Shown here: positions 1-64,000 of the stretch, piece after piece
Position numbering within the stretch: the stretch's first letter is position 1
Layout: each line of letters starts with the position of its first letter
Assembly: GCF_947503375.1 (NCBI RefSeq)
Contig: NZ_CANNDQ010000001.1
Location: 1 to 64,000, forward strand
Direction of reading: 5' to 3'
From: an uncultured Psychroserpens sp.
GTDB lineage: Bacteria; Bacteroidota; Bacteroidia; Flavobacteriales; Flavobacteriaceae
Length of the DNA: 64,000 bases
Program-made: the position numbers and the translations under genes
The notes under the pieces: model-generated
What the model was told of the DNA's origin: nothing
What the model saw: only the letters and a program-made list of their open reading frames with translations
The model's database searches: none

Positions 1-1200
1 TGTATTCTTTAACGTTAAATCTATTAATGTTAATCCATCAGGTACACCATCATCACAAACCTCTAATGCCGTTGGGGTCACTACCGCAGGTAGTGGATTA
101 ACAACCAAATCAAAAGTTCCAGTAGCAACACATCCTGAAGTAACATTTGTTATTGCATAAAAAATAGTTTGTGGATTACTTGTGTTAGTATATGGGTTTG
201 CTAAGGCGTTATTTACTGCATCAGCATCAGCCTGTGTTTGGTGATAGGTTAATATAACACCTACTTGACCATTTAATATCTCAATATCTTTAGTGCTTAA
301 ATCAAACTGTTCCATTTCATCTCCTGGTGCATTATCATCGCATAATTGATAATCACTCACATTAGAAATACTTGGCAACGGGTTAACTATTAAAGTTAGC
401 TCAACCGTATCGTAACAACCAATAGTACCACTCTCTACACGAACATAAACAGTTTGTACGTCTGAAACGATATTATTGTAAGGGCTAGCTAAAGGGTTTA
501 TTCCCATATCAGCATCTGACTGTGTTTCGTGATAAGTTACGGTAAGGCCAGTTTGAGACCCAACAACTTCAGTATCTTTTAACGTAAGCGTGAACGTAGC
601 AAAACCATCATTATCATCATCACAAACCTCTAAAGGAGTTAATATGTTAGCAACTGGATTGGCTATAACTTCTAAATCTAGTGTAGTTGTGTTATAACAT
701 CCTGCATCATTATTAGCTTCTAGTCTAATAAATATAGTCTGATTACTAGCGGTTGTGTTTGTATAAGGAATAGATAAAGCATTCATAGCTGAATCTGCAT
801 CTGCTTGAGTAGCATAGTATGTAACATTAACTGTACTAGGATCTAATGCTCCAATAACCTCATCGTTCTTTAAACTAAGATCAAACATTGTAAATCCATC
901 AGCTATAGAATCATCACATATCTGAAAAGGGGTTACAGTATTGATTGATAATGTTGAGAAAACTAAATCAAAATTTGTTGTAGCAGAACACTCTTGACTA
1001 ATATCTGCAATTCTAGCGTAAATAGTTTGAGGATTAGAAATATTAGGATAAGGACTAGTTAAAGGATTGAAATTGGCCTCAGCATCAGCTTCAGAAAGAT
1101 GGTAACTAATTACAAAATCTGTTGGATTTTGTGCTCCCAAAATTGCGGCATCATTATCAGTTAAATTAAATTCTCCTGTACCAGTCAAACTACACAAACT
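1..1200 (-). repeat. Tandem ~95-aa (about 285-290 bp) extracellular domain repeats, at least four copies
   Basis: Recurring units: 'LEVCDDGVPDGLTLIDLTLKNT', 'YQLCDDNAPGDEMEQFDLSTKD..LTYHQTQADADAVNNALANPYTN', 'LEVCDDDNDGFATFTLTLKDTEVVGSQTGLTVTYHETQSDADMGINPLASPYNN', 'FQICDDSIADGFTMFDLSLKNDEV..VTYYATQADADSAMNALSIPYTN'. Confidence 0.8.
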
Positions 1201-2922
1201 TAGGTCTGAAGCAGGGTTTGCAGTAGGACTTGGCTTGAATTCTACAACAATAGAATCTGAAGTTTCACAACCTACGGCAAAGATCACATCAACACTGTAT
1301 ACACCAGGATCAGTTACATCTATTGTAGAACTCGTTTCCCCAATAATTTCCACACCATCTTTATACCATACATGATCAGCACTTGGTGCAGCTGTATCAA
1401 GAGTTACCATTTCACCACCACATTCAGCTGTTCCGGCAGCAATAGTGATATCGTCACCTAATTCTCCTCCTAGATTAAAACTTCCAGCTTCAAGAAAAAT
1501 TGCAGAGTCCCATATTGAGTCACCTTCGTCAGCAACAACCAACTTAATTTCATAGGTGGTATTAGGATTCACATTTGCTGTTGCAGTTAAAACTACAGTT
1601 CTTCCTCCATAATTAGTGTCATTTATAAGGTAACCTTCAAAAAATGCTGGATTTGCTGTACACACTCCAGAATTATTAATATTTGTAACACTTACCGGTG
1701 TACCATCAGGCAGCACTGCAAGATTCGTGTAAGCTGTTGTTCCTACTTCTCTTAAAAGGAAAGCAAAACTATCAGCAAAACTACACTCAGTACTACCATC
1801 ATATTCTTCAGAAAACATAATATAACGAAAACTTATACTACTTGCTGTAGGAACGAAATTAAACTTGATAAATGTTGCATCATTTGTATCTGTTTGACCT
1901 AAAGCAGCTTCTAGATCGTTGTCTCCAGGCTGATTATTATCAAAAGAAACTAAAGCTCCATTATTAGTCATATTACCAGCTGGAAATGCTCTTCCTGTTG
2001 ATAGAACAATTCCTTCTTCAAACGGGAAATTAACAGCACCTCCTTTAGTGAAATATCCATAACTTTTAGTCGCAAGATCTCCAGGACTTCCATTAACTTG
2101 AAATGAAAAATTATCTACTCCAGAACATCCACCAGACACTAATACGTCTTCAATCAATTGTTCGGGCGAATATGATGATTCTGGATAGGCGGAATTATTT
2201 ATAGTAACTATAGGCTCTAAAACTAAAACAGGTATCGTAATGGTGCCTGAGCAACCTGTTGGATTCGTATCAGTAACTGTAAGCACAACATTATAAGTTC
2301 CTGGATTATTAAATGTATTTGAAACGGATTGTCCAATGGCTGTATTGGAGTCGCCAAAATCCCAATTAAATGTAGCTCCCGTGCCATCATCAGAAAACAT
2401 AGCATCACCATTAAAGTCTACCACAGTTCCAGGTGCTATTTCGATAACACCAGCTCCATTAACAACTGGGTTGGTACTATCTATCGAAGCCATAATTGTT
2501 TGGCATTGTTGTGCACAAGTTATTTCTGCTGCAAAGCCTGTAGTAGTGCCTGTAGCATTAGACTGAAAATTAAGTGTAATACAACCACTCGCAGAAGAAG
2601 CAATAACTGTACCTGGACTTACAACCCCTGAATACGTACCAACAAGTGGTGCCGTTATATCGTCTCCATCATAGATAGTTAAAATATCTGTATTAAGCTG
2701 TGTACTAAAGGCAGTAAAATTTAAAATTATGAAGTCGCCAGGGTTTTCAGGGCAAATAGTAGTTGTAATGTTTTCGTCACTACCATAGTTTCCTGCTCCT
2801 CCTCCAGAATCAAAAAACATGTCTGGATCACATCTGTTAAAGGTTCCGTTTTGCATCGAGAGATCTTGAGCAAAAGAACTTATCGATAGTAGAAATATAA
2901 ATAATATGTATAGTTTTTTCAT
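1..2922 (-). CDS. Large secreted adhesin, 3' truncated by window edge: signal peptide, CUB-like region, PKD domain, choice-of-anchor L domain, then tandem ~95-aa repeats (probable T9SS substrate)
   Basis: Open - frame from ATG at 2922 (MKKLYILFIFLLSISSFAQDLSMQNGTFNRCDPDMFFDSGG...) to the window edge. PKD-like 'FNWDFGDSNTAIGQSVSNTFNNPGTYNVVLTVTD'; choice-of-anchor-L-like 'SFRYIMFSEEYDGSTECSFADSFAFLLRE'; repeated 'CDD...TYHxTQxDADxxxNxLxxPY' units. Absent from the ORF track because it is open at the edge. Confidence 0.85.
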   Translation of the reverse strand, partial: MKKLYILFIFLLSISSFAQDLSMQNGTFNRCDPDMFFDSGGGAGNYGSDENITTTICPENPGDFIILNFTAFSTQLNTDILTIYDGDDITAPLVGTYSGVVSPGTVIASSASGCITLNFQSNATGTTTGFAAEITCAQQCQTIMASIDSTNPVVNGAGVIEIAPGTVVDFNGDAMFSDDGTGATFNWDFGDSNTAIGQSVSNTFNNPGTYNVVLTVTDTNPTGCSGTITIPVLVLEPIVTINNSAYPESSYSPEQLIEDVLVSGGCSGVDNFSFQVNGSPGDLATKSYGYFTKGGAVNFPFEEGIVLSTGRAFPAGNMTNNGALVSFDNNQPGDNDLEAALGQTDTNDATFIKFNFVPTASSISFRYIMFSEEYDGSTECSFADSFAFLLREVGTTAYTNLAVLPDGTPVSVTNINNSGVCTANPAFFEGYLINDTNYGGRTVVLTATANVNPNTTYEIKLVVADEGDSIWDSAIFLEAGSFNLGGELGDDITIAAGTAECGGEMVTLDTAAPSADHVWYKDGVEIIGETSSTIDVTDPGVYSVDVIFAVGCETSDSIVVEFKPSPTANPASDLSLCSLTGTGEFNLTDNDAAILGAQNPTDFVISYHLSEADAEANFNPLTSPYPNISNPQTIYARIADISQECSATTNFDLVFSTLSINTVTPFQICDDSIADGFTMFDLSLKNDEVIGALDPSTVNVTYYATQADADSAMNALSIPYTNTTASNQTIFIRLEANNDAGCYNTTTLDLEVIANPVANILTPLEVCDDDNDGFATFTLTLKDTEVVGSQTGLTVTYHETQSDADMGINPLASPYNNIVSDVQTVYVRVESGTIGCYDTVELTLIVNPLPSISNVSDYQLCDDNAPGDEMEQFDLSTKDIEILNGQVGVILTYHQTQADADAVNNALANPYTNTSNPQTIFYAITNVTSGCVATGTFDLVVNPLPAVVTPTALEVCDDGVPDGLTLIDLTLKNT

Positions 2923-3291
2923 AACACTTTATTAGACTAATCTAATTTTATTACAAAAGCTATTAAACATGCATCAATAAAAACTTAACAGTCTTATAAT
3001 TAACCAAATCAATAGCTTAGAACAAATAACGATACAATTATTTACACGTTAACTTTTAGTTTGGTAGTTAGGCTTTTTTATAATAAAAGCGAAATTTAGT
3101 AAATTTTAACTAATTACGTCTTGTAATTCATTACAAAATTGCCAGTTTAACAGTTAGTATTATTCAAAGAACATACATAATAACTAATATTATAAGCTTT
3201 TAGTATCCCTATTTAGAATCTAATCCTTTTAGGTTATTATTAAAAATGACTATTTTGATACTATTGTTTAGTATTTTTGCAAAAAAATCCA

Positions 3292-4197
3292 ATGATGGAA
3301 TCCATAAAAATTTCAATAAAGAACACCTCTAATCCAACAATTATAAAATTTGAGGCTGATGAGTTTCTTACTCAACATGAGAGCTTTGAGTTTAATACAA
3401 TTGATGAAGCTTCAATATCACCTTTAGCACAACAATTATTCTATTTACCTTTTGTAAAAAAGGTATATATCTCAGGTAATTTTATTGCTGTGGAGCGTTA
3501 TAATATTGTAGAATGGGAAGATGTACAAGGTGAAGTCGCACAACAAATAGAATCGTATATCAACAATGGAGGCGTAATAATAGACCCTTCAACTTCAAAA
3601 AAGAAGGTTCCTGTTACTATCTATGCTGAAAGTACACCTAACCCATCAGTTATGAAATTTGTTGCTAATAAAAAACTTGTTATTCACTCTCATGAATTCA
3701 AATCTATTGATGAGACTAAAAATGCACCTTTGGCTTCTGAATTATTTCATTTTCCTTTCGTAAAAAGCATTTTCATAGATGAGAATTTTGTATCGATAAC
3801 AAAATACGATATAGCTGAATGGAATGATATTACTATGGAACTTCGTGAATTTATTAGATCTTATATTGAAAACGACAAGACGATTATCCTTAATGATATT
3901 GATAATTCAATAGAAAAGACAACTAAAAAATTAGACCAAGCATTTGAAGCTCAAGATGACATTTCTAAAGAAATCATTAGCATACTTGAAGAATATGTTA
4001 AACCTGCAGTAGCTAGTGATGGTGGCAATATTGAATTCCAATCCTACGATCCAGACAATAAAACTGTAAAAGTCATTTTACAAGGTGCGTGCAGTGGTTG
4101 CCCATCTTCAACTTTTACCTTGAAAAATGGAATTGAAAACATGTTAAGAGAAATGTTAAATGGGAAAGTAAATACTGTAGAAGCCATTAATGGTTAG
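3292..4197 (+). CDS. NifU family protein with duplicated Nfu N-terminal domain and C-terminal NifU domain
   Basis: C-terminal 'GACSGCPSSTFTLKNGIENMLREM' (CxxC). Two homologous N-terminal segments, 'NPTIIKFEADEF...SPLAQQLFYLPFVKKVYI' and 'NPSVMKFVANKK...APLASELFHFPFVKSIFI'. Track start 3277 is a TTG; ATG at 3292 preferred. Confidence 0.85.
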   Translation: MMESIKISIKNTSNPTIIKFEADEFLTQHESFEFNTIDEASISPLAQQLFYLPFVKKVYISGNFIAVERYNIVEWEDVQGEVAQQIESYINNGGVIIDPSTSKKKVPVTIYAESTPNPSVMKFVANKKLVIHSHEFKSIDETKNAPLASELFHFPFVKSIFIDENFVSITKYDIAEWNDITMELREFIRSYIENDKTIILNDIDNSIEKTTKKLDQAFEAQDDISKEIISILEEYVKPAVASDGGNIEFQSYDPDNKTVKVILQGACSGCPSSTFTLKNGIENMLREMLNGKVNTVEAING

Positions 4198-4259
4198 GCA
4201 ATTAAGATTAAAATTAGTAAATTTAATGTTCACTTAATTTTAATTTAAAAAACAACGAT

Positions 4260-4460
4260 ATGGCAGTATTAAAAGTAATTGAGGTATTATCAAATTCTAG
4301 CGAAAGTTGGGAAGATGCGACAAGGAAGGCAGTAAAAGAGGCTTCTAAAACAGTAAAAAATATTCGTTCAGTTTATGTACAAGACCAGAGTGCAATAGTT
4401 AATGGTGATGCTGTAACCGAATTTAGAGTTAATCTCAAACTCACCTTTGAAGTCAATTAA
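4260..4460 (+). CDS. Dodecin family flavin-binding protein
   Basis: 66 aa, 'VIEVLSNSSESWEDATRKAVKEASKTVKNIRSVYVQDQSAIV...YRVNLKLTFEV'-type dodecin sequence. Confidence 0.85.
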   Translation: MAVLKVIEVLSNSSESWEDATRKAVKEASKTVKNIRSVYVQDQSAIVNGDAVTEFRVNLKLTFEVN

Positions 4461-4474
4461 TTTGATCATATAAT

Positions 4475-4505
4475 AAAAAGCACTCTAGATTGAGTGCTTT
4501 TTTTA
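4475..4505 (+). terminator. Intrinsic terminator after dodecin gene
   Basis: aaaagcactctagattgagtgcttttttt: AAAGCACT...AGTGCTTT stem followed by T-tract. Confidence 0.75.
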
Positions 4506-4598
4506 TGAACTTTACTTAACATTTATTGATTAATACTTACTATTCAATTTTGTACATTGTTTCTTACACTAAATGTTTATAGCCAAAACTCTACACTT

Positions 4599-6629
4599 AT
4601 GACTCATAGATATACGAATAGTCTTATTAATGAAACTAGTCCCTATTTGCTTCAACATGCTCATAACCCAGTGAATTGGTATGCATGGAATGATGATGTC
4701 ATCAAATTGGCTAAATCACAAAATAAATTGATAATCATTAGTGTTGGCTATTCAGCATGTCATTGGTGTCATGTCATGGAAGACGAAAGCTTTGAAAACG
4801 AAGAAGTTTCAGAAATCATGAATACAAATTTTATTAACATAAAAGTAGACAGAGAGGAACGTCCCGACATAGATCAGGTCTATATGAATGCCGTTCAATT
4901 AATGACAGGCCAAGGAGGATGGCCCTTAAATGTAATAGCATTACCAGACGGCAGACCAGTTTGGGGCGGTACCTACTTTAGAAAAGAACAATGGATAAAC
5001 GCTTTAGAACAAATTGCTACATTATTTAAGAGAGACCCTAAAAAACTATTTGAGTATGCTTCTAAACTAGAGGAAGGCATCAAATCTTTAGACATTGTAT
5101 CTCTAAATACTGATGAAGCAATATTTGAAACCAGCTTCATTTCAAGATCTATTACCTCTTGGTCTACACAGTTTGATTACACAAAAGGTGGCATGAATAA
5201 AGCTCCAAAATTTATGATGCCAAATAATTTTCATTTTCTATTGCGTTATGCTTATCAAATGAATGATAAGCAACTTCAAAATTATGTAAATACCACTCTC
5301 ACTAAAATAGCTTATGGAGGTGTTTTTGACCAAATTGGAGGTGGTTTCTCACGATATTCTGTTGATGACAAATGGCATGTTCCGCACTTTGAAAAAATGT
5401 TGTATGACAATGGACAACTTGTAAGTCTTTATTCTGATGCTTATCTAGCTACAAAAAATCCACTTTATAAAAACGTTGTAAAAGAAACTCTTGATTTTAT
5501 AAATCGTGAATTAAAAGGAGATTACGGTAATTTCTATTCTGCATTAGATGCAGACAGTAAAAATCACCGAGGAAAATTAGAAGAAGGCGCTTACTATGTA
5601 TGGCAAAAAGACACTTTAAAAACACTTTTAAAAGAAGATTACATGTTGTTTTCAGATTACTACAATATAAATAGTTACGGATATTGGGAACACAACAATT
5701 ATGTGTTGATTAGAAAGGATGATGACGCATCAATCATAAAAAAACATAAAATCACACAAAACATATTAAACAACAAAAAAAGCAATTGGAAAGCCTTGCT
5801 TATAGAACATCGTGAAAAACGAATAAAACCAAGACTAGACGACAAATCATTGACTTCATGGAATGCGATCATGCTTAAAGGCTACATTGATGCATATCGT
5901 GTTTTTAAGAATGAAATCTATTTAAATACCGCTATTGAAAATGCAAACTTTATTATAGAAAACCAAATAAGAGACGATAGTGGTCTAAATCACAACTTCA
6001 AAAACGGTAAGAGCAATATAAACGGCTATTTGGAGGACTATGCCAATACCATTTCAGCTTTTTTAGCTCTATACGAAAATACATTAGACGAAAAATGGCT
6101 ATTGCTATCTCGGGACTTAGCAAATTATACGCTAGATCATTTCTTAGATGATTCAAGTAATATGTTTTACTTCACTTCTAATGAAGATACGAGTCTTGTA
6201 TCTAGAAGTATCGAGTATAGAGATAATGTTATACCAGCCAGTAACTCAGTAATGGCTAAAAATCTATTTTTATTATCACACCATTTTAATAACAATCATT
6301 TTTTTAACATTGCTAGAGCGCAGTTGAATAATATTAAATCCGAAATAATAGCTTACACCTCAGGCTATTCAAATTGGTTAGACCTAATGCTTAATTTTAC
6401 TCAACCTTTCTATGAAATTGTTATTATAGGTAATGATGCAAAAGAAAAATTATCAGAATTAAATACAATTTACCATCCAAACCATTTGATTGCAGGTAGT
6501 TTTAGAGAAAGTGATTTGCCACTTTTAAAGGGTAGGTTTGCTAAACACAATACACGCATATATGTTTGCGTTAATAATAGTTGCTTATTACCTACAAACG
6601 ATATTAATGACGTAGTAAATAAAATTTAA
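4599..6629 (+). CDS. Thioredoxin domain-containing protein, DUF255 / SSP411-YyaL (SPATA20) family
   Basis: 'NSLINETSPYLLQHAHNPVNWYAW...VGYSACHWCHVMEDESFENEEVSEIMN..FINIKVDREERPDIDQVYM...GGWPLNVIALPDGRPVWGGTYF'. Track start 4557 is TTG; ATG at 4599 is the first ATG. Confidence 0.88.
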   Translation: MTHRYTNSLINETSPYLLQHAHNPVNWYAWNDDVIKLAKSQNKLIIISVGYSACHWCHVMEDESFENEEVSEIMNTNFINIKVDREERPDIDQVYMNAVQLMTGQGGWPLNVIALPDGRPVWGGTYFRKEQWINALEQIATLFKRDPKKLFEYASKLEEGIKSLDIVSLNTDEAIFETSFISRSITSWSTQFDYTKGGMNKAPKFMMPNNFHFLLRYAYQMNDKQLQNYVNTTLTKIAYGGVFDQIGGGFSRYSVDDKWHVPHFEKMLYDNGQLVSLYSDAYLATKNPLYKNVVKETLDFINRELKGDYGNFYSALDADSKNHRGKLEEGAYYVWQKDTLKTLLKEDYMLFSDYYNINSYGYWEHNNYVLIRKDDDASIIKKHKITQNILNNKKSNWKALLIEHREKRIKPRLDDKSLTSWNAIMLKGYIDAYRVFKNEIYLNTAIENANFIIENQIRDDSGLNHNFKNGKSNINGYLEDYANTISAFLALYENTLDEKWLLLSRDLANYTLDHFLDDSSNMFYFTSNEDTSLVSRSIEYRDNVIPASNSVMAKNLFLLSHHFNNNHFFNIARAQLNNIKSEIIAYTSGYSNWLDLMLNFTQPFYEIVIIGNDAKEKLSELNTIYHPNHLIAGSFRESDLPLLKGRFAKHNTRIYVCVNNSCLLPTNDINDVVNKI

Positions 6630-6687
6630 CTTATAATTTAAAATTAGTCCCTTAAATATTTAATATTTTTGGTGAAATTTAAAAAAA

Positions 6688-7395
6688 ATGAAAATGAAAA
6701 AAATCAATTTAGTACTAACCTTCACAATTATATTGTTTTCAGTAATTACTATCCATGGTCAAGGAATAGGAAACATGCAATCTGAGGTGAGAAATAATTT
6801 CTTCACTCGAATCAATTCAACGGTTGATGAGAAAATAAAAGGATCACCATATTTAAATGACACCTTCACTCCAGCAAGCATCTCGATTAATGGTGATAGT
6901 AAAGTATACAATGTAAGGTTAAATGCATATAGTGATGTAATTGAAATTGAAGATCAAGAAAATAAAAAATTCACTATAGATAAGTCAATAAAAGATGTAA
7001 CTATTACATTTTTAAAATCTGGCTCTGTATTTGAATTAATTGATTACTTAGATAATGACAATATTGATCGTGCTTACTTTTCACACCTTTCTTCAAAAGA
7101 TAGTAAAATAAAACTGTTCAAAAGCAGTCCTGTAATACTCGTAAAATATAGCCAAGTATCTAATGGCTACAGCTCACCCAAACCATCGACTTATAAAAAA
7201 TCATCAGATAAATTCTACATTAAAAAACAAGGAGATGGTGAACTTGCGGTTAGAGTTCCAAAAAACAAAAAAGGTATTGCTAAGCTTTTTCCAGAGCATC
7301 AAAATGCTATTTTAAAATATATTAAATCTGAAAGCATTAAAACCACTAAAGAAGAAGATTTAATCAAACTAATAGATTATATTAATACGCTATAG
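6688..7395 (+). CDS. Hypothetical secreted protein (signal peptide)
   Basis: Complete ORF with N-terminal 'MKMKKINLVLTFTIILFSVITIHGQ'; no family recognised. Confidence 0.6.
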   Translation: MKMKKINLVLTFTIILFSVITIHGQGIGNMQSEVRNNFFTRINSTVDEKIKGSPYLNDTFTPASISINGDSKVYNVRLNAYSDVIEIEDQENKKFTIDKSIKDVTITFLKSGSVFELIDYLDNDNIDRAYFSHLSSKDSKIKLFKSSPVILVKYSQVSNGYSSPKPSTYKKSSDKFYIKKQGDGELAVRVPKNKKGIAKLFPEHQNAILKYIKSESIKTTKEEDLIKLIDYINTL

Positions 7396-7417
7396 TTTAA
7401 TATAAAAATTTCTGCTG

Positions 7418-7457
7418 AACCCGAACGTTATAATTCTTAACATTCGGGTTTTTGTTT
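7418..7457 (+). terminator. Intrinsic terminator of the 6688..7395 gene, T-tract abutting the -7 box of mscS
   Basis: aacccgaa-c-gtta...taac-a-ttcgggtt then tttgttttatttttg. Confidence 0.7.
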
Positions 7458-7496
7458 TATTTTTGCAACTCACTAATTATTAAAAATTTAAACCAC

Positions 7497-8309
7497 ATGG
7501 ATTTACAAAAATGGATTGATAAAGGATATGAACTTATAGTAGATTTTGGTCCAAAAGTGCTAGCTGCAATAGCTATTTGGATCATTGGATCTTTTATTAT
7601 TAAAAATCTACTTAAGGGGATTAGAAAAGCTATGGAAAAAAGAGACTATGATGTGAGTCTTAAAAAATTCTTACTTAATTTATTAGGTTGGATTCTAAAA
7701 ATAGTACTCATTATTGTTGTCCTTGGAACTGTTGGCGTAGAAACCACTTCTTTTGCTGCTATAATTGCTGCCGCAGGTTTAGCTATAGGCTTAGCACTTC
7801 AAGGATCCTTGGGCAATTTTGCTGGAGGTGTTCTACTTATGATATTCAAGCCAATTAAGGTAGGTGATCTTATTGAAGCTCAAGGTGAGATAGGTGTTGT
7901 AAAAGAAATTGAAATATTTACAACAAAACTAACAGGACTCTCAAACAAAGAAATCATTATTCCAAATGGTGCATTATCAAATGGTAATATAGTTAATTAT
8001 ACTACTGAAGGTACTCGTCGTGTTGACCTTGTTTTTGGTGTTGGTTATGATTCTAATATTAAACAAACAAAAGAAGTACTAACTGGCGTTTTAACTTCAC
8101 ATCCAAAAGTTCTTAAAGAACCTGCTCCCGCTGTAACTGTTATGGAGTTAGCTGATAGTTCAATAAATTTTGCTGTAAGACCATGGTGTAATACAGAAGA
8201 TTATTGGGATGTATATTTTGATGTCACTGAACAAACAAAAGAAGCTCTTGATGCTGCAGGTATTGAGATTCCTTACCCACATCAAGTTGAAATTCAAAAG
8301 CAAGAATAA
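7497..8309 (+). CDS. Mechanosensitive ion channel, MscS family
   Basis: 'AAAGLAIGLALQGSLGNFAGGVLLMIFKPIKVGDLIEAQGEIGVVKEIEIFTTKLTGLSNKEIIIPNGALSNGNIVNYT'. Track start 7452 is TTG; ATG 7497 (MDLQKW) preferred. Confidence 0.92.
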   Translation: MDLQKWIDKGYELIVDFGPKVLAAIAIWIIGSFIIKNLLKGIRKAMEKRDYDVSLKKFLLNLLGWILKIVLIIVVLGTVGVETTSFAAIIAAAGLAIGLALQGSLGNFAGGVLLMIFKPIKVGDLIEAQGEIGVVKEIEIFTTKLTGLSNKEIIIPNGALSNGNIVNYTTEGTRRVDLVFGVGYDSNIKQTKEVLTGVLTSHPKVLKEPAPAVTVMELADSSINFAVRPWCNTEDYWDVYFDVTEQTKEALDAAGIEIPYPHQVEIQKQE

Positions 8310-8315
8310 TCTATT

Positions 8316-8987
8316 TTATTTTTTTGATTTTAAGGCAATAAAATCTTTTAAATAAAATGGCTCAAAATAAGCGACATCTTCAGTGTCGCTTATTTTGTAT
8401 TTATTGTAAGCTAATACACTCATCTCTTTAGCAGAAGGAAGTTTTCCATCAACAAAAATAGCATTGTCATGCGAAATTAAAGTTTTCGTTTTTTCTACTG
8501 CATTTCCAACAAAGAACACTTTGCCGTTAGCTAGATAATCATGAAATGAATGCTCATTGAGTATTTGTGCTTCTATGGTTCTTACCTGCTTAAATGAACT
8601 ATTATATACCGCAGAGTAAACCTCTAGTCGTCTTGCATCTAGTATAGGAACTATTACACCTTCCGATACGTTAATTTGATATGCAAGTGCTTTTAATGTT
8701 GAAACAGAGATTAAAGGAATACCTAGTGCATAACTTAACCCTTTAGCTGCAGAAACACCTATACGTAAACCTGTGTACGAACCAGGACCCTTACTAACTG
8801 CAATAGCATCGATATTTTCTCTATTAATTTTGGCACTTTTAACAACTTCGTTTATGAAGACATGTAATGACTCTGCATGCGAATAATTGCTATTATTATC
8901 TTCTTTTAAAACTAAAGTCTCTCCTTTACTTGAAAGAGAGACTGAACAGTTTGTAGTTGACGTTTCTATGCTGAGTATAATTGCCAT
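8316..8987 (-). CDS. tsaB: tRNA threonylcarbamoyladenosine biosynthesis protein TsaB
   Basis: 'ILSIETSTTNCSVSLSSKGE...AVSKGPGSYTGLRIGVSAAKGLSYALGIPLISVSTLKALA'. Confidence 0.9.
   Translation of the reverse strand: MAIILSIETSTTNCSVSLSSKGETLVLKEDNNSNYSHAESLHVFINEVVKSAKINRENIDAIAVSKGPGSYTGLRIGVSAAKGLSYALGIPLISVSTLKALAYQINVSEGVIVPILDARRLEVYSAVYNSSFKQVRTIEAQILNEHSFHDYLANGKVFFVGNAVEKTKTLISHDNAIFVDGKLPSAKEMSVLAYNKYKISDTEDVAYFEPFYLKDFIALKSKK
8363..8397. terminator. Perfect 14-bp inverted repeat with 7-nt loop inside tsaB; possible terminator for convergent mscS
   Basis: caaaataagcgaca-tcttcag-tgtcgcttattttg, 53 nt past the mscS stop. Confidence 0.55.
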
Positions 8988-9018
8988 AATAAAGGTTGAA
9001 TCTTACAGCAAAAATAAA

Positions 9019-10317
9019 TTAATCTTCCTTCTTAATATCATTTTTAGCATTGTTCTTTGGCTCAATATCATCACCAGGGTTCAATTTTTTTGACACTAAG
9101 TTGTAAGGCCCTGTAATAATTTCATCTCCTTCACTCAAACCAGAAACAATTTCGATGTTGGTATCGTCTTGAATTCCAGTTTCTACAACTCTCAGTTTAG
9201 CTTTACCGTTATTAGCAACAAAAACACATTCGAATTTTTCTTCATTCTCTGGTTTTATTTCTTCAGACACACGGTCTTTATAACTTTTTTTTGTTGAAGA
9301 TGTATCTGTTTTGATTACTATAGAACTTATTGGAACGGCAATAGTCTTGTCTCTTGTATCTGTTATAATATCTACAGTTGCCGTCATACCTGGTCTAAAT
9401 GGGGAGAAATTTTCAGGTTTATCAACTAGTAAATCTTGATATGACTCTTCAAGAATTCTAATTTTCACTCTAAAATTAGTTACCTGATCAGCAGTCAAAG
9501 TTCCAGCCGCAGAGTTAGCTATTTCTGTAACCACTCCTTTGAATTCCTTTTTCAAATAAGCATCAACTTCAACCATGGTAGAATCCCCTATTTGAACCTT
9601 AACTATATCATTTTCATTCACATCGACTTCAACTTCCATATTGTTAAGATTTGCTACTCTTAAAATTTCTGTTCCAGCCATTTGTTGAGTTCCAACAACA
9701 CGTTCACCTAATTCAACATTAAGCAAAGAAATTGTACCACTCATTGGAGCATAAATGGTAGTTCTTTCTAAATTATCTTTTGCTTCGCTTACGGTAGCTG
9801 CAGCACTCTGAACATTGTAATATGCCGAGTTCTTTGCAGCCGCGGCTGTCTCGAATGATGCGATAGCTCTATCCCAATCTGCTTTAGATATCACTCCTTT
9901 TTCAAAAAGTAACTTGCTTCTATCGTAGTTTGCTTTTGCTTCTCTTAAAGAGGCTTCAGCTTGCTCTAAACCTGCTCTCACATTTTGATAAGATGCTTGT
10001 GATCTATTTACGGCTGATTGTATAAGATCTGGGTTTACTTTTACCAAAAGATCTCCTTTTTTTACTTGTTGACCTTCTTTAAATGGCAGCTCTAAAATCT
10101 CTCCAGATACTTCACTCGATATTTTTACCTCAACTTCAGGTTGTATTTTTCCGGTTGCCGAAACTGTTTCAGTAATGTCCATTAAGGCTACCTTTTTAAT
10201 TTCTACTTCAGCAAAATCACCTCTCTTACCAAACCAACCGCTTTTTGATGCAAGCACAAGAAGCGCTAAAAGAGAAGCTATAATAAGTAATATAAGGAGT
10301 GTTCTTCTTTTGATCAT
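9019..10317 (-). CDS. Efflux periplasmic adaptor (HlyD/RND MFP family)
   Basis: 'VSATGKIQPEVEVKISSEVSGEILELPFKEGQQVKKGDLLVKVNPD...APMSGTISLLNVELGERVVGT'. Confidence 0.9.
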   Translation of the reverse strand: MIKRRTLLILLIIASLLALLVLASKSGWFGKRGDFAEVEIKKVALMDITETVSATGKIQPEVEVKISSEVSGEILELPFKEGQQVKKGDLLVKVNPDLIQSAVNRSQASYQNVRAGLEQAEASLREAKANYDRSKLLFEKGVISKADWDRAIASFETAAAAKNSAYYNVQSAAATVSEAKDNLERTTIYAPMSGTISLLNVELGERVVGTQQMAGTEILRVANLNNMEVEVDVNENDIVKVQIGDSTMVEVDAYLKKEFKGVVTEIANSAAGTLTADQVTNFRVKIRILEESYQDLLVDKPENFSPFRPGMTATVDIITDTRDKTIAVPISSIVIKTDTSSTKKSYKDRVSEEIKPENEEKFECVFVANNGKAKLRVVETGIQDDTNIEIVSGLSEGDEIITGPYNLVSKKLNPGDDIEPKNNAKNDIKKED

Positions 10318-10320
10318 AAT

Positions 10321-11763
10321 TTAAAACTTTAGTTCTGTTGCAGGAATTCCAAAATACAATTCTAATACTTTTAACTTAAATATATAATCATATTTAGCAC
10401 GATTCAATTCGATATTAGAATTGTCATAACGTAATTTAGATTGGCTAAAATCAAATGCATTCGTCAAACCTACATCGTAACGCTCTTTAGCATACTCATA
10501 AGCTAATTCTTGAGATTCCAAAGCTTTTTTAGCTGCCTCATAAGATTTAAAAGCACCTCTAGCATCAACATATGCTTGATACACAGTAGATTCTAAATCT
10601 AATTCAGCTTGCTCTAGTTGATATTTTGTGCGTTCAAGATTAACTTGATTACGCTTAACATTGCCTCGTGTTGCGAACCCATTCAAAATAGGAATATTTA
10701 ATTGTAATCCATAAGAAATACCATCATTTTGCCATAATTGATCTGTAAATGGGTCTGCACCTACTTCACGAGTTAACGTATTTGGGAACTGACTCACTAC
10801 GGCTTGACCTGTAGCTTCCACAACACCTATTTGCCGAGTTTCTGTTGGGTTACTTGCATTAATTTCTTGTATAAATGAAGTTGCATCAGTATATCTAGTA
10901 TCGTAGCCAAAAAATGCTGAAAGCGTAGGATAAAATGCACCTCTAGCAATTTGAAGGTCTTTCTCAGCGAGTGCAACATTTTCTTCAGCTATTTTTATCT
11001 CAGACCTGCTTTCTTTGGCTTTGGCTAATATTTCTGAAATGTCTTTATCTGCAATACCACCATCAATAATATCGTAACCTTCATCTTCTATATCAAAATT
11101 TTCGTAATCTTTTATTAATAGCAATTGTGCTAAACTAATTAAAGATATTTGTATGCTGTTTTCTGCATTAATGATTGCTTGTTGCTCACTAGCATCAGTA
11201 GCTTTTATTTCAAGTAGATCACCTCTAGGTAATGAACCTGCATCTACTAAGTCTTGAGTACGAGTTATTTGCTCTTTAGTAACATCATTTTGAGACTTTA
11301 GCACTTTAAGATTAGCCTTGTTCAGGATTACTTGAAGGTAACCATTTGCTACAAATAGTGAAATATCGTCTTTCATTTTATCAAGACGATACTGACTCGC
11401 TAATCTAGAAATTTCTGCACGTTGTAATGTTCTATAATTTCTTAGACCGTCAAACAAGGTATAACCTACATTAACACGTCCTGTTACAGACAAAAATGTA
11501 GTGGTTTGGGCATTATTCGTAACTGGGTTAAAACTAAGACCTGTATTTTCTGAAATCCCACTTGAAGCACTCAAACTTGGCAAAAAATTACCAATGGCTG
11601 TGAGCTTATCAACTTCCGCAGCATCAACATCTAACTCACTTTGTTTTACTGAAATGTTGTTTTCTAAAGCATGTTGAACACATTCAATGAGTGTCCATTT
11701 TTTATTTTGAGCTTGAGAGCTTATTGTTATTAAAATAATAACTATGCAAATTGTTTTTCTCAT
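10321..11763 (-). CDS. TolC family outer-membrane efflux protein
   Basis: Signal peptide; 'WTLIECVQHALENNISVKQSELDV...RTQDLVDAGSLPRGDLLEIKATDASEQQAIINAENSI...YAYEYAKERYDVGLTNAFDFSQSKLRYDNS'-type OEP repeats. Confidence 0.9.
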   Translation of the reverse strand: MRKTICIVIILITISSQAQNKKWTLIECVQHALENNISVKQSELDVDAAEVDKLTAIGNFLPSLSASSGISENTGLSFNPVTNNAQTTTFLSVTGRVNVGYTLFDGLRNYRTLQRAEISRLASQYRLDKMKDDISLFVANGYLQVILNKANLKVLKSQNDVTKEQITRTQDLVDAGSLPRGDLLEIKATDASEQQAIINAENSIQISLISLAQLLLIKDYENFDIEDEGYDIIDGGIADKDISEILAKAKESRSEIKIAEENVALAEKDLQIARGAFYPTLSAFFGYDTRYTDATSFIQEINASNPTETRQIGVVEATGQAVVSQFPNTLTREVGADPFTDQLWQNDGISYGLQLNIPILNGFATRGNVKRNQVNLERTKYQLEQAELDLESTVYQAYVDARGAFKSYEAAKKALESQELAYEYAKERYDVGLTNAFDFSQSKLRYDNSNIELNRAKYDYIFKLKVLELYFGIPATELKF

Positions 11764-11815
11764 GATTAACTTGTATGTCTCTGAATATATTAAAGTGTTA
11801 CACTAAATATTAAAA

Positions 11816-12976
11816 CTATCGTCCTGTAAATTGCTGAACACCCTGAACAGGATTCCAAACTTTAATTTTATCCTCTTTATTAATCCCATTTTTTACCTCT
11901 ACAAAGATACCGTCACCAATACCTAGTTCTAGATCTTTTCGTTCAAATTTTTGATCTCCAACTTGAACTTCGACATATGGTTTTTTAGTCTCTTCATCGT
12001 ACTGTACTAATGCTTCTTTAATAGCTAAGACCTTTTCAGCTTTTTCTAGAATAATTGATGCATTTGCACTCAGTCCTACGCGAATAAAAGTAGAATCCAT
12101 TTTCTTAACTGTTCCTTTTATCTCAAACTGTATCGCGCCATTTTCTTCAACACCTTTTGGCGCTATATAATCTAAAACCGCATCAAAAGTTTTTCCTTCT
12201 ATGGCTCCAACAGTTATTTCTAAAGGGAGGCCTTCTTTGATTTTTCCAACTTCACTTTCATCAACTTTACCTTCAAAGATCATTTTTGTAACATCTGCTA
12301 ATGAAGCAATAGATGTTCCTTCGTTAAAATTATTTGCTTCAATAACTTGATTTCCTGCTTTTACCGGAACATCTAGAACCATCCCAGCTACAGTTGCTCT
12401 AACTTGAGTTTGAGCTATATTACCTAATCCAGATGTAGTACCAGTTTTAATGATGTCGTAATTTTGACGTGATTGGGTGACATTAATCCTAGCTTGTTCT
12501 ACTTGTTGCTTCGCTTGTAAATAGGTGTTATTTACTTGGTCGAACTCATTTGCAGCGATTACATCCTTCTCAAAGAGTTCCTTTTGGCGGTCAAAAATTG
12601 CTTTTTGTGTTTTATAATTGATTTCTGCAGTTTGCAAAGCTGTTCTGTTTGAAGCTATATTATTTTTAGCACTTGTAAGATTTGACACATTAGGAATAAC
12701 ACGAATCTGAGCAATCAAATCGCCTTGCTTCACATATTCTCCAGCTTCAATAAACACTTCTTCTACTACTCCAGAGATATTAGGTTTGATTAAAATCTCT
12801 TCCTTGGGAACAATACTTCCTGTGGCTACTGTTTTAACCACTATTGTTTCTTCTGAAGGCATTTCAGTAGTATAAGTTACTGGATCTTCTTGGTTTTTCT
12901 GCCATAGGTAGTATAGTGCTACTACGAAAAGCGTAACAATTAATAATAGTGCAATTAATGTTTTTGTTCTTTTCAT
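11816..12976 (-). CDS. Efflux periplasmic adaptor (HlyD/MacA-like)
   Basis: 'TVATGSIVPKEEILIKPNISGVVEEVFIEAGEYVKQGDLIAQI...'. Confidence 0.9.
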   Translation of the reverse strand: MKRTKTLIALLLIVTLFVVALYYLWQKNQEDPVTYTTEMPSEETIVVKTVATGSIVPKEEILIKPNISGVVEEVFIEAGEYVKQGDLIAQIRVIPNVSNLTSAKNNIASNRTALQTAEINYKTQKAIFDRQKELFEKDVIAANEFDQVNNTYLQAKQQVEQARINVTQSRQNYDIIKTGTTSGLGNIAQTQVRATVAGMVLDVPVKAGNQVIEANNFNEGTSIASLADVTKMIFEGKVDESEVGKIKEGLPLEITVGAIEGKTFDAVLDYIAPKGVEENGAIQFEIKGTVKKMDSTFIRVGLSANASIILEKAEKVLAIKEALVQYDEETKKPYVEVQVGDQKFERKDLELGIGDGIFVEVKNGINKEDKIKVWNPVQGVQQFTGR

Positions 12977-12994
12977 TTTTTGATGATTAAATAT

Positions 12995-14254
12995 TTATTC
13001 TATTCTTAAAGCGTCAACAGGTTTCATTTTTGTTGCTCTATTTGCTGGTATAAAACCAGCGGCTAATCCTGACACTGTTAAAATGATTAATGCCGTAAAT
13101 ACCACTTGCATACCTACACTTGGATTAGCAAAATTTTCAGTTGGACCAACATTATCTAGTATAGCATTGAGAGCCCATATAAAAAATGCAGCAAAGGATA
13201 CACCTAGCATTCCAGAGATTATAGTTAATATTAAGCTTTCGTGTAGTATTTGTCCTTTAATCATCCAAGGTGAAGCTCCTAATGCACGTCTGATTCCAAT
13301 TTCCTTGGTACGCTCTTTTACTACTATTAGCATAATATTATTTATCCCTATTATACCTGACATTAGTACTAACGCTCCAACAAAATAGCCTACAAAAGCC
13401 AATATTGAAAATAGACCTTGCATTTGAGCAAATTCTTCAGCCAAATCAGAATGACCAATCGCTCTATGATCTTCTGGATGCACTTTATGTCTGGATTTCA
13501 TTAAATCAAAAATTTGCTGTTTTATTGAAGTAATAGGCACATCATCAACTGCTGTTATAGCCATCCAACCAACTCGGTCACCTCTGTTAAATGCTTGTCC
13601 GAAAGTAGTAAATGGGATATAAATTGTATTAGCTTCCTCTTCTCTATTCCCTTGACTATTACCGTTTTCAAAAGTGCCAACAACCATAAAGTTGACGCCA
13701 TTAATTTTAATGTAAGTCCCTAGTGCCTCTTCATCCTTATCGTATAGGGCTTTGACCACACCAGTGCCGATAACACAGATCTTTCGCTTTTCATTAATAT
13801 CAGAATAACTAATAAAACGACCTTGCAAAATATCTAAAGGTTGTTGGTTGATATATTCTGGATAATCTCCATATATCTGAAACGCAGCTGTTTTAGTACC
13901 CCTAATAACGTTATTATTACCTCTATAGCCTCCAAGTTGATTTCTTGGTGACACATACTTAAGATTTGGTACTTCTCTTTTTATAGCAGCGACATCATCA
14001 AGTTTATAATTAAACCATCGCCCTTTTGGCAAACCTTTATATGGCTTTGAAGTTCCTTGTGTCCACATAAACAAAGAATTAGTAGCAAAGCCTCCAAAAT
14101 CTGACATTACTCCATTTTTTAAGCCATTAGTTAAAGCCAATAATGCGACTAATATGAATATTCCCCAGAATACTCCAAAGGCTGTCAAGCCTGTTCTGAG
14201 CTTGTTTGCATTTAGGGCTTCTAGTATTTCGTTCCAGCGTTCTTTATCAAACAT
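12995..14254 (-). CDS. ABC transporter permease, MacB/FtsX family
   Basis: N-terminal 'NANKLRTGLTAFGVFWGIFILVALLALTNGLKNGV'; C-terminal 'IIGINNIMLIVVKERTKEIGIRRALGASPWMIKGQILHESLILT'. Confidence 0.92.
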   Translation of the reverse strand: MFDKERWNEILEALNANKLRTGLTAFGVFWGIFILVALLALTNGLKNGVMSDFGGFATNSLFMWTQGTSKPYKGLPKGRWFNYKLDDVAAIKREVPNLKYVSPRNQLGGYRGNNNVIRGTKTAAFQIYGDYPEYINQQPLDILQGRFISYSDINEKRKICVIGTGVVKALYDKDEEALGTYIKINGVNFMVVGTFENGNSQGNREEEANTIYIPFTTFGQAFNRGDRVGWMAITAVDDVPITSIKQQIFDLMKSRHKVHPEDHRAIGHSDLAEEFAQMQGLFSILAFVGYFVGALVLMSGIIGINNIMLIVVKERTKEIGIRRALGASPWMIKGQILHESLILTIISGMLGVSFAAFFIWALNAILDNVGPTENFANPSVGMQVVFTALIILTVSGLAAGFIPANRATKMKPVDALRIE

Positions 14255-14255
14255 T

Positions 14256-15500
14256 TTATTCGTCTCTTAGTGCAACAATAGGTTTAATCTTTGCGGCGCG
14301 ATAAGCAGGAATAAATCCAGCTATTGCACCAGCAACAACAAGTATAAAGACAGTCGTTAGCGCCAAATTAAAATTAACTTGAGGATTCTTGATAAAATCA
14401 TGTTGTATTTGTGGCCCTGCAAGTTCTAGAAGACCTAGACCGAAAATTAACCCGAATAATCCGGCAAACATAGTTACAAAAACTGCTTCTTGAAGAATCA
14501 TTCCAATAATTGAAATAGGTAGTGCGCCCAATGCTTTTCTAATACCTATTTCTTTAGTACGTTCTTTAACGATAATGAGCATGATATTACCAACACCTAC
14601 GATTCCCGCAATGATAGTTCCAATACCTACAAACCAAAATACAGCTTGAATTGTAGCTATTATTGAATAAATTTCTTTTGCTTTTTCTAATGTATTGAAA
14701 ACTTGTATTGCCCTCGTATCGTCAGGTGATACTGTATGTATTAATTTCAATTCGTTTTCTATGGCCTGTGACATATTATTAGACAATTCAACTGCCTCGT
14801 CAAAATTATCTGACATCTTAACTGTTACCAATATGTTTCTAATATTATCTCCAGCTCCAAAGACTTTCTGTGAGGTAGATAAAGGAATATAAGCTTGTTG
14901 TTCTTCGCGCTCACCTCCTGGGTCTATAAAAACACCAACCACTTTAAAACTAATCCCAAAAATCTTTATGTCTTTATCAATTGGATTTTCATCTTTAAAT
15001 AAATCCTGTTTCAATTTTCTACCAATAACAGCTACTTTTCGTGTTTCATCTAAATCTGTTTGATTTACGAATCTACCAGACTCCATATCTGCATTTTCAA
15101 TAAATTGATGTCCTGGCATTGCGCCTCGAACTTGATATCTCACGCTTTCATTCTTATAAGTTATATCGGCTCCCCATATAGAGTATAGGGCTGTTTCATG
15201 TTCTATATTCTTTTCATATTTTTTAGAAATGAAATCAAAATTCTCATTTTTCATTTGAATATATCGCCCAGGGTTTAACCCTTTATAACCTTTAGTAGTG
15301 ACACTTGTCCATACTGTAATCAAGTTTGTAGCATCTCGCTCAAATTCAGATTTCACACCATTTTCAAGTCCTTTACTAAAGCCCAAAAGTATAACCAATA
15401 TAAATATACCTGAAGCAACTGAGAGACCAGTTAAGAATGTACGAAGTTTATTTTTTCGTAAAGTTTCAAATATTTCTTGCCAACGCTCTAAATCAAACAT
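14256..15500 (-). CDS. ABC transporter permease, MacB/FtsX family (paralog of the neighbouring gene)
   Basis: 'RKNKLRTFLTGLSVASGIFILVILLGFSKGLENGV...VGVGNIMLIIVKERTKEIGIRKALGALPISIIGMILQEA'. Confidence 0.92.
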   Translation of the reverse strand: MFDLERWQEIFETLRKNKLRTFLTGLSVASGIFILVILLGFSKGLENGVKSEFERDATNLITVWTSVTTKGYKGLNPGRYIQMKNENFDFISKKYEKNIEHETALYSIWGADITYKNESVRYQVRGAMPGHQFIENADMESGRFVNQTDLDETRKVAVIGRKLKQDLFKDENPIDKDIKIFGISFKVVGVFIDPGGEREEQQAYIPLSTSQKVFGAGDNIRNILVTVKMSDNFDEAVELSNNMSQAIENELKLIHTVSPDDTRAIQVFNTLEKAKEIYSIIATIQAVFWFVGIGTIIAGIVGVGNIMLIIVKERTKEIGIRKALGALPISIIGMILQEAVFVTMFAGLFGLIFGLGLLELAGPQIQHDFIKNPQVNFNLALTTVFILVVAGAIAGFIPAYRAAKIKPIVALRDE

Positions 15501-16194
15501 GCTGAGTAGCTCTAACTTGTTCTACCTTACTATCATCGATAATAACACCATCTTTGAGATTCACAATTCGTTTGGTCATTTGAGCAATGTCATGCTCATG
15601 TGTGACTACGAGTATGGTCTTCCCTTCATCATTAATACCTTGAATGAGTTCCATGACTTCATATGAAGTTTTCGTGTCAAGAGCTCCTGTAGGTTCATCA
15701 GCTAAAAGAACTTTTGGTTCACTGGCTAATGCTCTTGCTATCGCTACACGTTGTTTTTGTCCTCCTGAAAGTTCACTTGGTAAATGGTGCGACCATTGTG
15801 CAAGGCCTACTTTTTCTAAATAATGCATGGCTCTTTCTGTACGTTCTTTCCTTTTAATCCCTTTGTAATACAATGGCATTGAAACGTTATCTAATGCACT
15901 TTTGTAGTTAATAAGATTGAACGATTGGAAAACGAATCCTAAAAATTCGTTTCGGTACTTAGCAGCAACTTTTTCGTTAAGGTCTTTTATATGAAAATTA
16001 TCAAGTGTATAACTGCCAGAATCTGCCTCATCTAGCATACCTAATATATTAAGTAGTGTTGATTTTCCAGAACCTGAAGATCCCATAATTGACACAAGTT
16101 CACCTTCAGCAACATCAAAGTTAATTCCTTTTAGCACATGAAGTGAATTACTACCCATGTGATACGATTTATGTAAATCCTTTATCTGGATCAT
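15493..16194 (-). CDS. ABC transporter ATP-binding protein, MacB/LolD type
   Basis: Walker A 'GSSGSGKSTLLNILG', signature 'LSGGQKQRVAIARAL', Walker B 'VLLADEPTGALD'; overlaps the permease start by 8 nt. Confidence 0.95.
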   Translation of the reverse strand: MIQIKDLHKSYHMGSNSLHVLKGINFDVAEGELVSIMGSSGSGKSTLLNILGMLDEADSGSYTLDNFHIKDLNEKVAAKYRNEFLGFVFQSFNLINYKSALDNVSMPLYYKGIKRKERTERAMHYLEKVGLAQWSHHLPSELSGGQKQRVAIARALASEPKVLLADEPTGALDTKTSYEVMELIQGINDEGKTILVVTHEHDIAQMTKRIVNLKDGVIIDDSKVEQVRATQHV

Positions 16195-16328
16195 AGCGGA
16201 GATGGTTAATTCCTACAATATTACGCAATTACCTAAACGGTTAATGCTAAGTATTTGTTAAGAATTGTATTTGATTGATATTTATAAGACTTCTAAATAT
16301 CAAAAATGTTACCAATTTTCACAAAAAA

Positions 16329-16559
16329 CTATGATTTTTTTGTTCTGAAGAACTTAAAATATATCAAAACACCTATTCCAGCTATTAAAATATAAGGAAC
16401 AGACATCAAATAGACTATACCATCATTAATACCTTCAGCTGTTGATTGTCCTTCCTCACTTTCTAAAACAGCTCTACACATTGCACACTGAGCATTTATC
16501 CTAATCGTGAAGAAAATGACTAATAAATTAAATAAAATTTTATGTTTTATCTTAAACAT
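16329..16559 (-). CDS. Small membrane protein with N-terminal signal and CxxC (76 aa)
   Basis: 'INAQCAMCRAVLESEEGQSTAEGINDGIVYLMSVPYILIAGIGVLIYFKFF'; 8-nt overlap with upstream DUF420 gene. Confidence 0.7.
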   Translation of the reverse strand: MFKIKHKILFNLLVIFFTIRINAQCAMCRAVLESEEGQSTAEGINDGIVYLMSVPYILIAGIGVLIYFKFFRTKKS

Positions 16560-17088
16560 AATATGGTGAAATCATTAGGTAAACTACAACACCAGTTATT
16601 GCGACATATAACCATAATGGAAATGTGATTTTTGCAATTTTTTTATGACGCTCAATATTGTTAGTTATAGCCCTTACATAAGTAATTAAAACGAAGGGTA
16701 TTACTGCAACCGATAGAAGAATATGAGTGAGTAATATAAAATAATACACATACTTAATTGCACCTTCACCACCGAACTTTGTTGAATCACTAGTCATATG
16801 ATAAGCAACATACATGGCTAAAAAAGCTACGGAAAGTGAAATAGCAAATTTCATTAGGTTTTCATGAAGCTTTAATTTTTTATTTTTTACTGCCCACAAT
16901 GCAACTAACAAAACAACTGCTGTAACTGCATTTATTGTAGCATAAATTGGTGGTAAAAATGATAAAGGTTCAACGTTTGGGATCTTTACAGAAAAAAGAA
17001 CTGTAACTACAATTGGAATTACAATTGACAGTAGTACAATCCATTTATTATATTTTCTCTCTTCAGAATTCATTTTAGTACGATTCAT
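16552..17088 (-). CDS. DUF420 family membrane protein (cytochrome oxidase-associated)
   Basis: Multi-TM protein 'PPIYATINAVTAVVLLVALWAVKNKKLKLHENLMKFAISLSVAFLAMYVAYHMTSDSTKFGG...YYFILLTHILLSVAVIPFVLITYVRA'. Confidence 0.75.
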   Translation of the reverse strand: MNRTKMNSEERKYNKWIVLLSIVIPIVVTVLFSVKIPNVEPLSFLPPIYATINAVTAVVLLVALWAVKNKKLKLHENLMKFAISLSVAFLAMYVAYHMTSDSTKFGGEGAIKYVYYFILLTHILLSVAVIPFVLITYVRAITNNIERHKKIAKITFPLWLYVAITGVVVYLMISPYYV

Positions 17089-17834
17089 TATTCTTTTAAT
17101 AATTTAGCGATATCTTCTTTTAACATAGTGATTTCTTGAGTTTCACCATCTTCCTCTTTTTCTTCTTCACTTATAATTCCTTTGTAAAATATCTTTGGGT
17201 TTCCAAAATTATCTTGCCTTGAACGTATGAACCCATTTTTATCTATTAAAGCAAAGTTTCCTGAATGCTCAAAGCCTCCTTCAACCTCTTCGTTTTGGCC
17301 TGCATAAATATTAAAGCCAACATTGGCAAGTTCATAGATCATCTCCTGATCTCCTGTCATTAAATGCCAATTTGGATTTGTGATACCGTAATTATCAGCA
17401 TAGGATTTTAAAACTTCTGAGGTGTCGCGTGTTGGATTTATTGTAAATGAAGCTACGCCAAAATTTTCAAAATCTGAAAATGTATTCTGTATTTGAACCA
17501 AATTTCTATTCATCCTTGGGCAAATCGTAGGACATGTTGTAAAAAAGAATTCTACAACATAAACTTTGCCTTCATAATCTTTATTTGTGATTGTCTTTCC
17601 GTTTTGATTTATAAAAGAAAAATGTGGCACTTTTTTAGGCTGTCCATTAATGTTTAAGAACATCAAATCAGATACATATTCATCGTTACTGGAAACATTG
17701 CGACTTCTACTTTCGTTTCTAATAACATCGTCTCCACTTATTCTATTAACAATTCGCGGAATGAAAATAATTCCAAACACCAATAGAATAAAGGCTATCC
17801 CAATAAAAGAATAATTTGTTTTTTTTGTACTCAT
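17088..17834 (-). CDS. SCO family copper chaperone / thioredoxin-fold protein
   Basis: 'GKVYVVEFFFTTCPTICPRMNRNLVQIQNTF...GVASFTINPTRDTSEVLKSYADNYG..NWHLMTG'; CPTICP Cu-binding motif; ATG overlaps downstream gene by 1 nt (TAATG). Confidence 0.9.
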   Translation of the reverse strand: MSTKKTNYSFIGIAFILLVFGIIFIPRIVNRISGDDVIRNESRSRNVSSNDEYVSDLMFLNINGQPKKVPHFSFINQNGKTITNKDYEGKVYVVEFFFTTCPTICPRMNRNLVQIQNTFSDFENFGVASFTINPTRDTSEVLKSYADNYGITNPNWHLMTGDQEMIYELANVGFNIYAGQNEEVEGGFEHSGNFALIDKNGFIRSRQDNFGNPKIFYKGIISEEEKEEDGETQEITMLKEDIAKLLKE

Positions 17835-17840
17835 GTTGCT

Positions 17841-18557
17841 CTAATTTTCTTCAGCATTCAAATCTTCAGCTCTCCTTGATGACGAATCAAATTTTCCTTT
17901 TCGTTTTTGTCGATATTCAGTAAATAAGATTCGTAAGTCATCACTCATCTTGTTTTTAATTTCTGCTACTTCAATACAATCATAGCTAAAGAGCTTGTAT
18001 ATTGGTTCTTCTTTTTCAATTTCATTATCTTCTCTATCATCTAGTCTGCCTCTTTGTTTAAGCTCTTTATCAATGATAAATACATGATCTGTTGCAAGTT
18101 CTTTACTCAATTGCTCTTCAATTTTAAGGCTTTCAAAGAGGGTCTCTATATCATTAGGTTCTCCATAGACAAAATGCCAAAACCTAAGGTCTTCATATTT
18201 ACTAATTTCCTTTTTTAAAGCTTGTGCCTTTTCTTTAGCGCCTTTGGGCAATATCATGACAATTTGGAATCGCTTAAACCCTTTAAATTTGTCATAAACC
18301 AACTCTTTTAAATTTAGTGCTGCTGTAGCATACTCCATAGGTCTATTTCCTAAAAACCCAAGAATAGTAATATGCTCTTTAAGAAGAATATCTTCTTCGT
18401 TATCTGAAGCAAAAAACTGTAAATCTGTAACATCTTCATTTACAATTTCTAGCGGATCATAGTTATGTGTTGCTGGATATAAAAACAATAAAAAGACTAC
18501 AGGTAAAAAAAATAAAACCACTAATATTAGAATCGTTTTTATTGACTTTTTTTTCAT
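17841..18557 (-). CDS. Membrane-anchored hypothetical, possibly degenerate SCO/thioredoxin-like
   Basis: N-terminal TM 'TILILVVLFFLPVVFLLFLYPATHNYDPLEIV'; 'EHITILGFLGNRP...DHVFIIDKELKQRGRLDDRED' resembles SCO topology but lacks CxxxC. Track start 18587 is TTG; ATG at 18557 preferred. Confidence 0.6.
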   Translation of the reverse strand: MKKKSIKTILILVVLFFLPVVFLLFLYPATHNYDPLEIVNEDVTDLQFFASDNEEDILLKEHITILGFLGNRPMEYATAALNLKELVYDKFKGFKRFQIVMILPKGAKEKAQALKKEISKYEDLRFWHFVYGEPNDIETLFESLKIEEQLSKELATDHVFIIDKELKQRGRLDDREDNEIEKEEPIYKLFSYDCIEVAEIKNKMSDDLRILFTEYRQKRKGKFDSSSRRAEDLNAEEN

Positions 18558-18591
18558 TGGTAAATAGCCCTTTGATTTGTTTTGCAAAAAT

Positions 18592-18625
18592 AAAAAAAGA
18601 CGGTTTCTTTAAACCGTCTTTTTTT
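18592..18625 (-). terminator. Intrinsic terminator whose T-tract merges with the -7 box of the downstream gene
   Basis: aaaaaaagacggttt-cttt-aaaccgtcttttttt, perfect 15-bp palindromic arms. Confidence 0.8.
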
Positions 18626-18649
18626 ATTTTTTATACTTATAATAACATA

Positions 18650-19030
18650 TTAAAAATCTCGTTTTACATACTCTGAAGAATAAACGCCTTCAATATATCC
18701 ACCTTCTTGTAATAAGATAAAAATTAAGTAGCATATGAGGAATATTGCTGTCCAAACAACCATACGTCTCAATGCTTTTGTCTCATCACGCATGTGCATG
18801 AAATCCCAAGTGATGTAATACGCTTTTACTATCGTTAGAATAATAAATATCCAGTTTAGCATTTTCATTCCCAAGACCTTACCCATTAACATTTCAGGTT
18901 TAAAGATACCAAGTGCAACTTCAATAATAGTGACTATGGTAAGGAAGACTAAAACACCCCAAATTTTTGACGTATTGGATTTAAATTTTAGAAGTCCTCT
19001 AAATATTTCTAATTTATGTTCGTGTGCCAT
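18650..19030 (-). CDS. Cytochrome c oxidase subunit IV family protein
   Basis: 126 aa, three-TM protein 'FLTIVTIIEVALGIFKPEM...LNWIFIILTIVKAYYITWDFMHMRDETKALRRMV'. Confidence 0.85.
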   Translation of the reverse strand: MAHEHKLEIFRGLLKFKSNTSKIWGVLVFLTIVTIIEVALGIFKPEMLMGKVLGMKMLNWIFIILTIVKAYYITWDFMHMRDETKALRRMVVWTAIFLICYLIFILLQEGGYIEGVYSSEYVKRDF

Positions 19031-19053
19031 TTTTTAAATATTCTATAATTGAA

Positions 19054-20064
19054 TTAAACAAGATAGAAGAATGTAAATACAAATACCCAAACTAGATCGA
19101 CAAAGTGCCAATAAAGTCCAACTTTTTCAACCATCTCATAATTTTTACGCTTTTCGTAAGTTCCTAATATCACATTGAAGAAAATAATAATATTAATTAC
19201 TACTCCTGAAAATACGTGAAATCCATGAAATCCAGTGATAAAGAAAAAGAAATCTGCAAATAGAGATGTTCCATATTCGTTAACATGAAGGTTGGCACCT
19301 TGCACGTATAATTGACCATTCTCTTTTATTTGTCTAATCGATTCTTCTCTAGATAAAACCGTTTTTTCTCCTTCTTCGTTTATTATTTGAGTTCTTACCA
19401 ATACATTAGGATGTGCTTCTAAACCAGCACTTACTTCTGCCATAGTATACGCAGGTAATGCACCTTCTTCAACAAACCATAATCCAGTTTTTCTTTCATG
19501 TTGTGTGCGTTCACCATGCTGAACTGTCGCAAAATCGGCAACAGCTACTCGTTTGAACTTCTGTTCTCCATCTACATCAATATACTCACCAAACTGTAAG
19601 ATGTTTCCACCTTTTGTTTGTACTGCTCCATATTCACCTTTAATGAAGGTATTCCATTCCCAAGCTTGAGAGCCAACGAATATTAGACCACCTATAATGG
19701 TTAAAAACATGTAAAATGTAACTTTAGACTTGTTCATGTGATGCCCAGCATCAACGGCTAATACCATGGTTACAGATGACATAATAAGAACAAAGGTCAT
19801 AAACGCCACATAGTACATTGGAGCTTCAACACCATGTAAAAAAGGAAAGTGGGTAAATACCTCATCAGCAATCGGCCATTCACCTATAAATTTAAATCTT
19901 GAAAATCCGTAAGCTGCTAAAAATCCAGAAAAAGTTAAAGCATCAGACACGATAAAAAACCACATCATCATCTTACCATAACTTGCTTTTAAAGGTTGAT
20001 TTCCTCCTCCCCAAGTTTTGCCTTCCGTTCCAGTATTTGCTACTGTAGTATCCATATGAAGCAT
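19054..20064 (-). CDS. Cytochrome c oxidase subunit III with large internal insertion
   Basis: 'MMMWFFIVSDALTFSGFLAAYGFSRF...GFHGFHVFSGVVINIIIFFNVILG..KVGLYWHFVDLVWVFVFTFFYLV'; ~100-aa hydrophilic insertion after 'GSQAWEWNTFIKGEYG'. Confidence 0.9.
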   Translation of the reverse strand: MLHMDTTVANTGTEGKTWGGGNQPLKASYGKMMMWFFIVSDALTFSGFLAAYGFSRFKFIGEWPIADEVFTHFPFLHGVEAPMYYVAFMTFVLIMSSVTMVLAVDAGHHMNKSKVTFYMFLTIIGGLIFVGSQAWEWNTFIKGEYGAVQTKGGNILQFGEYIDVDGEQKFKRVAVADFATVQHGERTQHERKTGLWFVEEGALPAYTMAEVSAGLEAHPNVLVRTQIINEEGEKTVLSREESIRQIKENGQLYVQGANLHVNEYGTSLFADFFFFITGFHGFHVFSGVVINIIIFFNVILGTYEKRKNYEMVEKVGLYWHFVDLVWVFVFTFFYLV

Positions 20065-20193
20065 TTAGTTGTTAAAAGTTGCACAAAAATAATCATTTTA
20101 TCTATCTAAAAAAACATCCTCTTCTAAAAAATAAAAATAGCTATCGTTACTAGATTACATAGTAGCTTATAGATCTTAAAAACGATTAAAAAT

Positions 20194-20775
20194 TTAAGCC
20201 AAATATGATAAAAACAAAAACAAGAATATCCACAGTATATCTATAAAATGCCAAAAGGTGGCTGAGAGGTCAATCCCAAGCATATTAGTTGCTGAATATT
20301 TTTGTTTAAAATGATTATAAATTACAACCAATAATGAAATTAGCCCAGCAACAACATGTAAAATATGCACCGCTGCAATTACATAAATGTAGCTCATTGT
20401 GACATTAGAAGTCGCTCCTGTAAAATAATATCCAGAATCTACAATTTGCTGAAACCCATTAATTTGACTGACAATAAAAATTATACCCAACCCAAATGTG
20501 GATAATAACATCAGTGTCGTAAGCTTTTTATTGCCATTTCTTAATGCTCTTTTAGCTAGAATAAAAGTCACGCTACTCATAATGATGATTATACAACTTA
20601 CAAGAAAAGCGCTAGGCATTTCAAACTCTTTCAACCAATCCTCACGCTTTCTACTAACTAAAACCGCACTTGTTAAAGCTGCAAATGACATAATCAGCGA
20701 AATAATTCCAAACCAAAGCATCATGCGTTTGGCTCTATCATTTTTTTCTTCTATTGATCTTTCAGTTAAATCCAT
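20194..20775 (-). CDS. Heme-copper oxidase subunit III
   Basis: 'MLWFGIISLIMSFAALTSAVLVSR...AAVHILHVVAGLISLLVVIYNHF..LSATFWHFIDILWIFLFLFLSYL'. Confidence 0.88.
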   Translation of the reverse strand: MDLTERSIEEKNDRAKRMMLWFGIISLIMSFAALTSAVLVSRKREDWLKEFEMPSAFLVSCIIIIMSSVTFILAKRALRNGNKKLTTLMLLSTFGLGIIFIVSQINGFQQIVDSGYYFTGATSNVTMSYIYVIAAVHILHVVAGLISLLVVIYNHFKQKYSATNMLGIDLSATFWHFIDILWIFLFLFLSYLA

Positions 20776-20776
20776 T

Positions 20777-21670
20777 TTATCTTATAAATTTATCAATAAC
20801 GTATACTATTTGTAACAATGTAATGTATGATACACTAGACAACATCAGTTGCTTTGCTGCTTTAGCTGTACGCTTCTTAAAAAGTTGTAACGCATAATAC
20901 AGCATTACCAATCCTAAAACAAATACAATTACAGCTGCTATTACCGACAGCTTTAAGTCTCCCGTTACTCCAAAAACGGGTATGATTGAAATTAAGATCG
21001 TCCATATGGTATACATAATTGTCTGTACTGCAGTGCCTTTGTCTCGTTTTCCTGTAGGCAACATAAAAAAGCCTCCTTTCTTGTAATCTTCAAACAGGAA
21101 CCAGCCTATGGCCCAAAAATGAGGAAATTGCCAAAAAAACTGTAATGCAAAAAGTGTTCCTGGTTCTATCCCAAAATCGTTTCGTGCTGCTACCCACCCT
21201 AACATAAATGGAATGGCTCCAGGAATAGCACCTACAAAAACAGCTAGAGGTGTTTTTGTTTTTAACGGTGTATAAACACAGGTATATAAGAAAATTGAAA
21301 TGGCACCATACATTGCTGTTCTTGGGTTTATCACATACAACGTAGCGATACCCAAAACAGTAAAAACAGAAGCAATAATAAATGCTGTTTGAACCGACAT
21401 ACGACCTGCAGGAACTGGTCTATTCTTAGTTCGATCCATCAATGCATCTAAATCACGCTCTATGATTTGGTTATATGCATTTGAAGCACCAACCATAAAA
21501 TAGCCTCCAAAAGCTAATAGAATAAGTGTGTAAACATCTACCTCAATTGCACCTAACAAATATCCAGCAATTGCCGAAAACACGACACTTACAGAGAGTC
21601 TTATTTTTGTAATCTCTTTAAAATCTGAAATTATTGAAGGTCGTGACACAGATGACTTTACAGTACTCAA
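20777..21670 (-). CDS. cyoE: Heme o synthase (protoheme IX farnesyltransferase)
   Basis: 'ASNAYNQIIERDLDALMDRTKNRPVPAGRMS...YTPLKTKTPLAVFVGAIPGAIPFMLGWVAA'. Confidence 0.93.
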   Translation of the reverse strand: MSTVKSSVSRPSIISDFKEITKIRLSVSVVFSAIAGYLLGAIEVDVYTLILLAFGGYFMVGASNAYNQIIERDLDALMDRTKNRPVPAGRMSVQTAFIIASVFTVLGIATLYVINPRTAMYGAISIFLYTCVYTPLKTKTPLAVFVGAIPGAIPFMLGWVAARNDFGIEPGTLFALQFFWQFPHFWAIGWFLFEDYKKGGFFMLPTGKRDKGTAVQTIMYTIWTILISIIPVFGVTGDLKLSVIAAVIVFVLGLVMLYYALQLFKKRTAKAAKQLMLSSVSYITLLQIVYVIDKFIR

Positions 21671-21703
21671 TTCTTAAACAATTTATGCTTTAATTAGCGA
21701 CTG

Positions 21704-21734
21704 CAAAGATACTTTGAAAATTGGTTATGAGCAA
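21704..21734 (-). promoter_or_regulatory. Candidate Bacteroidota promoter for cyoE
   Basis: Reverse strand TTG-N20-TATCTTTG (TTGCTCATAACCAATTTTCAAAGTATCTTTG); matches -33 TTG / -7 TAnnTTTG. Confidence 0.6.
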
Positions 21735-21818
21735 CGCTAACTAAAACTAATTCGCTTTTTCTTAAAGCCTTGTAAGTTTTAATACCTTTACTAGACTCAT
21801 GTTTAAATTCATTCTGCT

Positions 21819-22706
21819 ATGCGATATCTAAAACTATATCTTTTTTTGTGCTTTATTTTTTTTCAAGCAACAACTAATGCGCAACGTTTCAATAATGTTA
21901 CTATTGAAACTATAAATGTTGCTGAACATATCTATATGTTAATAGGTGCTGGCGGAAATATTGGTGTATCAATTGGGAATGACGGTATCTTTATCATTGA
22001 TGACCAATTTGCTCCATTGACACCAAAAATTGAAGCGGCTATAAAAAAATTGAGTGATAAGAATATTACCTTCTTAGTAAACACCCATCATCATGGTGAC
22101 CATACTGGAGGAAATGCTAATATGTCTAAATTAGGAGCTACTTTAATTGCACATGATAATGTAAGGCATCGATTAGAAACCACGCCAAGGCGTGACAACA
22201 CAATGCAACCTAAAGACGCCTTACCTGTGATTACCTTTAATGATGAATTAAGTATACATATAAATGATGAAAAAATCATGGTATTTCATACTGAACATGC
22301 GCATACAGATGGTGATGCTTTACTCTATTTTACTAAAAGCAATGTTTTACATACTGGAGACACTTATTTCAATGGGCGTTATCCTTACATCGATCTAAAT
22401 TCTGGCGGAAGTGTAAATGGTTACATAAATGCTGTTAAAGAAGGATTGAAAGTAATTGATGATGATACAAAGATTATTCCAGGGCACGGTAGTCTTTCTA
22501 ATAAAACGGAATATGAAAACTTTCTTGAGATGCTTGAAGATATAAAGACGCAAATTATGGCTGAGATCTCAGCTGGTAAAACAGAAGAAGATGTAGCCAG
22601 CAATAATACAATTACTAAAACCTATGATGATTTGAATTATGGAACTGGTTTTATTAATTCAGAAAAAATACGTCGAACTTTTTATAAAAGCCTAAAAAAT
22701 AATTAA
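21819..22706 (+). CDS. MBL-fold metallo-hydrolase, secreted
   Basis: Signal peptide, 'NTHHHGDHTGGNANM', 'HTEHAHTDGDALLYF', 'HTGDTYFN', 'IPGHGSLS' metal-binding motifs. Confidence 0.9.
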   Translation: MRYLKLYLFLCFIFFQATTNAQRFNNVTIETINVAEHIYMLIGAGGNIGVSIGNDGIFIIDDQFAPLTPKIEAAIKKLSDKNITFLVNTHHHGDHTGGNANMSKLGATLIAHDNVRHRLETTPRRDNTMQPKDALPVITFNDELSIHINDEKIMVFHTEHAHTDGDALLYFTKSNVLHTGDTYFNGRYPYIDLNSGGSVNGYINAVKEGLKVIDDDTKIIPGHGSLSNKTEYENFLEMLEDIKTQIMAEISAGKTEEDVASNNTITKTYDDLNYGTGFINSEKIRRTFYKSLKNN

Positions 22707-24808
22707 AAATCATTATACCAATTGAACAAATCTGTTCGTATTCCTATATTAAACCAAACGGTATTACTTTTTAAAGTAGATGCTGTTTCAGCTTGAGGAT
22801 CAAAATTTCGATAACTTATATTGGTAAACAATCTTAAATTACTAACAGGGTTTATAATATAACCACCTTGAAATTCTGTATGAAACACATTGGTTGTATT
22901 TCCTTGTCCAACTTCAATATTTATATCACCTATTCGGTCTACTTCAGATCGGTAGATATCTCCTCCATAGAACGCATTGTCTTCTGGTGTGTTAAAATCA
23001 AAGCCACGTTTACCATAAATAAACTTTACATCACCAAACCAACGCTTGTACGTGTACCTTCCTATTACTATAGCTTCGCTAAAGTTTGCACCCCAAAGAT
23101 GTGCCATTGGCTGATTATTATGAGCATAGTTTAGTACGATTGTATTGTGCGAATAGGTATAAGGACGAACACGATTATATTCAAACTGTAATAACAAATT
23201 ATCAACTTTGAAGGCATCAAAATACTTCACTCCAATCTGATAGCCAAATTTATTCTTCCAGCTCTTATTACCTGCTTTTACATCATTAAGCGAAAATTCA
23301 TCTAGAATGAATTGTCCGTATAAATTCACTTTATTATTCCATTTGTATTTTGCTGAAGCACCAACAATGGCATTACCAGCGTCTTGTCCAGTTTCAAACT
23401 CAATAGCTCTGTAAAATATAACTGGATTCAAATAATTAATATCAAAACCTCTATTATTATCATTTGCCCACATTACAGATTCAAAAAGTCCAATATTCAA
23501 ACGTTTGGATACATTCCAACTCAAATAGTGATTTGCCATATATTTAGTTAAAAAAGCTCCATCTTCGTTGACTTCAGCTCTAATATCACGCAACCACATG
23601 TAAGTATTAGTGTACTTGATTTTCCAGAATTTAGTATTTAGTTTTAAAAAAGGGTATGGGCTAGTTACATCACTTTGAAATAAGGACCTGTACCCATCAC
23701 CAATGAAATTCTTTCCATGACCAAACTGGAGATTTATGAATTTTGCAGGAGTATAGGACAAGTAAGCTTCAGCAACTGGATAATCGTAAGCATCGTCTTT
23801 AAATCGTTTTGAAACGCCTCTACCAGGAACAACAGGTTCATTATTTGAAGCTCGTAATTCTTCTATATATTGATTAAAGTATTGAGCAAATCGACCTTGG
23901 CTTTCGTATACTGATGCAGAAAAGTTAAACTTCTTTCCTAAACCACCTTGAATAAATATACCTCTGGTGTTATTGAAAGTAGAGTTAAAATCTGCCTCTG
24001 TATCTTTACCTACTTGCAAATCTAAAATTGGATCAACCACAAACCAATATTCTTTTCCTTGAACTTCTACTAAGTGTTCATTCCATAGTTTTCTGCTCCA
24101 CCATGAATCTGACCCTTTCACTAGTGCCGCTTTTTCGGCTTTGAAATCATAATATTTAGACACTTCATCGTATATAAAAGGCTTAGCTGCTGTATGACTA
24201 TTGGTCCCTAAACCATTCATTTGTTGGTCAAACCTTGCATAATACGTATGTGTAAATGGAATATTTAATTGGCTACTATACTCTAATTTTTCATATTTAA
24301 CCGTATTTTTATTTATACTATCATATTCATTACTAACCAAAGCATTTAAATCTGTTACTTGTTTTGGTTGTTGAATAATTTGCTCTTCGTTAGTAATTAT
24401 AGCAGGATCAACTAAAGGAATTTTAATACTTAATGCATACTGAAAATATGTTGGTTTACCATTATAAGTTCCAGGTGTAATTTTTGGTAATTCATTAAAG
24501 ACACGCTTAATCTCTTCTTGAAGTTCTTCATATACGGCGTCTACATAAAGTACATTTATAACCCCTTCTTTATCTACTTCAAAAAGCACTTTTACATCTC
24601 CTTTATAACTATCATCATTAACTATTTGTGGTACTTGAAAAGATTTATAAATGAATGCATTGAGCTTATTATTGAAACATACTTTAAGCATGTTTATAGG
24701 CTGATCTTCACATTCTAGAAATATAGGTGTTTTTTCGTAAGTATCAATGTCTTGCGCAATCGTAAAACCTACGCAGAACAAGAAAAGGATAACGAAACAA
24801 TTCTTCAT
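22703..24808 (-). CDS. Outer-membrane protein, possibly RemB-like gliding protein, with N-terminal TonB-C-like domain
   Basis: Signal peptide; N-terminal 'IFLECEDQP..KVCFNNKLNAFIYKSF...VLFEVDKEGVINVLYVDAVYEELQEEIKRVFNELPKITPGTYNGKPTYFQYALSIKIPL'; remainder resembles a beta-barrel ('FINLQFGHGKNFIGDGYRSLFQSD'). RemB name is from memory. Confidence 0.7.
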   Translation of the reverse strand: MKNCFVILFLFCVGFTIAQDIDTYEKTPIFLECEDQPINMLKVCFNNKLNAFIYKSFQVPQIVNDDSYKGDVKVLFEVDKEGVINVLYVDAVYEELQEEIKRVFNELPKITPGTYNGKPTYFQYALSIKIPLVDPAIITNEEQIIQQPKQVTDLNALVSNEYDSINKNTVKYEKLEYSSQLNIPFTHTYYARFDQQMNGLGTNSHTAAKPFIYDEVSKYYDFKAEKAALVKGSDSWWSRKLWNEHLVEVQGKEYWFVVDPILDLQVGKDTEADFNSTFNNTRGIFIQGGLGKKFNFSASVYESQGRFAQYFNQYIEELRASNNEPVVPGRGVSKRFKDDAYDYPVAEAYLSYTPAKFINLQFGHGKNFIGDGYRSLFQSDVTSPYPFLKLNTKFWKIKYTNTYMWLRDIRAEVNEDGAFLTKYMANHYLSWNVSKRLNIGLFESVMWANDNNRGFDINYLNPVIFYRAIEFETGQDAGNAIVGASAKYKWNNKVNLYGQFILDEFSLNDVKAGNKSWKNKFGYQIGVKYFDAFKVDNLLLQFEYNRVRPYTYSHNTIVLNYAHNNQPMAHLWGANFSEAIVIGRYTYKRWFGDVKFIYGKRGFDFNTPEDNAFYGGDIYRSEVDRIGDINIEVGQGNTTNVFHTEFQGGYIINPVSNLRLFTNISYRNFDPQAETASTLKSNTVWFNIGIRTDLFNWYNDF

Positions 24809-24895
24809 AAAAAAGTTAGGTATTTTAATTTTGGAAAGATACTATTTTTTTCAAAAGCGACTAGGAATACCTTTGAGCTTTTCAACTAAGCTATA

Positions 24896-24934
24896 AAAAA
24901 ACCACTATCATTTTTAGTGATAGCGGTTTTATAT
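24896..24934 (-). terminator. Intrinsic terminator after the tonB-like gene
   Basis: aaaaaaaccactatcatttttagtgatagcggtttt; - strand stem CCGCTATCACTAAAAATGATAGTGG then T7. Confidence 0.7.
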
Positions 24935-24951
24935 GATATAAGTGTATTTTT

Positions 24952-25746
24952 TTATCGTTCTACCTGAAACATTATTGGCAAGTTGTAAATCACAGAAACA
25001 GGCTTTCTACGTTGTTTTCCTGGTGTCATTTGTGGAATCTTTTTAGCAACACGTTCGGCTTCATTCATAAGTGCTTTATTAACCGCTCTAGTTTTAATTT
25101 CGGTTACATTACCTAAGTTATCAATTTTAAATTGCACATCAATTCTCTGCATACCTGAAAGTCCATAATCGGTAGCGATATTTGTATCAAACTTTCTTTG
25201 CACTAGTTTTCCAATTTTTTTAGACATGCATTTAATACGTTCTTGGTTTGTTTTTGATTTTTCACACCCAGGGTAAATAGGTACAACTTCAACATTTCTC
25301 ATATCAAATATTTCTATATCATCTATAGGTTCTTCGATTTTATCAATATCACCAGGCTTCATTACACTAGTAACTGTGGGTACAACATCTACTGGTTTTT
25401 CAATAAAATCAGGCGTGTCATTAGGTACAATAACTGGATCTTGATCAATAAGCTTTACGATTTTCTTGTCTTGAGGTTTTTGCTTAACCATTTCCTTTTC
25501 TACTACGTAATTTTTCATTTCAAATGTAATGTCCTCATCATCTATAACTTTTGCCATATCTGGTTTGAATACAGTACTTTTAAACTCCATTTCAAAAATA
25601 GCATAGGTTGCCAGTAAACAAAGAATTAGCCCTATTTGAAAATAGAGCGTAGAGTTTTTTTGTAAATTTGCATCATGCTTTTGTGATTTTTGCACTTTGA
25701 TATTGCTCTGACCAGCAATATCGTGCGATTTTTTAAAATTTTTCAT
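24952..25746 (-). CDS. TonB-like energy transducer
   Basis: Single TM after 'KKSHDIAGQ...', C-terminal 'PIYPGCEKSKTNQERIKCMSKKIGKLVQRKF...QRIDVQFKIDNLGNVTEIKTRAVNKALMNEAERVAKKIPQMTPGKQRRKPVSVIYNLPIMF'. Confidence 0.88.
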   Translation of the reverse strand: MKNFKKSHDIAGQSNIKVQKSQKHDANLQKNSTLYFQIGLILCLLATYAIFEMEFKSTVFKPDMAKVIDDEDITFEMKNYVVEKEMVKQKPQDKKIVKLIDQDPVIVPNDTPDFIEKPVDVVPTVTSVMKPGDIDKIEEPIDDIEIFDMRNVEVVPIYPGCEKSKTNQERIKCMSKKIGKLVQRKFDTNIATDYGLSGMQRIDVQFKIDNLGNVTEIKTRAVNKALMNEAERVAKKIPQMTPGKQRRKPVSVIYNLPIMFQVER

Positions 25747-25804
25747 AATACTTAAATGTTAAATGTTAATGTTATGATAAAATCGCAATAAGCATACCAA
25801 AGTA

Positions 25805-25837
25805 AAAATCCCATCTAATTAATTTAGATGGGATTTT
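25805..25837 (-). terminator. Intrinsic terminator between the two TonB-like genes
   Basis: aaaatcccatctaa-ttaat-ttagatgggatttt, perfect 14-bp arms. Confidence 0.75.
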
Positions 25838-25864
25838 GAACATTGTATAAATATGTTTAAAATT

Positions 25865-26590
25865 CTAGTCTTGCACTTGGAATAATATTGGAAGTGAGTA
25901 AGGTACTGTTACAGCTTTACCTCTTTGCTTTCCTGGTTGCATTTTAGGTAGCAAACCTATAACACGTTTTGCTTCCTTCTCTAAAGCTGGATTAGGAGCT
26001 CTTGCTTGTATGTTTGTAATATTACCCGTTTTATCTATCTTAAAGATAACACTTATACGTTGCTTACCTGTTAACCCTAAATCACTGGCTAGATCTGTAT
26101 TAAACTTACGGTTAACAAATTTAGATATCTTGTTCGACATACATTGTTTCTTAGCATTGTTACCTTTTTCATTTTCGCAACCTGGAAAAATAGGTACATT
26201 TTCAATAACTGCAAATGGAACTTCAATATCTTCTTCTACTTCTTCAACTTCTACATCTTCAACTTCAACGATAACCTCTTCTTGATCTGTCTCTGTAGAT
26301 TCAATAACTGTTTCTTCAATCTCTTTCTCATCCTCTACAATTTCAATCTCTTCAGGCACTACTGGAGGTGGAGGTGGAGGTGGAGGTGGAATGATTTCTT
26401 GGTTAGTGATTGGAATTTCTTCCTCAAATTCGTCATCTACGTTCAATTGCCCTATATCTATATCCGACTTATCGTATGATTTATAGTTTATAGTAAGATA
26501 GGTCAATGTCATCATCAACGCTAAACCAACTGCAAAAAAGAGTGAGGCATTTCTGCTCACATCAGATTTTATATTCTTTTTTGGTTCCAT
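25865..26590 (-). CDS. TonB-like energy transducer with polyproline/acidic linker
   Basis: 'PPPPPPPPPVVPEEIEIVEDE' linker; C-terminal 'GCENEKGNNAKKQCMSNKISKFVNRKF...QRISVIFKIDKTGNITNIQARAPNPALEKEAKRVIGLLPKMQPGKQRGKAVTVPYSLPILF'. Confidence 0.9.
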   Translation of the reverse strand: MEPKKNIKSDVSRNASLFFAVGLALMMTLTYLTINYKSYDKSDIDIGQLNVDDEFEEEIPITNQEIIPPPPPPPPPVVPEEIEIVEDEKEIEETVIESTETDQEEVIVEVEDVEVEEVEEDIEVPFAVIENVPIFPGCENEKGNNAKKQCMSNKISKFVNRKFNTDLASDLGLTGKQRISVIFKIDKTGNITNIQARAPNPALEKEAKRVIGLLPKMQPGKQRGKAVTVPYSLPILFQVQD

Positions 26591-26650
26591 ATAAAGAGTT
26601 TTAAGATTGCTAAATTAACCAAAAAAATGTTAAAAAAGCAAGTGAATATT

Positions 26651-27016
26651 TCATTTTAACTTTAGTTTATTTCTATAGTGCAACAATAAGGAGGCTAATA
26701 TAACTCCAATTGTATTTGCTATTACATCAAGATAATCTGGTGTTCTAAAATCTGTCAGTATAGATTGTAGTGCTTCAATAATAATGCCATAAGTGATAGC
26801 TATCACTACTGCAATCAAAATCATGTAGTTCTTCTTTATTGTTCTAAGGTAATTAAACAACAACAAGGTAAGTAATGCATATGCAATGCAATGGTAAATT
26901 TTATCATCGTAAGATAATCCTAAATTAGGCACTACTCCAATATTACTTAAACTTCCAATGGTAAGCGCTATTAAATAAACAATAAGAATTACTAATGCCC
27001 AACGTTTAAGCACCAA
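26651..27016 (-). CDS. VanZ-like membrane protein
   Basis: '[22 protein letters not shown]...[38 protein letters not shown]'; overlaps gcvH end by 11 nt. Confidence 0.85.
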
Positions 27017-27386
27017 CTATAGCTTTATAATCATCTGCTGAGAGTAATTGATCGATTTGTGAAGCATCAGAAAACTTGATCTTAATCATCCAACCATCGC
27101 CATAAGGATCTGAATTCACTTTTTCTGGCTCATCTTCTAATAACTCATTAAAATCAGTTATTTCTCCAGATAATGGTAAAAAGAGATCAGAAACTGTTTT
27201 TACGGCTTCAACAGTACCAAAAATTTCTTCAGCTTCTAGTGTTTCATCTAAGGTTTCAACTTCTACATATACGATATCACCTAATTCGCCTTGAGCAAAA
27301 TCTGTAATTCCTACAGTAGCAGTATCGCCTTCTATTTTTACCCACTCATGGTCTTTTGTGTATTTTAAATCTGATGGTATATTCAT
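27006..27386 (-). CDS. gcvH: Glycine cleavage system H protein
   Basis: '[35 protein letters not shown]...[42 protein letters not shown]'. Confidence 0.97.
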
Positions 27387-27412
27387 CTTACAAATAATAG
27401 TTTATATGCTTA

Positions 27413-27442
27413 CAAAAGTAATTTTTTTGTGTTTAGTTTCAA
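27413..27442 (-). promoter_or_regulatory. Candidate promoter for gcvH
   Basis: Reverse strand TTG-N19-TACTTTTG; matches the Bacteroidota consensus. Confidence 0.65.
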
Positions 27443-27444
27443 TA

Positions 27445-30400
27445 TTAATTACCAAAATTATATCGTAATGTAAATCCTGAACGAATGGTTGTTTGTGGAA
27501 ATGCAGTAGATATCTCAAATTCAGAGAAGGTATAGTCAAAATAGAATATAGCAGTTAGGTTTTTAGTGAATGCATAATCAGCTGCGTATTTGATTCCCCA
27601 AACTGTTTGTCCTTGAGTGATTTGATTATTTTCAATATCTAGATATCGTATTATCGTCTTATTATTTCTAACAGAAACATCAGCTTTCATGTTCAAATCA
27701 CTTTTTATGATTTGTCTTGGTCCTGCTAATTTAGATCGGATACGTACATCTTTTATTCTATAGCCTAAACCTAGTATATACTCGTTTCCTTGAATTTCAG
27801 TTAAAAGATTATTGTCAAAACTTAAAGATAGGATTCGATCTTTTTTCATCTCGGCAAGTATCTTTATTGAGTTTTTCATTTCAAAGTCTAATCTGAAGAG
27901 TGGACTAAATTGTTCTTCTAAGTTAATATTACTAAATACGGTTCGGTTTTTTAAATTTCCTGATTGATCTAACACATCTGGGTTTTGATCTTCATAAGAA
28001 ACACCTGGTTGTAGTAATGCTGGATTTAGGTCTAAATTAGTTCTAAACTGGTTTATGGTATAGCTAGATCTATAACCATGCGTAATAGAAAAACGTTTGA
28101 AGTTTTTCTTAAACCATTTCATTTTCATGAAACCTGTATATTTTAACTGCCAATTAGGAATAGGAATATCTCTAAATGCAGATAGCCCAATCTTATCTGG
28201 ACTGCTTCCTTTATAAGCTGCTAAAAATGCAGGTAGTAATACAGCTTGATTTGTTTTTCCGAAACCTAACGGGAAGCCTTCTCCATCAACCGCATAGTTA
28301 TCGTTACCATAATAGTTTCTAGCTAGTCTTTGAGCTACAACGAGCCTGTTGGCTCTAAAATCATCAAATGCAGCAGATTGATTCTCATCACTTTTGCTAA
28401 ATGCCGTTTTAATAAGTGATGTGGAGATGTTAAAATTACCAAACGAATTTCTAATTAGAGATTCGTATTGCAGTTGACCGTCGCCATTAATATCTCTCAC
28501 CCTGAAGTTTTCTCCTAAATTTTTCGAATAGGTTCTGTTTCCTGTGATATCTATCTTTAAATCTTTAACCAACTCGACATTGGCTGAGATGTCTAAGACA
28601 CGGTTGGTTACTTCAGTATATTGTTGATTAAAATCTGGGAATACGGTTAGCCAACCATTACGAGCTACACGATCTCTTATGTCTGCTTGACTACCAAAAG
28701 TATATCCAAATGTTGGTTTCAATGTTCCTATAAATCCAGGTGTTTGTAAGTAACCTGGCAAAAACGTACCGTTATTTTCTGAATAATTAATTTGAATTCG
28801 CTTAACGCTCGTTAATAGGTCTATTGCACCATTCAAAATTTTTGTTCCAGCACCTTCTTTACTTTTCTGGTTAGTAGTATTAGGTGCATTCGCATTTTTC
28901 CCTTTTTCTTCTAATCCTTTTGGTACTGCTCTACTTCTTGCTGAGCCTCTGCCTTTTCTCTTTTTTACTAAACCTACATATTTATATAGGCTTTCCATAT
29001 TCAAGCTAGAATTAATGTTATGCGTATTCGCATTTTGGATAGAGTGTCCTAAATTGTAGGTGTTAATAATGTCTGGATTATCGGGATCTCTAATTTGTAG
29101 ATTTTCATTTAAATCTGAACCTTTTTGCCACTGAAAATCTCCAGTATAAGAATACGTAGCTCTTAAAAAGCTTAATGTTGGAATTTTATATAATGGAATT
29201 TCATAATTAATTTGTAATTGTTGATTTTGAATGTTAGGATCTCCTACATCAAAGAATCCATCCCATACGTCTAAAGTTGGATCTTGTCTTCCATTGATGA
29301 TATCATCAACGAAATAATTTCTAACAATGTTTGTATTCGAGGCCATAAAATTTAGACTAAGTGCTTTAGTAAGGTTATAGTTTATGGCATATTGAAGGTT
29401 AAAATTATAATTTCTTCTGAATAGCTCTTCAATTCCTATATTATCACCTGCTAGGTCAACTTCTCTAAACTTTTGCTTGTTGAATTGTCTTATAATATCT
29501 GTATTGACTGAAAAACTTGTAGGAATTGGATTAAAGTTGAAGTCTTTAAGTATTTTCCAATACTTTCCTCTGAAAAGTGAATCGTTTTTCTTGAATGGCT
29601 CTATACTTTTAGGCTCAAAACTATAATTATAATTAACTCCTGCTCTCACATTTTGATCTAATGACCTTTCTATTTCAAAATCTCTATGTTCAACTTTATT
29701 GTACGAATAATTGAATGTTAAATTCTCGACATCATAAAACCGAGGTTTTTTATCTGTAGTTCTGTTTTTTCTAACTCCAATGAAGTTAATGCTTTTTCGT
29801 TTGGTATAGTTTTCATTGACATTTAAGATAGAATCTTTATTATTGGTATTATCCAATTGGGTTTCTAATTTAATATCTCTATAAAACTCATCGTACTCTG
29901 GAGTAATGATTTCTTCACCTACACCATAATTAAAAGGTATTTGAACACCCCATTTTTTAGGCAATAGTTGTCCTAAATTAATATTAGTGACTATATCGTA
30001 TTGTTCAACATCTTCTCTACTTCTTTCATTTGGTCGCTGTTCTACAGAACCAAAACCAATTGTACTTTTTCTTCCTGTGGCACTCACATCGGCAAAATCG
30101 GCAAAATTAGCATCCATAGCTGCAACTGCTGCCCAACCACCTTCATTGTCAAGATCTGACATACGCAACTCGTTAAACCATACTTCTCCGCAAACATCTA
30201 ATCCAGAGAAACCAGGGTTTTTAAGACCAACCATCAACACTCTTATATCTCCAAAGTTTGGATTTCCTATGATAGATACACGCTGTACTTTGCTTACACC
30301 TGTAGGATAAGGATCAAATTCATCAACTTCTGAAAGTTCGCCATCTACTAAATCATAGAATGTAGGATCGGGATCTGCTAGAGTTCCATTAGTAATCCCT

Positions 30401-33400
30401 AAAGATTTTATTTGTTCAAGAACATCTAAGCCTATGTTGATCTCATTAGATTCTGGCCAGATTTGTTCTGGTGAACCTCCTGAAGATACTTGAAGTGGTA
30501 CTTCAATTTGGTAATAATTTTGAGTAAAATCGTTACCCATACGAATGAAACCAACCAATTCTCCATCTGCTAAATTTCCTTGATCTCCTTCTTCGGCATG
30601 GATAAACATACGCAACTTATTGTACTGTCGCATATCTACATTGATATTCTTGAAAACACCTCTAGAATCTCTAGGCTCTAATTCGCAAACATCAACTTGA
30701 AGTGATTGCTCATTCTGTCTTATGATATTGTTATTGTTGTTGAGTTGTTCTAATTGCACACCTGGAGGCAGGACATAATCTCCATCATTTTGCTGTAAAC
30801 CAACTACTCCAACGTTTAATTCGGTTGTATCACCACTGTTATCTGGTTCATCATCCAAGGTTAATGTATAGCGCCTCCAATCACTACGAACTAAATCTAA
30901 AGTAGCAAAACGCAATACTCGCCTTTCTTGAAATCCTGTTAAAAATAATCTAGCAAAGCGAACCGAACGAATATCTGTAATACCTCCAATAGCGTCTGTA
31001 GGATTAGCGATTGGAATTCTAAATTGATACCATGTTACTGTTCGTGTTTCGCCATTAGGCAAAGTGACATTACGGTTCTTAATATCATTAATTTGTGGGT
31101 TATTCGCATTTAATGTGTTTGGTGTGATATCAATTTCATATTGGAAGTAACTATCAATGGTATTCATGGTGTTATCTCTATTGATATCTTCAACATCAGG
31201 TTGGGTTGTTGAACCTCTATTAGTATCGCTAAAAACATCTGGTGAGTTTCCTTGTTGACCATTATATCGTTTATAACGCTCAAAAATATTACCGTCTGTA
31301 TTTAAATAATAGGTGTAATTGTCATTTGCTGGATCAGCCCCAAAAGCACCACCAAATATTGAGGTTTCTTCAGTATCATCATATCCATCATACCCAACAT
31401 CTTGATTTGCTCTTTCTTGACCTCCAGTTGAAAATGTATAGATCAAAGATTGGTTTCTAGGTACTACCGTATTATAATTGGTAGGTACAAAACTACTGAT
31501 ATCACCATCTTCTGGCAATCCATTTTCATATTGTTTTTTACCATCTTTTAATACATCTTCAGAGATGTTTCCAAGATTTATAAAAAGCTTCCCTCCTTGA
31601 GCTGGAGCTGTGTCATTTAAAAATGGGTCTTGAACCCAAAAATCAATATACTCAACATTAGCCTGTTCAAAATCTGTAGAGGTGATTTGTCTAGTAATTC
31701 CTGCCCAACTATCATCAGCATCTATAACTCCGTCAGCTGCATCTGGATCAAAGTTATATGGCCCTCTTTCTGTTGGATAGTATACCAAGTCAAGTGAATT
31801 AATTACCGTTTGTTGTCCTTGAGCAATATCTATTTCAGGAAAGACCTCGTCAATAAAAATTCGTCTTGTATATAGGTCTGACACATCTTCATCAGAAATA
31901 TCTCCAGGTCTTTGATTACTATAAAAAATTGGGTCAATAGTATACCAGTTTAAGAAGGCTCTATCGAAACCATTCTGTATGCCATTTTCATCTTCTCCTA
32001 AAAACCCTGGATAAGTTTTACCTAACAATCTAGGGCGACTTGATAAGAACCAAGCTTGAGGAGACAGAAGATCTATTGCGCCTTGTGTGCCTTCAAAATC
32101 ATCAATGTAAGCAGTTGCTTCATTATTGAAATCGGTTCCTTTGGGAGCGCCTGGTGCTAGATAGGCAAATTCACCCCTCAATGAAAGGTTTGATGGCACA
32201 TCAGTATCTACATTTGGTAATTTATTCACTAACCTCGTAAAGAAAGGTACTTCTGTAGAATAATTTCCATTAAAACCAAAAATAGTATTGTTAATTGGTT
32301 CAGTATTGAAATTGGCTTTTTGTGTTATTGGTCTTTCATTTAAATTTAAAAGTGTAGCGCCAAGTACAAAATTTTCATTAAACTGATGCTCAACATTCAC
32401 GCCTGTAAAACGTCTGGTTTGTTGGCCAAATATAGCATTGTTTTCTACTGAAACATTAATTGGGGTGTTTGATGCTTTTAAAGCTTCGTCAAGTATTTGA
32501 ACGCGACCAATCTGATAGTTTACTGTGTAGTCAACGCCTTCTACTAATGTACGTCCACCTGCAGTTACTACAACTGATCCACGAGGCACATTAAATGCTC
32601 CTAAAGGAATGCCATCACCACCTGATGATTTATACCGTCCTTTAATTTGGAATTTATTTTTTTCAGCTTCATCTAAAGCAGCTGTTTTTGTTTGCTTATA
32701 GAGAATATCATAAACATACTTTTCTTGATTCAGGTTGGTATATGTATCCTGTTCATAATCTACTTCATTGTTATTTGGGTCGCCATCATCATCTAAAACA
32801 TCAAATAAATAGCGCCCAAAAGGCTCTACTTTAGTGAATATGATTTTACCATTTTGTGTAAGCACAGTTAATCCTGGAACAAAATCGAAAAACCCATCAC
32901 CATTCTGTTGTGGATCGTTATTAAAGTTTAATCGATCTAAATGAAATAAACGAATCAACGGTGTATCTAATATTTCACCGTCGTCATTTTGGTTAAATGG
33001 TGTATTGTTGTCAAATGTAGGGAACGATGTCCCTTCAACTGGAGCAATATAATTTAAAGGTGATGCTTCAGTATAGAAAATATTAAGTCTAAAATCATCT
33101 CGCTCTAATTGAAAAGCTCCTGTATCATAGACGTTTTTCATCATTAAATCCCAAATGGGCTCTTCAACACTTGTGATAGGACTCTTAAGCATCTTAACTA
33201 TTAAACTTTGTGTAGAACCAACAGCAATTACAAAGCTGTCATTAATCCCGTCTCCATTAGAGTCGACACCATTATCTATTGTACCATCACCATCAACATC
33301 TGCATCTGTGGCATCATTAATCCCATCACCATCAGTATCTGTCCCGTTATCTGGGTTACCGTCACCATTTACATCAACGTCAGCATTGTTAGGAATTCCA

Positions 33401-34884
33401 TCTTGATCATCATCACTATCTGTTGCCGTAGAATTAACACCATCATTGGCAAATTCACCAACTTGATATACTTGTCCTCCAACGGTATATTGAAAAGCAA
33501 CTGCTAAAATTTCATCATTCAACAAACGCTGATTTAACGAAATATAACCTAATTGAGCATTTAACTGATAATCTGTTCCTTGTTGTAATTTTCTTGCGTT
33601 TTCTAGTTTTCCAAAGTCAAAGCCTTCATTAGCAGTAGTTAAAATACCTTGTTCAACAGTTGTAATATCTCTTACTATTGGTGATAACAATGAGCCTGGA
33701 CCACCAATATTTGTTGGATCGAAAGCATTATTGACATTGTCTGGAAACTGGCTACCTTCAGCTACGTTTATAAATCCAGCAGGTGGATTATCTAGACCAA
33801 TAGTTTCAAACTCTCCTAGATCTTGAAATGCAGCTACATTTCTAACATTATCTGTTTGGTTACTTCTATTGGTTACCCAAACTTCAATTCTAGTGACTTG
33901 GATATTGTTGTTGATGAATGGATAACGAAGCATGGCTTCATCATAACTATTCCTAAAATATTGTGCTAAAAAGAAGTGCCTATTTTCATCATAGTCTCTT
34001 GCAAAGAATTCAAATTCGTCAAGTGTTCCACCACCTTGAGCTACAACAGATTGCGATTGCGATTGTTGTTCAGAGAAAATAGCAGTTACTCTAGTTTTGC
34101 CAAATTGCAACTCAGTCTTAACTCCAAAGAGGCTTTGAGCTCCAGTAATTAATGAACTGTTGAGAGGCATTGCAACATTACCTACTTCAATTTTTCTGAC
34201 AATATCGTCTTCTGTTGGTGTGTACTCTAACTTGACCAAGTTTTGAAAATCAAATGTAGATTCAGTATCATAATTGGCGGTTACTTGTAATCGTGTCCCA
34301 ACCTTACCTAATAAGCTCAAGCTAATACGTTGATCGAAATCAAATGTAAAATTACTTCTGTTTCTAGGTGAAAATATAGGGTTATCTTGTTTGGTAAATA
34401 AAACACCTAAATCCATCTCTACTGAACCTTGTGGAATAACTTCAATGGTATTACCACCAAATAGTGTTTCAAAAAAGCCTGAATTCACATAAAATTCTGG
34501 TAATAAGTTTTTTTGTTCCTCTTCAGCACCGTCTTTTTTTCCTTCAGCAGCATCAATTTTTTGCTTATAATATAATCGCTGTTGCTCTAGAAGCACTAGT
34601 TTTTGATACTCTTGTGGTGTTAATATGATTGGATAATTAATATTGAAAGTACCAACCGTTTCTGTATAAATATAACGGTCTGTAACAGGATCATATGTGT
34701 ATTTCGAAACGATACTCTGTGGGTTTGGCATGCTTAAATTTCCTAATGAAAACCCTGTTTTAGTACTATCTTGTATAACTGGATTTTGTTGAGAAAAAGC
34801 TAATGAGCTTAGCAATACCAAAGCTGGAATATATAGAAAGCGCTGAATAAATTTTACTAAAGTATAGTTAGTTGTTGTAATCAA
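27445..34884 (-). CDS. sprA: Cell surface protein SprA (T9SS translocon / gliding motility)
   Basis: 2479-aa ORF; 'FARDYDENRHFFLAQYFRNSYDEAMLRYPFINNNIQVTRIEVWVTNRSNQTDNVRN', 'GEFAYLAPGAPKGTDFNNEATAYIDDFEGTQGAIDL', 'VWFNELRMSDLDNEGGWAAVAAMDANFADFADVSATG'. Confidence 0.95.
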   Translation of the reverse strand: MITTTNYTLVKFIQRFLYIPALVLLSSLAFSQQNPVIQDSTKTGFSLGNLSMPNPQSIVSKYTYDPVTDRYIYTETVGTFNINYPIILTPQEYQKLVLLEQQRLYYKQKIDAAEGKKDGAEEEQKNLLPEFYVNSGFFETLFGGNTIEVIPQGSVEMDLGVLFTKQDNPIFSPRNRSNFTFDFDQRISLSLLGKVGTRLQVTANYDTESTFDFQNLVKLEYTPTEDDIVRKIEVGNVAMPLNSSLITGAQSLFGVKTELQFGKTRVTAIFSEQQSQSQSVVAQGGGTLDEFEFFARDYDENRHFFLAQYFRNSYDEAMLRYPFINNNIQVTRIEVWVTNRSNQTDNVRNVAAFQDLGEFETIGLDNPPAGFINVAEGSQFPDNVNNAFDPTNIGGPGSLLSPIVRDITTVEQGILTTANEGFDFGKLENARKLQQGTDYQLNAQLGYISLNQRLLNDEILAVAFQYTVGGQVYQVGEFANDGVNSTATDSDDDQDGIPNNADVDVNGDGNPDNGTDTDGDGINDATDADVDGDGTIDNGVDSNGDGINDSFVIAVGSTQSLIVKMLKSPITSVEEPIWDLMMKNVYDTGAFQLERDDFRLNIFYTEASPLNYIAPVEGTSFPTFDNNTPFNQNDDGEILDTPLIRLFHLDRLNFNNDPQQNGDGFFDFVPGLTVLTQNGKIIFTKVEPFGRYLFDVLDDDGDPNNNEVDYEQDTYTNLNQEKYVYDILYKQTKTAALDEAEKNKFQIKGRYKSSGGDGIPLGAFNVPRGSVVVTAGGRTLVEGVDYTVNYQIGRVQILDEALKASNTPINVSVENNAIFGQQTRRFTGVNVEHQFNENFVLGATLLNLNERPITQKANFNTEPINNTIFGFNGNYSTEVPFFTRLVNKLPNVDTDVPSNLSLRGEFAYLAPGAPKGTDFNNEATAYIDDFEGTQGAIDLLSPQAWFLSSRPRLLGKTYPGFLGEDENGIQNGFDRAFLNWYTIDPIFYSNQRPGDISDEDVSDLYTRRIFIDEVFPEIDIAQGQQTVINSLDLVYYPTERGPYNFDPDAADGVIDADDSWAGITRQITSTDFEQANVEYIDFWVQDPFLNDTAPAQGGKLFINLGNISEDVLKDGKKQYENGLPEDGDISSFVPTNYNTVVPRNQSLIYTFSTGGQERANQDVGYDGYDDTEETSIFGGAFGADPANDNYTYYLNTDGNIFERYKRYNGQQGNSPDVFSDTNRGSTTQPDVEDINRDNTMNTIDSYFQYEIDITPNTLNANNPQINDIKNRNVTLPNGETRTVTWYQFRIPIANPTDAIGGITDIRSVRFARLFLTGFQERRVLRFATLDLVRSDWRRYTLTLDDEPDNSGDTTELNVGVVGLQQNDGDYVLPPGVQLEQLNNNNNIIRQNEQSLQVDVCELEPRDSRGVFKNINVDMRQYNKLRMFIHAEEGDQGNLADGELVGFIRMGNDFTQNYYQIEVPLQVSSGGSPEQIWPESNEINIGLDVLEQIKSLGITNGTLADPDPTFYDLVDGELSEVDEFDPYPTGVSKVQRVSIIGNPNFGDIRVLMVGLKNPGFSGLDVCGEVWFNELRMSDLDNEGGWAAVAAMDANFADFADVSATGRKSTIGFGSVEQRPNERSREDVEQYDIVTNINLGQLLPKKWGVQIPFNYGVGEEIITPEYDEFYRDIKLETQLDNTNNKDSILNVNENYTKRKSINFIGVRKNRTTDKKPRFYDVENLTFNYSYNKVEHRDFEIERSLDQNVRAGVNYNYSFEPKSIEPFKKNDSLFRGKYWKILKDFNFNPIPTSFSVNTDIIRQFNKQKFREVDLAGDNIGIEELFRRNYNFNLQYAINYNLTKALSLNFMASNTNIVRNYFVDDIINGRQDPTLDVWDGFFDVGDPNIQNQQLQINYEIPLYKIPTLSFLRATYSYTGDFQWQKGSDLNENLQIRDPDNPDIINTYNLGHSIQNANTHNINSSLNMESLYKYVGLVKKRKGRGSARSRAVPKGLEEKGKNANAPNTTNQKSKEGAGTKILNGAIDLLTSVKRIQINYSENNGTFLPGYLQTPGFIGTLKPTFGYTFGSQADIRDRVARNGWLTVFPDFNQQYTEVTNRVLDISANVELVKDLKIDITGNRTYSKNLGENFRVRDINGDGQLQYESLIRNSFGNFNISTSLIKTAFSKSDENQSAAFDDFRANRLVVAQRLARNYYGNDNYAVDGEGFPLGFGKTNQAVLLPAFLAAYKGSSPDKIGLSAFRDIPIPNWQLKYTGFMKMKWFKKNFKRFSITHGYRSSYTINQFRTNLDLNPALLQPGVSYEDQNPDVLDQSGNLKNRTVFSNINLEEQFSPLFRLDFEMKNSIKILAEMKKDRILSLSFDNNLLTEIQGNEYILGLGYRIKDVRIRSKLAGPRQIIKSDLNMKADVSVRNNKTIIRYLDIENNQITQGQTVWGIKYAADYAFTKNLTAIFYFDYTFSEFEISTAFPQTTIRSGFTLRYNFGN

Positions 34885-34886
34885 AT

Positions 34887-35468
34887 TTATAAATTTTTTA
34901 ATGCGTCCTTTATAAGGGTTTCTACATTTGCATCAGGTTGTTGAGATAATAATTTATCTATAACACGTTCGGATTGTTTTTTTGTAAATCCAAGAACTTC
35001 TAAAGCAGATAACGCTTCATCTTTGTTGGTATTGCTTTTATTAACAGAAACTTCATCAATATCATAAACTTTAAGCACTTTATCCTTTAAATCTAATATA
35101 ACTCGGGCAGCAGTTTTTGCCCCAATTCCTTTGATAGACTGTATCAAAGCCACGTCTCCATGTGCAATACCTTCTTTTACTTGCTGTGGAGACAGTGATG
35201 ACAGCATAGTTCTCGCTGTACTTGCTCCTACACCACTCACAGAAATTAAAAGTCTAAATATTTCTCGTTCAGAAAGAGAAGAAAACCCGTAAAGTGTATG
35301 TGCATCTTCACGAACTAATAAATAGGTGTAAAGCTTTAGGTGTTCTTGATCTGGAATTTGTGAATACGTATGTAAAGATATGTTTAGCAGATAGCCAACT
35401 CCATTGCAATCTATAACAATATCGGTTGGATTTTTTTCCACCAATTTACCTTGAATATGCGTAATCAT
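34887..35468 (-). CDS. ruvA: Holliday junction DNA helicase subunit RuvA
   Basis: 'MITHIQGKLVEKNPTDIVIDCNGVGYLLNIS...REDAHTLYGFSSLSEREIFRLLISVSGVGASTARTMLS..IKGIGAKTAARVILDLKDK'. Confidence 0.97.
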   Translation of the reverse strand: MITHIQGKLVEKNPTDIVIDCNGVGYLLNISLHTYSQIPDQEHLKLYTYLLVREDAHTLYGFSSLSEREIFRLLISVSGVGASTARTMLSSLSPQQVKEGIAHGDVALIQSIKGIGAKTAARVILDLKDKVLKVYDIDEVSVNKSNTNKDEALSALEVLGFTKKQSERVIDKLLSQQPDANVETLIKDALKNL

Positions 35469-35490
35469 TTAATTGATTTAGTTAAGAACT

Positions 35491-35520
35491 CAAATGTAAT
35501 AAAATTATTTACATTTCAAA
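35491..35520 (-). promoter_or_regulatory. Candidate promoter for ruvA-sprA
   Basis: Reverse strand TTTG-N18-TACATTTG just upstream of ruvA. Confidence 0.6.
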
Positions 35521-35525
35521 GGTGC

Positions 35526-37829
35526 TTATTTCTCTAATGTTTCTCGTTTTTGTTGTGCTTTCTTTTCTTTTTGTTGAGCATCAATAACAGCGATTGCTGT
35601 CATGTTAACAATTTCGTCAACACTAGCATCTAATTGAAGAATATGAACAGGCTTTCGCATACCCATCATTATTGGACCAATAGAGTCTGCTTTATTCAAT
35701 TCCTTTAAAAGTTTATAAGTAATATTTGCAGATTCTAAATTTGGAAAAATAAGTGTGTTTACTTTTTTTCCTGCCAACTTAGAAAAAGGGAATATATCTT
35801 GTAACATTTCGCTATTTAAAGCGAAGTCTGTTTGTAACTCACCATCAACTAATAAATTAGGATGTCTCTTGTGAAGATATTCAACAGCTTCACGAACCTT
35901 CGTTGCTGTTTGATTTTTAGAAGACCCAAAATTAGAGTATGAAGTCATGGCCATTACGGGTTCCATACCAAACATCCTAACTACTTTTGCTGTCATTTGC
36001 GCAATTCTTGTTAGGTCATTAGCTGAAGGGTTTATATTGATTGATGTATCACTTAAAAACATTGGACCACGTTGTGTCATCATCACATTTGTAGTTGCAA
36101 CACGTGTGGCGCCTGGCGCCAAGCCTACGAGTTCTAACATGGGCTTTACAACTGATGGATAATTGCGTGAAAAACCTGATATCAGAGCATCTGCATCACC
36201 TTCATTTACCATCATTGCGGCAAAGTAATTACGCTCTCTCATGATCTTTTCAGCTGAAAAGCGAGTTACACCATTTCGTTTTCGTTTTTTCCAATAGACT
36301 TCAGCATATTTATTTTTTCTTTCTATTTCTTCATCAGATTTAGGGTCAATAATTTCTACATCTGCTTCAAATTCTATTTCTTCCATAAGTTGAAGAATAG
36401 CATCTTTTCTTCCTAATAATATAGGAATTGCTATCCCTTCATCATGAGCAATTTGAGCCGCCTTCAATACATCTAATTGATCTGCTTCAGCAAAAACCAC
36501 ACGTTTTGGATTGAGTTTCGCTCGATTGTGTAATAATCGTACAATCTTATTGTCTGAACCTAATCGTTGCAGTAACTCTTCTTCATATTTTTGCCAATCT
36601 TCAATAGGTTCTTTAGCGACTCCACTTTCTATAGCTGCTTTAGCAACAGCAGGAGGAACTGTAGCAATTAAACGCGGATCGAATGGTTTTGGAATGATGT
36701 AATCCTTTCCAAATGTTAAACGCGTCTCTCCATATGCGATGTTAACCTGTTCAGGAACAGGTTCTTTGGTAAGTTCTGCTAATGCTCTCACTGCTGCCAT
36801 TTTCATAGCTTCATTAATCTTTGTTGCACGAACATCTAGCGCTCCTCTAAAAATAAACGGAAATCCAAGAACATTATTAACCTGATTAGGATGATCACTA
36901 CGTCCAGTAGCCATAATTATATCGTCGCGAGTATCTATAGCTAATTGATATTTTATTTCAGGGTCTGGGTTGGCCATTGCAAATACAATTGGATTTGCAG
37001 CCATAGTTTTTAGCATTTCTGGGCTAACAATATCTGAAGTCGATAATCCAATAAACACGTCGGCATTAATCATGGCTTCATCTAAAGTATCCATTTTTCT
37101 ATGGGTAGCAAATTCGGCTTTTTGAGCAGTTAGGTTGTCGCGGTCATTCCTAATAACACCTTTACTGTCAAGCATTACCATGTTTTCACGTTTAGCTCCG
37201 CAAGCTTGATATAATCTAGAACAAGAAATTGCTGCAGCTCCAGCACCACTAATTACAATTTGAACATCTTCTATTTTTTTCTCAGCAAGCTCCAAGGCAT
37301 TTATTAAAGCGGCAGCAGAAATTATTGCAGTACCATGTTGATCATCATGCATTACTGGAATATCAAGTTCTTCCTTTAAACGTTTTTCTATTTCAAAAGC
37401 TTCAGGAGCTTTTATATCTTCTAAGTTAATTCCTCCAAATGTTGGTGCAATATGTTTTACCGTTTGTATAAACTCTTCAATATTCTCAGTGTCAACTTCA
37501 ATATCGAACACATCTATATCAGCAAAAATTTTAAATAATAGCCCTTTACCTTCCATCACTGGTTTAGAGGCTTCGGGGCCAATATTTCCTAATCCTAAAA
37601 CAGCAGTTCCATTTGAAATAACTGCCACTAAATTACCTTTCGCAGTATATTTATAGGCATTGTTTTTATCTCTTTCAATTTCCAAACATGGTTCGGCTAC
37701 ACCAGGAGAGTATGCTAAAGATAAGTCTCGTTGCGTTGCATATTTCTTAGTTGGCAACACTTGAATTTTACCAGGTTTTGGTTTAGCATGATATATTAAA
37801 GCTTCTCTTCGTTTACTTTGTTTGCTCAT
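35526..37829 (-). CDS. maeB: NADP-dependent malic enzyme with C-terminal phosphotransacetylase-like domain
   Basis: 'SLAYSPGVAEPCLEI...GNLVAVISNGTAVLGLGNIGPEASKPVMEGK...VMHDDQHGTAIISAAALINALE'; C-terminal PTA-like domain 'GATRVATTNVMMTQRGPMFLSDTSININPSANDL'. Confidence 0.95.
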   Translation of the reverse strand: MSKQSKRREALIYHAKPKPGKIQVLPTKKYATQRDLSLAYSPGVAEPCLEIERDKNNAYKYTAKGNLVAVISNGTAVLGLGNIGPEASKPVMEGKGLLFKIFADIDVFDIEVDTENIEEFIQTVKHIAPTFGGINLEDIKAPEAFEIEKRLKEELDIPVMHDDQHGTAIISAAALINALELAEKKIEDVQIVISGAGAAAISCSRLYQACGAKRENMVMLDSKGVIRNDRDNLTAQKAEFATHRKMDTLDEAMINADVFIGLSTSDIVSPEMLKTMAANPIVFAMANPDPEIKYQLAIDTRDDIIMATGRSDHPNQVNNVLGFPFIFRGALDVRATKINEAMKMAAVRALAELTKEPVPEQVNIAYGETRLTFGKDYIIPKPFDPRLIATVPPAVAKAAIESGVAKEPIEDWQKYEEELLQRLGSDNKIVRLLHNRAKLNPKRVVFAEADQLDVLKAAQIAHDEGIAIPILLGRKDAILQLMEEIEFEADVEIIDPKSDEEIERKNKYAEVYWKKRKRNGVTRFSAEKIMRERNYFAAMMVNEGDADALISGFSRNYPSVVKPMLELVGLAPGATRVATTNVMMTQRGPMFLSDTSININPSANDLTRIAQMTAKVVRMFGMEPVMAMTSYSNFGSSKNQTATKVREAVEYLHKRHPNLLVDGELQTDFALNSEMLQDIFPFSKLAGKKVNTLIFPNLESANITYKLLKELNKADSIGPIMMGMRKPVHILQLDASVDEIVNMTAIAVIDAQQKEKKAQQKRETLEK

Positions 37830-38004
37830 AGAACATAAATTAACTAAATGCTACTAAGGTTTGTAGTAACTATAAATGAATTACAAATGTAACTGTTTTA
37901 GAAGAAAAGAAAGGCTAAAAAAAGGGATTAAGAACCTACTTTTAAAAAACAATACTTTATTTTAGATGTTTCCGTTTTTAAGTTAACAAACCTTAACTGC
38001 TTTA

Positions 38005-40356
38005 ATGAAAAAATTAATATTTTTTATCGCATTCATTTCTTTCAATGCGTATTCACAAAGAACCTCAACTTTTAAAATTTTAGACTCAATTACCAAAACA
38101 CCCATTGCATTTGCCAATATTATTTTTGATAATGATAATTATAGTGGAACGATCTCTGACATTGACGGAACGTTTTCTATAAAACCTTCAACTCAAAACG
38201 TTACTATTAGTTATGTTGGTTATGAGACATTAACCGTTAATGTTGAATCTTTTAAAACTAACACAATTCTTCTCAAATCTAAAATTGATGAACTTGATGA
38301 AGTGATTATTAATTCAGATTACAATCCTGCAATTGCTATAATGAAAAAAGTGATTGCCAATAAAGATCTTAACAATCCTGAAAACATTAACTCTTTTAGT
38401 TATAAAGCCTATAACAAAGTGTTTTTTGATTTTATTGGCTCTGGAGAATTAGATTCTATTAATGATTTTTTTGAAGACAAACACGTATTTATAAATGAAA
38501 CGATTTCAAGACGTAATTATATAAAACCCGACCTAAAAGAAGATATTATTCTAGCAACTAAAGTCTCTGGGTTCAAGGATCCTTCATTTGGCACACTAGC
38601 AACAGACTTTCAACCTTTTTCTTTTTATAAAGACGTAATTGATTTGTTTGAAATAAAATACCTCAACCCAATTAGCAATGGTAGTATCAAAAAGTATGCG
38701 TTCAAATTAGAAGACGAATTTATACAAAATAAGGATACTGTTTTTATCATTTCATTTAAACCCAAAAAAGGAAAAAATTTTGACGGTCTTAAAGGGTTAT
38801 TATATGTAAATTCAAATAAATATGCAATTCAAAATGTAGATGCCGAACCTTACTTAGAACAAAAAACTACAATCAAAATTCAACAAAAATACGCATTAGT
38901 AGATAGCACCTATTGGTTTCCTCAACAGCTCAACTTTGTGGCTACTATTGGTAATGGTGACTTTTCAATGCGCTACACTGGTAAAAGTTACTTTGATGAC
39001 ATTGCTACTAATACTTCTTTGAATCGTAAAGATTTTTCTTTTGAGTCTGTTACCTTTTCAAAAGATGCTACAAAAAAATCTGATCAGTTTTGGGCAGCTA
39101 ATAGAAGGGATAGTTTAAATAACAAAGAGCATATTACCTATAAATTTTTAGATAGCATTGGTGATAAATTTAATTTTGACGGTAAATTGAAACTCTTTAG
39201 CAGTATTGCAACTGGGCGTTATCCATTTAAATATATAGACTTAGATCTAACCAAAATTGTTGCCTATAACAAATATGAAAAACTAAGACTTGGTGCTGGT
39301 TTCATAACTAATGATGACCTATTTAAAAATCTATACTTTGGTGGTTTTTTTGGTTATGGTTTTGGTGATAAAGCATCTAAGTATGGCGGACACATAACTG
39401 CTAAAATCCCAGGAAAACGTGATATATCTTTTACGCTCAGTTATGAAAATAATTTAAGGGAAGCTGGTACCAATCTATTGGAAAAAAATTACAATCTAAT
39501 TCCGTTAAGAAATATTTTAGCTGAACGCATGGATAACATCAAAGCATTAAGCCTTGAAAGCAATTTAAAACTATTTCGGAATTTTTACTGGACATTTGAA
39601 TTGAGTACCGCAGAAATAGTACCAAAATATGAGTATCAGTTTTTTGACAACAATCAACTAATTACAGCATACAACAATACCGAATTTAAAGCTGGCTTTA
39701 GTTATTTTGTAAGAGAAGAAGTCGTTAACGCATTTAACACTAAGCTTAGGACTTATAGTGATTTTCCTGTACTTAATTTTACTTACTCTAAAGGGTTAAA
39801 AAATGTTTTTGATGGTGATTTTTCTTATAACAAATATGAGTTTAGTATTAACCATACATTTAACATCACTAATGTAGGTAAAACAAGATATAGACTTGAA
39901 GCTGCACATGTAGACGCAAATATCCCTTATGGGCTGTTACTTACTGGAGAAGGCACGTATGATGTTAATTATCCAATCATAATTCATGACCACTTTCAAA
40001 CCTCTCAACCCTATGAATTTCTTTCAAATTCTTACATTAATCTATTTACAACACACGATTTTGGTGGTCTCTTATTTAAAAGTGGTCGGTTTCAACCAGA
40101 TATAATTTTACACAATAACTTAGGTTATGGCAGTCTTTCAGATAATTTTAGACATCAAAATATTATTTTTAAGGAAAAAGATGAGGTGTTTTTAGAAACC
40201 GGATTAGAACTTAGAAATATTATCAAATTAAATTATTTTGACATGGGCTCTTTTGGTCTTGGGTTGGGTACGTTTTACAGATATGGTTACCACAATTTAC
40301 CTAAGACCAGTGATAATTGGGTTTTTAAATTTGCAGCTGGGTTTACGTTTAAATAG
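38005..40356 (+). CDS. DUF5686-type outer-membrane protein with carboxypeptidase-like regulatory domain
   Basis: Signal peptide; 'FKILDSITKTPIAFANIIFDNDNYSGTISDIDGTFSIKPS..TISYVGYETLTV' plus barrel-like C-terminus 'GLGLGTFYRYGYHNLPKTSDNWVFKFAAGFTFK'. Confidence 0.8.
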   Translation: MKKLIFFIAFISFNAYSQRTSTFKILDSITKTPIAFANIIFDNDNYSGTISDIDGTFSIKPSTQNVTISYVGYETLTVNVESFKTNTILLKSKIDELDEVIINSDYNPAIAIMKKVIANKDLNNPENINSFSYKAYNKVFFDFIGSGELDSINDFFEDKHVFINETISRRNYIKPDLKEDIILATKVSGFKDPSFGTLATDFQPFSFYKDVIDLFEIKYLNPISNGSIKKYAFKLEDEFIQNKDTVFIISFKPKKGKNFDGLKGLLYVNSNKYAIQNVDAEPYLEQKTTIKIQQKYALVDSTYWFPQQLNFVATIGNGDFSMRYTGKSYFDDIATNTSLNRKDFSFESVTFSKDATKKSDQFWAANRRDSLNNKEHITYKFLDSIGDKFNFDGKLKLFSSIATGRYPFKYIDLDLTKIVAYNKYEKLRLGAGFITNDDLFKNLYFGGFFGYGFGDKASKYGGHITAKIPGKRDISFTLSYENNLREAGTNLLEKNYNLIPLRNILAERMDNIKALSLESNLKLFRNFYWTFELSTAEIVPKYEYQFFDNNQLITAYNNTEFKAGFSYFVREEVVNAFNTKLRTYSDFPVLNFTYSKGLKNVFDGDFSYNKYEFSINHTFNITNVGKTRYRLEAAHVDANIPYGLLLTGEGTYDVNYPIIIHDHFQTSQPYEFLSNSYINLFTTHDFGGLLFKSGRFQPDIILHNNLGYGSLSDNFRHQNIIFKEKDEVFLETGLELRNIIKLNYFDMGSFGLGLGTFYRYGYHNLPKTSDNWVFKFAAGFTFK

Positions 40357-40360
40357 GCAA

Positions 40361-41290
40361 TTATTCATTTTTTAAAAACTTGATATTTCGTTGTAAACCC
40401 TCAAATTTTGTTCGCTTTACTGCCGAATTTTTGAACACCTTATTAAATGTTTCCCGAGTCACCTCTTCCCAATCTTTCTTTGACATAGACAACAACTCTG
40501 GGTTAGGATTAAATAAAGGCTCTTGATGTGGTTTTGAAAAACGATTCCACGGACAAACATCTTGGCATACGTCACAGCCAAACATCCAGTCATCAAACTT
40601 ACCTTTAAACTCTGAAGGAATATTTTCTTTCAACTCTATTGTAAAATAAGAAATACATTTACTACCATCTACCACATAAGGTTCAGTAATAGCTTCTGTA
40701 GGACATGCATCTATGCATGCGGTACATGTTCCACAATGATCGGTAGTTGCATGATCGTATTCCAATTCTAAATCAATGATCAATTCGGCTACAAAGTAAA
40801 ATGAGCCTACTTGTTGCGTTAGTAAATTACTATGCTTACCTATCCAACCTAATCCCGATTTTGCAGCCCATGCCTTATCTAAAACTGGAGCAGAGTCAAC
40901 AAAAGCTCTACCATACACATCACCAATTTGTTCTTGAATTGCATTTAGTAACTCCCTCAATTTATCTTTTATCACAAAATGATAATCGGTTCCGTAAGCA
41001 TATTTTGATAGCTTATAACTGGCTTTATTTTGAACTTCTGAAGGGAAATAGTTTAGCAATAATGAGACCACACTTTTTGAGCCTTCAACTAGCTTAGTTG
41101 GATCTAAACGCTTGTCAAAATGATTTTCCATATACCTCATCTCGCCATGCCTATTCTTATTAAGCCATTGCTCTAAACGAGGTGCTTCATCTTCTAAGAA
41201 TTCTGCTTTTGAAATACCGCAAGACAGAAAGCCAAGGCGCTTGGCTTCAGACTTTATAAATTGGCTATATCTTGATTTATTCTCAATCAC
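40361..41290 (-). CDS. queG: Epoxyqueuosine reductase
   Basis: 4Fe-4S motifs '[18 protein letters not shown]' and '[15 protein letters not shown]'; '[15 protein letters not shown]'. Start codon is GTG overlapping the P450 TAG stop (TAGTG). Confidence 0.93.
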
Positions 41291-42624
41291 TAATCTCTAC
41301 TAGTAAAATTTAAAAATGCATTTTTGGGTTTCAAGGTTATTAAAGGTGTAATATCAATGGTCTTAAAGTTTGCCTGAATTTTAAACTGAGATATTATTTC
41401 ATTTACAGCAATAATCATTTCGAACATGGCAAAATTATTTCCAATACATTTTCTTGGACCAGCACCAAACGGAAAGTATTGCGATGAGAATTGTCGGCTA
41501 CCTTTACTGAATCGTTCTGGCAGGAATTTGTTTGGTTGTTCCCATAATTCTGGATGACGATGTATTTCATAAACTGAAAACAACAAATTAGATCCTGATT
41601 CAAATTTCATCGACTCAAATTCGTCTGGAGCTATATTTACACGATCTATAAAATACGCTGGAGGGTATAAACGCATAGACTCTTCGATAACTTGCTGGCA
41701 TACTTTTGAGGACATTATGATAGTCATTAAATCATCTGTATTTTTTTTTACTCTTGTAATCTCATCATAAATTTTTTCTTGCCATTCTGGGTGTAAAGCT
41801 AACAGCTGAAACGTAAATGTAAGTGCATTGGAAGTTGTTTCATGACCTGCAGTAAACAATATTAATATTTCATCAATTAGTTGTTCTTCGTTCATGAAGC
41901 TTCCATCTTCATATTGTGCTTCTAGCAACATATCTAACAGATCGTTCTCTTTCGTTTCAGACAAACGTCTTTGGCTTACAATTTGTTTTAATATTTGTCT
42001 AGCCTCTCGAGTAAGTTCAATATGTTTTTCAATTTTTCCACTAAGATTAAACCACCATCCTAAATACGGTTGACGCAACTCTTTAACTAACATTTTTTGA
42101 GCTGTTTCTGTAATATATTGAAGTCTATTAATATCTTTCTGATTAGCAGCGCTGCTGAATAATGATTTCACAACCGTTTGAAAAGCCAAGTCATTTAGAA
42201 TAGGAAATATATCAATATGCTCATCTGACTGAATACGCTCATACTCAGAAATGATAGCATCTTTAATAGATTGAAGCAAGTTATTTAATTGTTTTTTATG
42301 AAAGGCTGGCTGGATCAACTTTCGTTGTTTTCGCCAAAACTCACCTTCAGAGGTCAACAAACCTTTGCCCACATATTTACTTAAATCTTTAGTTTGAATT
42401 TTAGACTTAACGTAGTTCTTTTGATTCTTCTGAAGTACATATTCAGCAAAAGCTGCATTTCTACAAAAAAAGACACTTGTATTGAAACCTATCTTCAGCC
42501 TAAAAATATCGCCTTGTTCTATAAAATTTTGATGGTGAAACGGTAATGGGTTCTTTAATATATTGGCTGAATGCTTTAAAAATCTAGTTAAAGGAACAGT
42601 AGGTATTTGTTTCGATGTGTTCAT
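41290..42624 (-). CDS. Cytochrome P450
   Basis: Heme-binding '[19 protein letters not shown]', I-helix '[13 protein letters not shown]', K-helix '[11 protein letters not shown]'. Confidence 0.95.
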
Positions 42625-42673
42625 TCCATATGTCCTTTAAAATACCAGAAAACATTAAAAAATAAAATAAATA

Positions 42674-43696
42674 TCAAAACAGACCGCCTTGAATTGATCC
42701 TTTAATTTTTCCTAGATGTTTGTAGGCTAGTTCAGTTACTTCTCGACCTCTGGGTGTACGCATAACGAAGCCTTGTTGTATTAAAAAGGGTTCATAAACC
42801 TCTTCAATAGTTTCTGCGCTCTCACTTACTGCTGTTGCTAGTGTAGTAATTCCTACAGGGCCACCCTTAAATTTATCTATGATAGTAGATAAGATTTTAT
42901 TGTCCATCTCATCTAATCCATGTGCATCAACATTAAGGGCTTTTAATGCAAACTTAGCTATTTTTATATCGATATTTCCGTTTCCTTTTATTTGAGCAAA
43001 ATCTCTAACACGTCTTAAAAGTGCATTAGCAATTCTTGGAGTTCCTCTACTTCTCCCAGCTATTTCTACAGCTGCTTCCATGGAGATCGGAACCTCTAAA
43101 ATTGAAGCGCTTCGTTGAACAATAGTAGACAATAATTCAGTATTGTAATATTGAAGTCTACTTTGAATACCAAAACGAGCACGCATGGGTGACGTTAATA
43201 ATCCTGACCTAGTTGTAGCACCTACTAAAGTAAAAGGGTTCAAGTTAATTTGTACTGTTCTGGCATTAGGACCAGATTCGATCATAATGTCTATTTTATA
43301 GTCTTCCATAGCCGAGTAAAGGTATTCCTCAACTATTGGACTCAAACGATGAATTTCATCAATAAATAACACATCACGTTCATCTAAGTTGGTCAATAAA
43401 CCAGCTAAATCTCCTGGCTTATCTAAAACGGGTCCTGAGGTCACTTTAATCCCTACACTCAGTTCACTTGCTAAAATATGAGCTAAAGTAGTTTTACCTA
43501 GCCCTGGTGGCCCATGAAATAGCGTATGATCTAAAGCTTCATCTCTTCCGTTTGCTGCTTGAACAAATATTTGGAGGTTCTCCAAAACTTGATCCTGACC
43601 TGTAAAATCATCAAATGATAGTGGTCTTAATTTTTTTTCTACGTCTAACTCTTCAGAAGAAAAATTATCGTTTGTTGGATCTAAGTTCTCGTTCAT
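42674..43696 (-). CDS. ruvB: Holliday junction branch migration helicase RuvB
   Basis: '[26 protein letters not shown]...[21 protein letters not shown]...[26 protein letters not shown]'. Track start 43705 is the TTG of a TATATTTG box; ATG 43696 preferred. Confidence 0.97.
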
Positions 43697-43709
43697 ATAA
43701 CACAAATAT

Positions 43710-43744
43710 AAAAAAAGCCTCTCGTTATCTACGAAAGGCTTTTC
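43710..43744 (-). terminator. Intrinsic terminator after coxA; T-tract merges with the ruvB -7 box
   Basis: - strand AAAAGCCTTTCGT-AGATA-ACGAGAGGCTTTTTTTATATTTG. Confidence 0.75.
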
Positions 43745-43765
43745 AATATTTTTTAAATATGAGTT

Positions 43766-45559
43766 TTAGTGTTGTAACTCTTCTTCTCCTTCTTTAAGAG
43801 GGATATGCTGAGGCACAAAATCATCATCATGTCCTGGTTTACTATAATCGTAAGCCCATCTATGCACGTGAGGAATCTCACCTTCCCAATTACCATGGAT
43901 ATGCTTTATTGGAGCTGTCCATTCTAAAGTAGTAGACCTCCATGGGTTTTGTGTAGTACGCTTTCCGTAGAAAATACTAACAAAGAAATTATATAAATAA
44001 ACCAATTGGAATACACCACCTACTAAAGCAAAAACAGTAATAACAACATTTGCGTTAGCTAGATCATCAAATAATGGGAAATTACTATTAGTATAATAAC
44101 GTCTTGGTAAGCCTGCCATGCCTATAAAGTGCATAGGAAAGAATACACCATAGGCACAAATTGCTGTTACCCAGAAATGAATATACCCCAAATTTTTATT
44201 GAGCATACGACCAAACATTTTAGGGAACCAATGATATATACCTGCAAACATACCATACAATGCTGATATACCCATTACCAGATGGAAGTGAGCTACAACG
44301 AAGTAAGTATCATGAACATTAATATCTAATGCACTGTCTCCTAAAATAATACCTGTTAGACCTCCAGTGATGAATGTAGAAACAAACCCAATAGAGAATA
44401 ACATGGCAGGATTCATTTGTATATTTCCTTTCCATATGGTAGTAATCCAGTTGAAAGCTTTTACTGCCGATGGTATAGCGATTAATAAGGTTGTGAATGT
44501 AAATACAGAACCTAAGAACGGATTCATTCCTGAGATAAACATATGGTGACCCCAAACTATAGTAGACAAAAATGCAATTGCTAAAATAGACATGATCATA
44601 GCACGATATCCGAAAATTGGTTTACGTGAGTTAGACGCCATAATCTCTGATACTAATCCCATTGCTGGTAAAATTACAATGTATACTTCTGGATGTCCTA
44701 AAAACCAAAATAAGTGTTCGAACAATACTGGTGAACCACCTTGGTAGTGTAATACTTCACCTTGTATAAATATATCTGACAAAAAGAAGGACGTACCAAA
44801 ACTTCTATCCATAATTAATAATAGAGCAGCAGATAGTAATACTGGGAATGAAACAACACCAATAATTGCAGTTACAAAGAATGCCCATATAGTCAATGGC
44901 AATCTAGTCATTGACATCCCTTTAGTTCGTAGATTTATAACAGTAACTATATAGTTAAGTGATCCAAGTAATGAAGAAGCAATAAAGATAGCCATAGATA
45001 CTAACCACAAGGTCATACCCATACCTGAACCTCCTTGAGCCATTGGCAAGGCACTTAATGGTGGATAGATTGTCCAACCTGCTGCGGCAGGTCCAGCTTC
45101 TACAAATAAAGAAATGATCATCACAACACTAGATAAGAAAAACAACCAATAAGAAACCATATTCAAGAATCCTGACGCCATATCTCTTGCTCCAATTTGT
45201 AATGGAATAAGAAGGTTACTAAAAGTACCACTCAATCCAGCTGTTAACACAAAAAATACCATGATAGTACCATGTATTGTAACTAAAGCCAGATAAATAT
45301 CTGCATCCATAACACCATCTGGTGCCCATTTTCCTAACAATGCTTCAAAAAGCACATTTGGTTCTTCTGGCCATGCAATTTGCATACGGAACATCATTGA
45401 CATTAGAACACCAATAACACCCATTATAGTTCCTGTAATTAAGTATTGTTTAGCGATCATCTTATGATCTTGACTAAAGATATACTTGGTTACAAAAGTT
45501 TCTTTATGGTGATGATGTCCGTGATCGTCGTGAGCGTGTGTATCTGCGTGTGCTGACAT
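43766..45559 (-). CDS. coxA: Cytochrome c oxidase subunit I
   Basis: 'HGTIMVFFVLTAGLSGTFSNLLIPLQIGARDMA', 'WFLGHPEVYIVILPAMGLVSEI', 'DTYFVVAHFHLVMGISALYGMFAGIYHWFPKMFGR'; His-rich N-terminus. Confidence 0.97.
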   Translation of the reverse strand: MSAHADTHAHDDHGHHHHKETFVTKYIFSQDHKMIAKQYLITGTIMGVIGVLMSMMFRMQIAWPEEPNVLFEALLGKWAPDGVMDADIYLALVTIHGTIMVFFVLTAGLSGTFSNLLIPLQIGARDMASGFLNMVSYWLFFLSSVVMIISLFVEAGPAAAGWTIYPPLSALPMAQGGSGMGMTLWLVSMAIFIASSLLGSLNYIVTVINLRTKGMSMTRLPLTIWAFFVTAIIGVVSFPVLLSAALLLIMDRSFGTSFFLSDIFIQGEVLHYQGGSPVLFEHLFWFLGHPEVYIVILPAMGLVSEIMASNSRKPIFGYRAMIMSILAIAFLSTIVWGHHMFISGMNPFLGSVFTFTTLLIAIPSAVKAFNWITTIWKGNIQMNPAMLFSIGFVSTFITGGLTGIILGDSALDINVHDTYFVVAHFHLVMGISALYGMFAGIYHWFPKMFGRMLNKNLGYIHFWVTAICAYGVFFPMHFIGMAGLPRRYYTNSNFPLFDDLANANVVITVFALVGGVFQLVYLYNFFVSIFYGKRTTQNPWRSTTLEWTAPIKHIHGNWEGEIPHVHRWAYDYSKPGHDDDFVPQHIPLKEGEEELQH

Positions 45560-45562
45560 AAT

Positions 45563-46642
45563 CTAATAACTTTTTAAATCTTCTTTAATTAATGAATTTT
45601 CGAACGTCTTTTGTTCTTTGAGCCAAGCGTCATACTCTTCTTGAGTCTCTACTACAATTTTCATTTGCATATTATAATGTGATTTTCCACAAATCTTATT
45701 ACATAATAACAAATAATCAAACTCATATATTAGTTCTTGACCTCTTTCTTCTATAGCTTCTTTATTTTCTGCTCTTAGTGCATTGATATGCTTAACCTTA
45801 TCAACAATATCAGGATTCTGACGCATTTCTGCAGTAGTTACAGTTGGAGTAAATCCAAATTGAGTTACCATTCCTGGAACACAATTCATTTGCGCTCTAA
45901 AGTGTGGCATATAAGCAGAGTGTAAAACATCTTGTGAACGCATTTTAAATAACACTGGTCTGTCAACAGGTAAGTGTAATTCGGTAGTAATGATATCATC
46001 TTGCGCATTTGGATCAGATTCATCTAGACCTAATATATTAGCTTTATCAATATCAATTAATCTAACATTAGCCATACCTAATACATTATCTTCACCTGCG
46101 TAACGTGCTTTCCAGTTAAATTGTTGAGCATAAAGTTCAACTACTAAAGGATCTTCACTTTCATCAATATTCATAATACTATTCCAAGTAAACAAACCAT
46201 AGATAATCAATCCGGCTAATACAACTACAGGAATGAACGTCCAAATAGCTTCAAGCGTATTATTATCGGCATAAAATAATGCTTTCTTACCTTTTTCACC
46301 TTTATATTTGTAAGCAAAATAATGAAGTAAAAATTGAGTGAATGTTTGTACTATGAAAATGATAACCATAGAAATAATCATCAAATTGTCAAGTTCTGGT
46401 CCGTGAGCAGAAGCAGAATTTGACATTAATGGCAAGTCTCCTAAGTACCAAAAACTAACAATGGTGATAATGTAGATGAATGCTAAAAAGCCCATCATTA
46501 AATAACCATTGATCTTATTATCCTTATCTGTTGCCACAGCACTTTCGTTAGATCCTGCTTGTGCAAGGTCAAATATCTTTACCATTTGCCAAATTGCAAC
46601 AGCTATGAAAAGTACTATTATAATTGTTAAAAAAGCAGTCAT
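45563..46642 (-). CDS. coxB: Cytochrome c oxidase subunit II
   Basis: CuA motif 'CNKICGKSHYNM'; 'DVLHSAYMPHFRAQMNCVPGMVTQFGFTPT'. Confidence 0.95.
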   Translation of the reverse strand: MTAFLTIIIVLFIAVAIWQMVKIFDLAQAGSNESAVATDKDNKINGYLMMGFLAFIYIITIVSFWYLGDLPLMSNSASAHGPELDNLMIISMVIIFIVQTFTQFLLHYFAYKYKGEKGKKALFYADNNTLEAIWTFIPVVVLAGLIIYGLFTWNSIMNIDESEDPLVVELYAQQFNWKARYAGEDNVLGMANVRLIDIDKANILGLDESDPNAQDDIITTELHLPVDRPVLFKMRSQDVLHSAYMPHFRAQMNCVPGMVTQFGFTPTVTTAEMRQNPDIVDKVKHINALRAENKEAIEERGQELIYEFDYLLLCNKICGKSHYNMQMKIVVETQEEYDAWLKEQKTFENSLIKEDLKSY

Positions 46643-46668
46643 TGTCGTTTCTCTTCTTTATTTAGTTT

Positions 46669-48024
46669 TTAATAATGGAAATGTTCACTCTCTTTAATAA
46701 ATGGGTTCCCTTTTGCTAATAATGGAACTTTAGTCAATGCCGTAAAGACAATGAGTATAAATAGTCCCGCAAATAATAATATTGAACCAATTTCTGGAAT
46801 ACCAATAAACCATCGATCTCCAACTGTTGCAGGCATTATCATATTGAATACATCTATGTAGTGACCACATAAAATAACGATCCCAGCCATTACAACAAAC
46901 CAAGGAATACGCTTGTAATCGCTATTCATTAAGATCAATAATGGAAATATGAAATTCATTGCTACCATACCTAAGAATGGCAACTGGTAATCTTGAAAAC
47001 GTGTTACAAAATACGTTACTTCTTCTGGTATATTTGAATACCAAATTAGCATGAACTGTGAGAACCATAAATAAGTCCAGAAAATACTAATAGCAAACAT
47101 GAATTTAGCTAAATCATGCAAGTGGCTATCGTTAACAAACGGTAAATAATTTCTAGATTTAAGGTACATTGTTATCATAGCGATTACAGTAATTCCGCTT
47201 ACAAACATAGAAGCAAATACATACCAACCAAATAAGGTTGAGAACCAGTGAGGGTCAACACTCATGATCCAATCCCAAGACATCATTGATTCTGTATAGA
47301 TATAAAAAACTAGAAATGCTGCAGAGATACGAAAAGTCTTTTTAAAGTTTTTATTATCGTCTGCATTATCTTGAGCAATAGAGAATTTACGAGCGAAGTA
47401 TCTGTACAAACTCCAACCGCCTAAGAAGATCAAACCTCTTATAAAAAATCCTGTTTTATTTAACCATCCAGATTTTCCTGCAACTAATGCATCATAATTT
47501 TCATGTCCAGGTTGAGTGACTCCTTCTTTTAACCAAACAAATAAATGGCTATCTGCAAAAAATGCAATTGCTAGAACAATTAAGCCTCCAGGTAGCACAT
47601 AGTATGTAATCCCTTCCATAACTCTGAATAGCACTGGTGACCATCCTGCTTGTGCTGCCCATTGTATACCATAAAAAGCCAGCGCGCCTAGAGCTATCAT
47701 AAAGAAAAAGAATGCGGCAACATATAAAGCAGCCCACGGTCTATTATGAATTTGATGTAAGACATGTTCTTCATGACTCATTTCGTGGCCTCCATTAACG
47801 TGTGATTCATCACCATGCGCATCTGCGTCTGCATGATGTGTTTCATCGGCATGAGCTGTAGCATGAACTTCGCCATGACCATGATGTTCACTCGCTAATA
47901 ATTCCTTTACATCTTCTTCAGTTTCATATTTATGAGAATCCCAAAAACCGTAACCAACTCCTATAACACCTAATATAATTAGTACTATTGAGAATGTTTT
48001 TAATTTATTTGAAAATGTGTACAT
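46669..48024 (-). CDS. actF: Alternative complex III quinol:cytochrome c oxidoreductase, ActF-like membrane subunit
   Basis: Multi-TM 'WDWIMSVDPHWFSTLFGWYVFASMFVSGITVIAMITMYLKSRNYLPFVNDSHLHDLAKFMFAISIFWTYLWFSQFMLIWYSNIPEE'; syntenic with actA-E. Confidence 0.85.
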   Translation of the reverse strand: MYTFSNKLKTFSIVLIILGVIGVGYGFWDSHKYETEEDVKELLASEHHGHGEVHATAHADETHHADADAHGDESHVNGGHEMSHEEHVLHQIHNRPWAALYVAAFFFFMIALGALAFYGIQWAAQAGWSPVLFRVMEGITYYVLPGGLIVLAIAFFADSHLFVWLKEGVTQPGHENYDALVAGKSGWLNKTGFFIRGLIFLGGWSLYRYFARKFSIAQDNADDNKNFKKTFRISAAFLVFYIYTESMMSWDWIMSVDPHWFSTLFGWYVFASMFVSGITVIAMITMYLKSRNYLPFVNDSHLHDLAKFMFAISIFWTYLWFSQFMLIWYSNIPEEVTYFVTRFQDYQLPFLGMVAMNFIFPLLILMNSDYKRIPWFVVMAGIVILCGHYIDVFNMIMPATVGDRWFIGIPEIGSILLFAGLFILIVFTALTKVPLLAKGNPFIKESEHFHY

Positions 48025-48048
48025 ATCTGTGTGTAATCTTTATCTATC

Positions 48049-48609
48049 TTATTTTTCTAGGTCAGCTTTCAACTTCAGCACGTATTCTACTACTTGCCAG
48101 CGCTCTTCCTCATTTAATTGATTTGCGTAAGAACCCATTGCATTTTTTCCATAATATATGGTATGATAAATACTTCCGGCTGTAATAGCACGACCAGCAT
48201 CATCATAGCTAGGAACACCTAATATTTTTTCTCTCTTTACGAGCTTTCCTTGACCTTTTCCTTTATTACCATGACAAATTCCGCAATATATATCGTAAAG
48301 CGCTTTGCCTTTTTCACTATCTATTTGCATAGAGTCTAAAGGACTTATTAATGTTTCTTTAGCTAATAGATAACCATCGTTTGTGTTCTCTATTTCAAAA
48401 GGCATATGATCTCCTCTAGGGATAGAGCCTTCTGCAGGTAATTGAGCTTCCATTCCTTGAGGAAAAGCATCAGAATCCTGATATGCTTCGTAACCTACTG
48501 GCTCATACATGTTAGGCATAAACTGATAGTTAGGCCTTGTATCCTTTTTACAAGCTACTATGCTGGCAAATACCATTATTACTGTTACTATTTTAAATAA
48601 GCTTTTCAT
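48049..48609 (-). CDS. actE: ACIII monoheme cytochrome c lipoprotein, ActE-like
   Basis: Lipobox 'FASIVACKKD', heme motif 'CGICHG', 'IYHTIYYGKNAMGSYANQLNEEERWQVVEYVLKL'. Confidence 0.88.
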   Translation of the reverse strand: MKSLFKIVTVIMVFASIVACKKDTRPNYQFMPNMYEPVGYEAYQDSDAFPQGMEAQLPAEGSIPRGDHMPFEIENTNDGYLLAKETLISPLDSMQIDSEKGKALYDIYCGICHGNKGKGQGKLVKREKILGVPSYDDAGRAITAGSIYHTIYYGKNAMGSYANQLNEEERWQVVEYVLKLKADLEK

Positions 48610-48618
48610 CTGTATAAA

Positions 48619-49149
48619 TTAGTGCGCTTTATCAATTAAATTTACTTCTACCGCTCCTGTTTCTTTCAATAAATTTGTTAATTCATTTTCATTACCGTGA
48701 ACAGGAATTTCCATTAAAAAATGATCATCAGTCGTTCTCGGATCTGGGTTTTCGGCTTTTTTAAATGGCCACATTCTACTTCTTAAATAGAATGTAATAA
48801 CCATTAAATGCGCTGCAAAGAACACTGTTAATTCAAACATGATTGGAACAAATGCAGGCATGTTTTGTATATAACTAAAGCTCGGTTTACCACCAATATT
48901 TTGCGGCCAATCTTGAATCATGATAAAATTCATCATGACAACAGCTACTGTTAAACCAACACAGCCATACATAAATGATGCAATAGCTATTCGAGTTGGT
49001 TCTAATCCCATAGCTTTGTCTAATCCATGAACTGGAAAAGGTGTATATATCTCTTCTATGTGGTGCTTTTCTGCCTTAACTTTTTTGACAGCATTCATTA
49101 AGACGTCATCATCTGTATAAATAGCGTGAATTACTTTTGAAGCTTCCAT
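48619..49149 (-). CDS. actD: ACIII DUF3341 membrane subunit, ActD-like
   Basis: 'IYTPFPVHGLDKAMGLEPTRIAIASFMYGCVGLTVAVVMMNFIMIQDWPQNIGGKPSFSYIQNMPAFVPIMFELTVFFAAHLMV'. Confidence 0.9.
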   Translation of the reverse strand: MEASKVIHAIYTDDDVLMNAVKKVKAEKHHIEEIYTPFPVHGLDKAMGLEPTRIAIASFMYGCVGLTVAVVMMNFIMIQDWPQNIGGKPSFSYIQNMPAFVPIMFELTVFFAAHLMVITFYLRSRMWPFKKAENPDPRTTDDHFLMEIPVHGNENELTNLLKETGAVEVNLIDKAH

Positions 49150-49158
49150 GTACTATTC

Positions 49159-50916
49159 TTAGTTTATTAATTTTTTAGCTTGACCAGACCAGTCATCACG
49201 TTCAGCTCTTCCTGGGAAAGATCCTGTGATGCTATCTAACAAGTCATATTCTCTTTTTGTCATTTTACTTACTTGTAGGTAAGTATAAATTCCTATTTGA
49301 TTTAATACGTTTTCCATTTTAGGACCTATACCACTAATCTTTTTAAGATCATCAGCAGTTTGAGTGTCTGGATCAAATTTTCCAATACCATCTAAAAGAC
49401 TATTAATATCATCTTCATTACTTGGTGCAAAGGCACTTTCAACTGTTGGGTCAGTATCTACTTTAGGCGCAATTACAGTTTTCATTTTAGAGTTAGACGT
49501 TCGCTCATCAGAACCTGTCCCAACTAAACTATCACCTGCTTCTCTTATGCGCTTGTAACGTTCACCTGAAGATTTCAAAATTGTTTTCACCTCAGCTTGT
49601 GCAATTACAGGGAATGTTCTTGAATACAATAAGAATAACACAAAGAAGAATCCAATAGTTCCAATGAAAATTCCAATATCTACGAATGTTGGTGAGAACA
49701 TTGTCCAAGATGACGGTAGATAATCTCTATGTAATGAGGTTACAATAATAACGAAACGTTCAAACCACATCCCAATATTTACCACAATTGAAATAAAAAA
49801 TGAGAACATGATACTTGTACGTAATCTTTTAAACCACATAAATTGAGGTGAAAACACGTTACAAGTCATCATAGCCCAATATGCCCATGCATAAGGTCCA
49901 GTTGCTCTGTTTAAAAATGCATATTGTTCATATTCAACACCTGAATACCATGCAATAAATAACTCAGTAATATATGCCACACCAACTATAGAACCTGTAA
50001 TCATAATTACAATGTTCATTAATTCGATGTGTTGTACTGTGATGTAATCTTCAAGATTACACACTTTTCTCATGATAATTAAAAGCGTGTTTACCATTGC
50101 AAATCCAGAGAAAATTGCTCCAGCAACAAAATATGGAGGGAAAATTGTAGTATGCCAACCAGGGATAACTGATGTTGCGAAGTCAAACGATACAATAGTA
50201 TGAACCGACAATACAAGTGGAGTTGCTAAACCTGCTAACACCAATGATACTTCTTCAAAACGTTGCCAATCTTTAGCTCTACCAGACCATCCAAAACTTA
50301 AAAGTGAATATATTTTCTTTTGAAATGGTTTTACAGCACGGTCACGAATCATTGCGAAATCTGGTAATAAACCAGTCCACCAAAACACTAATGATACAGA
50401 CAAGTATGTAGAAATTGCAAATACGTCCCAAAGTAGTGGTGAATTAAAGTTTACCCAAAGCGAACCAAACTGATTGGGAATAGGTAATACCCAATATCCT
50501 AACCATGGACGACCCATGTGAATGATTGGAAATAATCCTGCCTGTACTACTGAGAAAATGGTCATTGCTTCTGCAGATCGGTTAATAGCCATTCTCCATT
50601 TTTGACGGAAAAGTAAAAGTACTGCAGAAATCAATGTTCCTGCATGACCAATACCAACCCACCAAACGAAGTTAGTTATATCCCAAGCCCAACCTACGGT
50701 TTTATTTAAACCCCAAGTTCCTATACCTGTTGATATTGTATAGATAATACATCCAATTCCCCAAAGGAAAGCGACAAGTGCGATTGAAAATACAATCCAC
50801 CATGATTTATTTGCTTTTCCTTCCACAGGAGCTGCCACATCTACCGATACATCGTGATATGATTTTTCTCCTGTAACTAAGGGTCTTCTAATAGGTGCTT
50901 CGTAATGAGACGCCAT
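49159..50916 (-). CDS. actC: ACIII NrfD-family subunit, ActC-like, with C-terminal helix-hairpin-helix-like extension
   Basis: NrfD core 'WWVGIGHAGTLISAVLLLFRQKWRMAINRSAEAMTIFSVVQAGLFPIIHMGRPW'; C-terminal 'ADDLKKISGIGPKMENVLNQIGIYTYLQVSKMTKREYDLLDSI'. Confidence 0.9.
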   Translation of the reverse strand: MASHYEAPIRRPLVTGEKSYHDVSVDVAAPVEGKANKSWWIVFSIALVAFLWGIGCIIYTISTGIGTWGLNKTVGWAWDITNFVWWVGIGHAGTLISAVLLLFRQKWRMAINRSAEAMTIFSVVQAGLFPIIHMGRPWLGYWVLPIPNQFGSLWVNFNSPLLWDVFAISTYLSVSLVFWWTGLLPDFAMIRDRAVKPFQKKIYSLLSFGWSGRAKDWQRFEEVSLVLAGLATPLVLSVHTIVSFDFATSVIPGWHTTIFPPYFVAGAIFSGFAMVNTLLIIMRKVCNLEDYITVQHIELMNIVIMITGSIVGVAYITELFIAWYSGVEYEQYAFLNRATGPYAWAYWAMMTCNVFSPQFMWFKRLRTSIMFSFFISIVVNIGMWFERFVIIVTSLHRDYLPSSWTMFSPTFVDIGIFIGTIGFFFVLFLLYSRTFPVIAQAEVKTILKSSGERYKRIREAGDSLVGTGSDERTSNSKMKTVIAPKVDTDPTVESAFAPSNEDDINSLLDGIGKFDPDTQTADDLKKISGIGPKMENVLNQIGIYTYLQVSKMTKREYDLLDSITGSFPGRAERDDWSGQAKKLIN

Positions 50917-50948
50917 AATCTATTTTAATTGTTTCTTAATTAATCTTT

Positions 50949-53900
50949 TTATGCTTCAGTTGTATTTCTCACCTTAGTATGATACTGCACATTTGGTTTA
51001 GTACCTACACTTTCTAATAAGTGATACATACGATCATCTTTTAAAAGTTTTGCAACTTTACTTTCTTTATCGTTGATATCTCCAAATACCATAGCTCCAC
51101 TACTACAAGCTGCAGAACAAGCTGTTTGGAATTCACCATCTTTAATTTCACGTCCATCTCGCTTAGCGTCTAAAATAGTTTTCTGTGTCTTTTGAATACA
51201 CATAGAACATTTTTCCATCACACCACGAGAACGAACTACCACGTCTGGATTTAGTACCATACGCCCTAAATCATCATTCATATGATAGTCAAACTCATCA
51301 TTCTGAGCGTACAAGAACCAATTGAAGCGACGTACTTTATACGGGCAGTTATTTGCACAATAACGCGTGCCTACACAACGGTTGTAAGCCATGTGATTTT
51401 GACCTTGACGACCATGTGATGTAGCTGCTACTGGACAAACTGTTTCACAAGGTGCGTGATTGCAATGTTGACACATTACTGGCTGAAAAGCAACTTGAGG
51501 GTTATCCGCAGGATTTTCCATTTCTCCAAATCCTCCTAAAGAACCTTTATCTCCCCAAAGTCCAGAAAACTCATCTTTCTTAGTGTCATCTTGCTCAAAC
51601 GTTTCTTCAGAAGAATAGTATCTATCGATACGCAACCAATGCATATCACGACTACGTCTAATTTCTTCTTTACCAACTACTGGCACATTATTTTCAGCGT
51701 GGCAAGCAATCACACATGCACCACATCCAGTACAAGCATTTAAATCTATTGACAGATTAAAATGATGGCCAATTGAACGATCAAACTCATCCCAAAGGTC
51801 AACTTCTGGAGAAGTTACAGGTGTTTCTATATGGTTAAGAGATACTTTTGGAATTGGATTCCAATGCTCTTTATCTTTTGTATTAAATATTTCAAGTGTG
51901 GTTTCTCTGATGATATCTCCACGCCCCATTAATGTATTCTGCAATTGAACACAAGCAAACTCATGCATTCCAGCAGCCTTTTCAATAGTCACGTTTTGTG
52001 CAGTATCAAAATTCTGGTATAGTGGATAGGCATTAACACCCGTTTTCATTTCATCTTTTAAACCCGCTGTTCTTCCAAACCCGAAAGATAGTCCTGCAGA
52101 CCCTTTAGCTTGTCCTGGTTGAATAATAACCGGCACATTCTTGACTGTTGCGCCATTAACTGTTACATCTACATAACTACCATTTAATGCTCCAGTTGCT
52201 TCATATTCATTAACTAAGCCTAATTCTTTTGCATCAGCAGCAGAAATCGTTAGATAATTGTCCCATGAGGTTCTAGTAATAGGATCTGGAAATTCTTGTA
52301 ACCATGGGTTATTAGCCTGTTGACCATCACCCATACCCACTTTAGTATAAAGTTGCAACTCCATACTTCCAGATTTAGCTGACGCTAATGCTCTAGCTGC
52401 TGAACCTGCAGACACAAAACCAACTGCATCATCAATTACATTTTGAAATGCTTCTTCACCTGGCTCGATAGCTGTTGTATTTCCTGTAGTGGTTGTTTCA
52501 GTAGCGATACTTCCTACATAAACTCCATCTTGTACTGCTTTATTAAATGAGCTCCCATTTAATATTGAAGTGCCCCAAGCATCTTTAATATACTCACGGT
52601 AAGTCATATCATTATCTGTCCACTTCAGTAAAGCTTCTTGAAATTGACGGGTATCAAACAAAGGACGAATAGTAGGTTGCATCACGCTGTAATGACCTTT
52701 CTTCATTTCTACATCCCCCCAAGATTCTAGATAATGAGGTGCAGCAGCAATGTAAGTACAAGCTGTAGATGTTTCATCTGCTTTCATTGAGAACGCCACA
52801 GACAATTCTGTCTTAGCTAGACCTTCTTTAAAATCTGTAGCATTAGGCAATGTATATAATGGGTTAACACCACTCATGATAATAGCGCTAACCTTACCTG
52901 CTTTCATATCTGCAACTAAAGCCATTACATCTTTACTATTACCTTGTCTTGTTTTAATTGGTGTATCAGGATTAAAGGCCTTACTTCCTATAGCGGCATT
53001 TACTTCTAATGCAACTGTTTGTGCATTCACATCTTGTAAACCTGTTACTAGAACACCATTACTTCCTGCTTTTATTAATTCGTTAGCAGCACTTTGAACT
53101 GCTTTATTGATATGTTCAGGTAAATCTGTAGACACAGAAGTACCAACAACCATACTGTATAATTTAGCTAATGCTTGCTTTTGTTGACTAGGTGTTAGTG
53201 GTATACGCTTGTCTGCATTAGCACCTGATAACGACATATTAGATTCAAACTGAATATGGCGAGACATCTTTCCATCTTTAGGAACACGACCTTTAGCATA
53301 TCCAGAATCAAATCCTCCACCTTGCCAATCAGCTAAGAAATCTGCACCAACAGACACAATAGTCATTGCTTTTGAAAAATCGTAATTTGCCAAGGCACGC
53401 TCTCCATATTTTGCTTGGTAAGCATCTAAAGCAGCTGATTCTGAAACTGCATCATATACCACATGACGCACATTACCATATTTGGTTGCAAATTCTGATA
53501 TCAACTTTGATGTTGATGGACTTGCAAAAGTTTGTGTTAATAAGACAATTTGTTTCCCTGACGATTGTAACGCTTGTAATTTTTGAGTTACATCTGCATC
53601 TAATTCTGACCAAGAGATTTCAGACTCACCTTTCATTGGTGACTTCACTCTTAATATGTCGTACAGCCCTAAAACTGAAGCATTAACTCTAGCATTAGCA
53701 CTACCATTAGTAGCTGCCATAGTATTATTTTCGATCTTTATAGGACGACCTTCACGAGTTTTAACCAATACACTAGCAAAGTCAAAACCATCAGCAATAG
53801 TTGTGGCATAATAGTTAGCAACACCTGGAATAATTTCTTCAGGTTGAACTACGTAAGGAATAGATTTAATCACTGGCCCTTCACAAGCTGCTAAAGATGC

Positions 53901-54095
53901 TGCTGCAGTACTAAAACCAACGTATTTTAAAAAGTCACGACGCGTAGTAGAAGAAGATTCTAAAGATTCTTTATTACCTAAAAACTCATCGGTAGGAATC
54001 TCGTTAACAAATTCATTTTCTTTTAGCGTCTCAACAATAGAGCTGTTTTCGTTTAGCTCTTCAACACTTTTCCAGTATTTCTTGTTTGATGACAT
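50949..54095 (-). CDS. actB: ACIII molybdopterin-oxidoreductase-like / Fe-S subunit, ActB-like
   Basis: 'TTRRDFLKYVGFSTAAASLAACEGPVIKSIPYVVQPEEIIPGVANYYATT'; ferredoxin motifs 'CTGCGACVIACHAENN', 'CQHCNHAPCETVCP', 'CVGTRYCANNCPYKVRRFNW', 'CSMCIQKTQ'. Confidence 0.93.
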   Translation of the reverse strand: MSSNKKYWKSVEELNENSSIVETLKENEFVNEIPTDEFLGNKESLESSSTTRRDFLKYVGFSTAAASLAACEGPVIKSIPYVVQPEEIIPGVANYYATTIADGFDFASVLVKTREGRPIKIENNTMAATNGSANARVNASVLGLYDILRVKSPMKGESEISWSELDADVTQKLQALQSSGKQIVLLTQTFASPSTSKLISEFATKYGNVRHVVYDAVSESAALDAYQAKYGERALANYDFSKAMTIVSVGADFLADWQGGGFDSGYAKGRVPKDGKMSRHIQFESNMSLSGANADKRIPLTPSQQKQALAKLYSMVVGTSVSTDLPEHINKAVQSAANELIKAGSNGVLVTGLQDVNAQTVALEVNAAIGSKAFNPDTPIKTRQGNSKDVMALVADMKAGKVSAIIMSGVNPLYTLPNATDFKEGLAKTELSVAFSMKADETSTACTYIAAAPHYLESWGDVEMKKGHYSVMQPTIRPLFDTRQFQEALLKWTDNDMTYREYIKDAWGTSILNGSSFNKAVQDGVYVGSIATETTTTGNTTAIEPGEEAFQNVIDDAVGFVSAGSAARALASAKSGSMELQLYTKVGMGDGQQANNPWLQEFPDPITRTSWDNYLTISAADAKELGLVNEYEATGALNGSYVDVTVNGATVKNVPVIIQPGQAKGSAGLSFGFGRTAGLKDEMKTGVNAYPLYQNFDTAQNVTIEKAAGMHEFACVQLQNTLMGRGDIIRETTLEIFNTKDKEHWNPIPKVSLNHIETPVTSPEVDLWDEFDRSIGHHFNLSIDLNACTGCGACVIACHAENNVPVVGKEEIRRSRDMHWLRIDRYYSSEETFEQDDTKKDEFSGLWGDKGSLGGFGEMENPADNPQVAFQPVMCQHCNHAPCETVCPVAATSHGRQGQNHMAYNRCVGTRYCANNCPYKVRRFNWFLYAQNDEFDYHMNDDLGRMVLNPDVVVRSRGVMEKCSMCIQKTQKTILDAKRDGREIKDGEFQTACSAACSSGAMVFGDINDKESKVAKLLKDDRMYHLLESVGTKPNVQYHTKVRNTTEA

Positions 54096-54129
54096 ATTAT
54101 ATAATTGAATTACTTCTTATTAAACTTAT

Positions 54130-55473
54130 TTAGTAATGGCATTTTCCACATTCTAGCCCACCCATTTGAGCAGCTGTTAATTTTTCAACACCATATTTCT
54201 TAGATAATTGCTCATGTATTTTTGTGTAATATGCATTATCTTTTACGTTAACTTCTGTCTTTCTATGACAATCAATACACCAACCCATTGTTAATGGTGA
54301 ATACTGATACATCACTTCCATTTCTTCAACTGGTCCATGACAAGTTTGACACTCTACACCAGCAACAGTAACGTGTTGTGAGTGGTTGAAATAAGCAAAA
54401 TCTGGGAGATTGTGTATTCTTACCCATTTAACAGGCTCAGTTTCTCCAGTATATTTTTGCTCTGCATCATCCCATCCAACAGCTTTATATAACTTTTGAA
54501 TTTCAGCATTGTAATCTACGCCATATTCGTCTAAACCTTCTTGTTGTGTTTCGGCAGATACTTCATAAATAGACTTATGACAGTTCATACAAATATTCAA
54601 TGAAGGGATTCCTGAGTGCTTACTTACACGTGCTGATGAGTGACAATACTTACAGTCAATACCATTGTCTCCAGCATGTATTCTATGTGAATAGTGTATC
54701 GGCTGTACTGGCTCATAACCTTGATCTACACCTATTTGAGAGAGGTAACCAAACACAAAATATGCACTTGCTAATAAGAAGAAAATTACAGTAACTAAAA
54801 CCAAGAATTGGTTTTGAGCAAAGGCTTTCCAGATTGGAACACTTTTATCTTCTTTGGCGATATCTATTCCTTTAGCTTCGGCAAAACGATTTAACGTTTG
54901 TCTCACCAAAATTAAGGCTATTGCTAATAATGCAAATAAGATAGCTAAAGCGCCAAGAATCAATTTATTTGAGACACCTCCTGTTGGAGGTTGATTTGGA
55001 TCTATAGGAGGAACTGGACCATCCACTTTTTCAGCCGGTGGCTCAGCCGTATATGCTAGAATATCACTAATATCTTGGTCTGTCAACTGCGGAAATGCTG
55101 TCATTGCAGTACCATTGTACTCATTGTAAATCTTGTTAGCATAAGCATCACCAGATTTAACCATTCCTGCACTGTTACGAATCCATGCATTAAGCCATTC
55201 TCTGTCTAAGCCTTGTTCTTCTGCTAAACGCGCTTCAACATTACGCAGAGCAGGACCTGTCATTTTCTTATCTAGTTTATGACATGAGGCACAGTTGGTA
55301 TTAAATAGTGTTTTTCCTTTAACAGGATCGCCTTCTTGAGCAATAAGTGAAGTTGAAAACGTGAGTAAAAAAACTAACCCTAAATTGAGAAAATTTGATG
55401 TTAGTTTACGGTAAATCACTTGTATCATAGTGTTAGTTGAATTATCTTCTAAACTTTGGTATGATTTTTTCAT
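54130..55473 (-). CDS. actA: ACIII multiheme cytochrome c subunit, ActA-like, six CxxCH motifs
   Basis: CASCHK, CKYCHS, CMNCHK, CQTCHG, CIDCHR, CGKCHY in one ORF. Confidence 0.9.
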   Translation of the reverse strand: MKKSYQSLEDNSTNTMIQVIYRKLTSNFLNLGLVFLLTFSTSLIAQEGDPVKGKTLFNTNCASCHKLDKKMTGPALRNVEARLAEEQGLDREWLNAWIRNSAGMVKSGDAYANKIYNEYNGTAMTAFPQLTDQDISDILAYTAEPPAEKVDGPVPPIDPNQPPTGGVSNKLILGALAILFALLAIALILVRQTLNRFAEAKGIDIAKEDKSVPIWKAFAQNQFLVLVTVIFFLLASAYFVFGYLSQIGVDQGYEPVQPIHYSHRIHAGDNGIDCKYCHSSARVSKHSGIPSLNICMNCHKSIYEVSAETQQEGLDEYGVDYNAEIQKLYKAVGWDDAEQKYTGETEPVKWVRIHNLPDFAYFNHSQHVTVAGVECQTCHGPVEEMEVMYQYSPLTMGWCIDCHRKTEVNVKDNAYYTKIHEQLSKKYGVEKLTAAQMGGLECGKCHY

Positions 55474-55509
55474 TAATTGTATTGAAAAAAACGTTTATAA
55501 AATCTCACG

Positions 55510-55517
55510 CAAAAATA
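55510..55517 (-). promoter_or_regulatory. Candidate -7 box upstream of the ACIII/cox operon
   Basis: Reverse strand TATTTTTG (TAnnTTTG); no convincing -33 TTG. Confidence 0.4.
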
Positions 55518-55672
55518 ACACTTAATGTCGATTTGGGAAATGTTACAGAACTGTTAATTGATAATTTATAAAGATTCTAAATAATATTTTAAGCCTAAAA
55601 TTAGTTTAAAAAATAACCCAAATACAAAGACTGCTAAAAAAAATCATTTTCTTTGTATAAAATTAAAGAACC

Positions 55673-56056
55673 ATGTTAAAAAACAATATTAAATTCATCG
55701 TATTTTTCATTGCTTGTTTTGTCTTTCAAAATCAAAGTTTTGCACAGCAAGGTACTGTAACTGTAGATCAAGATAGCGATATTGACAAACTTTTAGATTA
55801 TAAAAAAGACGTTAAGACCGTAAATTTATATAAGATTCAGATCTATTCTGGAGACCGCTTTAATGCTGAAAACACTAAGAAAAACTTTTTAAATTCGTTT
55901 GGAGAATGGCCAGTTGAAATGGTCTACGAACAACCAAATACTAAAATCCAAGTTGGAAAATTTAGAAGTCGACTTGAAGCAGATAAAGCCTTATTAAAAA
56001 TCAAGAAGAAGTATTCAAACGCTTTTATTTTTGAGCCCAAAAAGGATAAAAAATAA
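55673..56056 (+). CDS. SPOR domain-containing protein, secreted
   Basis: Signal peptide; 'YKIQIYSGDRFNAENTKKNFLNSFGEWPVEMVYEQPNTKIQVGKFRSRLEADKALLKIKKKYSNAFIF'. Confidence 0.88.
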   Translation: MLKNNIKFIVFFIACFVFQNQSFAQQGTVTVDQDSDIDKLLDYKKDVKTVNLYKIQIYSGDRFNAENTKKNFLNSFGEWPVEMVYEQPNTKIQVGKFRSRLEADKALLKIKKKYSNAFIFEPKKDKK

Positions 56057-56069
56057 GAAAATTTTATCA

Positions 56070-56104
56070 TAAAAAAAGCGAGCATTGTTGATGCTCGCTT
56101 TTTT
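56070..56104. terminator. Bidirectional intrinsic terminator between convergent SPOR gene and infB
   Basis: aaaaaaagcgagcattgttgatgctcgctttttta: stem AAAGCGAGCAT..ATGCTCGCTTT. Confidence 0.8.
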
Positions 56105-56125
56105 ATTTAAGTGTCATGATGATTT

Positions 56126-58834
56126 TTATTTTAGTGTCTTTTTGACTTCCACTTCTTGGAATGCTTCAAGAACATCATCTATTTGAATATCGTTATAATT
56201 CTTCAACTGAATACCACAATCGTAACCTTTAGCTACTTCTTTAACATCGTCTTTAAAACGTTTCAATGATGCTAGTTCACCTGTGTGAATAACGACACCA
56301 TCACGTATCAAACGAATACCAGAGTTTCTAAATATTTTACCATTAGTTACCATACAACCTGCGATTGTACCAATTTTTGAAATCTTAAAGGTTTCTCTAA
56401 TTTCGGCAGTACCTGTAATTTCTTCTTTAAGCTCTGGAGATAACATTCCTTCCATTGCATCTTTAAGATCGTTGATTGCATCGTAGATAATAGAGTACGT
56501 TCTGATATCTATTTCTTCATTATCAGCAATTTGACGTGCATTACCCATTGGTCGTACATTAAATCCAATTATAATAGCATCTGAAGCTGTTGCCAATAGC
56601 ACATCACTTTCGGTAATGGCTCCAACACCTTTATGGATAATATTAACTTGAATCTCTTCAGTAGATAATTTCTGGAATGAATCTGTCAATGCCTCAACAG
56701 AGCCATCCACATCACCTTTAAGAATGATATTTAATTCTTGGAAATCACCCAATGCTATACGACGACCAATTTCATCGAGCGTGATATGACGCTGCGTTCT
56801 TACCGATTGTTCACGTTGTAATTGTGTACGTTTGGCAGCAATTTGTTTTGCTTCACGCTCATCTTCAAATACATTGAATTTATCACCTGCTTGAGGTGCT
56901 CCATCTAATCCTAAGATAGAAACTGGTGTTGATGGTCCAGCAGCTTTGACTTCATTTCCACGCTCATCATGCATTGCTTTAACTTTACCACTATTCTTCC
57001 CTGCCAACACGTAATCACCAACCTTTAAAGTTCCTGCTTGTACCAAAATTGTAGATACGTACCCACGTCCTTTATCTAAGAACGCTTCTACTACAGTTCC
57101 AACAGCATTTTTATTAGGGTTAGCTTTAAGTTCTAGTAACTCTGCTTCAAGTAAAACTTTTTCTAGCAACTCTTTAATACCTGTTCCGTTTTTAGCTGAA
57201 ATATCATGTGACTGGATTTTTCCGCCCCAATCTTCAACCAATAAATTCATGTTTGCCAATCCTTCTTTTACCTTATCAGGGTTTGCTCCAGGTTTATCTA
57301 TTTTATTTATAGCAAAAACAATTGGTACTTCGGCTGCTTGAGCATGAGCAATTGCTTCTTTTGTTTGTGGCATTATGGCATCATCAGCAGCTATAACAAT
57401 AATTGCTAAATCGGTAACTTGAGCTCCACGAGCACGCATTGCCGTAAAGGCTTCGTGACCTGGTGTATCTAAAAATGCTATTTTTTGACCATTGTCTAAT
57501 TGTACGCCATAAGCACCTATATGCTGAGTAATACCTCCTGACTCTCCTGCAATAACATTTTCTTTACGTATGTAATCTAACAACGACGTTTTACCGTGAT
57601 CTACGTGACCCATTACAGTTACAATTGGTGCACGCGTTTCTAAATCTTCTTCTTTATCTTGTACTTCTTCAAAAGACTCTTCAATATCAGCAGTTACAAA
57701 TTCTACTTCATAACCAAACTCATCAGCTACAACAGAAAGGGTCTCTGCATCAAGACGTTGGTTCATGGTAACCATCATACCTAAAGACATACATGCAGAA
57801 ATAATTTCAGTTACAGAAACATCCATCATTGTAGCTACTTCGCTCGCTGTAACAAATTCTGTTACTTTTAAAATCTTGCTTTCAGCTGCTTCAGCTTGTA
57901 GATCTTTTTCGGTTTGTTCTCTATGTTGATCTCTTTTCTCTCTTCTATATTTAGCACCTTTGCCTTTACTAGATTTGCCTTGTAGCTTTTCTAATGTTTC
58001 ACGTACTTGTTTTTGTACTTCTTCAGCACTAGGCTCTTCTTTAACAACAGCAGGTCGTTTCCCTTTTCCTTTGTAACCACCTCTTTGGTTGTTTTTATTT
58101 CCAAAATTATTATCTCCTCCCGAACCTGGTCCTTTACTAATACGACGTCTTTTTTTCTTATTAGCGTCATTTGACTTTTCTGCTGGTTTTTTGTCTTCTT
58201 TCTTTTTCTTTGGTTTATTGAATTTTGAAAGATCAATCTTTTCACCAGCTATGGTTGGTCCTGATAACTTTTTATACTGCGTTTTTAAAGTCTCATCTTC
58301 AGGTTCTTTATCCTGTTTATCTACTTTAGTTTCTGTCTTAACCGTTTTTGCCTTTGGTACTTTTGCTTTAGGCGCTTCTTTAACTTTTGGTTTTTCTACT
58401 ACTTCGGCTTCTTCTACTTTCTCTTCTACTTTGTCTTCAACAGGTTCTGGAACTGCTTCTTCCTCTTTTTTAGTTACCGCTTTAGGTTGATCTAGATCGA
58501 TCTTACCAACTTGTTTCGGACCGCTTAGATCTACTTTTGCCTTAACAACTTCATTACTCTTTTCCTCTTGCTTGGCTTTTTCTTCTAATTCACGCTCTCG
58601 CTGTTCGCGCAATTCTTCCTTTTCTTTGAGTTTAGCCTCACTAACTTCTTGCGACGCCATTTTTTTATTAGCATCGGTTTGAAATTCGTTTGAAAGAACT
58701 GTGTAAACGTCTTCTGATATTTTTGTATTAGGGCTCTTCTCAATAGAAATGCCTTTTGATTCTAAAAAATCAACAGCACGATCTATAGAGATATTGAGTT
58801 CTCGTAATACTTTATTTAATCTTGTTTGAGCCAT
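56126..58834 (-). CDS. infB: Translation initiation factor IF-2
   Basis: '[42 protein letters not shown]', '[32 protein letters not shown]'. Confidence 0.98.
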
Positions 58835-58864
58835 AAATTACTTGTAATATAACTTAAAAATCTT

Positions 58865-60097
58865 TTATTCTTCAAATTCTTCTTTAAGAATTCTTATCAC
58901 ATCTAGAATTGTTTCCTCTTCTAAATCTGTTCGTTTTACTAGGTCTTCAACATCTTGTTCTAGAACACTTTTTGCTGTATCTAAACCTGCTTTACTAAAT
59001 TCGTCTATAATCCAGCTTTCTATTTCATCAGAAAACTCTCTTAATTCTACATCTTCTTCTGCACCTTCTCTAAAGACATCTATCTCATAACCTGTTAATT
59101 GTCCTGCTAATCTAATATTATGACCTCCTCTACCAATGGCTTTTGATACTTCTTCAGGTTTTAATAGTACTTCTGCACGTTTGTTTTCCTCATCAATTTT
59201 AATAGAGGTTACTCTCGCTGGGCTGAGTGCTCTTGTTATAAATAAATTCAAGTTGTTAGTATAGTTAATAACATCTATATTTTCATTGCCTAATTCACGT
59301 ACAATACCATGAATTCTTGAACCTTTCATCCCAACACAAGCACCTACTGGGTCAATTCTATCATCATAAGAATCTACGGCTACTTTAGCTTTTTCACCAG
59401 GAATTCTAACCACTTTTTTAATAGTTATTAAACCGTCAAACACTTCTGGTATTTCTTGTTCAAATAATTTCTCAAGGAATACTGGCGCTGTTCTTGACAT
59501 GACGATTGCGGGCTTATTTCCCTTAAGCTCAACGCTTTCTATAATCCCTCTAACATTTTCGCCTTTTCTAAAAAAGTCTGAAGGAATTTGCTTATCTTTT
59601 GGTAAGATAATCTCATTACCTTCATCATCTAATAAAATGATTGCTCTATGACGAATATGATGTACTTCAGCAGAATAAATTTCACCTTCTAAATCTTTGA
59701 ATTGCTTATAAATGTTAGTGTTATCGTGTTCGTGAATCTTTGAAATTAAGTTTTGTCTTAATGCTAAAATAGAACGACGCCCTAAATCAACTAGTTTTAC
59801 CTCTTCAGCTACATCTTCTCCAACTTCAAAATCTGGTTCAATTTTTTGAGCTTCAGATAATGCAATTTCTTGGTTTGGTTCTTCAACCTCATCATCTGCA
59901 ACTACAATTCTATTTCTCCATATCTCTAAATCACCTTTATCTGGATTGATAATGATATCAAAGTTATCATCATCACCATATTTCTTCTTCAACGCATTTC
60001 TTAATACATCTTCTAAAATCGCCATTAACGTTACACGATCTATTAACTTATCGTCCTTAAATTCTGAAAAAGATTCAATTAACGCAATATTTTCCAT
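58865..60097 (-). CDS. nusA: Transcription termination/antitermination factor NusA
   Basis: 'DPVGACVGMKGSRIHGIVRELGNENIDVINY', 'VSKAIGRGGHNIRLAGQLTGYEIDV'. Confidence 0.97.
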   Translation of the reverse strand: MENIALIESFSEFKDDKLIDRVTLMAILEDVLRNALKKKYGDDDNFDIIINPDKGDLEIWRNRIVVADDEVEEPNQEIALSEAQKIEPDFEVGEDVAEEVKLVDLGRRSILALRQNLISKIHEHDNTNIYKQFKDLEGEIYSAEVHHIRHRAIILLDDEGNEIILPKDKQIPSDFFRKGENVRGIIESVELKGNKPAIVMSRTAPVFLEKLFEQEIPEVFDGLITIKKVVRIPGEKAKVAVDSYDDRIDPVGACVGMKGSRIHGIVRELGNENIDVINYTNNLNLFITRALSPARVTSIKIDEENKRAEVLLKPEEVSKAIGRGGHNIRLAGQLTGYEIDVFREGAEEDVELREFSDEIESWIIDEFSKAGLDTAKSVLEQDVEDLVKRTDLEEETILDVIRILKEEFEE

Positions 60098-60109
60098 TAC
60101 TGTTATGAA

Positions 60110-60574
60110 TTAAAATTTTATTACAACTTGAGCTTTAGAAATCGTATTATACGATACTTCGGCTTGCTTTTTTACGGTTACTTTACCTTTGCCTACTGGC
60201 TTAGGCTCTCTTACTTTCCATTCTAGATTGATCCTATCATCGTCAGCTTCTATAAGTGTACCTTCAATGGTTTGATCTTCTTTGGTTTTTATATTAAGCG
60301 TTCTGCCAATATGTTTTTTGTACTGCCTTTTATTTGTTAAAGGTTCTGTTGCACCAGCAGATAAAACTTCAAGAGAAAAATCTTGTTCTTCTCTATCTAG
60401 GTTATGTTCAATTGCTCGACTTATAAATATACAATCTTCTACTAAGACACCATTATCACCATCAATCACGATTTTAATTGTATTATCAGCCGAAACATCA
60501 AAATCAATCAAAAACAAATCTTCACGTTGTTTCAACCCCTCTTTTAATAATTTTTTTACAGTATCTCTGAACAT
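60110..60574 (-). CDS. rimP: Ribosome maturation factor RimP
   Basis: 'FLIDFDVSADNTIKIVIDGDNGVLVEDCIFISRAIEHNLDREEQDFSLEVLSAGATEPL'; upstream of nusA-infB. Confidence 0.92.
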   Translation of the reverse strand: MFRDTVKKLLKEGLKQREDLFLIDFDVSADNTIKIVIDGDNGVLVEDCIFISRAIEHNLDREEQDFSLEVLSAGATEPLTNKRQYKKHIGRTLNIKTKEDQTIEGTLIEADDDRINLEWKVREPKPVGKGKVTVKKQAEVSYNTISKAQVVIKF

Positions 60575-60583
60575 TTTTAGTAT

Positions 60584-60609
60584 AAAAAGAGCGGACTTTC
60601 CGTCCGCTC
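60584..60609 (-). promoter_or_regulatory. Leader hairpin plus T-tract upstream of rimP (candidate attenuator)
   Basis: - strand GAGCGGAC-GGAAA-GTCCGCTC-TTTTT; T-tract ends 9 nt before the rimP ATG. Confidence 0.6.
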
Positions 60610-60637
60610 ATTATTTTTATTTCTTCAAACAACGCTG

Positions 60638-60669
60638 CAAATATACAACAATTATATTGATTTTTACAA
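60638..60669 (-). promoter_or_regulatory. Candidate promoter for rimP-nusA-infB
   Basis: Reverse strand TTG-N21-TATATTTG. Confidence 0.5.
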
Positions 60670-60727
60670 CTGCTGCTATGTCGTTTTTTATTATTAAATT
60701 TATATAATACAAATCAACTCAATCAAT

Positions 60728-61552
60728 ATGAAAAAAATACTAGTCCCGACAGATTTTTCAAAAGAAGCTGAAAACGCATTAAAAGTAGCTGCTCAACTAG
60801 CAAAAAGACACAGTAGTGAGATTTATTTGTTGCACATGCTAGAAATCCCTATGCAAGAAACTGATGCTGTAAGCGCTCAAGCAGACGTACCTGAAGTCAT
60901 GTTCTTTATGAAAATGGCACATCAAAAATTTGAAGATATTATGAATAGTGATTTCCTCACTGATATTACGGTTCATGAAATAGTTAAACCCGATGCCTCA
61001 TTCAATGGCGTAGTTGATATTTGTCGCGAACACGGTGCAGATATTATTATCATGGGTTCACATGGTGCTAGCGGTTTTAAAGAGATGTTTGTGGGATCGA
61101 ACGCTGAAAAGGTTGTTAGAACCTCTGATGTTCCTGTTCTAGTTATTAAGAACGAGCATCCAGATTTTAGTGTAGATGATTTTGTATTTGCTTCAGATTT
61201 TAAGAACGACAATAAGGAAACATACAAACAAGCTACAGAGTTAGCTACAGCTCTTGGCGCTAAAATTCATTTACTAATGGTGAATACAGCTGGCAATTTC
61301 ACCACAACTACTAAAGCGAACAAACGCATTAACTCTTTTATAGAAGATTATAGCTTTAAAAATTACACTGTAAATATTTATAATGATGAAAGTGTAGAAA
61401 AAGGAATTTTGAATTTTTCAAATGATATCGATGCAGATCTTATTGGCATTAGCACGCATGGCAGACAAGGCATTGCGCATTTCTTTAATGGAAGTATTAG
61501 TGAAGATTTAGTTAACCATGCTAAACGTCCAGTAATTACATTTAAAATATAG
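60728..61552 (+). CDS. Universal stress protein, tandem UspA domains
   Basis: 'ILVPTDFSKEAENALKVAAQLAKRHSSEIYLLHMLE...GADIIIMGSHGASGFKEMFVGSNAEKVVRTSDVPVLVI' plus second half 'DADLIGISTHGRQGIAHFFNGSISEDLVNHAKRPVITF'. Confidence 0.93.
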   Translation: MKKILVPTDFSKEAENALKVAAQLAKRHSSEIYLLHMLEIPMQETDAVSAQADVPEVMFFMKMAHQKFEDIMNSDFLTDITVHEIVKPDASFNGVVDICREHGADIIIMGSHGASGFKEMFVGSNAEKVVRTSDVPVLVIKNEHPDFSVDDFVFASDFKNDNKETYKQATELATALGAKIHLLMVNTAGNFTTTTKANKRINSFIEDYSFKNYTVNIYNDESVEKGILNFSNDIDADLIGISTHGRQGIAHFFNGSISEDLVNHAKRPVITFKI

Positions 61553-61570
61553 TGAAACATTCAAAAAAAG

Positions 61571-61598
61571 AAAAGTCTTCCGTTCGGAAGACTTTTTT
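61571..61598. terminator. Bidirectional intrinsic terminator between uspA and tRNA-Gln
   Basis: aaaagtcttcc-gttc-ggaagacttttttg. Confidence 0.8.
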
Positions 61599-61599
61599 G

Positions 61600-61672
61600 T
61601 TGGCCTACTAGGGCTCGAACCTAGACTCTTCTGGACCAAAACCAGACGTGTTGCCAGTTACACCATAGGCCA
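61600..61672 (-). tRNA. tRNA-Gln (anticodon TTG)
   Basis: Reverse strand TGGCCTATGGTGTAACTGGCAACACGTCTGGTTTTGGTCCAGAAGAGTCTAGGTTCGAGCCCTAGTAGGCCA(A): 7-bp acceptor, anticodon stem TCTGG/CCAGA around TTTTGGT, T-arm GGTTCGAGCC. CCA not encoded. Confidence 0.95.
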
Positions 61673-61689
61673 ATCTCTAAATGAGGATG

Positions 61690-61720
61690 CAAATTTAGTA
61701 CAAAGTTTTATTTGCACAAA
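61690..61720 (-). promoter_or_regulatory. Promoter of tRNA-Gln
   Basis: Reverse strand TTTG-N19-TAAATTTG, exact fit to TTTG-N19-TAnnTTTG, about 18 nt upstream of the tRNA 5' end. Confidence 0.75.
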
Positions 61721-61823
61721 TAAAAATATATAAAATAATCAAAAAAGCTTAACGTTAACTTAAAAACATTAGGGTTTAACATATTTATTAGTAAATTCGC
61801 TCGCATATAAATAGACTGTTTTT

Positions 61824-64000
61824 ATGACACATTTCAACTTCAAGAAATGGAATACCATCTTAGGGTGGTTTGCTTTTACCATAGCTTTAATTACCTATGC
61901 CTTAACTATTGAGCCCACTGTAAGTTTTTGGGATGCAGGAGAATACATACTTACCTCTTCAAAACTGCAGGTAGGCCATCCTCCTGGTGCGCCATTATTT
62001 CAAATGTTAGGTGCATTTTTTTCATGGTTTGCACTTGAACCTTCCCAAATAGGAATGATGCTTAATATGATGAGTGCTGTTGCAAGCGCGTTTACTATAT
62101 TATTCATGTTCTGGACCATTAGTTTATTATTAAAAAAGTTAGTCGTTAAAGATGGTGAAATCACTCAAAAAACTTCAATAGCAATATTAGGTAGTGCTTT
62201 AGTTGGAAGTTTAGCTTTTACATTTACAGATTCCTTCTGGTTTAATGCCGTAGAAACCGAAGTTTATGCAATGGCAACACTCATTATGGCAATTCTGTTT
62301 TATTTAGGATTACGATGGGAACAAGACATGAACGAACCAAGAGGACATAGATGGTTAATCTTAATCGCATTTGTAATTGGCTTATCATTTGGTGTACATT
62401 TTATGGGATTATTAACCATTCCTGCTATTAGTCTTATTTATTATTTTAAGAATTACAAAGACAAGCTTTTACCAAGTTTTTTATTAGCCTTTGCTATTTT
62501 TTTAATTTCAATCCCTATCGTCATATTTGCTGTCACTTTAATTTTTAGCTTAGTTGAAGGGACTATGTTCAGAATTCCTTTTGTACTCTTAGTTATTTTA
62601 CTAAAACCACTATATAAAGTACTCTATCAAATTTATTTACCCTTTGAAAAGAACGTTACATATAAAGATTTTATACAAAAAAACTTGCATTTTCTACTAG
62701 CAAATGTAATTGCGGCTGCGATACTTTTATTTATTTTCAAACTATTACTTCCAAATGCATTAAAACTATTTAGTATTTCAGAAATTTTCTTTGTAAACAC
62801 CATAGGCCTTCCTTTTAATTCAGGTTCTGTAATAGCTGGTTTGGTTTTGGTGTTAGCATTTTATTTTGGATTGAAGCACACCAAGAAGAAAGGCTACAAA
62901 TATGCTAACACATTAATCTTATGTCTGATTTTTATCTTCATTGGTTTCTCCTCTTGGTTAATGCTTCCTATAAGAGCCAATGCTAATGTTATAATTAATG
63001 AAAACAATCCTTCAAGCGCAAGAGAACTACTTGCCTATTACAACTTAGAACAATATCCTGAAACACATTTGTTCTATGGTCCGTTATTTACTGAACAATA
63101 TACAGGCTTAGACAAAAATCAACCTTATGTAGATGATAAACCAAAATATGAAAAAGATCATGTTAAAGGCGAATACGTTATTGTAAACGATTACGAGAAT
63201 GCAAAACAAAATTACAATTCTGAGCATGCAGCTGTACTGCCAAGAATGTGGAGTACAGAACATGCCGAAAACTATATGATGTTTACTGGGCTGTTAGATT
63301 TTAAAATCAAACCAGAATATCAAATGGAGAATCAAGTTCGAGCTGTTGTAAACGAATTCAAAAAGGATGTTGCCGCTGGAAAAATAGATTATGAAGACTA
63401 CCACTCGTTCTTAAAACAATTTGGACAAGAGTATTTAGATATTGAAAAACCATCATTGGTAGATAACTTCTATTATATGATGGACTATCAACTAGGCTAC
63501 ATGTATTGGCGTTATTTTATGTGGAATTTTACAGGAAGACAGGACGACATACAAGGAAAATATAATGCATTGCATGGCAATTGGATCAGTGGAATCAACT
63601 TCATAGACGAGTTACATTTAGGTGTCTCACAAGACAATTTACCTAGTGATGTAAAACATAATAAAGCACGAAATACCTATTATTTCTTACCAATGATCCT
63701 AGGTTTTGTAGGCTTCTTTTTCTTACTCCTAAAAGATCCAAAACGTTTTTGGGTCATGCTAGTATTTTTCTTATTTACTGGGATTGCAATTCAATTTTAT
63801 ACCAATGTTAGACCTTTTGAACCTAGAGAACGTGATTATTCGGTAGTAGGCTCATTTTATGTATTTGCTATTTGGATAGGTTTTGGCGTCTATGCAATTT
63901 ATAATTTTTTGAAAGATAAAATTACTTCAAAATTATTAGCACCTGCAATCACTGTCGTGTGCCTTATTTTGGTTCCTAGTATTTTAGCAGCAAACAATTG
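61824..64000 (+). CDS. DUF2723 family multi-TM protein (glycosyltransferase-like), truncated at window edge
   Basis: 'MTHFNFKKWNTILGWFAFTIALITYALTIEPTVSFWDAGEYILTSSKLQVGHPPGAPLFQMLGAFFSWF', 'LTFTDSFWFNAVETEVYAMATL'; open to the edge. Confidence 0.88.
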   Translation, partial: MTHFNFKKWNTILGWFAFTIALITYALTIEPTVSFWDAGEYILTSSKLQVGHPPGAPLFQMLGAFFSWFALEPSQIGMMLNMMSAVASAFTILFMFWTISLLLKKLVVKDGEITQKTSIAILGSALVGSLAFTFTDSFWFNAVETEVYAMATLIMAILFYLGLRWEQDMNEPRGHRWLILIAFVIGLSFGVHFMGLLTIPAISLIYYFKNYKDKLLPSFLLAFAIFLISIPIVIFAVTLIFSLVEGTMFRIPFVLLVILLKPLYKVLYQIYLPFEKNVTYKDFIQKNLHFLLANVIAAAILLFIFKLLLPNALKLFSISEIFFVNTIGLPFNSGSVIAGLVLVLAFYFGLKHTKKKGYKYANTLILCLIFIFIGFSSWLMLPIRANANVIINENNPSSARELLAYYNLEQYPETHLFYGPLFTEQYTGLDKNQPYVDDKPKYEKDHVKGEYVIVNDYENAKQNYNSEHAAVLPRMWSTEHAENYMMFTGLLDFKIKPEYQMENQVRAVVNEFKKDVAAGKIDYEDYHSFLKQFGQEYLDIEKPSLVDNFYYMMDYQLGYMYWRYFMWNFTGRQDDIQGKYNALHGNWISGINFIDELHLGVSQDNLPSDVKHNKARNTYYFLPMILGFVGFFFLLLKDPKRFWVMLVFFLFTGIAIQFYTNVRPFEPRERDYSVVGSFYVFAIWIGFGVYAIYNFLKDKITSKLLAPAITVVCLILVPSILAANN

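Follow-up and report, generated by a model that had tools for sequence, protein, structure and literature searches.

What an intrinsic-terminator-like hairpin does at the entrance of an operon that encodes the termination factor NusA is the question raised by the rimP-nusA-infB locus of an uncultured Psychroserpens sp., where such a hairpin lies between the promoter and the first start codon. The analyzed DNA, here called the window, is a stretch of 64,000 nt from one contig. The gene identities proposed in an earlier note on this DNA agreed with the models NF002531, TIGR01953 and TIGR00487 (Table 1), and the three genes follow each other with intergenic gaps of 12 and 30 nt. The -7 box of the promoter, TATATTTG, was present in all 54 leaders from the genus and the family, and a TAnnTTTG box in 116/119 family leaders; the TTG at -33 is conserved less than the -7 box. 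TAnnTTTG is also the -7 consensus mapped in Flavobacterium psychrophilum, as described in PMC9723704. The transcription start site of the rimP leader would lie after this box. The gene on the other side of the promoter is related to universal stress proteins and is transcribed divergently. Therefore, the hairpin is not the 3' end of an upstream gene.

Direct reading of the sequence showed that the positions and spacings of promoter, hairpin and T-tract in the earlier note were all exact, and that it was also right in seeing no further TAnnTTTG between hairpin and rimP. The box TATATTTG is separated by 28 nt from the hairpin, which is followed by TTTTT and, after another 9 nt, by the rimP ATG (60574-60572); the end of the hairpin thus lies 14 nt before the ATG, U-tract included. 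The stem consists of 8 bp, six of which are G-C pairs, with a G-C closing pair and a 5-nt loop. Folding of the hairpin region resulted in z = -4.66, with none of 200 shuffles equally stable, and folding of the leader from the likely start site in z = -3.60. No antiterminator was observed in the leader fold, in which the stem had no pairing partner.

A local terminator-pattern scan identified 9 terminator-like sites versus 7.3 expected, which is not significant; the terminator statistics cover the window and fetched loci. The significance of the hairpin is derived from its conservation. When the own genome was searched with a covariance model of the leader (E<=0.01), the rimP leader site was the sole match. 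It scored 54.4 bits, compared to a weak 26.6 bits for the ordinary terminator downstream of infB. A multi-gene regulon was considered and rejected, since the secondary model matches that were fetched look like common terminators located close to where upstream ORFs end. Elsewhere in the window, at 4475-4502, AAAAGCACTC..GAGTGCTTTT forms a strong hairpin that has a T-tail on each strand; it lies 97 nt before a plus-strand ORF and is probably a bidirectional terminator.

Table 1. Features of the rimP-nusA-infB locus, in order of transcription (positions in the window).
Feature	Position	Strand	Evidence or details
Sigma-A type Bacteroidota promoter TTG-N21-TATATTTG	60638..60669	-	TTG 60669-60667, TATATTTG 60645-60638
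Leader hairpin (candidate attenuator stem) GAGCGGAC-GGAAA-GTCCGCTC	60589..60609	-	Sequence, fold, conservation, covariation
Hairpin, 5' arm GAGCGGAC	60609-60602	-	
Hairpin, loop GGAAA	60601-60597	-	
Hairpin, 3' arm GTCCGCTC	60596-60589	-	
U-tract of five T, then interrupted (UUUUUAUA)	60584..60588	-	
rimP, ribosome assembly cofactor, first operon gene	60110..60574	-	NF002531, 207 bits
nusA, transcription termination/antitermination factor, proposed regulator	58865..60097	-	TIGR01953, 366 bits
infB, translation initiation factor IF-2	56126..58834	-	TIGR00487, 826 bits
Ordinary terminator at operon 3' end, run of seven T	56073..56103	-	Comparison site

Leaders of relatives were sampled by the position of rimP and not by the presence of a hairpin, in sets that partly overlap in species. 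A terminator-like hairpin was found in 213/220 rimP leaders across the phylum, compared to 0-3.2% of dinucleotide shuffles. It was present in every leader of the genus (25/25), of the other family genera (29/29) and of named Flavobacteriaceae (80/80), and in 26/28, 29/31 and 24/27 leaders of the order sample, the class sample and the rest of the phylum, respectively. Of the seven leaders scored as lacking it, three or more (L065, L067, L109) show the hairpin by eye, with a start codon that is unclear or a T-tract that is weak. The stem reads exactly GAGGGGAC..GTCCCCTC in 88/119 family leaders, and its consensus is GGGGAC..GTCCCC in Bacteroidia and GCGGAC..GTCCGC in Psychroserpens, where the swap at pair 4 (GAGCGGAC..GTCCGCTC) is shared with one neighbor (L028). 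The loop sequence varies across relatives.

In a class-level alignment of 61 sequences, both-side (compensatory) changes were observed in 5/8 stem pairs and the covariation score was above all shuffles and all slid controls; these comparisons are the evidence for pairing, while the 100% pairing in the alignment is none, as the sequences were partly picked for it. Among 142 family genomes with rimP, about 30 of which belonged to the training set, the covariance model matched the rimP leader in 116, and in 115 this was the top match of the genome. Most of the remaining family genomes contain diverged forms at the same place, some with a mid-stem mismatch. The earlier note had made its proposal dependent on conservation in related genomes, and the hairpin is indeed kept across Bacteroidia with compensatory changes.

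In small-genome relatives (L164, L165, L166, L167, L159 and L156) the stem letters of the rimP leader are recognizable and a mid-stem mismatch is seen, e.g., AGAGGCGAC..GTCCCTCT, as if the letters were kept and the central pair lost. Leaders from other classes of the phylum showed a rimP-leader terminator whose polarity is inverted, TCGCCC..GGGCGA-TTTTTG (L125, L127, L132, L133, L134, L142), and the stems AAGTGGGG..CCCCACTT (L118, L124, L131) and GTGAGCG..CACTCGC (L138, L140). One genome of the genus contains a second, 61%-identical rimP with a different leader on a short contig (L027, G019:C200), probably due to contamination of the metagenome bin.

The U-tract of the leader is short. Counted from the final G or C of the stem, the T-run is exactly five long and then interrupted by a different base in 29/30 leaders, whereas 3'-end terminators of same-family loci (n = 45) mostly have six or seven T. 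The mean T-run was 4.97 in leaders and 5.93 in 3'-end terminators (Mann-Whitney p = 2e-7, for related species that are not independent of each other). Distal interruptions of the U-tract are a feature of NusA- and NusG-dependent terminators in B. subtilis (PMC8060035), and the leader shares this property with NusA-dependent intrinsic terminators. However, its stem, with G-C pairs at 6/8 positions, lacks the weak hairpin or weak terminal pairs of that class, and weak hairpins are typical of factor-dependent terminators in B. subtilis.

In 13 Bacteroidia genomes nusA could be identified and its upstream region read, and RimP was undetected in profile searches (PF02576, NF002531), by which distant homologs encoded elsewhere could be missed, some of the genomes being incomplete; the sole NF002531 match in one of them (G028) was below threshold and lay within a different frame. 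A terminator hairpin was located directly before nusA in 10/13 of these genomes, which represent about eight lineages, with no room for rimP in between. Its distance to the nusA ATG was 23-107 nt, below 100 nt in nine loci and 107 nt in one, and this distance is independent of RimP homologs that may have been missed. By comparison, only 1/102 rimP-bearing loci has such a hairpin within 100 nt before nusA. Most of the ten leaders also contain a TAnnTTTG-like box upstream, and their stems include AAGAGGGGCGAGCCCCTCTT-T6 (L278), AGGGGGACATTGTCCCCTT (L279) and GAGGGGGCTAATGTCCCCTT (L276). The three genomes in which no hairpin was found before nusA are L280 and two that measure 0.3 and 0.5 Mb. This is the pattern expected if the element is part of the nusA operon irrespective of the other genes there. 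Therefore, autoregulation by NusA is favored over regulation by RimP.

Attenuation or NusA autoregulation, which the earlier note had considered plausible, is supported by these results, since the hairpin is conserved and directly precedes nusA where RimP was not found. We estimate the probability at roughly two in three that the hairpin is a promoter-proximal intrinsic terminator serving as feedback attenuator of rimP-nusA-infB, by which NusA would limit its own synthesis. This is favored by the conservation, base pairing, promoter geometry, short U-tract and association with nusA seen in the sequences. RNA polymerase starting from the TATATTTG promoter would have transcribed about 20 nt on meeting the hairpin and would reach the end of the interrupted U-tract near +50. 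While NusA is scarce, most polymerases would pass the terminator. Once NusA is ample, its presence at the RNA exit channel would help the hairpin to form and lengthen the pause on the interrupted U-tract, and more leader RNAs of ∼50 nt and less NusA would be made. An antiterminator RNA would be unnecessary, and the leader of ∼57 nt would be too short for one. Termination itself, its stimulation by NusA and the start site are predicted here from sequence features.

The near-invariant stem letters in Bacteroidia are left unexplained by the NusA attenuator model, and other members of the phylum use different stems. With the stem being exactly the same in so many family leaders, recognition beyond pairing is suggested, which would fit a real terminator that is constitutive or responds to something other than NusA (NusG, Rho, IF-2, an unknown protein that reads the stem, or a ribosomal signal), and that tunes the operon without NusA feedback. 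The interrupted U-tract would also fit sensing by NusG, as NusG-dependent terminators share it (PMC8060035). However, the retention of the hairpin before nusA after loss of rimP ties it to nusA or infB, although NusA and IF-2, which is encoded after nusA, are not separated by this observation. Overall, a terminator that is constitutive or sensed by another factor is considered unlikely.

Across 116 family leaders, the TAnnTTTG box and the hairpin are 27 ± 1.6 nt apart, and the hairpin usually ends 14-15 nt before the rimP ATG. In three genera (L158, L163, L168; the hairpin of L168 was taken by eye, as the scan had chosen another one) the distance to the ATG is ∼105 nt, whereas that to the promoter is unchanged. 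Since one distance is fixed and the other variable, the element is tied to the promoter and the beginning of the transcript rather than to the start codon. In these three genera the stretch from the U-tract to the rimP ATG is ∼90 nt longer than usual. A hairpin acting mainly on translation or mRNA stability, by hindering ribosome entry or protecting the 5' end, would fit the short distance to the ATG in Psychroserpens and the effect of structures near the start codon on translation in Flavobacterium johnsoniae (PMC6847099). However, the U-tract, which neither role needs, travels with the hairpin, the spacing to the promoter and not to the ATG is kept, and the distance to the nusA ATG in genomes without rimP varies widely. 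This role is therefore improbable, and the overlap with the ribosome-entry region mentioned in the earlier note is less favored as the mode of action.

That RimP itself is the regulator and binds the leader hairpin, which might imitate the RimP site on rRNA, is very improbable. In most genomes rimP heads the operon, and a 2010 paper considered RimP feedback possible (PMC2965389), but the persistence of the hairpin before nusA where RimP is undetectable disfavors RimP as an essential sensor. Mimicry of 16S rRNA was rejected: in a test of the rRNA strand pair, the 16S locus of the own genome contained neither GAGGGGAC nor GAGCGGAC nor a GTCCCC/GTCCGC partner. Ribosome-mediated attenuation via a short upstream ORF, which ATGAGCGGACGG... 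just before the stem would open in Psychroserpens in a frame overlapping the rimP start, was rejected as highly improbable, as the ATG is not conserved and is missing in many genera (e.g., L030, L031, L036, L040).

The proposed attenuator resembles known systems. For the rimP-leader of Firmicutes and Gammaproteobacteria, NusA was put forward as the most likely regulator and RimP as a second possibility (Naville and Gautheret, 2010; PMC2965389). Like the general form given there, the Bacteroidia leader has a terminator hairpin with a G-rich 5' arm, a C-rich 3' arm and a U-stretch immediately ahead of rimP; an antiterminator is not visible, NusA is the proposed regulator, and the hairpin lies within the 4-130 nt before the gene that define the rimP-leader (14 nt in the window; 213/220 leaders). 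It differs in the stem letters GAGGGGAC..GTCCCCTC and in having a single hairpin at a fixed promoter distance. Set beside the conserved stem motif GGGc(...)gCCC of the general form, its arms are likewise G-rich and C-rich, and its consensus is GGGGAC..GTCCCC in Bacteroidia and GCGGAC..GTCCGC in Psychroserpens. The main text of that paper makes no mention of Bacteroidetes. Rfam family RF01770, the gammaproteobacterial rimP-leader, has two hairpins, whereas the Bacteroidia form has one. RF01770 gave no listed match at E<=5 in window positions 60000-61600, where Rfam returned sub-threshold, unrelated matches only, and none above its gathering cut-off (47 bits) in 60 class genomes or the own genome, whereas the E. 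coli control leader was detected with 102 bits.

In B. subtilis, NusA controls its own synthesis by stimulating intrinsic termination in the 5' leader of nusA (Mondal et al., 2016, as cited in PMC12288461). The mechanism proposed here is the same, demonstrated there and inferred for Bacteroidota, and the leader is ∼57 nt long in Psychroserpens compared to ∼180 nt in B. subtilis (according to PMC2965389). In E. coli, terminators t1 and t2 precede rimP, and operon transcripts increase when termination by NusA is reduced (PMC6511841). The metY-rimP-nusA-infB operon is the same, with a hairpin GGGC..GCCC-U7 shortly before rimP, but its leader is long and contains a tRNA gene, several promoters and two tandem hairpins (PMC6511841). 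A structured 5' element without Rfam hits was reported upstream of rimP in F. psychrophilum and is conserved in other genera of the Flavobacteriaceae (PMC9723704). It is very probably the same element as the Psychroserpens hairpin; the main text of that study gives neither a mechanism nor a link to NusA. In the open-licence literature, no paper was found that measured termination at a Bacteroidota rimP or nusA leader or the response of such a leader to NusA, no Term-seq study of the rimP leader in Bacteroides and no study of NusA feedback in Bacteroidota.

Judged by its sequence, the element is probably a class-wide Bacteroidota form of the known rimP-leader/NusA feedback attenuator that Rfam misses. 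Relative to the open-licence literature, the class-wide description and the rimP-loss comparison appear to be new. The 2010 paper posed RimP or NusA as regulator (PMC2965389), and loss of rimP with the hairpin kept speaks to that question. The leader is also short enough for a direct test in reporter fusions and in vitro. More tentatively, and with less than even confidence, Bacteroidia may share a minimal nusA attenuator, in which one hairpin at a fixed promoter distance would sense NusA at the promoter exit and the stem letters would be held by a recognition step, through NusA, polymerase or another factor, that is not described in other phyla.
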